Origin: an uncultured Clostridia bacterium
Lineage (GTDB): Bacteria > Bacillota > Clostridia > Oscillospirales > Acutalibacteraceae
Direction of reading: 5' to 3'
Assembly (NCBI GenBank): GCA_947166625.1
Contig: CAMVEX010000019.1
Span: 1 to 51,899, forward strand
DNA length: 51,899 nucleotides
Positions 1 through 51,899 of this stretch are shown here, in pieces. The position numbers and the translations under genes were made by a program. Position 1 is the first letter of the stretch, and the number at the start of each line of letters is the position of its first letter. The notes under the pieces were generated by a model that saw only the letters and a list, made by a program, of their open reading frames with translations, was not told the origin of the DNA and made no database searches.

Positions 1-162
1 CAACTCCGTATGAGGAGTATTTACGCTGCTTTTGACATCGCTTTTAATTATTTCCTCATTCATTGTATTCCATTCACCGCATGACGGGCAGCAACCGTTC
101 CATTTCGGGCTTTCAAAGCCGCATTCACTGCATATAAAAACTGTCTTATTCTTCGCTGCCAT
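1..162 (-). CDS. radA: RadA DNA repair protein, N-terminal fragment (runs off the window)
   Basis: Only the first 54 codons are inside the window. They begin Met-Ala-Ala-Lys-Asn-Lys and hold the RadA zinc finger: CSEC at residues 11-14, then the motif ESPKWNGCCPSCGEWNT with the second cysteine pair. The family is a RecA-like ATPase with a Lon-like C-terminal domain that promotes branch migration in recombinational repair; those domains lie outside the window. The ATG at 162 lies inside the last codons of ruvX (17-base overlap), so the two are probably translated together. The fragment is too short for the usual ORF length cut-off. The call rests on the finger and its spacing, which are very characteristic. 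Confidence 0.85.
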   Translation of the reverse strand, partial: MAAKNKTVFICSECGFESPKWNGCCPSCGEWNTMNEEIIKSDVKSSVNTPHTEL

Positions 163-595
163 CATTATTCACCCGAGCATCGTTTATTTTTTTATAATCG
201 AGATAATCCTGCAAAATCATTACGGCCGCAACCTGGTCAACTGCCTGCTTGCGCTTCTTTCCGCGGGTATTGGTGTTATTCAAAGCAATATGCGCGCTGA
301 CAGTAGTCAGTCTTTCATCTCTCAAAATATGAGGAATTCCCGATAATTCGGTGAGTTTTTCGGCGAATTCCATGCATTTTTGAGCTCTTTCGCCGAGGGA
401 TGAATCCATATTTTTCGGAAGACCTATCACAAATAATTCGGCTTTGATTTCTTTTGATTTTTCGATTATTGAATCAATAAGTTTATCGGTATTTCTTTCA
501 TAAATCGTGCATAGCGGCGAAGCAAGAGTTTCAAATTTATCACAGACAGCAAGCCCTGTTCTCGCGTCGCCGTAATCGATCGCTACAATTATCAT
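146..595 (-). CDS. ruvX: RuvX/YqgF Holliday junction resolvase-like nuclease
   Basis: This 149-residue protein has the RNase H-like fold of YqgF/RuvX. The acidic residues expected at the active site are visible: D7 in IDYGDARTG, E94 in LRDERLTT and D120 in AVDQVAAV. Family members act on Holliday junctions or in processing the 16S rRNA 5' end; which applies here cannot be told from sequence. A longer reading frame opens at 643, but the ATG at 595 is preceded by AAAGAGG at good spacing and the homologous region starts exactly there. The extra upstream codons would read through a hairpin at 618-654. It is downstream of the penicillin-binding protein gene and overlaps radA. Confidence 0.9.
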   Translation of the reverse strand: MIIVAIDYGDARTGLAVCDKFETLASPLCTIYERNTDKLIDSIIEKSKEIKAELFVIGLPKNMDSSLGERAQKCMEFAEKLTELSGIPHILRDERLTTVSAHIALNNTNTRGKKRKQAVDQVAAVMILQDYLDYKKINDARVNNDGSEE

Positions 596-617
596 TAATA
601 CCTCTTTGATTTTAACA

Positions 618-654
618 GGCGGAGCCTTACAAGTTTCGCTCATAAAGCTCCGCC
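618..654 (-). promoter_or_regulatory. Hairpin between the PBP gene and ruvX
   Basis: Perfect 8-bp arms GGCGGAGC (618-625) and GCTCCGCC (647-654) sit in the 69-base gap between the PBP stop and the ruvX ribosome site. No T-run follows on either strand, so it is a weak or partial terminator at best. A processing or mRNA-stabilising hairpin is equally possible. Confidence 0.35.
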
Positions 655-664
655 GGGAATATTA

Positions 665-2881
665 TCAGCCGGTCAACTGATTTAAAATATCATTGATTTG
701 ACTTTGATAGCTTCTTGTCGTTGAGTTCTCAGAGGAACTCCTCGTTGTCCCGTAGCTTCTTCTGCCGGATCCGGAGCAGTAATAGCAGGTATCGGGCAGA
801 TTATCTGCGTCATACCAGCCTGTATCGGTTGCATAGCAACCAGGACCTGCAAGTTTACCGGTTACGGAACAATATTTCTTCTCAACGGCATCTTGAGTTA
901 CTTCAAATTCTTTTTCTTCAAGACCCGCGTGAATCCTGTCAAAAACGGTGAAGAATATCTTTCCGCAGGGGTTTACATCCTGATGGAGCGCCGCCTTGAT
1001 ATCATATCCGAGCCATACTGATGCTACATAATAAGGTGTGCCGGCGCAGAACCAACGGTCGCAATCTTCGGGAGTAGTACCCGTTTTAGCCATGATCTGG
1101 AATTTGCGTACATTCGGAGCGAGGCCGTAATAGCTTGTATCAACCGTCTGGAGCAGTTTGTTGACAGCGGTCGCGGTCGAAGGCTTGATTACCTGCTCGC
1201 CTTTGGGATTAGTGTTATCAAATATGATCTGAGTTCCCTGAGCGTTAGTAACCTTAGTGTAGAAATAAGGCTTGTAATATAAGCCGCCGTTACCGAAAGT
1301 AGCGTAAGCGGAAGCCATCTCAAGAGTGTTGGTGCCGTTTGTGAGTGAACCCATGGCAAGAGGAGAAAGGTTTCTGTCATTCACCTCATCAAGATGTGAC
1401 AGATGGAATTTATCTCTCAGATACTCAAATGAACGGTCAATTCCGATTTTTTCTTTAATAAGACGCACGGGCACGGTATTCAAAGATTTTTGAATCGCGT
1501 ATTTCATAAACACGTTTGCGCCGGAGCCGAGTGACTTATCAACATTATGAGGCCAAAGCGATCCGTTAAGCCAAATGGCATAATCTTTTTCTCTTGAAGA
1601 GAAGTTGATTTCCCCGAGATCGATGCCGGGAGCATAGGTCGCGATAGGCTTAATCGTTGATCCCGGCGGTCTGTAAGAAGCCATTGCTCTGTTGAGCGAA
1701 CGGTTTTGCTTCTTTTCGCCGGCTTGACCGACTATGGCCACTACCCTGCCCTGATAATCCATAATAGTCATTGAGGATTGAACTCTTGTGCCATCGGGCT
1801 TGGTGATAGTCGGGAAATTGGTCCTGTTTACATATACATCCTCAAGCTGCTCTTGAATTTCAAGATCAACTGCGGCGTAGATTTTATATCCGCCGTAATA
1901 GAGCCTGCTTGTCGCCTGCTGCTTGGTATATCCGAATTCTTCCATCATCTGGCTGATGAAACTGTCAATGACCGCGTCAACATAGAAGGAATTTATCTTC
2001 TTCTCTTCCTCTATCGTCTTTTTTATCTCTTCGTTTGTTTCATCGGGAACATAATCATCGCTGTTTGTAAAGATAAGATGATAGTTTAATGATTCGTTAT
2101 AAAGCTCCTCGCTGATAGCGCCGGATTCTCTCATCTTTTTAAGGCAATAGGTCTGCCTTGTCCTGTTGTTTTCCGGATTTATCAGCGGATTGTATTTTGT
2201 CGGAAACTGCGTGATCGAAGCGAGCACGGCGCATTCGGCGGCGTTAAGATCTTTTACGTCTTTGCCGAAATACTTCTCGCTTGCGGTCTTGACTCCGTAA
2301 CATCCGTTGCCGAGATAAACGGTATTCATATAAGCTTCTATAATTGTATCTTTGCTGTAATGCTTCTCAAGATTGAGAGCGGTCAGAATTTCTCTGAATT
2401 TACGAACGACAGTAACTTCTTTATTGTTTGTGAGGTTCTTTATAAGCTGCTGAGTTATGGTGGAGCCGCCCTGACCTATCTGGCTTGGCTTTACAATTAC
2501 GCCGCCTACGCGTATCCAGTCAACGCCGTTATGGGTCCTGAATCTTGTATCTTCGAGAGCAATGAACGCCTTTTCCATATAAGGAGAGATATTTTTAAGA
2601 TCTACCCAGACTCTGTCTTCATCGCCGTGAAGCCTTGCAATTTCGACGGTTTTGCCGTTTTTATCGGTCGCATAGATAAATGAGGTCTGGTTTTGATTCT
2701 CTTTATATTCGGTAAGATTTACCGCAAGGTCGCCGTTAATATATTTGACGCATTCGATAATGACATAACTCCCGACAATGATTCCTGTCAGGATAAAGGC
2801 GCATAATATTCCGAGGATTACGGATTTAACCTTACCGGAACCTCTTTTTTTCTTTTTCTTTTGATCAGCGGTTTTGCTCAA
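665..2881 (-). CDS. Class A penicillin-binding protein (PBP1A-type transglycosylase/transpeptidase)
   Basis: This 738-residue bifunctional peptidoglycan synthase has a basic cytoplasmic N-terminus and one membrane anchor at about 21-43. The GT51 glycosyltransferase domain follows, with catalytic E110 in ALEDTRFRTHNG, the motif GGSTITQQL (138-146) and RKFREILTALNLEKHYSKD. The penicillin-binding transpeptidase domain has SxxK at S408-K411, SLN at 466-468 and KTGT at 599-602. It polymerises lipid II outside the membrane and cross-links the stem peptides. The tail is unusual, with four closely spaced cysteines (671, 682, 699, 702) followed by a Ser/Thr/Arg-rich end. The start is TTG at 2881 with GGAGG 8 bases upstream. 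It follows the isomerase gene by 29 bases and is probably co-transcribed with it. Confidence 0.95.
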   Translation of the reverse strand: MSKTADQKKKKKRGSGKVKSVILGILCAFILTGIIVGSYVIIECVKYINGDLAVNLTEYKENQNQTSFIYATDKNGKTVEIARLHGDEDRVWVDLKNISPYMEKAFIALEDTRFRTHNGVDWIRVGGVIVKPSQIGQGGSTITQQLIKNLTNNKEVTVVRKFREILTALNLEKHYSKDTIIEAYMNTVYLGNGCYGVKTASEKYFGKDVKDLNAAECAVLASITQFPTKYNPLINPENNRTRQTYCLKKMRESGAISEELYNESLNYHLIFTNSDDYVPDETNEEIKKTIEEEKKINSFYVDAVIDSFISQMMEEFGYTKQQATSRLYYGGYKIYAAVDLEIQEQLEDVYVNRTNFPTITKPDGTRVQSSMTIMDYQGRVVAIVGQAGEKKQNRSLNRAMASYRPPGSTIKPIATYAPGIDLGEINFSSREKDYAIWLNGSLWPHNVDKSLGSGANVFMKYAIQKSLNTVPVRLIKEKIGIDRSFEYLRDKFHLSHLDEVNDRNLSPLAMGSLTNGTNTLEMASAYATFGNGGLYYKPYFYTKVTNAQGTQIIFDNTNPKGEQVIKPSTATAVNKLLQTVDTSYYGLAPNVRKFQIMAKTGTTPEDCDRWFCAGTPYYVASVWLGYDIKAALHQDVNPCGKIFFTVFDRIHAGLEEKEFEVTQDAVEKKYCSVTGKLAGPGCYATDTGWYDADNLPDTCYYCSGSGRRSYGTTRSSSENSTTRSYQSQINDILNQLTG

Positions 2882-2910
2882 ATCAAAATCCTCCGGGATT
2901 CAAATCAAAT

Positions 2911-3690
2911 TCAATTATTTCGGGAAGCGATTTCGTATAAATTGCGGTAGCTTATCGCCATGGATTCACGCGGATCTATATCGCAGGTATCCTGCTCGAT
3001 CATAATATATCCCGCGCCGATTTCTTTACTTACTTTATAGAGATTATCCCAGTTAATATTTCCGTTGCCGATTTCGGCAAATTTGGGGGCGCCGTTTATA
3101 TCGACCTTATAATCCTTGAAATGAACTACCTTGACTCTGCCCGTAACACGCCTCAGCGCCTCGGCGGGACTCACACCGGCATATTGATACCAATATGTAT
3201 CGGGAATGAATGTGTATTCATCGGGATTTGTTTCTTCGATCATCAGATCATAGACGGATTTACCGCAAGGGAGCTTGTAAAATTCAAATGAATGATTATG
3301 ATAAGCGAATTTAAGACCGTTTTCGGCAAAAATATGAGCCACTTCGGATGAATCCTTGATAAATTTTCTGACGGATTCTTCATCTTTTCTGTATCTGTCG
3401 GGCATCATCCCTACACCGATCGTATCGCACTTATAAAGTTTATGCTCCTGCATTACCTTTTCTGTTTCATCCAGCATCCTGTCAAATGAAATATGAGTAA
3501 CACAGACATCCATATTATATTTCTCGATGAGATAAGCAACTTTTTCGGCAGGTATGGGACCGATGGCGGAGATCTGTATGTTATTGATACCGATTTCATT
3601 CAGATATTTGAAGGTCGCTTCGCAATCTTCATAATTTTGAATATAGTCTCTTAATGTGTAAAGCTGGCAGCCAAGCTTGATTTCATTCAT
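2911..3690 (-). CDS. Sugar phosphate isomerase/epimerase (xylose-isomerase-like TIM barrel)
   Basis: About 259 residues match the AP-endonuclease-2/xylose-isomerase-like TIM-barrel family. Visible landmarks are the N-terminal strand LGCQLYTLRD, the metal-site segments HNHSFEF, PDTYWYQYAGV and VHFKDYK, and a C-terminal MIEQD. Such enzymes usually isomerise, epimerise or dehydrate sugars or inositols using a divalent metal; the substrate cannot be predicted here. The ATG at 3690 has GGAG at the right distance. An in-frame ATG at 3720 lies within the promoter at 3709-3737 and is unlikely. It is the first gene of the transcript running into the PBP, ruvX and radA. A second, different member of the superfamily is at 34436-35215. 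Confidence 0.85.
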   Translation of the reverse strand: MNEIKLGCQLYTLRDYIQNYEDCEATFKYLNEIGINNIQISAIGPIPAEKVAYLIEKYNMDVCVTHISFDRMLDETEKVMQEHKLYKCDTIGVGMMPDRYRKDEESVRKFIKDSSEVAHIFAENGLKFAYHNHSFEFYKLPCGKSVYDLMIEETNPDEYTFIPDTYWYQYAGVSPAEALRRVTGRVKVVHFKDYKVDINGAPKFAEIGNGNINWDNLYKVSKEIGAGYIMIEQDTCDIDPRESMAISYRNLYEIASRNN

Positions 3691-3708
3691 TTTGATCACT
3701 CCGCATTC

Positions 3709-3737
3709 ATTATATAACACATATATTAAAAATTCAA
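3709..3737 (-). promoter_or_regulatory. Sigma-A type promoter for the isomerase-PBP-ruvX-radA transcript
   Basis: On the minus strand, TTGAAT (3737-3732) and a perfect TATAAT (3714-3709) are separated by 17 bases. The start codon is about 19 bases below the -10, leaving a very short leader. Confidence 0.75.
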
Positions 3738-3752
3738 TAATAAAATAATAAA

Positions 3753-3777
3753 AAACCTGCCGTAAAACGACAGGTTT
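3753..3777 (-). terminator. Rho-independent terminator after secG
   Basis: Arms AAACCTGTCG and CGGCAGGTTT close a TTTTA loop on the minus strand, with one wobble pair, and run into a T-tract. It lies 6 bases after the secG stop. Confidence 0.85.
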
Positions 3778-3782
3778 AAGCC

Positions 3783-4031
3783 TCAGATAAACATAACGAT
3801 CAAGGTTGCCAAAAGAGTTAAAACAAAGAAAGCGATTGCGAGAACTTTTGTGATTTTGACAAGCTTCTGCTCCATTGTTCTGCCCTTATTCTTGCCGAAA
3901 AATGTTTCGGCGCCGCCGGCGATAGCGCCGGACAGACCGTCTGAACGACCCTCCTGCATAAGGACTATGGCTACAAGAGCGATCGAAGTAATGATAAGGA
4001 TCACTCCGAGAAGAATTTCATACCAAAGCAT
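3783..4031 (-). CDS. secG: Preprotein translocase subunit SecG
   Basis: This 82-residue protein has the two membrane spans of SecG (about 4-24 and 62-82). Between them is the typical loop [28 protein letters not shown]. SecG associates with SecYE and assists SecA-driven export. GGAGG lies about 10 bases before the ATG. It is a single-gene unit with its own promoter (4066-4094) and terminator (3753-3777). In many Firmicutes secG is followed by rnr and smpB; here it is not. Confidence 0.93.
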
Positions 4032-4065
4032 TAAACACGGACCTCCATTAGATTTTTACTAGGGA

Positions 4066-4094
4066 ATAATATCACATAAAAAACATAAATGCAA
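4066..4094 (-). promoter_or_regulatory. Sigma-A type promoter of secG
   Basis: Minus strand: TTGCAT (4094-4089), 17-base spacer, TATTAT (4071-4066). It sits 35 bases upstream of the secG ATG. Confidence 0.7.
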
Positions 4095-4121
4095 GCATTT
4101 TTTGAAATTATTGATATTTAA

Positions 4122-6365
4122 TCAGAAAGTTATCTGCTCCGAACTGTCATCTGCGCTGAGCAAAGCGCCCGCCGCAGGAAGATTTTTGGTCCTGTATCTG
4201 TAAGGCTTCGCAAATTCACCATCCACATAATCCCTTACCTTAAAGACCTTCTGACCCTTCTTCAATGTCATGATTCCCACACCGGCCGCGTCTTTAGTTG
4301 TCTTTGCGTTTATTACGGCGGTATTTATGAGCAAATGTCTGCCTGCCGACGAAACTATGACAAGCTCTCTGTCCTCCGGAAGCTGAATCGCTCCGACGAG
4401 CGGAGATTTATCCGAAAAGGCCTTTATAAGCTTTTTGCGCTTGGTGAGAGTTTTATATGCCGATAATTCAACCTTGCTTGCTTTACCGTTTTCAAAGAAG
4501 AACATTATATAGCCGGAATATGATGAATCGGTGACCGCCATATAGACCGGTACTTCATTCTCTTCCATTTCAAGCTTTGCCGCAACATAATCGCCCAAAA
4601 CGCTTATTTTTGTGTCATCGAATGCCGCCACCGTCGTCTTATAACACTGGCATTTATTGGTGAAGAAAAGAAGCTCTTTTGAGTTTGTGGCTTCAACCGT
4701 TTCAAGCAGCTCGTCATTCTCTTTGAATTTATGAGTGTTGCTCATCCGAAGCGACTGAGGAGTGACCTTCTTGAAATATCCTTCTTTTGTAAAGAAAAGG
4801 GTAACGGGATAATCGGGAACGGCTTCCTCCTCTTCGGGAGCTGCCTCTTCGTAGCTGTAGATAATCTCGGTTTTTCTCGGTTTGGCGTATTTTTCGATAA
4901 CGGCTTTAAGCTCTGTGATTATTATCTTTTTAACGCGCCTCGGATTTTCGATTATATCTTTGCAATCCGCTATTTTTTCTTCAAGTCTCTGAATATTTGT
5001 GAGCTGTTTGAGGATATGCTCTTTATTCAACTGCCTCAATTTGATCTCGGCAACATATTCGGCCTGGATCTTATCTATTCTGAAACCGATCATAAGATTC
5101 GGAATAACATCGTTTTCTTCATCGGTATTTTTGATAATATCCACGGCCTTGTCAATATCGAGCAGGATTTTTTCAAGACCTCTGAGCAGATGGAGCCGGT
5201 CTGTGGCTCTGTTTAATTCAAACTCAGTCCTCCTGATAATACATCCGGAGCGGAATTTTATCCATTCGCTGAGAATTTCATAAACGCCCATCACCCGCGG
5301 ATAATCATTCACGAGTATATTGAAATTCGCATTAACCGATGAATCAAGAGGAGTTGAGCTGAAGAGCTTCGCCATGAGCTTGTCGGGATCCGTTCCCCTC
5401 TTGACATCTATTGCGATTTTTAAACCGCTCAGATCGGTTTCGTCGCGTATATCGCTGATTTCTTTGAATCTACCGTCTTTGATTTTTTCTATTACTTTAT
5501 CAATGATTTCTTCAATGGTGGTGGTTGCGGGAATTTCATAGACTTCAATGCAGCTGTTTTCTTTATCAAATCTGTATTTTGATCTGATTTTGAGCTTTCC
5601 TCTGCCGGTTTTATAAATCTCCTCGATCGCTTCTCTGTCATAGAGCAGGTATCCGCCTGTGGAAAAATCAGGCCCGAGAAGTATATCATAAATATCCGCT
5701 TCGGGGTTTTTGATCAGAGCGATGGTCGCATTACATACCTCTTCAAGATTGAAGGAGCAGATCGTACTTGCCATACCGGCAGCGATGCCCGAATTCGGAT
5801 TTACGAGAATAGTCGGGAAAGTTACCGGCAGCAAAGTCGGCTCTTTCATGGAGTTATCGTAATTATCCACCATATCAACGGTGTTTTTATCTATATCCGA
5901 AAACAGCTCGGCACATATTTTATCAAGCTTAGCTTCGGTGTAACGCGAAGCCGCCCAAACCATATCCTTGGAATAAACCTTGCCGAAATTGCCCTTTGAA
6001 TCAACATAAGGATGAAGAAGCGCTTCATATCCTCTTGAAAGCCTGACCATAGCGTCATATATGGCAGAATCGCCGTGAGGATTGAGTTTCATTACCTCGC
6101 CGACAATATTTGCGGATTTTGCCCTTGCAGAGGTAAGAAGATTCTTTTTATACATCATATAGAGGATCTTGCGCTGAGAGGGCTTGAAGCCGTCAATGGC
6201 AGGGATGGCGCGGCTCAGAATTATGCTCATCGCATAAGGCATAAAATTCTCTTCAATAGTTTCCGTGATCGGTTTTTCGATCACTTCACCTGCTGAAGAA
6301 ATATGAGTTTTATCATCAAGCTGCCTGATGAGCGGTTTATTGTCTTTTTTGGATTTTTTAGCCAT
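4122..6365 (-). CDS. Type IIA topoisomerase subunit A (ParC/GyrA family, atypical)
   Basis: This 747-residue DNA breakage-reunion subunit has the winged-helix region with the quinolone-determining motif LNPHGDSAIYD (94-104). The catalytic tyrosine is Y142 in WAASRYTEAKL. A tower and coiled coil follow, then a C-terminal beta-pinwheel from about residue 520. The canonical GyrA box (QRRGGKG-like) is not visible in the pinwheel, which argues for a topoisomerase IV-like, decatenating enzyme rather than gyrase. It starts 11 bases after the B-subunit gene, so the two form an A2B2 enzyme from one transcript. It is distinct from ordinary clostridial GyrA; a separate gyrAB elsewhere is expected but cannot be shown here. 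The acidic C-terminus ends in DDSSEQITF. Confidence 0.88.
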   Translation of the reverse strand: MAKKSKKDNKPLIRQLDDKTHISSAGEVIEKPITETIEENFMPYAMSIILSRAIPAIDGFKPSQRKILYMMYKKNLLTSARAKSANIVGEVMKLNPHGDSAIYDAMVRLSRGYEALLHPYVDSKGNFGKVYSKDMVWAASRYTEAKLDKICAELFSDIDKNTVDMVDNYDNSMKEPTLLPVTFPTILVNPNSGIAAGMASTICSFNLEEVCNATIALIKNPEADIYDILLGPDFSTGGYLLYDREAIEEIYKTGRGKLKIRSKYRFDKENSCIEVYEIPATTTIEEIIDKVIEKIKDGRFKEISDIRDETDLSGLKIAIDVKRGTDPDKLMAKLFSSTPLDSSVNANFNILVNDYPRVMGVYEILSEWIKFRSGCIIRRTEFELNRATDRLHLLRGLEKILLDIDKAVDIIKNTDEENDVIPNLMIGFRIDKIQAEYVAEIKLRQLNKEHILKQLTNIQRLEEKIADCKDIIENPRRVKKIIITELKAVIEKYAKPRKTEIIYSYEEAAPEEEEAVPDYPVTLFFTKEGYFKKVTPQSLRMSNTHKFKENDELLETVEATNSKELLFFTNKCQCYKTTVAAFDDTKISVLGDYVAAKLEMEENEVPVYMAVTDSSYSGYIMFFFENGKASKVELSAYKTLTKRKKLIKAFSDKSPLVGAIQLPEDRELVIVSSAGRHLLINTAVINAKTTKDAAGVGIMTLKKGQKVFKVRDYVDGEFAKPYRYRTKNLPAAGALLSADDSSEQITF

Positions 6366-6376
6366 AAATTACTCCG

Positions 6377-8362
6377 TTATGAAAGATCGGTCGGATCGAT
6401 ATACTTATACCCGTTTTCGGAAATATAATCTTTTCTTCCCTGAAGATTCTCTCCGAGAAGCAGTTCAAATTTCTCAGCGGTAACATCCGATAAAGCCGGA
6501 TTCACTTTTATCAGCCTTCTCGTAGAGGGATTCATAGTGGTAAGCGACATCATATCGGCGTCGTTTTCACCGAGACCTTTTGAGCGCTGGATCGTATATT
6601 TCCTGTCGCCGATTTCTTTTAATATTTCGGCTTTTTCATTTTCGGTATACGCAAACCACACTTCGTCTCCGCTGTTTATTTCATAAAGCGGCGACTCGGC
6701 AATAAATACCTTGCCCTCTGAAATAAGAGAGGGCATCAGACGGTAAATCATCGTCAATACGAGAGTGCGGATATGGTAGCCGTCAACATCGGCGTCAGTG
6801 CAGATAATTATTTTATTCCAGCGCAGATTATCGAGATTGAATGAAACGAGATCCTTTCCGGATTTCGGCTTGACTTTCACCTCAACTCCGCAGCCTATCA
6901 CTTTGATCAGATCCGTTATAATTTCGCTTTTGAAGATTCGGTCATAATCGACTTTGAGACAATTCAGTATCTTACCTCTGATGGGCATCACAGCCTGAAA
7001 TTCTGAATTTCTTGCCTGAACGCAGGAGCCTTTTGCCGAATCGCCCTCAACGATAAACAGCTCACGGATAGAAGTATCCTTGCTGCGGCAATCGGTAAAT
7101 TTCTCGATTCTGTTTGTTAAATTGTTAACGCCCTGAATGAGATCGTGCTTAAAGCCGAGCCTTGTTTTTTCGGCTTTTACGCGGGATCTCATATTGATCA
7201 AAACCTGATTTGTGATTTTTTCGGCATCGGCGGGATTCTCGATGAAATAAATCATCAGCTGATTTTTGATAAAGGCGGTCATCGCTTCCTGAATGCCCTT
7301 GTTGTTTATTGCCTTTTTGGTTTGATTCTCATAAGAGGTCACGGTTGAGAAAGAAGAAATAACGACCGCGAGACAGTCCTCAACATCCTGGAATGTTATT
7401 TTTTCATTTTTCTGATATTTCCCCTTTTCTTTTATGTATGAGTCGATCTGATACACAAAAGCGTTTCTTACGGCTTTTTCGGGAGAACCGCCGTTTTCGA
7501 GAAAACTCGAATTATGATAAAATTCCTTGAACTGAATTTTATTTGAAAAAGTCAATACGATATTGGTCTTCAAACGGTATAAATCGAGGTCTTCTCTGTC
7601 TCTGCACTCGGTATCCTGGCTCCATGACTGAATTGCCGTAAGAGTATCGTCGCCGGCTTTTTCTTTTACATAATCAAGAATTCCGTTTTCATAAAAATAT
7701 TCGGTGGTTTCAAAATATTTGCCGACCTGATTTCTGTAAATGAAATGAACTCCGGCGTTTACAACGGATTGATGCATGAGCATATCTTTGAAATATTCAT
7801 TGGGTACATCAATCTCCGTAAATACCTCAAGATCGGGTCTCCATTTTATCCGTGTACCGGTATCTTTTTTGCTATAGGGCTCTTTGAGCATATCGCCGTC
7901 GGGTTTGCCTTTTTTGAATTTGAGAAAATATCTGTATCCGCCGGCGTGGATCTCGGCCTCCATATATTCAGAAGCGTATTGTGTAGCGCAAAGGCCCAAG
8001 CCGTTTGTTCCGAGAGAGAATTCATAATTCCCCGAGCTTCCGTTATCATATTTGCTGCCTGCATACAGTTCGCAAAAAAGAAGCTCCCAGTTGTATCTTT
8101 TTTCGTTGTTATTATAATCTACGGGAAGCCCTCTGCCGAAATCCTGCACTTCTACGGAATTATCTTCAAAGCGGGTCACTATTATTTTATCCCCGTAACC
8201 TTCGCGCGCTTCATCAACGGAGTTTGATACTATCTCAAAAACCGCGTGCTCGCAGCCGTCAAGACCATCGGAGCCGAATATAACAGCCGGCTTTTTTCTG
8301 ACTCTCTCTTCGTCCTTAAGTAATTTTATGCTTTCGTTATCGTAATCTTTTTTCTTAGCCAT
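6377..8362 (-). CDS. Type IIA topoisomerase subunit B (ParE/GyrB family, atypical)
   Basis: About 661 residues form the ATPase subunit of the pair. The GHKL ATP site shows EIVSNSVDEA, DFGRGLPVD and LGTNGLGLCATQYAS. The Toprim domain has FIVEGDSAKGSCVQ and the metal motif CTDADVDGYHIRTL, and the end has the conserved RSKGLGE motif. ATP binding closes the N-gate and drives strand passage with the A subunit at 4122-6365. The ATG at 8362 has an ideal GGAGG; an upstream ATG at 8404 would sit next to the transcription start expected from the promoter at 8417-8444 and is rejected. The ATPase region is more divergent than standard GyrB or ParE, so gyrase versus topoisomerase IV activity is uncertain. 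Confidence 0.88.
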   Translation of the reverse strand: MAKKKDYDNESIKLLKDEERVRKKPAVIFGSDGLDGCEHAVFEIVSNSVDEAREGYGDKIIVTRFEDNSVEVQDFGRGLPVDYNNNEKRYNWELLFCELYAGSKYDNGSSGNYEFSLGTNGLGLCATQYASEYMEAEIHAGGYRYFLKFKKGKPDGDMLKEPYSKKDTGTRIKWRPDLEVFTEIDVPNEYFKDMLMHQSVVNAGVHFIYRNQVGKYFETTEYFYENGILDYVKEKAGDDTLTAIQSWSQDTECRDREDLDLYRLKTNIVLTFSNKIQFKEFYHNSSFLENGGSPEKAVRNAFVYQIDSYIKEKGKYQKNEKITFQDVEDCLAVVISSFSTVTSYENQTKKAINNKGIQEAMTAFIKNQLMIYFIENPADAEKITNQVLINMRSRVKAEKTRLGFKHDLIQGVNNLTNRIEKFTDCRSKDTSIRELFIVEGDSAKGSCVQARNSEFQAVMPIRGKILNCLKVDYDRIFKSEIITDLIKVIGCGVEVKVKPKSGKDLVSFNLDNLRWNKIIICTDADVDGYHIRTLVLTMIYRLMPSLISEGKVFIAESPLYEINSGDEVWFAYTENEKAEILKEIGDRKYTIQRSKGLGENDADMMSLTTMNPSTRRLIKVNPALSDVTAEKFELLLGENLQGRKDYISENGYKYIDPTDLS

Positions 8363-8416
8363 GATTCCTCCGTAACAGGAATGTTTTTTGTCATTATCAT
8401 CCATTTTAGCCCAATT

Positions 8417-8444
8417 ATTATACCATATATTGAATTTATGTCAA
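8417..8444 (-). promoter_or_regulatory. Sigma-A promoter of the topoisomerase operon
   Basis: Minus strand: consensus TTGACA (8444-8439) and consensus TATAAT (8422-8417), with a 16-base spacer. The expected leader is about 45 bases before the ATG at 8362. Confidence 0.85.
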
Positions 8445-8487
8445 GTGCCGGCACAACAGATAGTATTGAATTAAATTAAAAAAATTA

Positions 8488-8516
8488 TTGTAAACAAATA
8501 TAATGTATGTTACAAT
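8488..8516 (+). promoter_or_regulatory. Sigma-A promoter of rnhA and downstream genes
   Basis: TTGTAA (8488-8493), 17-base spacer, TACAAT (8511-8516). It is divergent from the topoisomerase promoter, about 45 bases away. Confidence 0.75.
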
Positions 8517-8548
8517 GATTAGAGAATTCAGTCGGGAGATGTGAAAGA

Positions 8549-8989
8549 GTGAAAACAGTTGAAATTTTTACCGACGGAGCCTGTTCGGGAAACCCCGGTC
8601 CCGGCGGCTGGGGAGCTTTGCTCAGATATAACGGAATAGAAAAAACGATGAGCGGCGGCGAAAAAGAAACCACAAATAACAGAATGGAGCTTACTGCCGT
8701 CATTATGGCGATAAAAGCGCTTAAAGAGCCGTGCAGCATAACAATCACTTCCGATTCTTCCTATGTGTGCAAAGCGTTTCTCGAGGGCTGGATTTGGAAT
8801 TGGATAAAAAAGGGCTGGAAAAAATCAGATAAATCCCCCGTGCTCAACACAGATCTTTGGAAGCAGCTTCTTGAAGCTCTTGAGCCTCACGAATATAAAT
8901 TTGTCTGGGTAAAAGGTCATGCCGGTCATCCAGAAAATGAAATCTGCGATAAGCTTGCCGTCGCAAAATCTGCGGAATTTTCCGCTTAA
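8549..8989 (+). CDS. rnhA: Ribonuclease HI
   Basis: This 146-residue enzyme degrades the RNA strand of RNA-DNA hybrids. All four carboxylates of the DEDD centre are visible: D9 in [15 protein letters not shown]47 in NRMEL, D69 in TSDSSYV and D134 in NEICDKLA. H124 sits in the flexible catalytic loop [10 protein letters not shown]. Length is close to the E. coli enzyme (155). The start is GTG at 8549, preceded by GGGAG; homology begins at once with [10 protein letters not shown]. It lacks the extra N-terminal hybrid-binding domain found in some Firmicutes RNases HI. The next gene begins 12 bases downstream. Confidence 0.95.
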
Positions 8990-9001
8990 CGGAGAAATAA
9001 T

Positions 9002-10564
9002 ATGAAAAAAGCAGTATCTGTTATTCTATGTATTTCCATCTTGTTTTCGCTGTCACTGAGCATTAACGCGCAAGGTGAAAAATGCAATTGCGGTATCGAT
9101 CCCGTTGTATATGTTCACGGCTTCGGCTCCTATCCGCTTTATGAACAGAGCGGCGGTAAATCAGTTCAGGTATTTCCGCCTAACGCACAATCAATTATCA
9201 AAAGCCTCCCTGTCGCAGTAGGATTGATTATGAATTTGACTGTTACCAAGCAATATAAAAGATGTGCCGATGAAATAATCAAACTGCTTGAAAATATGAT
9301 GGGCAGGCTCGCTTGCGATCCAAACGGCGATTCACTTTATAATGTAACTTTTGAAAAACGCGAGCTTCCTACAGAAGATCGCCATAGGGTGACGGATTAT
9401 TCTTACGACACTCAGGCAGATGATTTCAACGAAAAATCCCAGTATTCATATTATTATGATTTCAGGCTTGATCCCGTTTCAAATGCCGAAGGGCTGAATA
9501 CATACATTAAATATGTGAAAGACCTGACGCATCACGATAAGGTCAAGATAGTTTGCCACAGCCAGGGAAATACCGTGGTTGCATCCTATCTCGCAAAATA
9601 TAAAAATGTCGATGTTTCAAGAGTTATATTCCTCTCACCTGCTTACAAAGGTCTTTCTCTCATCGGCAAGATACTGAATGAAGATCTGAATCTCAGAGGC
9701 AAAGCAGACGATCTCGAATTATATTTCAAAGGAATATTGGGCTTTTCGCCCGCTTCTGAAATAATCGGCGCGCTTATTTCTCTGCTCAACGATTACGGTG
9801 CCCTTCCTTATCTTACCGAAGTTTTGCAAAATCTGGTTGATGATCAGTTTGAATATATACTCAACACCGAACTTCTGAAGGTATTCGGAACAATGCCTGC
9901 AATCTGGTCATTCTGCCCCGATGAATATTATGAATCGGCAAAAGCAAATATGTTCGGCGGCTCGGATGAATACGCAGGGCTAATCAAAAAAATAGATCAT
10001 TATCACTACGACATTCAAAATAAACTTGTCTCAATCATAAATGAATGCAGTGCACGCGGAATGACTTTTGCGATTTCCTGCGGATATGATATTTCAACTA
10101 TTCCGGTTTCGGGTGATAAACAAAGCCAGACCGATATGCTGATAGATACAGAATATATGTCGATCGGAGCGAAATGCTCGCAGCCCGATTGCTGTTTTGA
10201 TTCGGAGTATGTTAATAAATCGGGAAACAGCAGATATATTTCACCTGACAGAAAAATCGACGCTTCATCCTGCTCTTATCCGGACAGGACCTGGTTTATA
10301 AAGGGTCAGCGTCATGATGATTTTTACGATGATTATACGGAATTTATAACTTCGCTGCTTCTCTTTAAAGATCAGCCGACTGTCGATAACTTAAAAGATT
10401 ATTCGCAGTTTATGTGTTATAATGACGATATGAAGCTGATCCCGGTTTCTTCCCCCGATATTCCCGATACACGCAGCGATGAAGTAATTATTGCAGACAC
10501 ATTATTTGAATTGTTGACCCCGGGGTTTATTAAATCCCTTTTTGAAATAAGGAGCGATATATGA
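9002..10564 (+). CDS. Secreted alpha/beta hydrolase (lipase/acyltransferase-like)
   Basis: This 520-residue exported protein has a clear signal peptide, cleaved near residue 24 (SINAQG). The oxyanion-side motif VVYVHGFGS is at 35-43. The nucleophile elbow VCHSQGNT puts the likely catalytic serine at S187. The histidine of the triad may be in [14 protein letters not shown] near the C-terminus. The pattern resembles lecithin:cholesterol acyltransferase or PGAP1-type esterases, but the substrate is not predictable. Several cysteines (C28, C30 and a CSQPDCC cluster) may form disulfides. It lies between rnhA and glnN and overlaps the glnN start by ATGA. Its codon usage resembles its neighbours, so there is no sign of recent transfer. 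Confidence 0.75.
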
Positions 10565-12648
10565 AGAATTTACCAGAAACTTTCGGATGCAATGTTTTCA
10601 GCTTTAAAGCTATGAAAGAACGCCTGCCCGAAAATATATTCCTCAAGGTCAGAGAAACCATATCGGAAGGTCATCGCCTCGATCTTGAAACAGCCAATTT
10701 CGTTGCTGACGCAATGAAAGACTGGGCTATCGAAAAAGGCGCTACTCACTTCACCCACTGGTTTCAGCCTATGACGGGAATCACCGCCGAGAAGCATGAC
10801 AGCTTCATCTCCGTTGCCGAGGATGATAAAGTCATAATGAATTTCAGCGGCAAAGAGTTATTCAAGGGCGAGCCGGATGCTTCATCTTTCCCCTCCGGCG
10901 GTCTCAGAGCCACCTTTGAGGCAAGAGGATACACTGCGTGGGATCCCACTTCTCCCGCCTTCATAAAAGAGGGCGTTCTCTGCATACCGACTGCATTTAT
11001 GTCATATTCGGGCGAAGCTCTTGATCAAAAGACTCCCCTGCTCCGTTCAATGCAGGCGATCAACAGGCAGTCAAAGCGTATTATGAAGCTTTTCGGCAAT
11101 GAAACCGGCGGAGTGAAGACTACCGTAGGCGCCGAGCAGGAATATTTCCTGATCGACAAAGCCGATTACGATAAGAGAAAAGATTTGATTTTTACAAATC
11201 GCACACTTTTCGGTTGCAAGCCTCCCAAAGGCCAGGAAATGGACGACCATTATTTCGGCAGTATCAGACCCCGAGTAGCCGAATTTATGGCAGATCTCGA
11301 TGATGAGCTGTGGAAACTGGGTGTCCCCTCTAAAACCGAACACAATGAAGTGGCTCCTTCTCAGCATGAGCTTGCCCCTATATTTACCACCACAAATATT
11401 GCGAGCGATCAAAATCAGTTAACTATGGAGATCATGCAAAAAGTAGCCGAGCGTCACGGGCTTGTGTGCCTGCTTCACGAAAAGCCATTTGCAGGAGTAA
11501 ACGGAAGCGGCAAACACAATAACTGGTCTATCTGCACCAACGACGGCGATAATCTTTTTGAGCCGGGCGATACCCCGTATGATAACGCCCAGTTCTTGCT
11601 CTTCCTTTGCGCGGTAATAAAAGCCGTTGATGATTATCAGGATCTCTTAAGAGTAAGCGTTGCCACTGCGGGCAACGATCACAGACTCGGCGCCAACGAG
11701 GCTCCCCCTGCCGTGCTTTCGATTTTTATGGGTGATGAGCTGAGCGAAATCCTTGACGCCATCGAAAACGGCAGCGCCTATGATAAAAAGGAACAGTCGC
11801 TAATGAAAGTCGGAGTCCATGTGCTTCCCAAATTCCCGAAGGATATGACCGACAGAAACCGTACCTCTCCCTTTGCCTTCACAGGTAATAAATTTGAATT
11901 CAGAATGCTCGGCTCTGCGAGCACTATTTCCAGCGCAAATACCGTATTAAATACCATTGTCGCCGAATCGCTCAGATCTTATGCCGACAGGCTTGAGAAT
12001 TCCGCCGATTTTGAAGAGGATCTTCATAAACTGATAAGAAAAACGATCAAGGATCATAAGAGGATCATCTTCAACGGTAACGGTTACGGTGATGAATGGC
12101 TTAAAGAAGCCGAGGTCAGAGGTCTGCTCAATCTTAAAACAACTCCCGACGCTCTTAATACTCTCGTCAGCCCAAAAAATATTGAGCTCTTTGAGTTCCA
12201 TAAGGTTTTATCAAAAACCGAGCTTGAGGCGAGATATGAAGTTTATATGGAAAACTATTGCAAGACTATCAACATCGAAGGTCTGACCGCGTCGGAGATG
12301 ATAAGAAGAGATATTTTACCTGCAATTTCATCATATATCAAAAATCTCTCCGAAACGGTTACGCTTCGCAACAGCGCTTTGGGCTCCTCAAAGAAATCTT
12401 ATGAGGAGGCTGTTATCACAAGGCTTACCGATATTTCTGCAAATGTATATAATCTTACAAATAACCTCGATGAAAAGCTCATAACAGCAAAAGATGTCAA
12501 AAACATAAAAGATAAAGCCGAGGTTTATAAATCCGCCGTTATTTCTTTGATGGATAAGATCCGTGTTCTTGTTGATGAAGCAGAAAGACTCTGCTCGGCT
12601 GAATTCTGGCCTTATCCTTCTTACGGAAAGATGCTTTTCAGCATATAA
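10561..12648 (+). CDS. glnN: Type III glutamine synthetase (GlnN)
   Basis: This 695-residue enzyme makes glutamine from glutamate, ammonia and ATP. Its length and motifs are those of GSIII, not the about 450-residue GSI. Visible segments include [16 protein letters not shown], the metal and glutamate-site motif [23 protein letters not shown] and the ATP-site stretch [18 protein letters not shown]. The C-terminal helical region is typical of GSIII dodecamers. The ATG overlaps the stop of the hydrolase gene (ATGA), with AAGGAG upstream, so it is at least partly translated from the rnhA transcript. I see no strong separate nitrogen-regulated promoter. A hairpin at 12657-12684 follows the stop. 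Confidence 0.95.
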
Positions 12649-12656
12649 AAAAATCA

Positions 12657-12684
12657 GTGCCTGCTGCAATTTTGCAACAGGCAC
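12657..12684. terminator. Bidirectional terminator between glnN and the aminotransferase
   Basis: Arms GTGCCTG and CAGGCAC, plus an inner TGCAA/TTGCA stem with one mismatch. On the minus strand a 7-T run follows closely, so it best terminates the aminotransferase gene; on the plus strand it can slow glnN transcription. Confidence 0.8.
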
Positions 12685-12688
12685 AATG

Positions 12689-13921
12689 TCAATTATTCTT
12701 TTCGAGTTTCGCGATCTCTGCGCATACACAGAGTATTTCTGTCGCGAGCTTGAGTTCATCGAGAGAAGGAAATGTCGGAGCGATTCTTATATTGCTGTCA
12801 AACGGGTCATTTTTATAGGGAAATGTAGCTCCCGCGCCGGTCAGGGTCACGCCGGCTTCTTTACAAAGCTCAACGGTCCTTTTTGCGCAGCCTTCGGGTA
12901 CATTAAGGCTTATAAAGTAGCCGCCTTTAGGCTCGGTCCAACTGAAATCACCGTCATCGGAAAAACTGTCGCTCAACGCTTTAATTACCGCGTCAAATTT
13001 CGGTTTTATCAGTGCGGCGTGTTTTTTCATATGAGCGGTTACTCCGTCTCGGTTTTTCAAAAAGGCCGCATGTCTGAGCTGATTTATTTTATCATAGCCT
13101 ATCGTCTGAACGGTCATTCTCTTTTTTACCGATTCTATGTTTTTATCGGATGCCGCCATAACCGCTATTCCCGCGCCGGGATAAGTAATTTTGGATGTTG
13201 AAGCAACTTCTATGAAATGATCCTGAGTTCCGTATTTTTCGGCATATTCAAAAATATTGTAAAATTTATCACAATCATCTGATAAATGATGAACGCAGTA
13301 AGCGTTATCCCATATAACTCTGAAATCATTTGCTGCGGGCTTAATAGAAGCAAATCTTTCGATTACCCTCTCAGAAAATGTGATTCCGGTCGGGTTGGCA
13401 TACATAGGGACGCAGATGAGCCCTTTTACAGACGGATCTTTGATATATTCATCAACAAGATCCATATCAGGTCCTTCACTATCGGTAGGAATATTTATCA
13501 TTTCAATACCGAAATGCTCAAGAATCGAAAAATGCCTGTCATATCCGGGAACCGGGCATAAAAACTTGATTTTCCCCTGCTGAGACCACGGTTTATCACC
13601 CGAGCCGAAAATCATACACTGAGCGATATAATCATACATGACCGTAAGGCTTGCGTTGCCGAATACAATGATATTTTCGGGCTTTACCTGTAAAATCTCG
13701 GAATAAAGTCTTTTACATTCCGTGATTCCGTCAAGAACTCCGTAGTTTCTTATTTCGGTACCGTCTTCGGATCTGAAGCCCTCGATCAGAGCGGGATCAA
13801 TGATTCCGTCGGATAAAGCAAGCTGATCCGCGCCGGGCTTTCCCCTCGCCATATTCAGCGATAAATTCAGTGATTTGTAATAATCATATCTTTCGCGTAG
13901 TTCAGTAATTCTGTCAGCCAT
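12689..13921 (-). CDS. PLP-dependent aminotransferase (aspartate aminotransferase, AspT-like)
   Basis: About 410 residues of a fold-type I aminotransferase. The sequence matches the aspartate aminotransferase subgroup once grouped with MocR-like proteins: LNMARGKPGADQL near the start, GNASLTVMYD, PVPGYDRHF, VPMYANPTG, IWDNAYCVHH, and the PLP lysine in VASTSKITYPGAG. It would interconvert aspartate and 2-oxoglutarate with oxaloacetate and glutamate. The ATG at 13921 (MADRITELRE) has AAAGGGATG upstream and a promoter 43 bases away; an in-frame upstream ATG at 13963 overlaps the -10 element. It is a monocistronic gene, divergent from the phosphoesterase. Confidence 0.85.
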   Translation of the reverse strand: MADRITELRERYDYYKSLNLSLNMARGKPGADQLALSDGIIDPALIEGFRSEDGTEIRNYGVLDGITECKRLYSEILQVKPENIIVFGNASLTVMYDYIAQCMIFGSGDKPWSQQGKIKFLCPVPGYDRHFSILEHFGIEMINIPTDSEGPDMDLVDEYIKDPSVKGLICVPMYANPTGITFSERVIERFASIKPAANDFRVIWDNAYCVHHLSDDCDKFYNIFEYAEKYGTQDHFIEVASTSKITYPGAGIAVMAASDKNIESVKKRMTVQTIGYDKINQLRHAAFLKNRDGVTAHMKKHAALIKPKFDAVIKALSDSFSDDGDFSWTEPKGGYFISLNVPEGCAKRTVELCKEAGVTLTGAGATFPYKNDPFDSNIRIAPTFPSLDELKLATEILCVCAEIAKLEKNN

Positions 13922-13963
13922 AAATGCATCCCTTTCGATTGATTTATGCAATTTACTCTGCAC

Positions 13964-13992
13964 ATTATACTATATGATATTCTAAAATGCAA
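13964..13992 (-). promoter_or_regulatory. Sigma-A promoter of the aminotransferase gene
   Basis: Minus strand: TTGCAT (13992-13987), 17-base spacer, perfect TATAAT (13969-13964). The -35 overlaps the left arm of an inverted repeat (13988-14013). Confidence 0.8.
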
Positions 13993-14013
13993 GTATCAGT
14001 TTTATAACTTGCA
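13988..14013. promoter_or_regulatory. Candidate operator: inverted repeat TGCAAGT-N12-ACTTGCA
   Basis: Two perfect 7-base arms, at 13988-13994 and 14007-14013, lie about two helical turns apart. One arm covers the aminotransferase -35 box and the other is just before the phosphoesterase ribosome site. The arrangement fits a dimeric regulator controlling both genes, but no protein is assigned and chance cannot be excluded. Confidence 0.4.
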
Positions 14014-14029
14014 AAAATGAGGTGTTACT

Positions 14030-15112
14030 ATGTTAAAATTTCATCCCGCCGTCTTTGCCGTAGGAAAAGAATATCAGATAATCGTAACCACCAAGAATAA
14101 ATCACTGGTCAGCATTAAAGTCGGCGATAAAATCTATGTTGACGATAATAACGGCATATTGAGAAGTGAGCTTCCCACTCATAAAATCTCCGTGCCGCAG
14201 GATGCGCTGAATGAAGAATGTATGTACACGGTAATCGAAACAAAAATCATCACAAGGCTGGCTTATAATTCAAAACTCGGCAATACAACGGAATATAATT
14301 ATAAATTCAGACCGATTCCGGAAAACAGGATTCGTTTTTATCACATCGCCGATGCCCACAGCAATATCCAGCCCTGTGTCAAAGCGGCGGATTATTTCGG
14401 CAAGATCGATTTTTTGATTCTGAACGGTGATATTGTAAACGAATGCGCAAAAATATCAAATACTGATGTTATTTATAATTTGACCGATATCCTCGCAAAG
14501 GGAGAAATTCCCATTGTATTTTCACGCGGAAATCATGATTTAAGAGGAGCGGCAGCTGAGTTTTATACCGACTATACACCTACCTTGAACGGAAAAACCT
14601 ACTATTCCTTCAGGCTCGGTAAAATCTGGGGTCTTTGCCTTGACTGCGGCGAAGATAAAGCGGATGACAGCCCTGAATACGGCGGAACTATCGCCTGCTC
14701 TCAATTCAGAGAAAAAGAGACCGAATTTATCAGAAGCATTATCAAACACTCATATATGGAATATAACGAGGCGGATGTAAAGTATAAACTTCTTATTTGC
14801 CACCATCCGTTTACTCATAAATTACAGCCCCCGTTTGATATCGAAGAAGATACTTACAGAGAATGGGCAAAGCTGCTTAGAGATATAGTTATGCCTGATG
14901 TGATGATTTGCGGTCATACTCATAAATACGGAATTTACACACCGGGTGAAGAATTTGATGATTTCGGGCAGCCCTGTCTTTTGATAGTAGGTTCAAATGT
15001 TGACAGAGACGTATTCGGCGGAACAGGATTTGAGCTCGATGAAAATACATTGAAGGTTACCTTTACCGAAAGCTCGGGCGCAAAGAAAAAGAAAATATTT
15101 GAACTTGAATAA
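14030..15112 (+). CDS. Calcineurin-like metallophosphoesterase
   Basis: This 360-residue protein has the five metal-binding blocks of the calcineurin-like family. They are DAH in HIADAHSN, GD in ILNGDIVNE, GNHD in FSRGNHDLRG, the histidine of LLICHHPFTH, and GHTH in MICGHTHKYG. About 100 N-terminal residues precede them and look like a small beta-rich domain. No signal peptide is visible, so it is probably cytoplasmic. The substrate could be a nucleotide, phosphodiester or phosphoprotein and is not predictable. GAGGTG precedes the ATG. A weak plus-strand promoter (TTTACT, 17 bases, TGATAT at 13952-13980) may serve it. Confidence 0.8.
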   Translation: MLKFHPAVFAVGKEYQIIVTTKNKSLVSIKVGDKIYVDDNNGILRSELPTHKISVPQDALNEECMYTVIETKIITRLAYNSKLGNTTEYNYKFRPIPENRIRFYHIADAHSNIQPCVKAADYFGKIDFLILNGDIVNECAKISNTDVIYNLTDILAKGEIPIVFSRGNHDLRGAAAEFYTDYTPTLNGKTYYSFRLGKIWGLCLDCGEDKADDSPEYGGTIACSQFREKETEFIRSIIKHSYMEYNEADVKYKLLICHHPFTHKLQPPFDIEEDTYREWAKLLRDIVMPDVMICGHTHKYGIYTPGEEFDDFGQPCLLIVGSNVDRDVFGGTGFELDENTLKVTFTESSGAKKKKIFELE

Positions 15113-15119
15113 ACAAAAA

Positions 15120-15143
15120 AACCTCGCAGAAATCTGCGAGGTT
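15120..15143. terminator. Bidirectional terminator between the phosphoesterase and gtrA-like genes
   Basis: Perfect 11-bp stem AACCTCGCAGA/TCTGCGAGGTT with an AA loop. The minus strand has a run of seven Ts after it, ending the tgt-yajC-gtrA transcript; the plus strand side is A/T-rich. Confidence 0.88.
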
Positions 15144-15170
15144 AAATTATTATAAAGTTTGTTTATAAAA

Positions 15171-15716
15171 TTATTCTGCGGGCTTCTCGGCTTCTTCTTT
15201 TTTCTTGTGGAAAAGAATTTTATCAACGGGGAAATAAAGGAAAAACTGAACAGCAGAGCAAATCATTGTTGCAACATTCGACGCAAGTTTATCAGCCATC
15301 CATCCTTTTGAAACAAATACATCCTTTAAGGTAGGATTGAGCCATGCGGAAAAGCAAATGAGTGCTACTGTAAATACGATATATATGGGGAGCGTAATTG
15401 CAATATTTGCGCCTGAATTAAATGTTTTTTCACGGTTAACAAAGAACGCTACCACCTGAGCTAAGATATTGGCGGTGTTTGATACTATGAAGTAACCTAA
15501 ACCGCCGGCAGCGAGTGAGTACGCAAATACCCACCAGTTAAATTCGGTCGCATATTGAGCTTTGATCGGCGGAATAAGCGGAAGAACATTCAAAAGCACA
15601 AACTGTACTATCATAGCGAGAAGACTGACTACAATGAATTTTACAAACTGCCATATTGTAGTAACGGCCGAGCCCTTGCTGTCCGCAGCTTTATCGATCT
15701 GATTGAGTTTTCCCAT
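15171..15716 (-). CDS. GtrA-like four-helix membrane protein
   Basis: This 181-residue protein has four hydrophobic segments at about 22-46, 66-98, 105-126 and 142-166. The second pair is joined by the GtrA signature QVVAFFVNREKTFNSG. GtrA-family proteins are thought to move undecaprenyl-phosphate-linked sugars across the membrane or to help glycosylate cell-surface polymers. The C-terminus is a charged Lys/Glu tail. It follows yajC by 17 bases with an AAAGGAGAG ribosome site and is followed by a strong terminator. The substrate is unknown. Confidence 0.8.
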   Translation of the reverse strand: MGKLNQIDKAADSKGSAVTTIWQFVKFIVVSLLAMIVQFVLLNVLPLIPPIKAQYATEFNWWVFAYSLAAGGLGYFIVSNTANILAQVVAFFVNREKTFNSGANIAITLPIYIVFTVALICFSAWLNPTLKDVFVSKGWMADKLASNVATMICSAVQFFLYFPVDKILFHKKKEEAEKPAE

Positions 15717-15733
15717 TTTTATCTCTCCTTTAA

Positions 15734-16207
15734 TTATTCATCAAAAGTATCATCTTTATTTTTCTTTGTCTTTTTTCTCTTTGCGTTGCCTTCGGCAGCC
15801 GCATCCTCGATTTTCTTTTGCTTTTCGGCTTCGGCTGCTTCTTTGGCTGCCTGACGCTCCGCTTCGATCTTTTCGTTAGCGGTATTATTCGTTGATACCG
15901 CCCAGCGGGCTATCTTCATTTTATTTCTGTCGGCGCCTGTTTCGATAATGAGCGCGTCATCTTTGACCGTAACTACTCTGCCGATAATACCGCCGATCGT
16001 GGTGATCTCATCACCGACCTGGATATTATCACGCATTGTCTGTTCTTCCTTCTGCCTCTTTTTTTGCGGCCTGATCATCATAAAATACATGATTGCAAAA
16101 AGCGCGACCATCATAATGATCATACCGATACCGCCGCCCGTCCCGTTGGCGGTAGTTGAATTTTGAGCGGCCTGACCGCCTAACATATTCAGCAGGATTG
16201 AATTCAT
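15734..16207 (-). CDS. yajC: Preprotein translocase subunit YajC
   Basis: About 157 residues: a short N-terminal segment, one membrane span (GGGIGMIIMMVALFAIMYFM) and the YajC signature MMIRPQKKRQKE. Next comes the conserved domain with VGDEITTIGGIIGRVV, and a long Ala/Glu/Lys tail. YajC associates with SecDF and SecYEG. The ATG at 16207 is preceded by GGAGG at 7 bases; a further upstream ATG (16237) overlaps the promoter -10 and is rejected. It lies after tgt, as in many bacteria, but secD/secF do not follow; a GtrA-like gene does. Confidence 0.9.
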   Translation of the reverse strand: MNSILLNMLGGQAAQNSTTANGTGGGIGMIIMMVALFAIMYFMMIRPQKKRQKEEQTMRDNIQVGDEITTIGGIIGRVVTVKDDALIIETGADRNKMKIARWAVSTNNTANEKIEAERQAAKEAAEAEKQKKIEDAAAEGNAKRKKTKKNKDDTFDE

Positions 16208-16235
16208 TTTAAGACCTCCAAATAATTGTGGCAAC

Positions 16236-16264
16236 ATTATATTATAAATTTTCTTTTATTGCAA
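16236..16264 (-). promoter_or_regulatory. Sigma-A promoter of yajC-gtrA
   Basis: Minus strand: TTGCAA (16264-16259), 17-base spacer, TATAAT (16241-16236), in the 74-base gap between tgt and yajC. The pair can therefore be transcribed separately from tgt. Confidence 0.7.
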
Positions 16265-16281
16265 CATTTTTTTGTTTATTG

Positions 16282-17412
16282 TCAAATTCTTGTGTCAAGT
16301 AATTCCGCATAATGGCTTTTGAATTCATCAAAAGTATCATTATCAATTGAATCCCTGATTTCTTTCATCAGGTTATTGTAAAACCAGAGATTATGAGTAA
16401 CACACAGCCTCATTGCGAGCATTTCTTTTGCCTTGAATAAATGACGGATATATGCACGAGAATATTTACGGCAGACGGGGCATTGACATTCCTCATCTAC
16501 AGGAGCGGTATCTCTCTCATATTTATTATTATTCAGATTGATTATGCCGCTTTTTGTAAACAGATGGCCGTGCCTTGCGTTTCTGCTCGGCATAACGCAG
16601 TCAAATAAATCAACGCCCCTTGATACCGCTTCGATTATATTACCCGGTGTTCCTACTCCCATAAGGTATCTTATCTTATCGCTGGGCATATAGGGCTCAA
16701 CCGCCGATATGATACGATACATATCCTCTTTCGGCTCGCCTACAGCCAGCCCTCCGATAGCGTAACCGTCCATATCGAGAGCGGCAATCTCTTTCATATT
16801 TTCAATTCTTAGATCCTCATAAACTGAGCCTTGATTTATTCCGAATAAAAGCTGATTTTTATTTATCGTATCATCAAGAGAATTCAAACGGCTCATTTCG
16901 GCTTTGCATCTTTCGAGCCATCTTACGGTTCTTTCGCAGGATGCTTTAGCATATTTATATTCTGCGGGATTTTCGACGCATTCATCAAACGCCATCGCTA
17001 TCGTTGAGCCGAGATTTGATTGGATCTGCATGCTCTCCTCGGGCCCCATAAAAATATGCTTGCCGTCAACATGGCTTTGAAAATAAACGCCTTCTTCCTT
17101 GATCTTTCGGAGGGAAGCAAGAGAAAAAACCTGAAATCCGCCGCTGTCGGTCAAAATCGGCCCGCTCCATCCGGTAAATTTATGAAGACCGCCCAAAGAC
17201 TTTATCAGACCGTCTCCGGGTCTAACATGCAAATGATATGTATTTGAAAGCATTACCTGACAGTTTATTGTCTCAAGATCTGTTGACGAGAGCGCACCTT
17301 TTATGGCTCCGCAGGTCGCAACATTCATAAATGCGGGAGTCTGTATTGTTCCGTGAACGGTAACAAATTCTCCCAGTCTCGCGGAATTATTTTGTTTAAG
17401 AAGCTTGAACAT
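16282..17412 (-). CDS. tgt: tRNA-guanine transglycosylase (queuine tRNA-ribosyltransferase)
   Basis: This 376-residue enzyme swaps guanine 34 of GUN-anticodon tRNAs for a queuosine precursor. The catalytic residues are visible: D89 in ILTDSGGFQVFS and D271 in VDLFDCVMPSRNARHG. The substrate loop GGLAVGEP is at 220-227. The zinc site has C309, C311, C314 and H340. Length is normal for the bacterial enzyme. The ATG at 17412 is preceded by CGGGTGATT. No other queuosine genes are in the window, so the organism may import or make the precursor using genes elsewhere. Confidence 0.95.
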   Translation of the reverse strand: MFKLLKQNNSARLGEFVTVHGTIQTPAFMNVATCGAIKGALSSTDLETINCQVMLSNTYHLHVRPGDGLIKSLGGLHKFTGWSGPILTDSGGFQVFSLASLRKIKEEGVYFQSHVDGKHIFMGPEESMQIQSNLGSTIAMAFDECVENPAEYKYAKASCERTVRWLERCKAEMSRLNSLDDTINKNQLLFGINQGSVYEDLRIENMKEIAALDMDGYAIGGLAVGEPKEDMYRIISAVEPYMPSDKIRYLMGVGTPGNIIEAVSRGVDLFDCVMPSRNARHGHLFTKSGIINLNNNKYERDTAPVDEECQCPVCRKYSRAYIRHLFKAKEMLAMRLCVTHNLWFYNNLMKEIRDSIDNDTFDEFKSHYAELLDTRI

Positions 17413-17441
17413 TCAAATCACCCGAAGAATTTTTTCAATTG

Positions 17442-17470
17442 ATATTACAATAATAATAAGAATAAGTCAA
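17442..17470 (-). promoter_or_regulatory. Sigma-A promoter of tgt
   Basis: Minus strand: TTGACT (17470-17465), 17-base spacer, TAATAT (17447-17442), about 30 bases above the tgt ATG. Confidence 0.7.
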
Positions 17471-17480
17471 ATATTTTTTC

Positions 17481-17509
17481 TTGACTAATCATAAATGCGA
17501 ATATATAAT
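17481..17509 (+). promoter_or_regulatory. Sigma-A promoter of the geranylgeranyl-reductase-like gene
   Basis: TTGACT (17481-17486), 17-base spacer, perfect TATAAT (17504-17509). It is divergent from the tgt promoter, with the two -35 boxes 10 bases apart. Confidence 0.8.
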
Positions 17510-17545
17510 AAAAATGTATAAATATGTTTCCGAAAGGATCTTGAG

Positions 17546-18850
17546 ATGAAAATTATAATTGCAGGCGCCGGAATCGGAGGCCTACAGGCGGCAAAACTGC
17601 TTGCGGCAAAAGGTCACGACGTTACGATTTATGAAAAATCAGCCGAAGGAGAGCTCGGTCAGGATTGGTATGAAGATATCGACTACAAGCTTTTTAACGA
17701 TATCAAGATCAAACTTCCCGAGGGCAGTTACAGGGCGGAGAATGTAAACCTCGTTCCCCCTTTTACGGATGATTATATTGAAATCGATATCCCGAAAGAT
17801 CAGCGTAAATGGCGCGTAAACCGCAAAAAACTTATTGAGCAGATGCTTAATGACGCCGTTGAAAAGGGTGCTAAAATAGTCTATTCAACTCCCTGCCGAA
17901 AGCTTATTATAAAGGGAGAGCGTGTCGGCGGAGTTGTCGCGGGCGCAAATAAAGATAAACTATATTGCGATCTTGTTATTGACGCCTGCGGGATCAATTC
18001 TCCTCTCAGGAAGTCTCTTCCCGATGAATTCGGCGTTACGAAAGAGCCCGGCGAGGATGAATACTACAGCGCATTTCGCGGTGTATTCGATACTTATCCC
18101 GATATGCCGATTCCAAAGCAGAAGAAAAAGCTTTTTGTTAAGTTTATGGGGCAGCCCGGATTTTCAAGGGTGATCTGCGAACCCGGCGATAAGGTCGATG
18201 TATTTGTCAGCAAAATGGGCAGGATGTCCAGATTTGAATTTGAAACCCTATTCAGACAGCTTCGTATTGAAAATCAGATCATAGGCTATGAAGATTTGGT
18301 AAGAGGCGTTTTTGCAAAGATCCCCGTAAGATATCCTCTTACAAAAATTGTCGTTGACGGATATGTTGCAGTCGGAGACAGCGCTTTCATGAATGCTCAG
18401 ATGTTGGGCAACGGTATTGCCGATTCCGTCAGAGCCGGTCAGATGCTCGGTGAGACGATAAACGAGGCTAACTCCCCTGCCGCGCGCTCGCTTTGGAAAT
18501 ATCAGGTTTCATATTTTAAGCAGATCGCTTATGAGAGATTTCTTGTTGACATAATGCGCCGTATGCTTCTTAAGTCAAAATCCGATGAGATACGTTTCCT
18601 TCTCGAAGGCGGTTTTCTCACCAAAGAAGAGATCAAAACGGTCGTTTTGGGCAAAGGTATCATATTCTCCGTCAAATTCATAATTGATAAATTCGGCGTA
18701 GGCCGCAAGAAATTCAAGCTTTATTCCGAACTTATAAAAGTTCTTAAAACCGGAAAGGCCGCGATGGATACCGCAAAGCAGATACCTGCAAAATATGATA
18801 ACGCCAAAATCAACGCCTGGCAAAAGAAAATCGAAAAATTTTATAAATGA
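17546..18850 (+). CDS. FAD-dependent oxidoreductase of the geranylgeranyl reductase family
   Basis: This 434-residue protein begins with the Rossmann motif IIIAGAGIGGLQAAKLLAAKG and the acidic end of beta-2 (TIYEKS). RKWRVNRKKL follows, as in the geranylgeranyl-reductase branch of the p-hydroxybenzoate hydroxylase superfamily. The second FAD motif VDGYVAVGDSAFMNAQMLGNG is at about 274-294. Relatives saturate isoprenoid chains or hydroxylate or oxidise other substrates. An isoprenoid is plausible because ispA and dxs are elsewhere in this window, but there is no direct link. Its stop codon directly abuts that of the convergent methyltransferase, with no spacer and no visible terminator. Confidence 0.75.
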   Translation: MKIIIAGAGIGGLQAAKLLAAKGHDVTIYEKSAEGELGQDWYEDIDYKLFNDIKIKLPEGSYRAENVNLVPPFTDDYIEIDIPKDQRKWRVNRKKLIEQMLNDAVEKGAKIVYSTPCRKLIIKGERVGGVVAGANKDKLYCDLVIDACGINSPLRKSLPDEFGVTKEPGEDEYYSAFRGVFDTYPDMPIPKQKKKLFVKFMGQPGFSRVICEPGDKVDVFVSKMGRMSRFEFETLFRQLRIENQIIGYEDLVRGVFAKIPVRYPLTKIVVDGYVAVGDSAFMNAQMLGNGIADSVRAGQMLGETINEANSPAARSLWKYQVSYFKQIAYERFLVDIMRRMLLKSKSDEIRFLLEGGFLTKEEIKTVVLGKGIIFSVKFIIDKFGVGRKKFKLYSELIKVLKTGKAAMDTAKQIPAKYDNAKINAWQKKIEKFYK

Positions 18851-19897
18851 TCACCGGCAATACAGATTGGTATCCCAGCAGGGAAAATACGGATGATGTC
18901 TCATTTCAAACTCATAGTCGTCTCTGTATTCCATTATCTGTAACGGTATTTCAAAAAAATCTCTGAATCTGTGATAAAGCGCTGTATTGAGCCTCGGCTT
19001 GCAGCGCTTTATTGTATTTTCTGCGCCTTTTAATATCTCAATCTCGGAGCCTTCGGCATCTATCTTGATATAGCTTACATCGTATTCACAGGCGATTTCA
19101 TCAATTGAAAAAGTCTGCGCCGGTTTACCGGATCCCGATATATGCGACTGCCTGCCGGAAAGGGAATCGAAATAAACGGTTTTAGCTTTATCGGAGCAAA
19201 CTCTGTCAGTCAAAATTATTCCGGAAAATTCACCGAATCTTTCTTTAAGTTTTTTGAAACTTTTGGGATCCGGCTCAGCGGCTATAATTCTTTCATATTT
19301 ACCGGATGTATATTTGAGATATTCTTCGACGGTTTCTCCCCGATAAGCTCCGATATCGATATAAGTACCGGATCCGTCCGGTTTCAAGAAATCTGTAAAA
19401 ATTTCGCTTTTTTCCGTTGTGATATCAAGAAGATAAGACAGATCACCCGTGTAAATGAAATTCATACATCCCGTAAAAATCTTTTTTGATCCTTCGGAAA
19501 AAAGTGAATAAGCCTTGTTGATTTTATCATAATTTCTTTCAAAGAATATATCATCCGCCGTTTCTTCACCGATAACCGGAACACTCGGATAAATGACATT
19601 AAATAATTTGCTCAGATCAATAATATGCTGCATCACTGAGCTGATACAGGTGCCGAATGAAGGGGCAATAATAAATTCGCCGTCAAATTCAGACAGCCTT
19701 TTCACCTTGAATCCCCTGAACGTTTGCCCGCGCACAAAATCATCGCTCGCGGTAACGCCTGCGATCTTTATCCCGTTTTGCTCAAAAAGATCAATGACCT
19801 TATCTGCTCCGTTACCCATCCCGTAGATAATTACGGGCAAGCCGGCTGTTTTTATTCTCTTGATATAATGCTCTCCGCACAGCTTAAAATCCGACAT
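18851..19897 (-). CDS. FkbM-family methyltransferase with an N-terminal Rossmann-like domain
   Basis: This 348-residue protein has two parts. Residues about 1-100 look like a small nucleotide- or sugar-nucleotide-binding domain (PVIIYGMGNGADKVIDLFEQ), as found fused to enzymes of surface-polysaccharide synthesis. Residues about 160-348 are an FkbM-type SAM methyltransferase: GTYIDIGAYRGETVEEY, AAEPDPKSFKKL, and YIKIDAEGSEIEILKGAEN. It ends in the typical RHHPYFPCWDTNLYCR. FkbM enzymes methylate sugars, polyketides or peptides. No glycosyltransferase cluster adjoins it, so the acceptor is unknown. Confidence 0.8.
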   Translation of the reverse strand: MSDFKLCGEHYIKRIKTAGLPVIIYGMGNGADKVIDLFEQNGIKIAGVTASDDFVRGQTFRGFKVKRLSEFDGEFIIAPSFGTCISSVMQHIIDLSKLFNVIYPSVPVIGEETADDIFFERNYDKINKAYSLFSEGSKKIFTGCMNFIYTGDLSYLLDITTEKSEIFTDFLKPDGSGTYIDIGAYRGETVEEYLKYTSGKYERIIAAEPDPKSFKKLKERFGEFSGIILTDRVCSDKAKTVYFDSLSGRQSHISGSGKPAQTFSIDEIACEYDVSYIKIDAEGSEIEILKGAENTIKRCKPRLNTALYHRFRDFFEIPLQIMEYRDDYEFEMRHHPYFPCWDTNLYCR

Positions 19898-19916
19898 GAT
19901 CGATCTCCGGTTTTAT

Positions 19917-19945
19917 TAAATATTTTACCGTTGCATCCGATACAA
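19917..19945 (-). promoter_or_regulatory. Possible promoter of the FkbM gene
   Basis: Minus strand: TTGTAT (19945-19940), 17-base spacer, TATTTA (19922-19917). Both boxes are imperfect. It is divergent from the stronger plus-strand promoter at 19951-19978. Confidence 0.4.
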
Positions 19946-19950
19946 AATGC

Positions 19951-19978
19951 TTGTAATTTTACGCGTATATGATATAAT
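19951..19978 (+). promoter_or_regulatory. Sigma-A promoter of the hydrolase-to-barstar operon
   Basis: TTGTAA (19951-19956), 16-base spacer, perfect TATAAT (19973-19978), 35 bases before the SGNH hydrolase start. No further terminator is seen until 26673, so this may drive seven genes. Confidence 0.75.
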
Positions 19979-20013
19979 AATTTCTGTATAAATTCAATAT
20001 GAGGTGATAAGAA

Positions 20014-20622
20014 TTGAAAATTTTATTTCAGGGTGATTCAATAACCGACGCCGACAGAGACAGAAATGATATGCATAATCTCGGAGCGGGTTATCCTTAT
20101 TACGCTGCAAAATATCTCTGTGAAAATTATCCCGATATGGATTTTGAATTTATCAACCTCGGTATAAGCGGAGATCAGACAAAAGACCTCGTTAAAAGGA
20201 TCCAAAGCGATTTTATAGATATTCAGCCTGATGTTGTTTCAATCATGATAGGTGTCAACGATACCTGGCATGCCGCCGAATCACGCAACTGGATTTCAAA
20301 TGAAATATATGAAAATAATTACAGATTCATACTTGAAAAAATAAAAACCGAAACCGGCGCAAAAATCATAATTATCGAGCAATTTCTTTTACCTGCCGAG
20401 GATAAAGATTTCTTCAGAGTGGATCTTGATCCCAAAATAGACATCACAAGAAAACTTGCCCGTGAATATGCCGATGTTTATATTCCTCTTGACGGATTAT
20501 TTGCCAAAGCGCTGTTACATCACGATTCATTGCATTGGTCTGCGGACGGAGTCCATCCCAACGCCAACGGTTCTGATTTTATCGGCAAAATCCTTGCTGA
20601 ATCTTTCAAAGAAATAATCTGA
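20014..20622 (+). CDS. SGNH/GDSL-family hydrolase (esterase-like)
   Basis: This 202-residue protein carries all four blocks of the SGNH fold: block I FQGDSITDA (catalytic S9), block II GISGD (G53), block III IGVND (N82) and block V DGVHPNANG (D178, H181). Such enzymes are esterases or deacylases acting on lipids, acetylated sugars or polymers. No signal peptide is present, so it is likely cytoplasmic. The start is TTG at 20014 with GAGGTG upstream; no ATG nearby fits. It is the first gene of the operon and is separated by 14 bases from the membrane protein gene. Confidence 0.88.
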   Translation: MKILFQGDSITDADRDRNDMHNLGAGYPYYAAKYLCENYPDMDFEFINLGISGDQTKDLVKRIQSDFIDIQPDVVSIMIGVNDTWHAAESRNWISNEIYENNYRFILEKIKTETGAKIIIIEQFLLPAEDKDFFRVDLDPKIDITRKLAREYADVYIPLDGLFAKALLHHDSLHWSADGVHPNANGSDFIGKILAESFKEII

Positions 20623-20636
20623 CGGGGTAAATCCAA

Positions 20637-21710
20637 ATGAAAAAAATCAAAGAAATTCTGAATTATATTTTTATCGACGGAATTTCCGGTATGGCTCTCG
20701 GACTGTTTGCAACGCTGATAATCGGCACGATCCTCAGCCAGATAGCTTCATTTATTCCCGGGGTCGTCGGTCAGTATCTTAATTACGCGGCAAGTATCGC
20801 AAAAGTATTGACGGGCGCCGGGATTGCAGTCGGGATGTCGTATAAATATAAGGTTTCTACTCTCGTAGCTTCGTCCGCTGCCGTAGCGGGTATGGTCGGA
20901 GCGTTTGCTTCAAAACTTATATCTGGAGCGGTGATCGGAGAATCGGGCTTGCTGTTTGCAGGAGTCGGGGACCCTATCGGCGCATTCATCGGCGGTTTTA
21001 CGGCTATCCAGGTCGGCAGGCTTGTGAGCGGTAAAACAAAGCTTGATATAATTCTCACACCGGCTGTTTCAATCATCTCAGGCTCTGCGGCAGGCCTTTT
21101 GATAGGGCCGCCCGCCGCGGTCATCACCACAAAAATCGGCCAGATAATCGAATGGGGAACGGATAAACAGCCTGTATTGATGGGTATTATCGTCAGCGTA
21201 GTAATGGGCATTTGCCTTACTCTGCCCATAAGCTCTGCGGCTCTCGGTATTATACTCGGCCTCGGCGGTCTCGCGGGCGGTGCCGCGGCTGTCGGTTGCA
21301 GCGCTCAGATGATAGGATTTGCTGTCGCGAGCTATCGCGAAAATAAATTCGGAGGGCTTGTAGCTCAAGGTATCGGCACTTCAATGATTCAAATGCCGAA
21401 CATAATCAAACATCCGCAGATATGGATACCGCCTATTGCCGCGAGCGCAATACTCGGCCCTATATCGACCAAGTTGCTTAAAATGACCTGCCTTGATACC
21501 GGAGCGGGAATGGGTACATCGGGACTTGTCGGCCAGTTTATGACTTTCGCTTCAATGAAAGCGGACGGAGTTGATACAAAAATAATTCTGATCGAAATTA
21601 TTCTGATGCATTTTGTATTACCCGCCGTTATCACCCTGATAATCAGCGAATTTATGAGAAAAAAGAATTTTATCAAAACCGGCGATATGTCACTCGAAAA
21701 TCTGAACTGA
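20637..21710 (+). CDS. PTS EIIC-like membrane protein without EIIA or EIIB partners
   Basis: This 357-residue, Gly/Ala-rich protein has about nine to ten hydrophobic segments. It resembles the EIIC-type family found in Firmicutes as single proteins and sometimes named putative toxin regulators. Typical stretches are GTILSQIASFIP, GVGDPIGAFIGG, LTLPISSAALGIILGLGGLAGG, NIIKHPQIWIPP and GMGTSGLVGQ. No phosphorylatable EIIA/EIIB domains are fused or adjacent, so ordinary sugar phosphotransfer is unproven. It may be a permease for a small molecule. GGGG lies before the ATG. The operon position beside a ceramidase-like enzyme and an MFS transporter suggests a scavenging role, as inference only. Confidence 0.75.
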   Translation: MKKIKEILNYIFIDGISGMALGLFATLIIGTILSQIASFIPGVVGQYLNYAASIAKVLTGAGIAVGMSYKYKVSTLVASSAAVAGMVGAFASKLISGAVIGESGLLFAGVGDPIGAFIGGFTAIQVGRLVSGKTKLDIILTPAVSIISGSAAGLLIGPPAAVITTKIGQIIEWGTDKQPVLMGIIVSVVMGICLTLPISSAALGIILGLGGLAGGAAAVGCSAQMIGFAVASYRENKFGGLVAQGIGTSMIQMPNIIKHPQIWIPPIAASAILGPISTKLLKMTCLDTGAGMGTSGLVGQFMTFASMKADGVDTKIILIEIILMHFVLPAVITLIISEFMRKKNFIKTGDMSLENLN

Positions 21711-21722
21711 AGGAGATTTATT

Positions 21723-23324
21723 ATGAAAAAGAAAGCTATCAGTATTATTCTTGCAGTTTCAATGATTATTTCCGTTTTCGGAATCCCCGCCTACGCGAGA
21801 GAAGATGTTACGGATAAAGCGATGCAAAAGATATATACGGTTTTGGATAAGACCGTAAATGCCCTTGTAGGCGGCATTGCAGCTTTGATCGCCACACCCA
21901 AATGGGAAAAACAGTCAGACTATAAAACCGAAAACTTCTACAAAGGTCTCGATAAATCAGAATACATTTCCGAAGCGGGCGAAAATTCCGGATGGTCTGT
22001 CGGATATTCCAATGCGTCGATCCTTACCGGTAAAGAAATCGGCGGAGGCGATTATTATGTCGGCGGATCTCTTTCGGTCTCCAAAAAGCTTGCGACCGAG
22101 CAGTGGGATGATCAAAAGGTCAGGACTGTTGCAATATCGGACGGCAGAGGCATCAATATTTTCTCGTCTGTCGATTGTTTCGGCCTTGCAAATCCCGATG
22201 TAAAAATCATCAGAAATAAATTTGCACAATACGCAAAAGAAAAAAATCTTGATATTACTACCGTAAATGTTTCGGCTCTTCATCAGCATTCCTGCGTCGA
22301 TACATTCGGAATGAACGGCGATATAATTGACGCGCTCTTTATGTCATCGATCAGAACTATCCTCGGCAGAGATCTTCCCGGCGGTCAGAATAAAGACTAT
22401 ATGGAAAATCTCTATAAAGTGACCGTTCAGTCAATGATAGACGCTGTCGAAAATATGGAGACGGGCTCTATGTATTTCGGCACGACAGATGTATCTGATC
22501 TTATGCGCGATAAGAGAGATCCTCAGGTTTATGACGGAAATCTCAACAGATTCAGATTCGTACCCGATAATGAAGAATCAAAAGAAACATGGATAGTTAA
22601 CGGCTCGATCCACTGTGTCGGTAACGGCGCCGCTCAGAAAGAGTTGACGGGCGATTACCCCTACTATCTTGAAAAATGCATAAATGAAAATGACAACGCC
22701 AATTTCTTCTATATTCTCGGCGCTCAGCTTGCAATCACAAGCAACGGCGATAATCTCGAATATGATAAAGAGAGACAGGAAAAAGAAGGAAGCAAATATA
22801 ACATTGATGTTTATGCTCACGCTCTCTATAACAGGCTTAAAGCAATAAATGATGAAACCGAAGTCGCTCCCGTTTTCAATATCAGCTATAAAGAAACATG
22901 GGTCGATGTAAATAACAATATTCTTTTGCTTGCCGCAAAAGGCGGTTTGCTCAAAAATGCTATCCATAAGAAGGGATTCGGTAAATACTGCATCCTGACC
23001 GAAATCGGATATGCGGAAATCGGCACAGATATTGCTGTCGCGATCATTCCCGGCGAGCTTGCTCCTGAAATAGCGTTCGGCGGAGCGGAAACGGCAGATA
23101 AATCCTGGCAGGGTGAAGATTGGAAATATCCTTCATTCGCCTCAAAGATCCCTGATAAAAAGTTGATCGTCTTCGGCCTTACCAATGATCAGATCGGATA
23201 TATACTCCCCTCCAACAGCTGGCATTCGATATTTACCGAAAATGAAGAGATAGTTTCGACCGGTCAATATGCAGGCGTATTTATCACAGAAGCATTTTTT
23301 GAATTACTCGGCGAGATTAAATGA
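21723..23324 (+). CDS. Secreted neutral/alkaline ceramidase-like protein
   Basis: This 533-residue protein has a signal peptide cleaved near IPAYA-R (about 25/26). The body resembles the neutral/alkaline non-lysosomal ceramidase superfamily. VNVSALHQHSC (182-191) corresponds to the family's zinc-binding His-x-His-Ser stretch, with H187 and H189 as likely ligands. IIPGELAPEIAFGGAE and FGLTNDQIGYILP near the C-terminus match conserved segments. Characterised members cleave N-acyl sphingosines, but this branch in Firmicutes is divergent and its substrate, an amide or ester of a lipid, is uncertain. The protein has GGAG before the ATG and overlaps the MFS gene by ATGA. Confidence 0.7.
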   Translation: MKKKAISIILAVSMIISVFGIPAYAREDVTDKAMQKIYTVLDKTVNALVGGIAALIATPKWEKQSDYKTENFYKGLDKSEYISEAGENSGWSVGYSNASILTGKEIGGGDYYVGGSLSVSKKLATEQWDDQKVRTVAISDGRGINIFSSVDCFGLANPDVKIIRNKFAQYAKEKNLDITTVNVSALHQHSCVDTFGMNGDIIDALFMSSIRTILGRDLPGGQNKDYMENLYKVTVQSMIDAVENMETGSMYFGTTDVSDLMRDKRDPQVYDGNLNRFRFVPDNEESKETWIVNGSIHCVGNGAAQKELTGDYPYYLEKCINENDNANFFYILGAQLAITSNGDNLEYDKERQEKEGSKYNIDVYAHALYNRLKAINDETEVAPVFNISYKETWVDVNNNILLLAAKGGLLKNAIHKKGFGKYCILTEIGYAEIGTDIAVAIIPGELAPEIAFGGAETADKSWQGEDWKYPSFASKIPDKKLIVFGLTNDQIGYILPSNSWHSIFTENEEIVSTGQYAGVFITEAFFELLGEIK

Positions 23325-24514
23325 CGATAAAAAACAATTTCAGGCACACTCTAAACGCAAGCTATATCGGATATATCACTCAGGCGATTGTCAATAACTA
23401 CGCTCCGCTGCTGTTTGTCTTTTTTCGAAGCAGATACGGAATTTCAATTCTTCAAATCAGCTTGCTGATAGTTATAAACTTCGGAACTCAGCTTCTGATT
23501 GATATTGTTTCCGTTTTCCTGATAGATAAAATAGGATATAAAGCGGGAGCGGTAACGGCTCATTTTTCAGCAGCGGCAGGGATGATCCTCTATTGCATCC
23601 TGCCGTCCGTTATGGATGATAAATTTGTCGCATTGCTGATCCCCACTTTATTCAATGCCTTGGGCGGCGGTCTTTGCGAAGTGGTTGTAAGCCCTATCGT
23701 TGAGGCCTGCCCAACGGAAAACAAAGCCGCCAATATGAGCATACTTCATTCATTTTATTGTTGGGGTCAGCTAGGAGTTATTTTGATCTCCACTTTGTTT
23801 TTCGGCTTATTCGGGCTCGATAACTGGAAATATCTTTCGATCATTTACGCGATGATCTCCCTCTTTAATGCCTTCTATTTTATCAATGTGCCCGTAAATC
23901 ATCCTTTGAGAGGCAAAGAAGGTATCGGAATAAAAAAGCTTTTCAAAATAAAAGCGGTCTATCTTTTATTCCTTATGATGATATGCGCCGGCGCTTCTGA
24001 ATTGGCAATGAGCCAATGGGCAAGCACCTTTGCAGAGGAAGGATTGAAATTCAATAAATCCGTCAGCGATTTGATCGGCCCTGCGATGTTTGCGGCCCTG
24101 ATGGGAATTTCAAGGGTGATCCACGCAAAGCTGAGCGATAAAATTAAGCTTGAAACCTATCTTATTATAAGCAGTTTGATTTGCGTTTTATGTTATCTCA
24201 CGGCGGCGCTTTCTGATTCTCCCGTTATTTCGATCATCGCCTGCGCGATGACGGGCTTTTCCGTCGGCGTAATGTGGCCCGGCGTTTACAGTTTTTCCGC
24301 CGCTTCAATCAAAAATTCGGGCGGAGCATTATTCGCTCTGCTCGCTTTCAGCGGAGATCTCGGATGCATCAGCGGCCCCGCTCTTGTCGGAGTGATTTCC
24401 GACAGATTTTCCGGGGATCTTAAAATCGGCTTTTTGATCTCTTCTGTTTTTCCCCTATTGCTTCTGATTTCCACATTGATTTTAAATAAAAAAAACGGTA
24501 GATCCACAATATGA
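23321..24514 (+). CDS. MFS transporter
   Basis: This 397-residue protein has the 12 hydrophobic segments of the major facilitator superfamily in two halves, with a central loop near HPLRGKEGIGIKKLF. The first intracellular loop has IDKIGYKAGAV in place of the classic GxxxDRxGRR, and a second copy SDRFSG lies near residue 365. The layout is like sugar/fucose-type or uncharacterised Firmicutes MFS proteins. The substrate is unknown. It overlaps the ceramidase-like gene and the RodA gene by 4 bases each, so the three are translated together, and its cargo may be a product of the secreted enzyme. Confidence 0.85.
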   Translation: MTIKNNFRHTLNASYIGYITQAIVNNYAPLLFVFFRSRYGISILQISLLIVINFGTQLLIDIVSVFLIDKIGYKAGAVTAHFSAAAGMILYCILPSVMDDKFVALLIPTLFNALGGGLCEVVVSPIVEACPTENKAANMSILHSFYCWGQLGVILISTLFFGLFGLDNWKYLSIIYAMISLFNAFYFINVPVNHPLRGKEGIGIKKLFKIKAVYLLFLMMICAGASELAMSQWASTFAEEGLKFNKSVSDLIGPAMFAALMGISRVIHAKLSDKIKLETYLIISSLICVLCYLTAALSDSPVISIIACAMTGFSVGVMWPGVYSFSAASIKNSGGALFALLAFSGDLGCISGPALVGVISDRFSGDLKIGFLISSVFPLLLLISTLILNKKNGRSTI

Positions 24515-25710
24515 GTAAACTGAAAGAATTTTTAAAGGGAACGGATTTAATTCTGTTTTTCTCGTGTTTAATTGCATCTGCTTTCGGCTCTCTGATGGTT
24601 TATTCAGCCACAAGGAACGAGGCTCTTGAATCGGGTATCCCTCTCGGCAGGGAATGCCTCATTATGGTAGTGTCCGCATTTATCGGGATTATCCTTTGTG
24701 TGTTGATTTCTGTCTTTGACTATAATTCGATCGAAAGGATCGCCTTGATAGTCGGTCTGATATGTCTGCTTTTGATTTTATCCCTTTTTGTATGGGGTGA
24801 AGCACCGGAAGACAGACCGAATGCGAGATGCTGGCTGCCTATAATAAAATCTGCCGCTATTACGGTTTATTTTCAGCCGTCAGAGCTTGCCAAAATCGGA
24901 TTTTTAGTTACATTTTCCGCCCATCTCGAAAAAGTAAGGCATGATATGAATAAACTGCTGAATGTCATTCTGCTTTCACTTCACGCCTTGATACCCATTG
25001 GGCTGATTATTTTAACGGATGACCTCGGCTCAGCCATAGTTTTCGGCTTTATGTTTGTGGGTATGATGTTTGCGGCAGGGCTTAAATTCAGGTATTTCGG
25101 CGTCGCCGCCTTAGCCTTAACCGCTATGATTCCTGTAATATGGACTAAATTCCTCTCAAACTTCCACAGGCAGAGAATTCTTGCGATCTATTATCCCGAA
25201 GCTCTGACAGAGAGCGTTTATAATGCGAGAATTTATCAGCAGCAGAGAGCGGTCAATGCGATCGGCGCAGGAGGCCTTTTCGGCGACGGTCTGTTTAAGG
25301 GAACTTACACACAATCCGCCGCGGGGATACCTGTCAATGAAAGCGATATGGTGTTTTCCGTTGTAGGAGAAGAGCTCGGTTTAGTCGGCGGAATTTTCCT
25401 GCTTATCCTGCTCGGATTTATATGTATAAGAATTATCAGGACCGCAAGACTTTCTCATAATGTATCCGGCGCCATAATTTGTTACGGCACTGCCTTTATG
25501 CTTGCTTCACAAATAATAATGAATATCGGTATGTGCCTCAAATTACTGCCCTGTATCGGAATCACACTTCCGTTTATCAGCGCAGGAGGCTCCGCAAATC
25601 TATGCGTTTATCTTGCGATAGGTCTTGTGATGAGCGTTTACAGATTTAATAAAAACGGAGATACCGAAAATCTGAATCTTTACGGATTTTTGACTCAATA
25701 TGCAGAGTAA
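24511..25710 (+). CDS. RodA/FtsW/SpoVE-family peptidoglycan glycosyltransferase
   Basis: This 399-residue SEDS protein has about ten membrane segments. Signature motifs are visible: QPSELAKIGF, LTDDLGSAIVF with the conserved aspartate needed for polymerase activity, NESDMVFSVVGEELGLVG, and ITLPFISAGGSANL. SEDS proteins polymerise lipid II with a partner class B PBP, which is not encoded nearby. Between RodA and FtsW the sequence looks closer to RodA, but I do not assign the symbol. It is translationally coupled to the MFS gene and followed after 9 bases by the barnase-like gene. Confidence 0.88.
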   Translation: MSKLKEFLKGTDLILFFSCLIASAFGSLMVYSATRNEALESGIPLGRECLIMVVSAFIGIILCVLISVFDYNSIERIALIVGLICLLLILSLFVWGEAPEDRPNARCWLPIIKSAAITVYFQPSELAKIGFLVTFSAHLEKVRHDMNKLLNVILLSLHALIPIGLIILTDDLGSAIVFGFMFVGMMFAAGLKFRYFGVAALALTAMIPVIWTKFLSNFHRQRILAIYYPEALTESVYNARIYQQQRAVNAIGAGGLFGDGLFKGTYTQSAAGIPVNESDMVFSVVGEELGLVGGIFLLILLGFICIRIIRTARLSHNVSGAIICYGTAFMLASQIIMNIGMCLKLLPCIGITLPFISAGGSANLCVYLAIGLVMSVYRFNKNGDTENLNLYGFLTQYAE

Positions 25711-25719
25711 GGTGAATTT

Positions 25720-26352
25720 ATGAAAAAATATATTATTGCCGTTATTGCCGCTATAGCCGTATTCGCGGGCATTTTCCTTGCAAAGCCGATATTTAATCCC
25801 GAATACGAAAACGAATATACGGCGCTCTCGGTCATTGAAAGCAGTAAAGAAGCGAGCCTCAGCGAATCGCGCGAAGAATCGTCAAGGGATGAATTGACCG
25901 CCGAATACGCTTCTAAAACAAAGCAAACTTCAAGTTACAAAACCGAATCCGAAACTCAGCCGAAAACAGAAAAACAAACTTCTGCAAAGACGACCGCTAA
26001 AACTACGACCGTCTCTGCCGAGATCGACAGAAACGGAAGTTATTTCAGTAAGGACGATGTCGCTTTATATATCCATACATACGGCAGACTTCCTTCAAAT
26101 TTCATCACCAAAAAGCAGGCGCAGGCGCTCGGGTGGAGCGGCGGCTCGGTCGAGCGATATGCTCCCGGCAAAGCCATCGGCGGAGATTATTTCGGGAATT
26201 ATGAAGGCACGCTCCCCGACGGCAACTATCACGAATGTGATATAAACACAAACGGCAGATCTTCACGCGGAGAGGAAAGGATAATCTACTCTTCCGACGG
26301 CAGGATATATTATACCTCCGATCATTATGAATCATTTACCCGTTTGTATTGA
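25720..26352 (+). CDS. Membrane-anchored or secreted barnase-type ribonuclease
   Basis: This 210-residue protein has an N-terminal hydrophobic segment (4-21) followed by a Ser/Glu/Lys/Thr-rich linker to about residue 100. A C-terminal domain of about 105 residues follows and is clearly a barnase homologue: LPSNFITKKQAQALGW, APGKAIGGDYF and YSSDGRIYYTSDHYESFTR. The catalytic set is intact: E172 (barnase E73), R183 and R187 (R83 and R87) and H202 (H102). It should cut RNA, preferably 3' of guanine, outside the membrane. Hydrophobic residues 4-21 may be a signal peptide or an uncleaved anchor. The barstar-like inhibitor gene follows 22 bases later. GGTG precedes the ATG. Confidence 0.9.
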   Translation: MKKYIIAVIAAIAVFAGIFLAKPIFNPEYENEYTALSVIESSKEASLSESREESSRDELTAEYASKTKQTSSYKTESETQPKTEKQTSAKTTAKTTTVSAEIDRNGSYFSKDDVALYIHTYGRLPSNFITKKQAQALGWSGGSVERYAPGKAIGGDYFGNYEGTLPDGNYHECDINTNGRSSRGEERIIYSSDGRIYYTSDHYESFTRLY

Positions 26353-26374
26353 CCGAACATAGGTAGGTGAAATT

Positions 26375-26659
26375 ATGAAACGCATTAAACTTGACGGCAA
26401 AAAGATGACGAGCCGCACGCAGGCTCACGAATATATAGCGAAAAAGCTGAAATTCCCCGATTATTACGGCAAGAATCTCGACGCGCTTGCCGACTGCCTC
26501 TCTGAAATCGGAACTCAAACGCAGATAAAGCTTATAAATACCCCCGATTTTATTGAGAATCTCGGCAATCAATATAAAGGCTTTATCAGAGTTTTTACAG
26601 ACGTATCGGAGAATAATGAATATCTGAATTTTGAAACCGATACGGAAATTGAAGAATAA
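26375..26659 (+). CDS. Barstar-family ribonuclease inhibitor
   Basis: This 94-residue acidic protein matches barstar (89 residues). The barnase-binding helix and loop read FPDYYGKNLDALADCL, with Y30, D36 and D40 at the positions of barstar Y29, D35 and D39. Barstar W38 is replaced by A39. The family forms a tight 1:1 complex that plugs the RNase active site, protecting the cytoplasm before export. It sits directly after the barnase-like gene, with AGGTAGGTG before the ATG, and ends the operon at the 26673-26703 terminator. No signal peptide is present, as expected for the immunity partner. Confidence 0.92.
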   Translation: MKRIKLDGKKMTSRTQAHEYIAKKLKFPDYYGKNLDALADCLSEIGTQTQIKLINTPDFIENLGNQYKGFIRVFTDVSENNEYLNFETDTEIEE

Positions 26660-26672
26660 TCAGACTTTATAA

Positions 26673-26703
26673 AAATACTGTCCGAAAATATCGGGCAGTA
26701 TTT
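26673..26703 (+). terminator. Rho-independent terminator after barstar
   Basis: A 13-bp stem, AAATACTGTCCGA with TCGGGCAGTATTT (one G-T pair), has a 5-base AAATA loop and is followed by further Ts. It lies 13 bases after the stop and closes the operon that begins at 19951. Confidence 0.88.
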
Positions 26704-26749
26704 TTGCGTTTTGAACTATTAAACCGATTATTATGTGTAAATTAAACTC

Positions 26750-26778
26750 TTGATTTATTTTCGGCTTTGTGTTACTAT
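26750..26778 (+). promoter_or_regulatory. Sigma-A promoter of the structured RNA
   Basis: TTGATT (26750-26755), 17-base spacer, TACTAT (26773-26778). The expected start (about 26785) is exactly the first base of the RNA's closing stem. Confidence 0.7.
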
Positions 26779-26784
26779 TGAGGA

Positions 26785-26949
26785 GCCAAACAATCTTAAT
26801 ATTATTCTTCTCGGAATACAGCGTGTATTTTTATCTTCGGGTAAAAATGCATACTCTGCCTTTACATGCTTTATTCTGAGATGTGAAGATTGTTTGGCGA
26901 CAGTCAGAGCTATGCGTTTTTCGTGCGTAGCTACGGCTGCGCACTTTTT
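26785..26949 (+). ncRNA. Candidate structured RNA (small RNA or attenuator leader)
   Basis: No protein explains this stretch. The 5' end GCCAAACAATCTT (26785-26797) pairs perfectly over 13 bp with AAGATTGTTTGGC (26886-26898). Inside, TCTCGGAATA (26809-26818) pairs with 26872-26881; after a C/T mismatch, AGCGTGTA (26820-26827) pairs with 26863-26870. A TTCG-capped 8-bp hairpin (26828-26847) sits at the tip, with a 15-base bulge on its 3' side. Several pairs are G-U, consistent with a structured RNA. A terminator hairpin (26923-26944) ends it, and an alternative hairpin (26908-26932) would compete with that terminator. It could be an independent RNA of about 165 bases or a regulatory leader of the gene at 27060. 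I do not recognise the class. Confidence 0.55.
26923..26949 (+). terminator. Terminator ending the structured RNA, with a competing antiterminator fold
   Basis: Nine-bp stem GTGCGTAGC/GCTGCGCAC (one wobble) with loop TACG, followed by TTTTTGATTTTT. The 5' arm can instead pair with AGCTATGCG (26908-26916), which would disrupt this hairpin. Confidence 0.75.
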
Positions 26950-27059
26950 GATTTTTATGAGAATTTTTTGAAAAATCAGAATAAAAATTCGTAAAGCTTT
27001 ATCTATATATATTAGAAAGTATTTTCAAACTGTCTTAATTTATCCCCCGGAGGTATTAT

Positions 27060-30000
27060 ATGAAATTATTCGGAAAGAAATTATTGGCAATAGCTATTTG
27101 TTTCATTATGATTTTCGGCTCTGTCGCAGTCGGCGGAGAGGGCTTTGCGGAGCTGCTTGAAGCGGTAAGCATAAAAGCAAGCGCTGAAACTTATAAAACA
27201 GGCGATACAATTTATTTTGGTACATATCCTCAAACAGATGTTACCGATACACTCGGTTCTGTTCTAAACTCTCAAAGCGGAATATGGAAATCATATAATT
27301 ATTACAGCGGTACGGGAAACATAGATGACGGTCAGATGACCGCTTCCGACTATATGAGATATAAAGATGTAACCTATAGCGGTAATAAATACCGAGGTGT
27401 TATCTTTGACACCTACAGACCGTATCGTACGGGGTATCAAACATCAACATCTGCCGATACTTATCAGGATGATAACGGCTACACTTGCGGCAATGTTTAC
27501 TGGTTCAAATATGAGCCGCTAAAATGGCGCGTGCTTGACCCGTCAACCGGTCTGATTATGTGCGACTCCATAATCGACAGTCAGCCATATAACAACTATA
27601 TACTATATGCCGATTCCGAAAATTGGGGTGATTCCGGCAAAACTTACTATGCGAATAACTACGCAAGTAGTAGTATCAGAAAATGGCTCAATGATGACTT
27701 TTACAATACTGCATTTTCCAATGAGCAGAAAGCCGATATAAAGATAACGACACTAAACAACGATGGATACTATACATTGGTTGGTAGAGCCGGATATAAA
27801 AAATATGATGCGCCTCTAACAGACGACAAAATCTTTCTTCTCTCTTATGATGAAGCAATTAATACAAGATTTTTTCATGATGACAATTCTCGTCGTGTAA
27901 TAGGAAGCGATTACGCAAAGAGTCAGGGACTAGATTTAACTGCTTGCATTGAGTGGAATTTACGATCGCCTGGAAATAGCTCAAGCAAGGTGTGTCGAGT
28001 TGAATTTGATGGAAATATTAATCCTAATATGGGCAATAGCGCTATAATGACAAATATGGGTGTTCGTCCCGCTATGTGTTTATCGGAATTGAAATCTGAT
28101 TACGCAGGCAGTGATATAGATGATTCATCCGCAGAGCCCGACGGAATGCGTGTTACCGTCAATAACACAGACTTAATATATACTGTCGGAGATGAGATAG
28201 TAATTGCGGTTTCTAATTTCAAAGATAACATTGAATCTTCCATAGAAAAGTTATCCGTTAAGTCTTCTGATTCAAATGTAGTTAAAGTCGGTTTAGTTTA
28301 TAAACAACATCCAAAGGGCATATTTGCCGGCATAAATAAAATATTTGACAAATGTACTTTTATCGTGTTGAATGCTGTTTCGGAGGGTGAAGCGTATGTA
28401 TCATTGACAAATTCCGATACCGGTGAAACAAGATTTATACCTTTTGTTGTAAACTGCAATAATACGGGCGCAGGTACATACAGAATTGATAATGTCAAGA
28501 CTTATAACCTTAATGAAACAGATGAATATAACGGATATGAACGCGGCGTGTATATAGCAGATATTAGTTACCATTACGGCAGCGTTCCCGAGGGCTACTA
28601 TATTTCAATGAATCTGTATAATAAAAATCATTGCTCAGGTGTTGTTGAAGTATATGACAGCGAAGGAAATCTTAAATCCATAGAAAATATAGAAAAATTA
28701 AAATTTGATACAAAAATATACAAGACGTTGTATAAAGGAACGGTAACAATCTCCAAAGAAATTTTTGACGGGAAAATCACTACATTTAAGAGTGAGTTTT
28801 TATCAAAGAAAACTGAAATTAAGGATATGTTTGTGCCGGCAGGCGGTTATTTCCGAGTAACCTGTGACCGCTCCGTTTCTTACGCCTGCGCGTTGTCACA
28901 GTGGGTAGATGATCTGTTTACGGCTATGTCTGTAACGAAGAGCTTTGTTAAATTGATTAAAGGCATAGATTCGATTGATGAAAAACAGGTGGTAGAACTT
29001 CGCAAACAGATCGTAAAGCAGTTTCTAAAAGACAAACCAAATGAACAACTGAAAGCTTTTATTAAAGATATTTCCAAAAAGTGGGCTGATAAATATGCAG
29101 AAAAATGGAAAGAAAAATTTGAAAAAAATGTAACTGATACATCAACTTTATATGAAATCATTACCGATGGCTTGGCCGACTTAAATAAACTTCTTGAGAT
29201 AACCGGTATAGATCTTAACACTGTGCTTAAAATATCATTTGGCTCAGCGGTAAGTGTAGCGGAAGGGGCTTTTACTGATGCAGCGGGATGGTACGGCTTA
29301 ATCATAAAAGGCATATTTTTAGCTGAAAGCTGTTATGATTTTTATCGTCAGCTTGACGATGCCAATAATTTGCCGACAGGGCTTACCAAACCATTGAACT
29401 ACTATACACCCTCAACGAGTCAATCCGGGATTCTTACGAATGAGGATGTAAAAATTAAAACAAACAAAAATGTTCCGTCGGAAACCGTGTTGGAATCATA
29501 CAGAATTATAAGCGGTAAAAAAGAAAATATAAATCTTCAAACAGGCAGGGTGTATTCCGACTATGAAGATTATCAAATTGCGCTTGTAAAAGACGGACAA
29601 TATATTCAGCCGAGCGGCCCGGTAGAGGTATTCATCAGTTCCCCGTATTCTAAAGCCATAGTTGCAAGGCAAAATGATGACGGCAGTTGGGAAATAATTA
29701 AGAGCAAAATTGAAAACGGAATGTTGATTTTTGAAGTCGATCATTTTTGCAGATTTGCCGTGATTGAAAATAACCCAACCGCCTCAGCCACCATTAACCT
29801 CAAATCCTCCGCCTCGGTTGCTTACCGCTCGGATGTGACGATTACAGCAACTGCAAGCAATTTGTCTTCGGAATATTTTCTGGCGATTTATGACGGTAAC
29901 ACGCTTCTTGCAAAAGGCGATAATTCAAGCGTTTCATATCACGCAGGCGAAATGAGAAACAGCAAAACTTTCACCGTAAAAGTCGTCGATTCAAACGGAG

Positions 30001-30134
30001 CAGTTCAAAGCAATTCATCGGGAGCGCTGCAAAAAGATATAAACGTCAATGTAAGCTCCGGATTCTTCGCCAAAATCATCGCATTTTTCAAAGCCCTATT
30101 CAGTCGACTTCCTAAGGTTGAGATCAAGCCGTAA
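27060..30134 (+). CDS. Large secreted protein with N-terminal DUF6273-like region
   Basis: This 1024-residue exported protein has a signal peptide over residues 1-42 (cleavage near KASAET). Residues about 45-360 match the DUF6273 type: GDTIYFGTYPQT, PLKWRVLDPS, SIRKWLNDDFYNTAFS and GVRPAMCLSE, all common in secreted gut-Clostridia proteins. A beta-rich stretch (about 370-590) and a long helical, Lys/Glu-rich part (about 640-790) follow. Then comes a beta-rich region (790-905) and an Ig-like segment starting near residue 910. It ends in the amphipathic tail GFFAKIIAFFKALFSRLPK, a pattern I associate with such surface proteins. Function unknown. The ribosome site CGGAGG is strong. No LPXTG motif or C-terminal membrane anchor is visible. 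Confidence 0.7.
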   Translation: MKLFGKKLLAIAICFIMIFGSVAVGGEGFAELLEAVSIKASAETYKTGDTIYFGTYPQTDVTDTLGSVLNSQSGIWKSYNYYSGTGNIDDGQMTASDYMRYKDVTYSGNKYRGVIFDTYRPYRTGYQTSTSADTYQDDNGYTCGNVYWFKYEPLKWRVLDPSTGLIMCDSIIDSQPYNNYILYADSENWGDSGKTYYANNYASSSIRKWLNDDFYNTAFSNEQKADIKITTLNNDGYYTLVGRAGYKKYDAPLTDDKIFLLSYDEAINTRFFHDDNSRRVIGSDYAKSQGLDLTACIEWNLRSPGNSSSKVCRVEFDGNINPNMGNSAIMTNMGVRPAMCLSELKSDYAGSDIDDSSAEPDGMRVTVNNTDLIYTVGDEIVIAVSNFKDNIESSIEKLSVKSSDSNVVKVGLVYKQHPKGIFAGINKIFDKCTFIVLNAVSEGEAYVSLTNSDTGETRFIPFVVNCNNTGAGTYRIDNVKTYNLNETDEYNGYERGVYIADISYHYGSVPEGYYISMNLYNKNHCSGVVEVYDSEGNLKSIENIEKLKFDTKIYKTLYKGTVTISKEIFDGKITTFKSEFLSKKTEIKDMFVPAGGYFRVTCDRSVSYACALSQWVDDLFTAMSVTKSFVKLIKGIDSIDEKQVVELRKQIVKQFLKDKPNEQLKAFIKDISKKWADKYAEKWKEKFEKNVTDTSTLYEIITDGLADLNKLLEITGIDLNTVLKISFGSAVSVAEGAFTDAAGWYGLIIKGIFLAESCYDFYRQLDDANNLPTGLTKPLNYYTPSTSQSGILTNEDVKIKTNKNVPSETVLESYRIISGKKENINLQTGRVYSDYEDYQIALVKDGQYIQPSGPVEVFISSPYSKAIVARQNDDGSWEIIKSKIENGMLIFEVDHFCRFAVIENNPTASATINLKSSASVAYRSDVTITATASNLSSEYFLAIYDGNTLLAKGDNSSVSYHAGEMRNSKTFTVKVVDSNGAVQSNSSGALQKDINVNVSSGFFAKIIAFFKALFSRLPKVEIKP

Positions 30135-30141
30135 AATGTTT

Positions 30142-30165
30142 ATCCCCGTCGAAATCGACGGGGAT
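30142..30165 (+). terminator. Terminator after the DUF6273-like gene
   Basis: Perfect 11-bp stem ATCCCCGTCGA/TCGACGGGGAT with an AA loop, 7 bases after the stop, followed by a short TTCCGTTT tract. Confidence 0.75.
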
Positions 30166-30235
30166 TCCGTTTAGCTATTTACACTTTATGACTGATAAAT
30201 GAAATGTAATTTATTTTTACAATAATTAGTATATG

Positions 30236-30465
30236 ATCGTCCACACCCGCCCCTTTGGGGCACCCTCTCCGATCGTGGAGAGGGCCAAGTCACAGCATAT
30301 CCTTGTAAGCAAATGTATAGAAATAATAAACCAATTAGGTATCAACAAATAAAAAAAGAATATAAATAAATTATGAAAATATACACAATAAGTTGCACCC
30401 GGTGGCCCTCTCCGAGACCGGAGAGGGTGGATTGTGAGCAAAGCGAGCAAGACGGGTGTGGCGAT
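30236..30465. repeat. MITE-like inverted-repeat element
   Basis: The ends are near-perfect inverted copies: ATCGTCCACACCCG at 30236-30249 and its complement CGGGTGTGGCGAT at 30453-30465, one base shorter. Each end carries a GC-rich hairpin: CCCTCTCC/GGAGAGGG at 30263-30284 and CCCTCTCCG/CGGAGAGGG at 30406-30427. A third small stem GCCCC/GGGGC is at 30249-30261. The core between about 30300 and 30395 is A/T-rich with no gene. The rest of the gap (30166-30235 and 30466-30640) is A/T-rich with nothing recognisable. This resembles a non-autonomous mobile repeat. The open reading frame through it looks spurious. Confidence 0.7.
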
Positions 30466-30645
30466 ATAGTTGTTTGATATTAGATATTTTATACTCATTC
30501 CGAGTTTTATTAACCTCATTAAAAATCATATTAAATGACTAAAATTATTATTAACGCATAAAAAGTAATATAGACTGTAAAATATATATTTCATTTACGA
30601 GGGAAATCGAATATCTTAGATTAAATCAATAAATATGTGTAAAAA

Positions 30646-30671
30646 AAGGGCTGACAAGATGTCAGCCCTTT
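30646..30671 (-). terminator. Terminator after the HerA-like gene
   Basis: Perfect 11-bp stem AAAGGGCTGAC/GTCAGCCCTTT; on the minus strand it continues directly into Ts. It lies 24 bases after the stop. Confidence 0.88.
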
Positions 30672-30695
30672 AAACTGTTTTTGCAAACGAAAATA

Positions 30696-32366
30696 TTATT
30701 TTTTATTCCCGAAAAGGCCTCTGAGGATTGAGCTTGTGCCGCTTCTCATAACGGAACTGAGTGCGTTTGTGGCGGCTCTTTTTGCTATCGTCTGCGCGCT
30801 TGTCTTTTTGCCGCCGAGAACGGAATTTATCATATTTGTGCTGACCGATCTCGCGACGGATGATGCAGCGTTTGTAGCGGCTCGCTGAGCGGCTTTTGAT
30901 GCGGCGCTCTGTTTTTTCTTTGAATTCTTTGCCGCTTCTCTTTCGGCTTTTGCCGCCTCACGCTCTGCCCTTGCTGCCTCTTTAGCGGCTTCTTTCTCTG
31001 CTTTTTCTGCTTCTTTTGCGGCAAGAGCTTCCGCCTTCTGCCTCTCTTCCTCTTCTGCCAAAGCGGCTGCTTCCTCTTCAAGCTTCTGACGGGCCGCCAT
31101 GATTATTTCATAAGCCGATTCTCTGTCAACGCATTCTCTGTATTTAATATCAAATTCATCGCTGATGATAAGAGATTTTACCTTTTCGCTGTCTGCAGGG
31201 CCCATAAGGCTGCAGGGAGGAAGGATCTTTGCCTTTTCTACGATATTCGGAATTCCGTTTTCGTCAAGAAAACTGACAAGCGCCTCCCCTGTTCCGAGCT
31301 CTTTGAGCGCTTCCTCCGAATCAAAAGACGGATTGGCTCTGAATGACTGAGCGGCGGCTCTTATGGACTTTTGCTCAGACGGCGTATATGCTCTCAAACC
31401 GTGCTGAACTCTGTTTGAAAGCTGAGCGAGCACCTCATCTGGTATATCCGAAGGCGACTGAGTGACAAAATAAATACCGACGCCCTTTGAGCGGATAAGC
31501 TTTACCACCTGGACTATCTTTTGCACCATGGCTTTGGGAGCATCGGCAAAAAGAAGATGGGCTTCATCAAAGAAGAATATCATCCTCGGTTTATCGAGAT
31601 CGCCGACCTCGGGCAGTTTTTCAAAGAGCTCTGTCATCATCCAAAGCAAAAATGTGGCGTAAACCGTAGGGCTCTGAATGAGGCGGTTGCTTGAAAGGAT
31701 ATTTATAAATCCCCTACCGTCAATATCCGTCCTCATCCAATCGCGTATATCAAGATCGGGCTCGCCGAAGAATATATCTCCGCCCTCATCCTCAAACTTA
31801 AGGAGCGCACGCTGGATAGCGCCGATGCTTTGAGTAGTAACATTACCGTATGAAAGCGTGTATTCCGCTCTGTTATCGCCGACATATTGAAGCATCGCTC
31901 TGAGATCTTTAAGATCGAGAAGCAGAAGCCCCTGCTCATCGGCAGCTTTGAATACGATATTCAGCACTCCTTCCTGCACCTCGGTCAAGCCGAGAAGTCT
32001 CGAAAGAAGGGTCGGCCCCATATCGGATATCGTTACCCTTACGGGGTGGCCGCATTCGCCGAAAATATCCCAAAATCTTGTGGGGTAGCCCTTATATTTA
32101 AAGTTTTCAATTCCGAAATATGCAATTCGCTTCTGCATGTTTTCAGAATCAACTCCGGGCACGCAGGTGCCGCTCAAATCTCCCTTTACATCGCTGAAAA
32201 ACACTGGCACGCCCATATCGGAAAAAGATTCTGCCATAACCTTCATTGTAATGGTCTTGCCGGTGCCGGTAGCTCCTGCGATAAGGCCGTGGCGGTTTGC
32301 CATTTTGGGAATGATAAAGCAATCTATATTTGATTTTGCCATCCAGATTTTGCCGTCTTTATACAT
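30696..32366 (-). CDS. HerA-like ATPase, DUF853/YjgR family
   Basis: This 556-residue protein has Walker A GATGTGKT (31-38) and Walker B with MIFFFDEAHLLF. Near the N-terminus it has FSDVKGDLSGTC, as in the DUF853 (YjgR) branch of HerA/FtsK-type ATPases. The ATPase core ends near residue 400. A long Ala/Glu/Lys coiled-coil-like region (about 425-495) and a basic Ser/Ala-rich tail follow. Close homologues have no settled function; HerA relatives move or process DNA with a nuclease, and no nuclease partner is adjacent. Its own promoter and terminator make it monocistronic. Confidence 0.82.
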   Translation of the reverse strand: MYKDGKIWMAKSNIDCFIIPKMANRHGLIAGATGTGKTITMKVMAESFSDMGVPVFFSDVKGDLSGTCVPGVDSENMQKRIAYFGIENFKYKGYPTRFWDIFGECGHPVRVTISDMGPTLLSRLLGLTEVQEGVLNIVFKAADEQGLLLLDLKDLRAMLQYVGDNRAEYTLSYGNVTTQSIGAIQRALLKFEDEGGDIFFGEPDLDIRDWMRTDIDGRGFINILSSNRLIQSPTVYATFLLWMMTELFEKLPEVGDLDKPRMIFFFDEAHLLFADAPKAMVQKIVQVVKLIRSKGVGIYFVTQSPSDIPDEVLAQLSNRVQHGLRAYTPSEQKSIRAAAQSFRANPSFDSEEALKELGTGEALVSFLDENGIPNIVEKAKILPPCSLMGPADSEKVKSLIISDEFDIKYRECVDRESAYEIIMAARQKLEEEAAALAEEEERQKAEALAAKEAEKAEKEAAKEAARAEREAAKAEREAAKNSKKKQSAASKAAQRAATNAASSVARSVSTNMINSVLGGKKTSAQTIAKRAATNALSSVMRSGTSSILRGLFGNKK

Positions 32367-32396
32367 TAAACCACATCTCCCGTTTATTTTTGAATT

Positions 32397-32425
32397 ATCA
32401 TATCATAAATATTTTGATTAGACAA
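32397..32425 (-). promoter_or_regulatory. Sigma-A promoter of the HerA-like gene
   Basis: Minus strand: TTGTCT (32425-32420), 17-base spacer, TATGAT (32402-32397), 31 bases before the start codon. Confidence 0.65.
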
Positions 32426-32443
32426 TAGCAAATATAATTTTTA

Positions 32444-32472
32444 TTGACTGATATATCAATATATGGTATATT
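32444..32472 (+). promoter_or_regulatory. Sigma-A promoter of the CDP-glycerol transferase-like gene
   Basis: TTGACT (32444-32449), 17-base spacer, TATATT (32467-32472), divergent from the HerA-like promoter. Confidence 0.7.
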
Positions 32473-32516
32473 TTTACGGTAGAAATATACTTTTGATTAC
32501 TAAATGGAGTGATTTG

Positions 32517-34397
32517 ATGACTGAGCCCAAATTTATGATAAATAATATCGACATCATAAACAGCAGTCTTAAGATAGAAGCCGTTTCATATTATTCGGGA
32601 GATTGCGTTGTCCCTAAAATCAGAATAATATTTAACACAGACAGCGAAACAAGAAGGCTGCCGCTGGTAATGAGAAGCTCATTCAAAAAATCGGAAAGCA
32701 ACTTTTTTTATGCTTTTTATTCATATACATTCAATCTCGATTATATCTTTTCCGATAAAGCAAATTACGATTCTTTTACTGTATGCTTTGAGATGACATC
32801 GGGCAACAATGTTATCGAAAATGTCGGTTTTGTTCTATCAAAAGGGCTTAAATATAAATTTTCCGACTGCAACATAAATGATAAATTCATAGCCGGTGAT
32901 GAATTTGACGGCACAACGGTTTATTCGCCAAGCAAAATCAACAATGAAATCATTCCCGAAAATCTATATAATTTAATCCCCGAGCCCGAAAATAAAAGAT
33001 TTACGGTCAAAAAATCAGCTAACCCCGAATTCTCCGAAAGCAAAGGAATTCATTCGGTTTATAATTTTATTCAGGCCGCGTTTGTTTTGCTGATCGCTTT
33101 TGCGCTTCTCCCCTATTTTGTCATAGACGGAATTTTAGCAGGGCTCAATATTTCGCCCAAAAGAAAGGCTCCGGTCTGCGAAGGATTCATAAATATAACA
33201 ATATCTCAAATAAAAGCAAATATAGCAAATTTCATCAAAAGCAGCATTAAGGACAGACAGACATCTACAAAGATTATTGCTTTCAGAGACGAATATTATA
33301 AACGATACTATAATAAGCTCTGCAAAAAAGAAGTGGTTAAAAACAGAGTTTCATTTATTTCCGGCAGACGTGATGAGCTCGGCGGTAACGAAAAATATGT
33401 ATATGATTTATTGAAAGACCGAAAAGATATAGATTTCCGTTTTCTTTTCAGCACTCAGCTTGACAGATTTACAAAAAGCAGAAGCAAAAAAGAATTTTAT
33501 AAGCTTTATGCCACATCAAAGGTCGTTATAGTCGATGATTATTATAACCTTTTGAATACGGTCGAAAAACGCGATGAAGTTAAGCTGTTTCAGCTTTGGC
33601 ACGCTTGCGGAGCATTTAAGACATTCGGTTTTTCAAGGCTCGGTAAGCCTGACAGCCCGAAGCAAAGCTCGCCGAATCACAGGATGTATGATTTCGCAAC
33701 GGTGAGCTCAAGCTCGATCATAAAATATTATGCAGAAGGATTCGGGATCACGGATTCAAAGGTGATCGCGACGGGAATCCCGCGCACGGATATATTTTTT
33801 GACAAAGAATATGCCGAAAATTACAGAAATTCATTTTATGAGAAATATCCTTATCTTAAAAATAAAAAAATCATTTTATTTGCGCCTACTTTCAGAGGCG
33901 CCGGTCAAAAGAGCGCATATTATCCCACAGATGCATTCGATCCGAATGATTTTATCAAAAATATCGGTGAAGAATACGCTGTAATAATCAAACTTCATCC
34001 TTTTTGCTCTGAAAGATATGATATTACAAAAGGGCTCGAAAACAGGATAATAGATCTTTCGGATGAAGATGAACTTAACGATCTTTTGTTTGTAACCGAT
34101 CTGCTTGTTACGGATTATTCGAGCTGTGTATTTGAAGCGTCGCTTATGAATATACCGATGCTGTTTTACGCCTATGACCTGTTTCAGTATATTTCCGAGC
34201 GTGATTTTTACTGCGATTTTGAAACATTCGTTCCGGGTAAGATTGTGTTTAATATCGAAGAGTTGACAAACGCCGTAAACACCGAAGATTATAACAGCGA
34301 AAAAATTGAAGATTTCAGGAATAAATTCTTTGAGGAAACTGACGGCCGATCCACCGAAAGAGTGGCAAAAGCCGTGATCAAAGCATTGAATTCATAA
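32517..34397 (+). CDS. CDP-glycerol glycerophosphotransferase-like (TagB/TagF family)
   Basis: About 626 residues. The C-terminal half is a Glyphos_transf domain: LWHACGAFKTFGFSRLG, ATGIPRTDIFF, ILFAPTFRGAG, IIKLHPFCSERYD and TDYSSCVFEASLMNIPMLFY. The N-terminal half (about 1-180) looks beta-rich, and a hydrophobic segment near 185-215 probably attaches the protein to the membrane. The family polymerises or primes glycerol- or ribitol-phosphate chains of teichoic acids. The ATG at 32517 has TGGAGTG upstream and follows the promoter by 44 bases; the earlier in-frame ATG (32463) lies inside the promoter. No other teichoic-acid genes adjoin it. Confidence 0.85.
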   Translation: MTEPKFMINNIDIINSSLKIEAVSYYSGDCVVPKIRIIFNTDSETRRLPLVMRSSFKKSESNFFYAFYSYTFNLDYIFSDKANYDSFTVCFEMTSGNNVIENVGFVLSKGLKYKFSDCNINDKFIAGDEFDGTTVYSPSKINNEIIPENLYNLIPEPENKRFTVKKSANPEFSESKGIHSVYNFIQAAFVLLIAFALLPYFVIDGILAGLNISPKRKAPVCEGFINITISQIKANIANFIKSSIKDRQTSTKIIAFRDEYYKRYYNKLCKKEVVKNRVSFISGRRDELGGNEKYVYDLLKDRKDIDFRFLFSTQLDRFTKSRSKKEFYKLYATSKVVIVDDYYNLLNTVEKRDEVKLFQLWHACGAFKTFGFSRLGKPDSPKQSSPNHRMYDFATVSSSSIIKYYAEGFGITDSKVIATGIPRTDIFFDKEYAENYRNSFYEKYPYLKNKKIILFAPTFRGAGQKSAYYPTDAFDPNDFIKNIGEEYAVIIKLHPFCSERYDITKGLENRIIDLSDEDELNDLLFVTDLLVTDYSSCVFEASLMNIPMLFYAYDLFQYISERDFYCDFETFVPGKIVFNIEELTNAVNTEDYNSEKIEDFRNKFFEETDGRSTERVAKAVIKALNS

Positions 34398-34402
34398 GAA
34401 AA

Positions 34403-34430
34403 ACGGCTGTCGCATTCAAGCGGCAGCCGT
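34403..34430. terminator. Bidirectional terminator between the transferase and the nusB-recN operon
   Basis: Arms ACGGCTGTCGC/GCGGCAGCCGT (one G-T pair) with a 6-base loop. Ts follow on both strands: AATTTTTATC on plus and TTTTTC on minus. Confidence 0.85.
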
Positions 34431-34435
34431 AATTT

Positions 34436-35215
34436 TTATCTGTATTTTTTAAGCGCTTCAAGAGCTTCCGGCGCGTCAATATCAAAGTCGATCAAATCAG
34501 CTTCGATGGAAATATGCTTAACGCCGGCTTTCATCATAGGGATGAAGAAAGAATCCTGATCAAAAGCATCCCCTACTTTGGGATATACTCTTTTTTTGCC
34601 GAGTGAAGGGTCGGGATAGGGATTTGATGTATGACCGTGAACAAGATATTTGCCGTATTCGGCCAGTGCGTCAAGCGGATCGTTTACACAGACCATATGT
34701 TTTAAATCGCCCAAAACCTTGATATGATCGTTTCCGATCCTATCGGCTATATCTATCGCCTGCGAAACTGTGTTTATGATATTGCATTCCTCTCTGCGAA
34801 GCGGCTCGATAACAAGAGTCATATCGTATTTCTCAAGATAAGGAACGACCTTTTCAGATAAAAATTCGATAACCTGCTCGCGTGTTTCATCAGCAGACAG
34901 ACCGTCCTCCGGAATCATCTTTCTCGCCCCTCCGGAGCCGAAGACCAAATACTTTACACCGATATAATTCACTTTGTGAAACATTCTCTCAAGGTATTCG
35001 TCTATTTCTGCTTCGTTTCTGTCTTTGCCGACAATACGCATGCCGATAAAAACGCAAGATGCCAAAACCGGAATTTTAAGGTTTTTAAATTTATCGAGAG
35101 TTTCCTTATCCATTTTTGCAATGGCCTGACAGTTAGATTCGACATAATCATAGCCGAATTCGGCAGCTTTGACCGCGTCTTCGTATCTGTCGCTGATACA
35201 AACACCTATCTTCAT
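34436..35215 (-). CDS. Sugar phosphate isomerase/epimerase (TIM barrel), end of the recN operon
   Basis: This 259-residue xylose-isomerase-like TIM barrel shows YVESNC after strand one, VFGSGGAR, LVIEPLRREECN with the metal-binding glutamate, KVLGDLKHM, YLVHGHTSN and HISIEADL. The substrate is unknown. It is only distantly similar to the isomerase at 2911-3690. Its ATG overlaps the recN stop by 4 bases, so it is part of the operon. In sporulating Clostridia this position normally holds spoIVB and spo0A; here a metabolic enzyme ends the operon instead. Confidence 0.85.
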   Translation of the reverse strand: MKIGVCISDRYEDAVKAAEFGYDYVESNCQAIAKMDKETLDKFKNLKIPVLASCVFIGMRIVGKDRNEAEIDEYLERMFHKVNYIGVKYLVFGSGGARKMIPEDGLSADETREQVIEFLSEKVVPYLEKYDMTLVIEPLRREECNIINTVSQAIDIADRIGNDHIKVLGDLKHMVCVNDPLDALAEYGKYLVHGHTSNPYPDPSLGKKRVYPKVGDAFDQDSFFIPMMKAGVKHISIEADLIDFDIDAPEALEALKKYR

Positions 35216-36879
35216 GAATTATCTCTCACTTTCTTTAATAACTCTGCCGCCGAGCTGATTTGAAGCTGAGTGACGGAATTCCCTGCGGTTATGCCGGCAA
35301 GCTCTTCGGCTCTTTCATTAAAATCAAGGCTTTTGACCTTGGTGAATGTGATGCCGTCGGAAGCTTCTTTGTAAATCTTAAGATGGTTATCCGCCTGAGC
35401 GGCAATTCTCGCAAGGTGGGTCACACATATAACCTGTCTGCCTTTTGAAACGGAATACAATTTCAGAGCTATCTTTTCCGCGGCAGAGCCGCTGACTCCC
35501 GTATCAATCTCGTCAAAGATAAGTGTATCAACGGTATCTTTTGATACAAGAACATTTTTTATAGCAAGCATTATCCTCGACAATTCGCCGCCCGAAGCAA
35601 CTTTGGCAATGGGTTTCGGGGACTGGCCGGGATTTGTGCTTATCAGAAATTCAATGGTTTCCGCGCCTTTAAGCGATAACGGTACTTTTTTGATATCCGC
35701 CTTAAAAATCACATTGGGCATATCAAGATAAATAAGTTCTTCGGTAACTCTTTTTTCAAACAGTGCTGCCGCTTTCTCTCTTGATTTGCTCAGCTTTTCG
35801 GAAAGTGATTTGACTTTATCGGAGTATTCAAACAGAGTTGTTTCGAGCTCCTTGATTTTTTCATCCGAATTGCCTATTTCATCTCTTTTTTCTGCGGTAT
35901 CATTATAGAATGAAATTATATCCTCTTCGGTTTTGCCGTATTTCATTGATAAAAGATATATTTCATCAAGCCTTGAATTTATCTCTTTGAGCCTCTCGGG
36001 CGAGAAAGAAAATCTGTCGGTAATACTTTTGATTTCGGAAGCAGTATCCTGAATATCAAATGAAAGAGAGGTAAGTCTTTTTGAAGAATCTGAAGCCTGC
36101 TGATAGTATTCGGCTGCCGACCTCATATCTGCGGCGCAGTCATTTAATTTTTCGACAATGCCGCCATCGGAATTCAGCGCGGAGCTGACCTTTTCAAGCA
36201 GCTTTTGAACCTTTACGCTGTTTTCAAGAAAAGACTTTTCTTTATTCAGTTCATCGGTTTCGCCGATCCTTATATTCGCTTTTTCGATCTCGGAAATTAC
36301 AAAATTATAATAATCAAGTTTTGTCAGATTCTCATCACGGGAATCATAAAGTGAATCAAGCTCTTTTTTAGTCTTTATCAGAGAAGAAAATGCGGCGCGG
36401 TAATCCTCGATCAGCTTTTTATTATCAGCAAGCGCATCTATAAATCCGCAATGCTTTTCGGGAAGAAGCAGAGCCTGGCTGTCATGCTGGCCGTGAATAT
36501 TTATCAGCGAAACACCGATTTCTTTAAGCTGAGAAACCGTGACGGGGATACCGTTTACTTTACATGAATTCTTTCCGCTTAGTGATATTTTCCTCGTGAT
36601 CGTAAGGGAATTATCCTCGGTTTTTTCAATATCATATTTATCGAGAATTGAATTGACGGAAGAATTGACTTCGCTGAATAATGCGGTGACGACCGCGCTG
36701 TCTTTCCCGTCTCGAATAAGCTCTTTTGAAGTTCGCTCGCCGAGAATCGCATTGATCGAATCAATTATAATTGATTTACCCGCGCCGGTTTCACCGGTCA
36801 TCACATTAAGACCGGATTCAAACGATATATCGGCTTTTTCTATGACGGCTATATTTTCGATTTTTAAGCCATTCAGCAT
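35212..36879 (-). CDS. recN: DNA repair protein RecN
   Basis: This 555-residue SMC-like ATPase has Walker A GETGAGKS at 29-36, the helical arms, then the ABC signature KVASGGELSRIMLAIK and Walker B LIFDEIDTGVSG, followed by VICVTHLARIAAQADNHLKI. RecN gathers broken DNA ends for RecA-dependent double-strand break repair. Length is normal (about 550). It follows argR after 34 bases, as in most Firmicutes, and overlaps the next gene by ATGA. Confidence 0.95.
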   Translation of the reverse strand: MLNGLKIENIAVIEKADISFESGLNVMTGETGAGKSIIIDSINAILGERTSKELIRDGKDSAVVTALFSEVNSSVNSILDKYDIEKTEDNSLTITRKISLSGKNSCKVNGIPVTVSQLKEIGVSLINIHGQHDSQALLLPEKHCGFIDALADNKKLIEDYRAAFSSLIKTKKELDSLYDSRDENLTKLDYYNFVISEIEKANIRIGETDELNKEKSFLENSVKVQKLLEKVSSALNSDGGIVEKLNDCAADMRSAAEYYQQASDSSKRLTSLSFDIQDTASEIKSITDRFSFSPERLKEINSRLDEIYLLSMKYGKTEEDIISFYNDTAEKRDEIGNSDEKIKELETTLFEYSDKVKSLSEKLSKSREKAAALFEKRVTEELIYLDMPNVIFKADIKKVPLSLKGAETIEFLISTNPGQSPKPIAKVASGGELSRIMLAIKNVLVSKDTVDTLIFDEIDTGVSGSAAEKIALKLYSVSKGRQVICVTHLARIAAQADNHLKIYKEASDGITFTKVKSLDFNERAEELAGITAGNSVTQLQISSAAELLKKVRDNS

Positions 36880-36913
36880 AAAATTACCTCACAGCAAAAT
36901 AAAAACAGAATAC

Positions 36914-37366
36914 TTATTGACCGATGAGTTTATTTATTGCGTCTTTAATGGTGTCCGCAATCTCTATCGTTCGGCAAAGAACAAATATGGTGTCGTCTCC
37001 GGCAAGGGTACCTACGACGCCCTCAAACTCCATCACATCAAGCGCGGCACAAGCGGCGTTTGCCATGCCGGTATAACATTTTATAACAAGCATATTGCCC
37101 GCCGAATCGGATGAAACAACGCTGTGAGCAAATACGCTGTTAAATTTACCGCTGATTTCAGCCGTATCGGATTTATCAACAGTATAGCACGATCTGCCGT
37201 ATTGATCGGGTTTTTTGATAAGCCTCAAGTCTTTAATATCTCTCGATATGGTTGCCTGAGTAGTCTCAAAGCCCTCTTCATTCAGCTTTTCCATCAATTC
37301 GGTCTGAGTAAAAATGCTGTTGGTTTCGATTATTCTCAATATAACCTCATGTCTTTTCTTTTTCAT
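36914..37366 (-). CDS. argR: Arginine repressor ArgR
   Basis: This 150-residue regulator has an N-terminal winged helix (FTQTELMEKLNEEGFETTQATISRDIKDLRL) and a C-terminal arginine-binding and hexamerisation domain with VVGTLAGDDTIFVLC. ArgR hexamers repress arginine synthesis and activate catabolism when arginine is present. The gene sits 6 bases after nadK, its conserved place in this operon. AGGATG precedes the ATG, using the end of nadK. Confidence 0.93.
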   Translation of the reverse strand: MKKKRHEVILRIIETNSIFTQTELMEKLNEEGFETTQATISRDIKDLRLIKKPDQYGRSCYTVDKSDTAEISGKFNSVFAHSVVSSDSAGNMLVIKCYTGMANAACAALDVMEFEGVVGTLAGDDTIFVLCRTIEIADTIKDAINKLIGQ

Positions 37367-37372
37367 AAAAGA

Positions 37373-38218
37373 TTACATCCTGTCCTCAATTTTTTCATAT
37401 ACTCTTTTGATAAAATTATCATTTTTAATTCTGATAAAATCGGCGGTGAATTCCGCTCTGGAAACCTCGATTTTGGTATTGCCGTCAAAAGTTTTGATTT
37501 CGTTGCCGTCATTTGAATAATAAAGGCTTTCACCCTCGGCAGACATAACCGAAATCTTATCATCGGGTTTGAAAATAATGGAGCGGTTAAAGAGAGTGTG
37601 CGGACATACCGGGGTAAACAATATACTTTCAAGCCCGGGATCTATAACCGGCCCTCCGGCAGAAAGAGAATAAGCAGTAGAGCCGGTGGGAGTTGCGATG
37701 ATAACTCCGTCACACACATAATCGTAAATAAGCTCATCATTTAGATATATATGGATATTTGACATACGCTGCTTATGATTGTTGGTGATGTAACAGTCGT
37801 TAAGAGCAAAATCCGAAACCGAAATACCGTTATATACGGCATTTGTCTTAAGCATCAATCTTTTGTCAATGGTATATTCACCGTTTATCAGACAGCTTAA
37901 TTTATCAAGCTCGTTATTTTCAAGCCCTGCCATATACGCCAGCCTGCCGGCGTTTATTCCGAGGATCGGTTTTGACTGCTTGACCGCTTCTTTGGCAGCA
38001 TGAATTATTGCGCCGTCTCCGCCTACAGCTATGACCGCATCCGATATTTTTACCGCTTCATTCAGCGGCAAATATTCTGCATTTTCCACAAAAAATCTAT
38101 CAGCCAGTTCATTCGAAAAGAAACATCTCGCTCCGAGATCAAAAAGGGTTTTGCAAATATCGCGGGTGATTATATCCGCTTTTTGCCTTGTAAGATTAGG
38201 TATTACGGCAATATTCAT
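37373..38218 (-). CDS. nadK: NAD kinase
   Basis: About 281 residues make NADP from NAD and ATP (or polyphosphate). The motifs are GGDG (66-69), NAGRLAYMA (family consensus NxGxLGF, here partly changed) and DGVIIATPTGSTAYSLSAGGP. The ATG at 38218 has GAGGAT upstream; a slightly longer start at 38230 would overlap tlyA but lacks a ribosome site. It is flanked by tlyA and argR as in most Firmicutes. Confidence 0.93.
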   Translation of the reverse strand: MNIAVIPNLTRQKADIITRDICKTLFDLGARCFFSNELADRFFVENAEYLPLNEAVKISDAVIAVGGDGAIIHAAKEAVKQSKPILGINAGRLAYMAGLENNELDKLSCLINGEYTIDKRLMLKTNAVYNGISVSDFALNDCYITNNHKQRMSNIHIYLNDELIYDYVCDGVIIATPTGSTAYSLSAGGPVIDPGLESILFTPVCPHTLFNRSIIFKPDDKISVMSAEGESLYYSNDGNEIKTFDGNTKIEVSRAEFTADFIRIKNDNFIKRVYEKIEDRM

Positions 38219-38226
38219 AGCTATCC

Positions 38227-39036
38227 TCATTTATCAAGTTCTTCGTGAGAGCGGCGTACAACTTCCCCGGCGGAGAATTCAAATAAACATTTGCTTTCAT
38301 CCGATTTACGAATATACATCAGATATTCAATATTACCCTCGGGCCCTTTGACGGGCGAATAATCCAACCCCAACAGATCAAATCCGTTATTCAGGGCAAA
38401 ATCGGTAATATCATTTATCACACTGATATGAATATTTATATCTTTTACAACGCCTTTTTTTCCGACATTTTCTCTGCCTGCTTCAAATTGAGGTTTGATA
38501 AGGCAGACGCTTTCACCGTTATCCGTAAGTAATTCTCTCATAACGGGTAAAATCTTTTTGAGCGATATAAAAGATACATCGACGCTTGCAAAATTTATAT
38601 CTTCGGGAATCTGCTCACGTGTAACATATCTGAAATTTGTTCTCTCAAGATTTATGACCCTGGGGTCGGTCCTCAGTTTCCAGGCGAGCTGACCGTAACC
38701 GACATCAATCGAATAAACCTTCAATGCTCCGTTTTGTAGCATACAATCGGTAAAGCCGCCGGTAGAAGCTCCGATATCCATACATACTTTATCATTCAAA
38801 TCAATAGGAAATGATTTCATCGCTTTTTCAAGCTTCAATCCTCCCCTGCTCACATAAGGATTTACAGAGCCTCTGATTTCAATAACATCATCGGGTTTCA
38901 CCTGAAAACCGCTTTTTAATTCTTTATTGCCGTTAACATAAACCATGCCCGCCATAATCAGCGCTTTGGCTTTTTCTCTTGATTGGGCAAGGTTTCTTTC
39001 ATAAACGGCAGAATCAAGCCTGAGCTTTTCACTCAT
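38227..39036 (-). CDS. tlyA: TlyA-family rRNA 2'-O-methyltransferase
   Basis: About 269 residues. An N-terminal S4 RNA-binding domain (RLDSAVYERNLAQSREKAKALI) is followed by an FtsJ-like SAM methyltransferase: CMDIGASTGGFTDCMLQNGA, VDVGYGQLAW, ASVDVSFISL and LIKPQFEAGRENVGKKGVVKD. The family methylates rRNA ribose and is sometimes called haemolysin by historical misnaming. The start at 39036 is favoured because AAGGA falls 8 bases upstream, but the ATG at 39045, inside the end of dxs, is possible. Confidence 0.9.
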   Translation of the reverse strand: MSEKLRLDSAVYERNLAQSREKAKALIMAGMVYVNGNKELKSGFQVKPDDVIEIRGSVNPYVSRGGLKLEKAMKSFPIDLNDKVCMDIGASTGGFTDCMLQNGALKVYSIDVGYGQLAWKLRTDPRVINLERTNFRYVTREQIPEDINFASVDVSFISLKKILPVMRELLTDNGESVCLIKPQFEAGRENVGKKGVVKDINIHISVINDITDFALNNGFDLLGLDYSPVKGPEGNIEYLMYIRKSDESKCLFEFSAGEVVRRSHEELDK

Positions 39037-40903
39037 ACCTGGCATCCTTCTTTATCAGTTCTATCATTGAATCGGAATCCATTTTGTATTTTTTCAGCAG
39101 ACTTTTTACGGGCGCGTGAGGAACAAATTCATCATCCACCGCAATATGAGAATAATTGCATTCGGATTTCATTTTAAGCAAGTCCTCGGCAAATATCTCG
39201 CCGATGCCCGCGCGGCCTATGCACTCCTCATAAAAATAAATGTTTTCGCATTCTTTAAGGGATTCAAACACGCGGGGGTCAACAGGTTTGATTCTTATGA
39301 GTTTGATTATTTTAATTTCAATTCCGATTTTTTTAAGCTCATCTTGAGCCTTAACGGCTTCAAAAAAGAGCTTTCCGTAAGTGACGATGGCAAATTTCGA
39401 CTCCGGGTCACCGTATATTTCAAAAGAATCATCCGAGCTTAAACCTGAAAAACAGTCAGGAACACAACCTCTCGGATATCTGATTATAACAACTCCGTTA
39501 TCTTTATAAAGAGCTTTATACAGACAGTTGGAAATCTCGTCATAATCGGAAGGCGAATAGATCGTTATACCGGGCACGCACGAAGCTACGGATATATCAA
39601 ACAGTCCCTGATGAGTTTCGCCGTCTTCGCCGACAAATCCTGCGCGGTCAACGGCAATTATCATCTTAAGTCTTTGAAGTGCGGCGTCGTGAATCAACTG
39701 ATCTGCACATCTCTGAAAAAATGTGGAATAAACGGCAAAAACGGGAATCAAGCCTTTTTTTGCCAAACCGGAGCAAAAAGTCAAAGCGTGCTCTTCGGCG
39801 ATTCCTACATCAAATGATCTTGAAGGGAATTTTTCAAAAAAAGCATCAAGCCCCGTACCCAGTGACATGGCAGCGGTCACAGCGCAAATACGCTTATCAT
39901 TCTCGGCAAATTCCGTCAATCTGCGGGCGAATTCGTGAGAATAATCATCGGTTTTCACGCTGCCGATACCGGTTGCCGCATCAAACTTGGAAACGCCGTG
40001 AAAAAGCTCCGGAGAATTCTCTGCAAATTCATAGCCCTTACCTTTTACGGTATTAACATGAAGCAGAACGGGACCGTTTACCATCTTTGCCGAATTCATT
40101 GCTTCACAAAGTGTGGGGATATCGTGACCGTCAATAGGCCCTATATATCTGAATCCGAGATCTTCAAAAAACGAAGACTTATATATCAAAGATTTGACAG
40201 CGGTTTTGATCCTGAATAAAAAAGCGGACAGGTATCTTCCGACAGCCGGTATGTGATTAAGTGCTTTTTCGGCATTTGCCTTAAATCTGTAATATTCGGG
40301 TTTAGCTCTTACATGAGCAAGATACCTTGCCATTGAGCCGACATTCTCGTTGATGGACATCTCATTGTCATTCAGGATAACAATCAGTCTGCACCCTTTG
40401 TTAGAGGGCGAATTAAGAGCCTCATAAACCATACCGTTACCGAAACTGCCGTCACCGATAACTGCTACGGTATAATTTGAGCTTCCTTTGATTTTTTCAG
40501 CGGCGGCAACACCTGCCGCCTGAGAAACAGAAACGCCGGCGTGCCCCTCATAGAATGAATCATAATCACTCTCATCAGGTCTTACAAAACCGGAAAGACC
40601 GCCTTCCTGCCTTAGAGTATCAAATGAATCAAATCTGCCCGTCAGAAGCTTATGACAATATGCCTGATGCCCAACATCCCAGATAATCGTATCATCGGGC
40701 GCGTTGAAAGATTTATGGATAGCTACTGTAAGCTCGACCGCGCCGAGATTTGAGGCAAGATGGCCTCCGTTGGCGGAAACCGTTTCTATGATCTTCTGTC
40801 TTATTTCAAAACAAAGTTCATCAATATCATTATCGTCGATTTTTTTGAGATCCGAAGGGCTTTTGATATTTTGAAGTAATCTGAATTTTTCGCTGTTATC
40901 CAT
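39029..40903 (-). CDS. dxs: 1-deoxy-D-xylulose-5-phosphate synthase
   Basis: This 624-residue thiamine-diphosphate enzyme makes DXP from pyruvate and glyceraldehyde 3-phosphate, the first step of the MEP isoprenoid pathway. The motifs are YEGHAGVSVSQAAGVA, the TPP-magnesium motif GDGSFGNGMVYEALN with NDNEMSINENVG, PIDGHDIPTL, and the transketolase segment VGIAEEHALTFCSGLA carrying the catalytic glutamate. It is followed by tlyA and preceded by ispA, its classic neighbours. The product feeds the prenyl transferase encoded just upstream. Confidence 0.97.
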   Translation of the reverse strand: MDNSEKFRLLQNIKSPSDLKKIDDNDIDELCFEIRQKIIETVSANGGHLASNLGAVELTVAIHKSFNAPDDTIIWDVGHQAYCHKLLTGRFDSFDTLRQEGGLSGFVRPDESDYDSFYEGHAGVSVSQAAGVAAAEKIKGSSNYTVAVIGDGSFGNGMVYEALNSPSNKGCRLIVILNDNEMSINENVGSMARYLAHVRAKPEYYRFKANAEKALNHIPAVGRYLSAFLFRIKTAVKSLIYKSSFFEDLGFRYIGPIDGHDIPTLCEAMNSAKMVNGPVLLHVNTVKGKGYEFAENSPELFHGVSKFDAATGIGSVKTDDYSHEFARRLTEFAENDKRICAVTAAMSLGTGLDAFFEKFPSRSFDVGIAEEHALTFCSGLAKKGLIPVFAVYSTFFQRCADQLIHDAALQRLKMIIAVDRAGFVGEDGETHQGLFDISVASCVPGITIYSPSDYDEISNCLYKALYKDNGVVIIRYPRGCVPDCFSGLSSDDSFEIYGDPESKFAIVTYGKLFFEAVKAQDELKKIGIEIKIIKLIRIKPVDPRVFESLKECENIYFYEECIGRAGIGEIFAEDLLKMKSECNYSHIAVDDEFVPHAPVKSLLKKYKMDSDSMIELIKKDARYE

Positions 40904-40905
40904 TA

Positions 40906-41805
40906 TCAGCTTTCCCTGTAAAGAAGTTTTGAAGCAAGCTCCTCAAGAAACCATGCTTCATCGCCGAAAATCGCAAGAGATTTAACGGCGTCAAAGGTCA
41001 ATGACTTGGCGAATTTGCGCGCCTCATCAATTCCGAGAAGAGAGACATAAGTCGCCTTGCCCTTTTCAAAATCGCTTCCTGTTGGCTTTCCGAGCTTCGA
41101 TTCATCACCGGTGACATCGAGAATATCATCAACGACCTGAAACGCGAGGCCTATATTTCTGCAATAAACTTCCAAAGCCTCTGTTTTGATTTTATCGGCC
41201 CGGGCACACGCGGCGCCTATCAAACCCGAAGCAATGATCATCTTACCGGTTTTAAGAAAATCGGTTTTTTTGATATCATCAACGCCCACATATTTTTCTT
41301 CATTATCAAGATCCATTACCTGACCTGCGACCATCCCGCATGGGCCTGCGGCGTCGGCAAGGATTTCGAGCGCACGCAGTTTTATTTCTGATTTTAAATC
41401 GGATTTTACAACTGTTTCAAAAGCGAGAGGCTGAAGGGCGTCACCCGCCAGTAAAGCGCCGTCAAAGCCGTAAACTATATGATTAGAAGGCTTGCCCCTT
41501 CTTAAGTCGTCATTATCCATACATGGCAGGTCATCGTGAATAAGGGAATATGTATGAATCATTTCAACCGCAAGAGCAAGAGGCAGCGCGTCATTAGGAT
41601 CTCCCGAACAAACTCTGCACGCTTCGAGCAAAAGAATTGGTCTTATTCTTTTACCACCGTTGGTCAAAGAATAAGTTATTGATTCCATTATTTTGTAAAA
41701 GCCTTCGGATTCTCTGCCGTTAAAGGCGGAGCAGTCAATGCTTTTGATAACATAGTCGTTGAACTGCGTCAGATACTGATTATATAAATCATCAAAATTC
41801 ATCAT
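40906..41805 (-). CDS. ispA: Geranyl/farnesyl diphosphate synthase (IspA)
   Basis: About 299 residues of a trans-prenyltransferase. The first aspartate-rich motif DDLPCMDNDD is in LIHDDLPCMDNDDLRRG and the second is DDILD in QVVDDILDVTGD. NGGKRIRPILLLEA and TGSDFEKGKATYVSLLG are typical. It condenses isopentenyl and dimethylallyl diphosphates, most likely to farnesyl diphosphate. Its start lies in the last codons of xseB. Two adjacent ATGs (41805 and 41802) are possible; GGAGA lies 11-14 bases upstream. A longer frame reaching 41880 is an artefact within xseB. Confidence 0.93.
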   Translation of the reverse strand: MMNFDDLYNQYLTQFNDYVIKSIDCSAFNGRESEGFYKIMESITYSLTNGGKRIRPILLLEACRVCSGDPNDALPLALAVEMIHTYSLIHDDLPCMDNDDLRRGKPSNHIVYGFDGALLAGDALQPLAFETVVKSDLKSEIKLRALEILADAAGPCGMVAGQVMDLDNEEKYVGVDDIKKTDFLKTGKMIIASGLIGAACARADKIKTEALEVYCRNIGLAFQVVDDILDVTGDESKLGKPTGSDFEKGKATYVSLLGIDEARKFAKSLTFDAVKSLAIFGDEAWFLEELASKLLYRES

Positions 41806-42001
41806 TATTATTGTTTTCTCCATCGATTTTGGAAATTTTGAGCCGGGCGTCACGAAGCATATTGCTGCATTCGCTCGCAAGCTTTGTGCCGGCTGAATAA
41901 TAATCTAACATTTCGTCAAGACTCAGATCTCCTTTTTCGAGCTTGGCGGTTATTTCTTCAAGTTTTTTTAATGAATCTTCAAATTTATTTTTTTCGGACA
42001 T
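41792..42001 (-). CDS. xseB: Exodeoxyribonuclease VII small subunit
   Basis: This 69-residue protein has the XseB pattern FEDSLKKLEEITAKLEKGDLSLDEMLDYYSAG. It forms the non-catalytic, coiled subunit of exonuclease VII and binds the XseA C-terminus. It starts immediately after the xseA stop (no gap), and ispA starts within its 3' end. Confidence 0.95.
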   Translation of the reverse strand: MSEKNKFEDSLKKLEEITAKLEKGDLSLDEMLDYYSAGTKLASECSNMLRDARLKISKIDGENNNNDEF

Positions 42002-43189
42002 TTAAATCACCTCGCATTCGGCTGACCCTTTTGAAAATCTGATATTAAGTTTATCGCCTTTTTTCAAAAGAGACGAATCCGTGACCGTCGCCGAATCTTT
42101 CGTTACTATACTGTATCCTCTTGATAAAGTGGTAAGAGGGCTGACAGAATCAAGCCCTGCAATAAGTATCATAAGTTTCTTTTCTTTTTCAGATAAATAA
42201 TTGAATGCAGCGGAATTCAGCTTTTCGACAATATTATCAAGTTTTATGATATGATTTTCAACAGCCCTGCCCGGTCTGTATGAATAAATAAGCTTGGATA
42301 AATTCTTGACCGTAACATCAAAGCTTTCTATAACGCCGACCGAATCAGCGTAAATCGATTCTTTGTATGACGAAATTTTATCAAACAGCTCGATCATATC
42401 GGGTACGGCAAGCTCGGCAGCAGCCGAAGGAGTCGGCGCTCTGAGATCGGCCGCCCAATCGCAAAGAGTAACATCGGTTTCGTGACCGACAGCGGAAATA
42501 ACAGGTATTTTACTTCTGTAAACTGCTCTGACGACCGGCTCTTCATTGAATGACCAGAGATCTTCCGCGGAGCCGCCTCCCCTGCCGACTATCAAAACAT
42601 CGGCGCACATTTTTTCATTAAATTTATCAACAGCCTCGGAAATCTGCTCGGCAGCCATCGGCCCTTGAACGCTGACAGGCGCAAGAATGATTTCGGACAA
42701 AGGAAATCTGCGAGAAATTATATTGACAATATCTCTGAATGCCGCTCCGTTTTCAGATGTAACCACTCCGATTTTTAACGGGAAAGCGGGTAAGCTCTTT
42801 TTATGAGTTTCATCAAAAAGCCCCTCGGCAGCCAGTTTTTTCTTCAGCTGCTCAAAAGCAAGAGCAAGGGCTCCCGTGCCGTCAGGCTGCATATCGTCAA
42901 CATAGACCTGATAATCGCCGCCGGCTTCATAAACTGAGATATGAGCCCTGACTATTACACTCATATCGTTTTCGGGCATAAAACGCAGTTTTTGATTTGC
43001 CGAACGAAACATAACTGCTCTTACCTGAGCTTTTTCATCCTTCAGCGAGAAATAATAATGACCTGTCTGAAAATGATTTTTGAAATTTGAAATCTGACCT
43101 TTAATATAAACAGATTGCAAATTCGAATCACCGTCAAGAATAGATTTAACATATCTGTTAAGGGTAGAAACCGTTATAATTTCAGGCAT
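42002..43189 (-). CDS. xseA: Exodeoxyribonuclease VII large subunit
   Basis: This 395-residue catalytic subunit has an N-terminal OB fold (LQSVYIKGQISNFK, GHYYFSLKDEKAQVRAVMF). The nuclease core has GRGGGSAEDLWSFNEE and AVGHETDVTLCDWAADLRAPTPSAAAELA, then a helical stalk and C-terminal SRGYSIVT. ExoVII degrades single-stranded DNA. Its start overlaps the end of the tsaD-like gene by 8 bases. Length is slightly below E. coli XseA (456) but usual for Clostridia. Confidence 0.95.
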   Translation of the reverse strand: MPEIITVSTLNRYVKSILDGDSNLQSVYIKGQISNFKNHFQTGHYYFSLKDEKAQVRAVMFRSANQKLRFMPENDMSVIVRAHISVYEAGGDYQVYVDDMQPDGTGALALAFEQLKKKLAAEGLFDETHKKSLPAFPLKIGVVTSENGAAFRDIVNIISRRFPLSEIILAPVSVQGPMAAEQISEAVDKFNEKMCADVLIVGRGGGSAEDLWSFNEEPVVRAVYRSKIPVISAVGHETDVTLCDWAADLRAPTPSAAAELAVPDMIELFDKISSYKESIYADSVGVIESFDVTVKNLSKLIYSYRPGRAVENHIIKLDNIVEKLNSAAFNYLSEKEKKLMILIAGLDSVSPLTTLSRGYSIVTKDSATVTDSSLLKKGDKLNIRFSKGSAECEVI

Positions 43190-44120
43190 TTGATTTCACC
43201 TTTAAGGATGCCAGCACGGCAACTCCGGCGGCGTTATCGCTCGAAAACTCCGGAGAAGCCACAAAGGCATTGTATTTTTTACTTAAATATGATGTAATTC
43301 GTTTATTGCTCATTACTCCTCCTGCATATAAAACGGGAAGCGAGCCTGCTGTAGCAATACAAAATTCAGTCATTTTATCAACGGTTGCCTTCACATAATC
43401 AAGGCAATATGCAGCGATATCACACGGCTCTATGCCGTCGGAAAACATTTTCATACACTGATTTTCAACGCCGGAAAGGCAGCAGTTGCCGTTTTTAAGC
43501 TTGATCTTCGGATCATATTCTTTTGCCGATTTCTGTGATAATTCCTCAAGCTCTCTGCCGCAGGGAAATTTAAGCCCGAGCATTACTCCGCACCGGTCAA
43601 CCGCCTGGCCACAGTTTATATCTTCGGTTGAACAGAGTATTTTTTCTTTTATGACGGAGTCATTATCCGGTTTTACAAGCAAACCTTCAGTTGTTCCGCC
43701 GGAAATATGAAAAGCGATAAACTCTCTTTCAAGCAGGCTTAACTTACCGGCTGAATAAAGCGCTGCCGCTACATGGCCGCTCTGATGCGAAAATTCAAAG
43801 CAGGGAATTCCCGTGACAGCCGAAATTGACAATGCCGTATTCAGCCCAACCGTAAAGCACGGCATATATGATCCTTCAACATCACGCGGGCGAGCGGATA
43901 CACCTATCGCGTCAATTTTACCCGTAAACCGGGAAAACAGATTCTTCAAAACACCACTTAACTGCTGGGTGTGATGAAAAACGGCATCACTCTGTCTGAT
44001 TCCTTTTTCTCCCGCCTTAACGGGCAGAAGCATTTTTTGCTGAATAACAGAATTATTATCACTGTCATATACAGCGCAGGAAGTGGTATAATTACTCGTA
44101 TCTATACCGAGAAAAATCAT
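43182..44120 (-). CDS. TsaD/Kae1-like ASKHA-fold protein (paralogue in the xse operon)
   Basis: This 312-residue protein is homologous to TsaD/Kae1. FLGIDTSNYTTSCAVYD opens the ASKHA fold. The metal-site motif is SHQSGHVAA (His-x3-His), and later come CLDYVKATVDKM, VLYAGGVMSNKRI and SSDNAAGVAV with the third metal-binding aspartate. It lies in the xse operon, where Clostridia often carry a second TsaD-like gene alongside the true tsaD. Compared with TsaD (about 337) it is shorter and diverges in several places, so I call it a paralogue rather than the t6A enzyme. The real tsaB and tsaE are elsewhere in the window. Confidence 0.8.
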   Translation of the reverse strand: MIFLGIDTSNYTTSCAVYDSDNNSVIQQKMLLPVKAGEKGIRQSDAVFHHTQQLSGVLKNLFSRFTGKIDAIGVSARPRDVEGSYMPCFTVGLNTALSISAVTGIPCFEFSHQSGHVAAALYSAGKLSLLEREFIAFHISGGTTEGLLVKPDNDSVIKEKILCSTEDINCGQAVDRCGVMLGLKFPCGRELEELSQKSAKEYDPKIKLKNGNCCLSGVENQCMKMFSDGIEPCDIAAYCLDYVKATVDKMTEFCIATAGSLPVLYAGGVMSNKRITSYLSKKYNAFVASPEFSSDNAAGVAVLASLKVKSNA

Positions 44121-44518
44121 TTTTCTTCCTCTTTTGCAAAGCTTCCGAGAATTCCGTTGACAAAAGCATACTCATCATCGGAGCCGTATTTTTTACAAAG
44201 ATTGACGGCCTCATTGATGGCAACGCCTACGGGAACTTTTTCAAAATATCTTATTTCACATACCGCAAGTCTTAATACGGCAAGCGAAACTTTGCTGATT
44301 CTGTCAAAACGCCTGTCTTTGAGAAATTTTGTTATATAAATATCAATCGCTTCGAGCTTGTTGCAAGTCTCATTAAACAGAGTGCTTGTATAATTATTAT
44401 CCTTTATGACTTCCTCATTGACCGCCGTAACATAAAGATCTTCGGCCGAGGCTTCGCTATTAAAAGATTTTTCAAATAAGAGGATAAAAGCCTGCTCTCT
44501 CGCTTCACTTGTGGTCAT
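44117..44518 (-). CDS. nusB: Transcription antitermination factor NusB
   Basis: About 133 residues of the all-helical NusB fold: MTTSEAREQAFILLFEKSF at the start, then FDRISKVSLAVLRLAVCEIRYF, VPVGVAINEAVNLCKKYGSDDEYAFVNGIL. NusB binds boxA RNA with NusE (S10) to prevent early termination of rRNA transcription. The ATG at 44518 has GGAGG 5 bases before it; upstream ATGs in the same frame lie too close to the promoter. It is the first gene of the long operon and overlaps the tsaD-like gene by ATGA. Confidence 0.93.
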   Translation of the reverse strand: MTTSEAREQAFILLFEKSFNSEASAEDLYVTAVNEEVIKDNNYTSTLFNETCNKLEAIDIYITKFLKDRRFDRISKVSLAVLRLAVCEIRYFEKVPVGVAINEAVNLCKKYGSDDEYAFVNGILGSFAKEEEK

Positions 44519-44546
44519 AACGCCCTCCGACATATTTAATGCCATT

Positions 44547-44575
44547 ATTATATCATTCTGTTAAGTTATATTCAA
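44547..44575 (-). promoter_or_regulatory. Sigma-A promoter of the nusB-to-recN operon
   Basis: Minus strand: TTGAAT (44575-44570), 17-base spacer, perfect TATAAT (44552-44547). No further terminator is seen before 34403-34430, so about 11 genes share it. Confidence 0.8.
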
Positions 44576-44672
44576 TAGAAAATGAATAAAATATAAATTT
44601 TTGTATATTTTTTTGCATAAAATTCACTGAAATTATAATTAAGAAAAAAAGCAATATATTTGGTATTTTCTC

Positions 44673-44701
44673 TTTATTTTCTCTACAAAATGTAGTATAA
44701 T
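44673..44701 (+). promoter_or_regulatory. Promoter of murC with an internal palindrome
   Basis: A perfect TATAAT (44696-44701) has a weak -35 TTTATT (44673-44678) at 17 bases. The 13-base palindrome CTACA-AAA-TGTAG (44683-44695) fills the spacer right up to the -10, a position suited to a repressor. The arms resemble BlaI/MecI-type sites but with one extra central base, so no regulator is assigned. Confidence 0.55.
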
Positions 44702-44729
44702 AACTCAAAATAAAATGGAGATAAGCAAT

Positions 44730-49120
<4,391 letters not shown>

Positions 49121-49135
49121 TCAGTTTACAATTTG

Positions 49136-49164
49136 AAAGCGCGGAGCTCACAGCTCCGCGCTTT
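49136..49164. terminator. Bidirectional terminator between the beta-galactosidase and upp
   Basis: Perfect 13-bp stem AAAGCGCGGAGCT/AGCTCCGCGCTTT with loop CAC lies between two convergent genes. Only short T-tracts flank it, so it may work through stem strength. Confidence 0.75.
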
Positions 49165-49181
49165 ACTTTATGATTATTCTG

Positions 49182-49811
49182 TTATTTAGTGCCGAAGATC
49201 CTGTCTCCGGCATCTCCGAGGCCGGGGCAGATATATGCGTCGGAATTTAATTCACGGTCAACATTTCCGATGTAAATCTGAACATCGGGATGGGCATTAT
49301 GAAGCTTTTCAAGGCCTTCGGGGGCAGCTATGATGCACATAAACTTGATATGTTTGCCGCCGAGTTTCTTTATCTGATCGATCGCGTCAACAGCGGAGCC
49401 GCCGGTCGCAAGCATCGGATCCATAACAACGATAGTTCTCTCCTCAATAGGTCTCGGGAGCTTGCAGTAATAAGGGACGGGCTCGTGAGTTTCTTCATTG
49501 CGATACATACCTATATGACCGACCTTAGCCGTAGGGCAAAGAGAAAGAAGGCCGGGCACCATTCCGAGACCGGCTCTGAGAATTGGTACGATAGCGAGTT
49601 TCCTGCCCGAAATCATCGGAGTGATACAGGTTTCAAGCGGTGTGTCTATCTCTACATCCTCGGTCGGAAGATCGGCGAGCGCCTCATATCCCTCAAGCAT
49701 CGCTATCTCTTCAACAAGCTTACGGAATTCATTTGTTCCCGTTTTTTTGTCTCTGAGCATTGAGATCTTATGCTTGATAAGCGGATGAGTCATAATCATT
49801 ACATTTTCCAT
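49182..49811 (-). CDS. upp: Uracil phosphoribosyltransferase
   Basis: This 209-residue enzyme makes UMP from uracil and PRPP for pyrimidine salvage. The PRPP loop is [13 protein letters not shown], with [19 protein letters not shown] and the C-terminal uracil site [14 protein letters not shown]. Length matches the bacterial family (about 209). GGAGG precedes the ATG. It is 30 bases downstream of rpiB in the tsaE transcript. Confidence 0.96.
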
Positions 49812-49841
49812 AAAATCAAATTCCTCCGTATATAAATTAAA

Positions 49842-50291
49842 TTATTTACCGAAATTATCTTCAAGAGCGGTTATCTGAGCAATCCTTCTTATATGTCTTT
49901 CATCACCGCTGAACGCAGTATCAAGGAAAAGATCCACAAGTTTAACTGCCTTTTCGGGATTTATTACTCTCGCGCCCAAGCAAAGGATATTCGCATCATT
50001 ATGAAGCCTTGTAGCCTCCGCAGAGAATTCATCGCTGCAGCAGGCCGCTCTTATTCCTTTAACTTTATTGGCGGCAATTGAAATTCCGACGCCTGTTCCG
50101 CAAAAAAGAAGGCCTTTTTCGCATTCTCCGTCAGCAACGGCTTTTGCGGTTTTTTCCGCAAAAACGGCATAGTCGCATGATTCATCGGAATAACAGCCGT
50201 AATCCCTGAATTCGATATTTCGCGCTTCAAGGTGCTTGATTATTTCCATTTTAAGCGGATAACCTGCGTGGTCTGAACCGAGAGCAATCAT
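49842..50291 (-). CDS. rpiB: Ribose-5-phosphate isomerase B
   Basis: This 149-residue enzyme interconverts ribose and ribulose 5-phosphates in the pentose phosphate pathway. The signature is ALGSDHAGYPLK at the start, the catalytic cysteine region LLFCGTGVGISIAANKVKGIRAACC, and HNDANILCLGARVI. GGAGG precedes the ATG. It supplies ribose 5-phosphate for the PRPP used by upp next to it. Confidence 0.95.
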   Translation of the reverse strand: MIALGSDHAGYPLKMEIIKHLEARNIEFRDYGCYSDESCDYAVFAEKTAKAVADGECEKGLLFCGTGVGISIAANKVKGIRAACCSDEFSAEATRLHNDANILCLGARVINPEKAVKLVDLFLDTAFSGDERHIRRIAQITALEDNFGK

Positions 50292-50317
50292 AATTTTCCT
50301 CCGTAAATTTTTATAAT

Positions 50318-51007
50318 TTATTTATTGGATTTGGCTTTTAATTCACGCTCAGCCTGCGGAAGCCTGAGATAAGAAGGGACAAGCTCCGAAGAATCAATAA
50401 AATAATTCTCTGTCAAGGCCGCTGCCGCAACAGAATAAGCGTTTTGATAAATCAGCCTTTCATCAGGCTTGATGATTTCGACGCTTGAGCTCAATTTATC
50501 AAAGCAGACATCAGCGCCGTCTCCTGCGAGATAAATTCGCCCCTTTACATTCTTTAATTTGACCGCAAGCTCTTCAATGCTCATTGCTTCATCGGGGCTT
50601 GATCTGATGACTTTGCCGTTTTCGCACCTAAACAGCGCGGTATAAACCTGATTGCATCTCGCATCCATAACCGCGCAAACACTGCAATTATCAAATCTGA
50701 AATTATACACTATGGATTCAAGAGTGGAAACCGGAGCGCATTTTTTACCGCGTTCAAAAGCAAGTCCTTTGACCAGCGAAACGCCGATCCTTATCCCCGT
50801 AAAAGAGCCGGGGCCGTTATTTACGGCAAAAGCATCTATATCATCAAAAGTAAGGTCCGCCTGCTTTAAAGCATTATCTGCCATTACAAGCAAGGTCCTG
50901 CTGTGGGTCAGAGAATTATTGACAAAGCATTCGCTAAGAAGCTTATCGTCATCAATGATAGCAACGCTTGCAGGCCGGGCCGAAGAATCAATCGCGAGTA
51001 TTTTCAA
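50318..51007 (-). CDS. tsaB: tRNA t6A biosynthesis protein TsaB
   Basis: This 229-residue ASKHA-fold protein begins LAIDSSARPASVAIID and has NNSLTHSRTLL and AVNNGPGSFTGIRIGVSLVKGLAF, as in TsaB/YeaZ. It forms the TsaB-TsaD-TsaE complex that adds threonylcarbamoyl to A37 of ANN-decoding tRNAs. It starts with TTG at 51007, overlapping the tsaE stop. The true tsaD is not adjacent. Confidence 0.92.
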   Translation of the reverse strand: MKILAIDSSARPASVAIIDDDKLLSECFVNNSLTHSRTLLVMADNALKQADLTFDDIDAFAVNNGPGSFTGIRIGVSLVKGLAFERGKKCAPVSTLESIVYNFRFDNCSVCAVMDARCNQVYTALFRCENGKVIRSSPDEAMSIEELAVKLKNVKGRIYLAGDGADVCFDKLSSSVEIIKPDERLIYQNAYSVAAAALTENYFIDSSELVPSYLRLPQAERELKAKSNK

Positions 51008-51435
51008 AATTCTTCACATCCGATTATCTCAATATTTCTACAGTCATCTTTTAAGGGATTTTTTTCGATATAAACTCTTATACAATTATCCGGCAGTATG
51101 TTTTCAATATTTTCGCTCCATTCTATTATGAGCGAAGCTCCGCTGTCGAGATAATCAAAAAAACCGGTAGAATAAAGATCGTCAAATCCGCTTATCCGAT
51201 ACATATCAAAATGACACAGGGTTTTTTCCGGAGATCTGTATTCATTTACAAGAGCAAAAGTGGGGCTGTGAACATCGCATTCAAGACCCATTCCTTTGGC
51301 GAATCCACGGGTAAAAGCGGTCTTCCCCGCGCCGAGATCTCCGAAAAGAGCTATAACGCTCCCGTAAGGGAGAAAGGCGCCGAGCCGAAAACCGATATTC
51401 TCCGTTTGATTGACATTTTCTGTTACAAATTTCAT
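51004..51435 (-). CDS. tsaE: tRNA t6A biosynthesis ATPase TsaE
   Basis: This 143-residue P-loop protein has Walker A GDLGAGKTAFTRG, the TsaE motif SPTFALVNEY, HFDMYRISGFDDL and LIIEWSENIENILP. TsaE binds and hydrolyses ATP to cycle the TsaBDE complex. AAGGTG precedes the ATG at 51435. It is the first gene of tsaE-tsaB-rpiB-upp. Confidence 0.95.
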   Translation of the reverse strand: MKFVTENVNQTENIGFRLGAFLPYGSVIALFGDLGAGKTAFTRGFAKGMGLECDVHSPTFALVNEYRSPEKTLCHFDMYRISGFDDLYSTGFFDYLDSGASLIIEWSENIENILPDNCIRVYIEKNPLKDDCRNIEIIGCEEF

Positions 51436-51455
51436 ATTACGAATTCACCTTAAAT

Positions 51456-51484
51456 ATTATATCACCGCGATTGGTTTATTTCAA
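51456..51484 (-). promoter_or_regulatory. Sigma-A promoter of tsaE-tsaB-rpiB-upp
   Basis: Minus strand: TTGAAA (51484-51479), 17-base spacer, perfect TATAAT (51461-51456), 20 bases before the start codon. Confidence 0.8.
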
Positions 51485-51512
51485 TATTTACTTGAAGATT
51501 AAAACAAAAAAA

Positions 51513-51536
51513 CGGAGCCTGCAAAAGCAAGCTCCG
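51513..51536 (-). terminator. Terminator after tRNA-Lys
   Basis: Minus-strand stem CGGAGCTTGC/GCAGGCTCCG (one wobble) with a TTTT loop, followed by seven Ts. Confidence 0.88.
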
Positions 51537-51539
51537 ACC

Positions 51540-51615
51540 TGGTGATCCACCGGGGACTCGAACCCCGGACACCTTGATTAAAAGTCAAGTGCTCTACCGC
51601 CTGAGCTAGTGGATC
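51540..51615 (-). tRNA. tRNA-Lys (UUU)
   Basis: A complete 76-base cloverleaf with encoded CCA is on the minus strand. The acceptor pairs GATCCAC with GTGGATC. The D-arm has TAGCTCAGGCGGTAGAGC, the anticodon loop reads CTTTTAA (anticodon TTT) and the T-loop is GGTTCGAGTCC. It has its own promoter at 51634-51662 and a terminator. Confidence 0.97.
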
Positions 51616-51633
51616 GTTATTTGACGCTTAGAT

Positions 51634-51662
51634 ATAATAGCCTATTTGATATAGATTGTCAA
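51634..51662 (-). promoter_or_regulatory. Promoter of tRNA-Lys
   Basis: Minus strand: consensus TTGACA (51662-51657), 17-base spacer, TATTAT (51639-51634). Confidence 0.8.
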
Positions 51663-51702
51663 GACCTAATTTCAAAAAAATTATATAATTTAGAAATAAA
51701 TA

Positions 51703-51731
51703 TTGACATTTAAAATCGTTTGTGTTAATAT
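51703..51731 (+). promoter_or_regulatory. Promoter of the tRNA-Gly/tRNA-Arg cluster
   Basis: Consensus TTGACA (51703-51708), 17-base spacer, TAATAT (51726-51731), divergent from the tRNA-Lys promoter. Confidence 0.8.
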
Positions 51732-51748
51732 TTCTAAGCACTTGAGAT

Positions 51749-51823
51749 GCGGGTGTAGTTCAATGGTTAGAATTCCAGCCTTCCAAGCTGGCTGTGTGGG
51801 TTCGATTCCCATCACCCGCTCCA
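51749..51823 (+). tRNA. tRNA-Gly (UCC)
   Basis: A 75-base cloverleaf including encoded CCA. The acceptor is GCGGGTG with CACCCGC, the anticodon loop CTTCCAA (anticodon TCC) and the T-arm GGTTCGATTCC. It is 17 bases after the promoter -10. Confidence 0.97.
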
Positions 51824-51828
51824 TTTTT

Positions 51829-51899
<71 letters not shown>

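Follow-up and report, generated by a model that had tools for sequence, protein, structure and literature searches.

A candidate family of riboswitch-like transcription attenuators ahead of genes for secreted-type proteins in uncultured gut Clostridia

Introduction

Does a compact RNA with its own promoter and terminator act on the gene that follows it, or does it leave its locus as a regulator in trans? The question is raised by the window, the whole stretch of DNA that was analysed (51,899 nucleotides from an uncultured Clostridia bacterium of the Acutalibacteraceae), in which such an RNA, hereafter the switch RNA, precedes the gene for a protein with a signal-peptide-like N-terminus. The initial annotation, made from this single sequence, left the choice between a small regulatory RNA and a riboswitch-like attenuator. 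Comparison with copies from many genomes suggests, with a probability of roughly three in four, that the switch RNA is a cis-acting, riboswitch-like transcription attenuator, which would switch by the exchange of strands in a pseudoknot. The RNA, a candidate regulator that is widespread among uncultured gut Clostridia, is absent from Rfam 15 and offers a sequence handle on the possible switching of surface and secreted proteins in these bacteria.

The locus and its fold

The switch RNA has 165 nt (26785-26949) and a minimum free energy of -64.3 kcal/mol, compared with -35.6 (sd 3.7) in shuffles, which corresponds to a z-score of -7.85 and is reached by none of 200 dinucleotide shuffles; its 5′ domain (26785-26897), folded alone, has a z-score of -8.76. 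The closing stem, P1, encloses a 5′ loop and an arm of two further helices (P2 and P3) capped by UUCG; a short linker then leads to two hairpins, which have one strand in common. A long-range helix, P4, is predicted in addition, and the two alternative states are called OFF and ON.

26750-26778, + strand: putative promoter, from its sequence and its position in the family; -35 box TTGATT (26750-26755), 17-nt spacer, TG (26770-26771), -10 box TACTAT (26773-26778)
26785-26949, + strand: switch RNA, from the first base of P1 to the end of the T-run; fold z-score -7.85, 147.7 bits with covariance model R1
26785-26797, + strand: P1 closing stem, 5′ strand, paired with 26886-26898; fold and covariation
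26798-26808, + strand: asymmetric 5′ loop between P1 and P2, with a conserved AAUA; column conservation in alignment A6
26809-26827, + strand: 5′ strands of P2 (26809-26818 with 26872-26881, 26820-26827 with 26863-26870); fold and covariation
26828-26847, + strand: P3 apical hairpin (26828-26835 with 26840-26847), loop UUCG; fold and covariation
26843-26858, + strand: central strand AAAAAUGCAUACUCUG, predicted 5′ side of P4 (OFF), its 5′ part also in P3; own-versus-swapped duplexes and P4 covariation
26863-26881, + strand: 3′ strands of P2; fold
26886-26898, + strand: P1 closing stem, 3′ strand; fold and covariation
26905-26921, + strand: 5′ strand of the antiterminator, predicted 3′ side of P4 in the OFF state (16 pairs, C26910 bulged); own-versus-swapped duplexes and covariation
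26908-26932, + strand: predicted antiterminator hairpin, ON state (26908-26916 with 26924-26932); -11.2 kcal/mol, 94.0% of cells paired in its main part
26923-26949, + strand: predicted intrinsic terminator, OFF state, with hairpin 26923-26944 and T-run 26945-26949; -17.5 kcal/mol, 100% of cells paired
27049-30134, + strand: gene proposed as controlled, with GGAGG at 27049-27053 and an ORF at 27060-30134 (1024 aa; signal-peptide-like N-terminus, DUF6273)

This fold contains all four stems of the initial annotation (13, 10, 8 and 8 bp) and also its TTCG loop, and the bulge of 15 bases described there shrinks to the 11 bases of the 5′ loop, three of them weakly paired. In relatives, the AAUA of this loop is conserved at 80, 96, 95 and 92% per column, and a sarcin-ricin-like motif is one reading of it that was considered as an assumption. 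Apart from AAUA and some bases in loops and linkers, the conserved columns of the aligned copies revealed no pocket of the metabolite-aptamer type. The linker after P1 measures 7 nt in 93 of 103 aligned copies and the second linker 9-10 nt in 96 of 103; by estimate, linkers of such near-constant length could span the P1/P2 arm, as a pseudoknot needs.

The terminator hairpin and T-run, the end hairpin described earlier, form the sole terminator-like site listed in 26600-27120 (one found, 0.2 expected). The overlapping alternative hairpin that had been noted likewise recurs as the antiterminator, whose 3′ strand (26924-26932) is shared with the 5′ strand of the terminator, and by sequence the two hairpins are mutually exclusive through this overlap. 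An attenuator calls for an intrinsic terminator between promoter and start codon, and for a conserved antiterminator that excludes it; both are predicted here, the latter with changes that are mostly one-sided.

A multicopy family in Clostridia

A blastn search of 60 related genomes revealed further copies in the same genome and in relatives, together with many weak matches that are due to chance. A covariance model, R1, was built from 25 copies and detects seven in the genome of the window. Within the order, 141 of 394 genomes and 74 of 169 genera match at E ≤ 0.001, and in a draw from the class 96 of 391 genomes match at E ≤ 1e-4, 93 of these being labelled as the same class; in both searches, seven or eight candidates were scored per genome. 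In a draw from the phylum, the genome of the window is the only one of 348 that matches at E ≤ 1e-6, which shows that the model rarely gives false matches; as some of the rows printed from this draw are of the same order or class as the genome of the window, genomes that lack the RNA are frequent in these groups as well. In 15 genomes, most of them picked for having reached seven or eight scored candidates before, a deeper search gave between 0 and 29 matches each at E ≤ 1e-4, with 14 of the 15 positive. An exact 36-base pattern occurs in 78 named contigs, the titles of which mostly refer to Clostridia, Oscillospiraceae or Ruminococcaceae and in many cases to gut or rumen. A phage origin was rejected by a narrow test, the exact pattern being absent from viral contigs.

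Two sets of copies were used. For the first, 145 of 170 matches were taken, corresponding to 131 unique copies; those dropped were 19 matches below 35 bits (11 and 8) on the opposite strand of real copies, four cut by a contig end (L102, L105, L110, L119) and two repeat loci (L130, L152). For the second, fetched later, 60 of 78 matches were taken after the removal of 17 same-place repeats in overlapping loci and one match of 41 bits, and some of these copies come from the same order or family and not from elsewhere in the class. One copy (L037, 4050-4154) has kept P1 and the terminator and lost most of the inner domain; it lies upstream of a secreted-type protein.

Tandem arrays of two to four RNA units occur, for example at L197 1067-2033, L128 1186-1664 and L067 260-745, and by eye most printed copies have their own promoter. 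At L197 the units follow each other with separate promoters and no gene in between. At L128 and L067, a broken-off repeat of the beginning of the next gene stands between the units, which shows that the RNA unit was copied as a block.

Promoter and transcription start

The promoter at 26750-26778 falls under the threshold of the promoter scanner and was thus not listed by it, and the window copy is atypical in its altered -10 box and in the 110 nt between the T-run and the start codon. The earlier assignment of this promoter is nevertheless backed by the family, in which the same position is that of the -10 box in 127 of 131 copies of the first set (at least four of six bases, upstream of P1). 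In the same copies TGn precedes the -10 box in 123, a -35 box is present in 103, the spacer is 17 nt in 93, and the gap from the -10 box to P1 is 6 nt in 121; at 390 control positions, the -10 box was found in 32, TGn in 2 and the -35 box in 4. The 60 copies of the second set behave alike (-10 box in 59, TGn in 56, -35 box in 52, a 6-nt gap in 54), compared with 17, 0 and 7 at 180 control positions for the three boxes. Since the -10 box, the TGn and the 6-nt gap are this regular in contrast to the controls, a transcription start on the first base of P1, as proposed in the initial annotation, may be considered well supported, and the switch RNA is probably transcribed. Most copies are units of an extended -10 promoter, the switch RNA, an intrinsic terminator and a start codon.

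Covariation and the long-range helix P4

Conservation and covariation in relatives, on which the initial annotation had made its RNA depend, were both found. Alignment A6 comprises 103 copies from 100 loci and was guided by the model, the structure of which contains P1, P2, P3 and the terminator; P4 and the antiterminator lie outside it. Counted without a tree, in related copies that are not independent events and against shuffles that, like the swaps below, keep this relatedness, the OFF structure (P1, P2, P4 and terminator) is paired in 96.7% of cells, with both-sided changes in 30 of 43 pairs and 541 both-sided cells against 164 in shuffles. Under the same conditions, the ON structure (P1, P2, P3 and antiterminator) has 95.7% of cells paired, both-sided changes in 24 of 39 pairs and 533 such cells against 170, and none of 500 shuffles reaches the value of either structure. 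Both alternative states of one expression platform can thus be read from covariation.

Among the single elements, P1 has 99.0% of cells paired and both-sided changes in five of nine modelled pairs, P2 has such changes in all ten modelled pairs, P3 has 96.5% of cells paired, and the terminator has 100% of cells paired with both-sided changes in seven of nine pairs. The main part of the antiterminator is paired in 94.0% of cells, and as its changes are mostly one-sided, the support for it is weaker than for P1, P2, P4 and the terminator.

P4, in which the central strand (26843-26858) is predicted to pair with the antiterminator strand (26905-26921), lay beyond the reach of the initial annotation, as did the multicopy family and the regular layout from promoter to start codon. 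Taken alone, it has both-sided changes in 8 of 15 pairs, compared with 3.9 in shuffles, and 42 both-sided cells compared with 14.3 (0/500 shuffles), and pairing falls from 95.1% to 31-65% once the partner is shifted by one to three columns. Three of its pairs are invariant, and two inner pairs are often unpaired (in 21 and 29 sequences). The central strand also pairs better with the antiterminator strand of its own copy than with those of others: in 105 copies, in part of which P4 had already been spotted by eye, the mean is -16.8 kcal/mol for own and -14.5 (sd 0.24) for swapped partners, a value that none of 5000 swaps reaches. From this test, 26 of the 131 copies were left out because the strand pattern did not parse; a looser pattern parsed all 60 copies of the second set, in which the values are -15.2 and -13.1 kcal/mol (0/5000). 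The difference persists among 35 copies, most of which belong to one genus (-16.9 and -15.2 kcal/mol, 0/5000), and with the seven copies of the genome of the window the test is weak, 120 of 5000 swaps being as low. Across 165 copies, the best intramolecular partner of the central strand is the antiterminator strand in 146 and another site in 19.

Genes downstream of the switch RNA

In the first set, the start codon, chosen by a rule that favours a Shine-Dalgarno sequence, lies at a median of 21 nt past the T-run and within 40 nt in 99 of 127 copies; two of the 131 copies are without an ORF, and the 127 were kept for a start within 200 nt. It lies within 60 nt in 33 of 58 copies of the second set, a low count that is explained in part by tandem copies situated upstream of another copy.

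By a home-made hydrophobicity rule, which is not SignalP, 53 of 82 genes of at least 100 aa that start within 60 nt are signal-peptide-like, compared with 70 of 507 other ORFs of the same loci (odds ratio 11.4, Fisher p 4e-21). When all 127 downstream ORFs are considered, 65 are signal-peptide-like and 62, many of them short, are not; for the second set the figure is 17 of 22, with no separate control. A Pfam scan covered 117 of the 127 proteins, leaving aside ten doubtful, very long or repeated picks (L022, L024, L026, L067, L069, L075, L090, L092, L128, L133), and among the 25 commonest of 72 families are the BspA-type leucine-rich repeat (LRR, 21), AMP-binding (7), the Listeria-Bacteroides repeat (6), Big_2 (4), and SLH, dockerin, DUF6809 and the double zinc ribbon (3 each). 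The largest downstream group is therefore of secreted-type and LRR proteins, and the others are AMP-binding enzymes, zinc ribbons and recurrent small proteins without assigned function. Such a broad set, centred on secreted and surface proteins, suggests a physiological signal instead of the feedback of one pathway, and the family would predict a regulon genome by genome.

Two groups of downstream proteins recur. A cysteine-rich protein of about 60-85 aa with the motif GN.G[KR]DC.GNG...ECCCDEC follows the copies at L162, L173, L213, L214 and L096, and the two members tested with Pfam (L162 and L173) gave no match. Proteins with a common N-terminus like LTGYPSIDKPWLKYYSEE follow those at L015, L049, L079, L082, L111, L114 and L151.

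A proposed model of strand exchange

In the proposed mechanism, transcription would begin at the RNA's own sigma-A-type promoter, and the RNA would decide whether the polymerase continues into the gene that follows. When the antiterminator 5′ strand leaves the polymerase, it would have two possible partners. A free central strand would form with it the 16-bp P4, in a pseudoknot with P1; P4 would block the antiterminator, the following strand would form the terminator, and an RNA of about 165 nt would be released (OFF). A central strand held in P2/P3 would instead let the antiterminator hairpin form, which would exclude the terminator and permit transcription of the gene (ON). Termination would accordingly be governed by P4, and the signal would act on the 5′ domain. 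Mean energies over the family are about -9.7 kcal/mol for the P3-like local hairpin, -13.4 for the antiterminator and -16.3 for the terminator, and because P4 and the terminator come out as the more stable helices, by energies that leave out the cost of the pseudoknot, OFF is presumably the default. As for the signal, a small ligand is the likeliest candidate, at just short of even odds, followed by a protein or other factor.

Comparison with known regulatory RNAs

In Rfam 15, the matches over threshold in the whole window are three tRNAs, none of them at the switch RNA, and the three tRNA genes lie at 51543-51899, near the end of the window. A search of 26600-27100 with E up to 10 gave ten matches, all well below threshold and none from a bacterial cis-regulatory family; at 20 other family loci, Rfam 15 reports tRNA and rRNA only. 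The initial annotation could not assign the RNA to SRP RNA, tmRNA, T-box or common riboswitches. A search of the accessible full-text literature gave no description of the switch RNA, although a supplement may contain it as an unnamed motif. None is contained in the passages seen of PMC8040213, which by its title reports thousands of candidates, or in those of PMC13273304, and a term search of PMC11109978 gave none. The switch RNA is thus rated, being outside Rfam 15 and without a description found, as a new family, probably of riboswitch-like attenuators.

The fluoride riboswitch (RF01734) and other terminators with pseudoknots resemble it in the position in a 5′ leader, the structured domain and the choice between a pseudoknot and an intrinsic-terminator helix, although none of them is matched by Rfam at the switch RNA. 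Here, the pseudoknot would free the terminator, whereas the passages seen of one source place pseudoknot and terminator of the fluoride riboswitch in opposite states (PMC13273304). Further differences are the separate antiterminator, an expression platform that is conserved and covaries across families, whereas covarying platforms are described in the same passages as hard to see in known riboswitch classes (PMC13273304), and the number of copies, one genome having 29 matches at E ≤ 1e-4. The predicted switching layout, with a conserved platform in which a pseudoknot removes the antiterminator, differs from the classes compared here. It is proposed tentatively, at less than even odds, that the family is a new riboswitch class, seen to date in one bacterial class (Clostridia, by the named records), in which a putative ligand would control a large part of the secreted and surface proteome by way of such a pseudoknot, with up to 29 copies per genome.

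Cyclic di-GMP riboswitches (GEMM) control genes for surface and adhesion proteins in Clostridia and would be similar in this multicopy control; at the window RNA and 20 other loci they have no Rfam match. EAR, put and LoaP/dfn are processive antitermination elements, in which an RNA close to the transcript start likewise governs termination. By this general description, the switch RNA differs from them in its own predicted terminator/antiterminator pair and in P4, and none of them is matched by Rfam. 6S RNA has a similar shape, with a long closing stem and an internal loop; the switch RNA, in contrast, usually precedes a start codon and has an exclusive antiterminator. The conceivable 6S-like identity of the initial annotation was dropped for the window copy, the genome's sole 6S match over the cut-off (RF00013, 56.9 bits) being found elsewhere (L021 1501-1716, corresponding to G000:C7:16592-16807).

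Two other candidates were rejected. Leader-peptide attenuation seems not to fit, as among the sequences listed an ATG after GGAGCT is present in many copies and missing in others, and no other common short ORF was seen by eye. In the genome of the window, searches for a separate antisense RNA with the central and the antiterminator strand found seven and six family copies plus two and one mismatched sites, and these extra sites were taken as chance because reversed-pattern controls gave two and four.

Alternative explanations

The attenuator is favoured over a free small RNA by the proximity of the start codon, by the exclusive antiterminator and terminator and by the enrichment of secreted-type genes. 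The released RNA of about 165 nt could otherwise be a multicopy small RNA that works away from its locus, either on RNA polymerase in the manner of 6S RNA or through pairing with other copies or other messages, and its neighbours would then be incidental. Nearly every unit having its own promoter would suit such an RNA, as would the strong terminator, the gene-free array of up to four units with separate promoters (L197), the copies that are without a nearby start codon and the duplex matrix, in which strands from different copies also form good pairs. The own promoters of most tandem copies even count against a simple series of attenuators, which does not need them. Incidental neighbours are, however, difficult to reconcile with the short and regular distance to the start codon in most of the first set and with the strong bias of the next gene, and a trans-acting RNA would explain neither the mutual exclusion of the two hairpins nor pairing that covaries within a copy; the genome moreover has its separate 6S RNA. 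An action in trans is therefore considered unlikely, and kept alive by the tandem copies that have promoters and no gene.

A closer competitor, appreciably below even odds and overlapping with the best explanation, is an attenuator that responds to something other than a ligand, such as an RNA-binding or polymerase-bound protein, temperature or the speed of transcription. EAR, put and LoaP are precedents for antitermination set by proteins. The most constant sequences include the switching strands themselves, little conserved unpaired sequence is left for a ligand pocket, and the downstream genes are diverse, all of which speaks for such a signal, but the constant AAUA loop and the near-fixed linkers leave room for a pocket. 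Least probable of all is a passive cassette of promoter and leader that was spread by duplication and allows a constant low read-through without any signal. The block copying seen at L128 and L067 agrees with it; two exclusive sets of helices, kept by compensatory changes over many families, would not be expected for a terminator of fixed strength. What sequence comparison provides for the strand-exchange attenuator is the family, the promoter position, the stems and the exclusion by overlap, the complementarity and covariation of P4, the position of the start codon and the secreted-type bias.

Neighbouring genes in the window

Directly upstream of the RNA unit lie a gene for a secreted-type ribonuclease (25720-26352, PF00545) and then one for a barstar-family inhibitor (26375-26659, PF01337), which together look like a toxin-immunity pair. 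Past the ORF at 27060-30134, the minus strand encodes a HerA-type ATPase/helicase (30696-32366, PF05872, E 5.6e-207).
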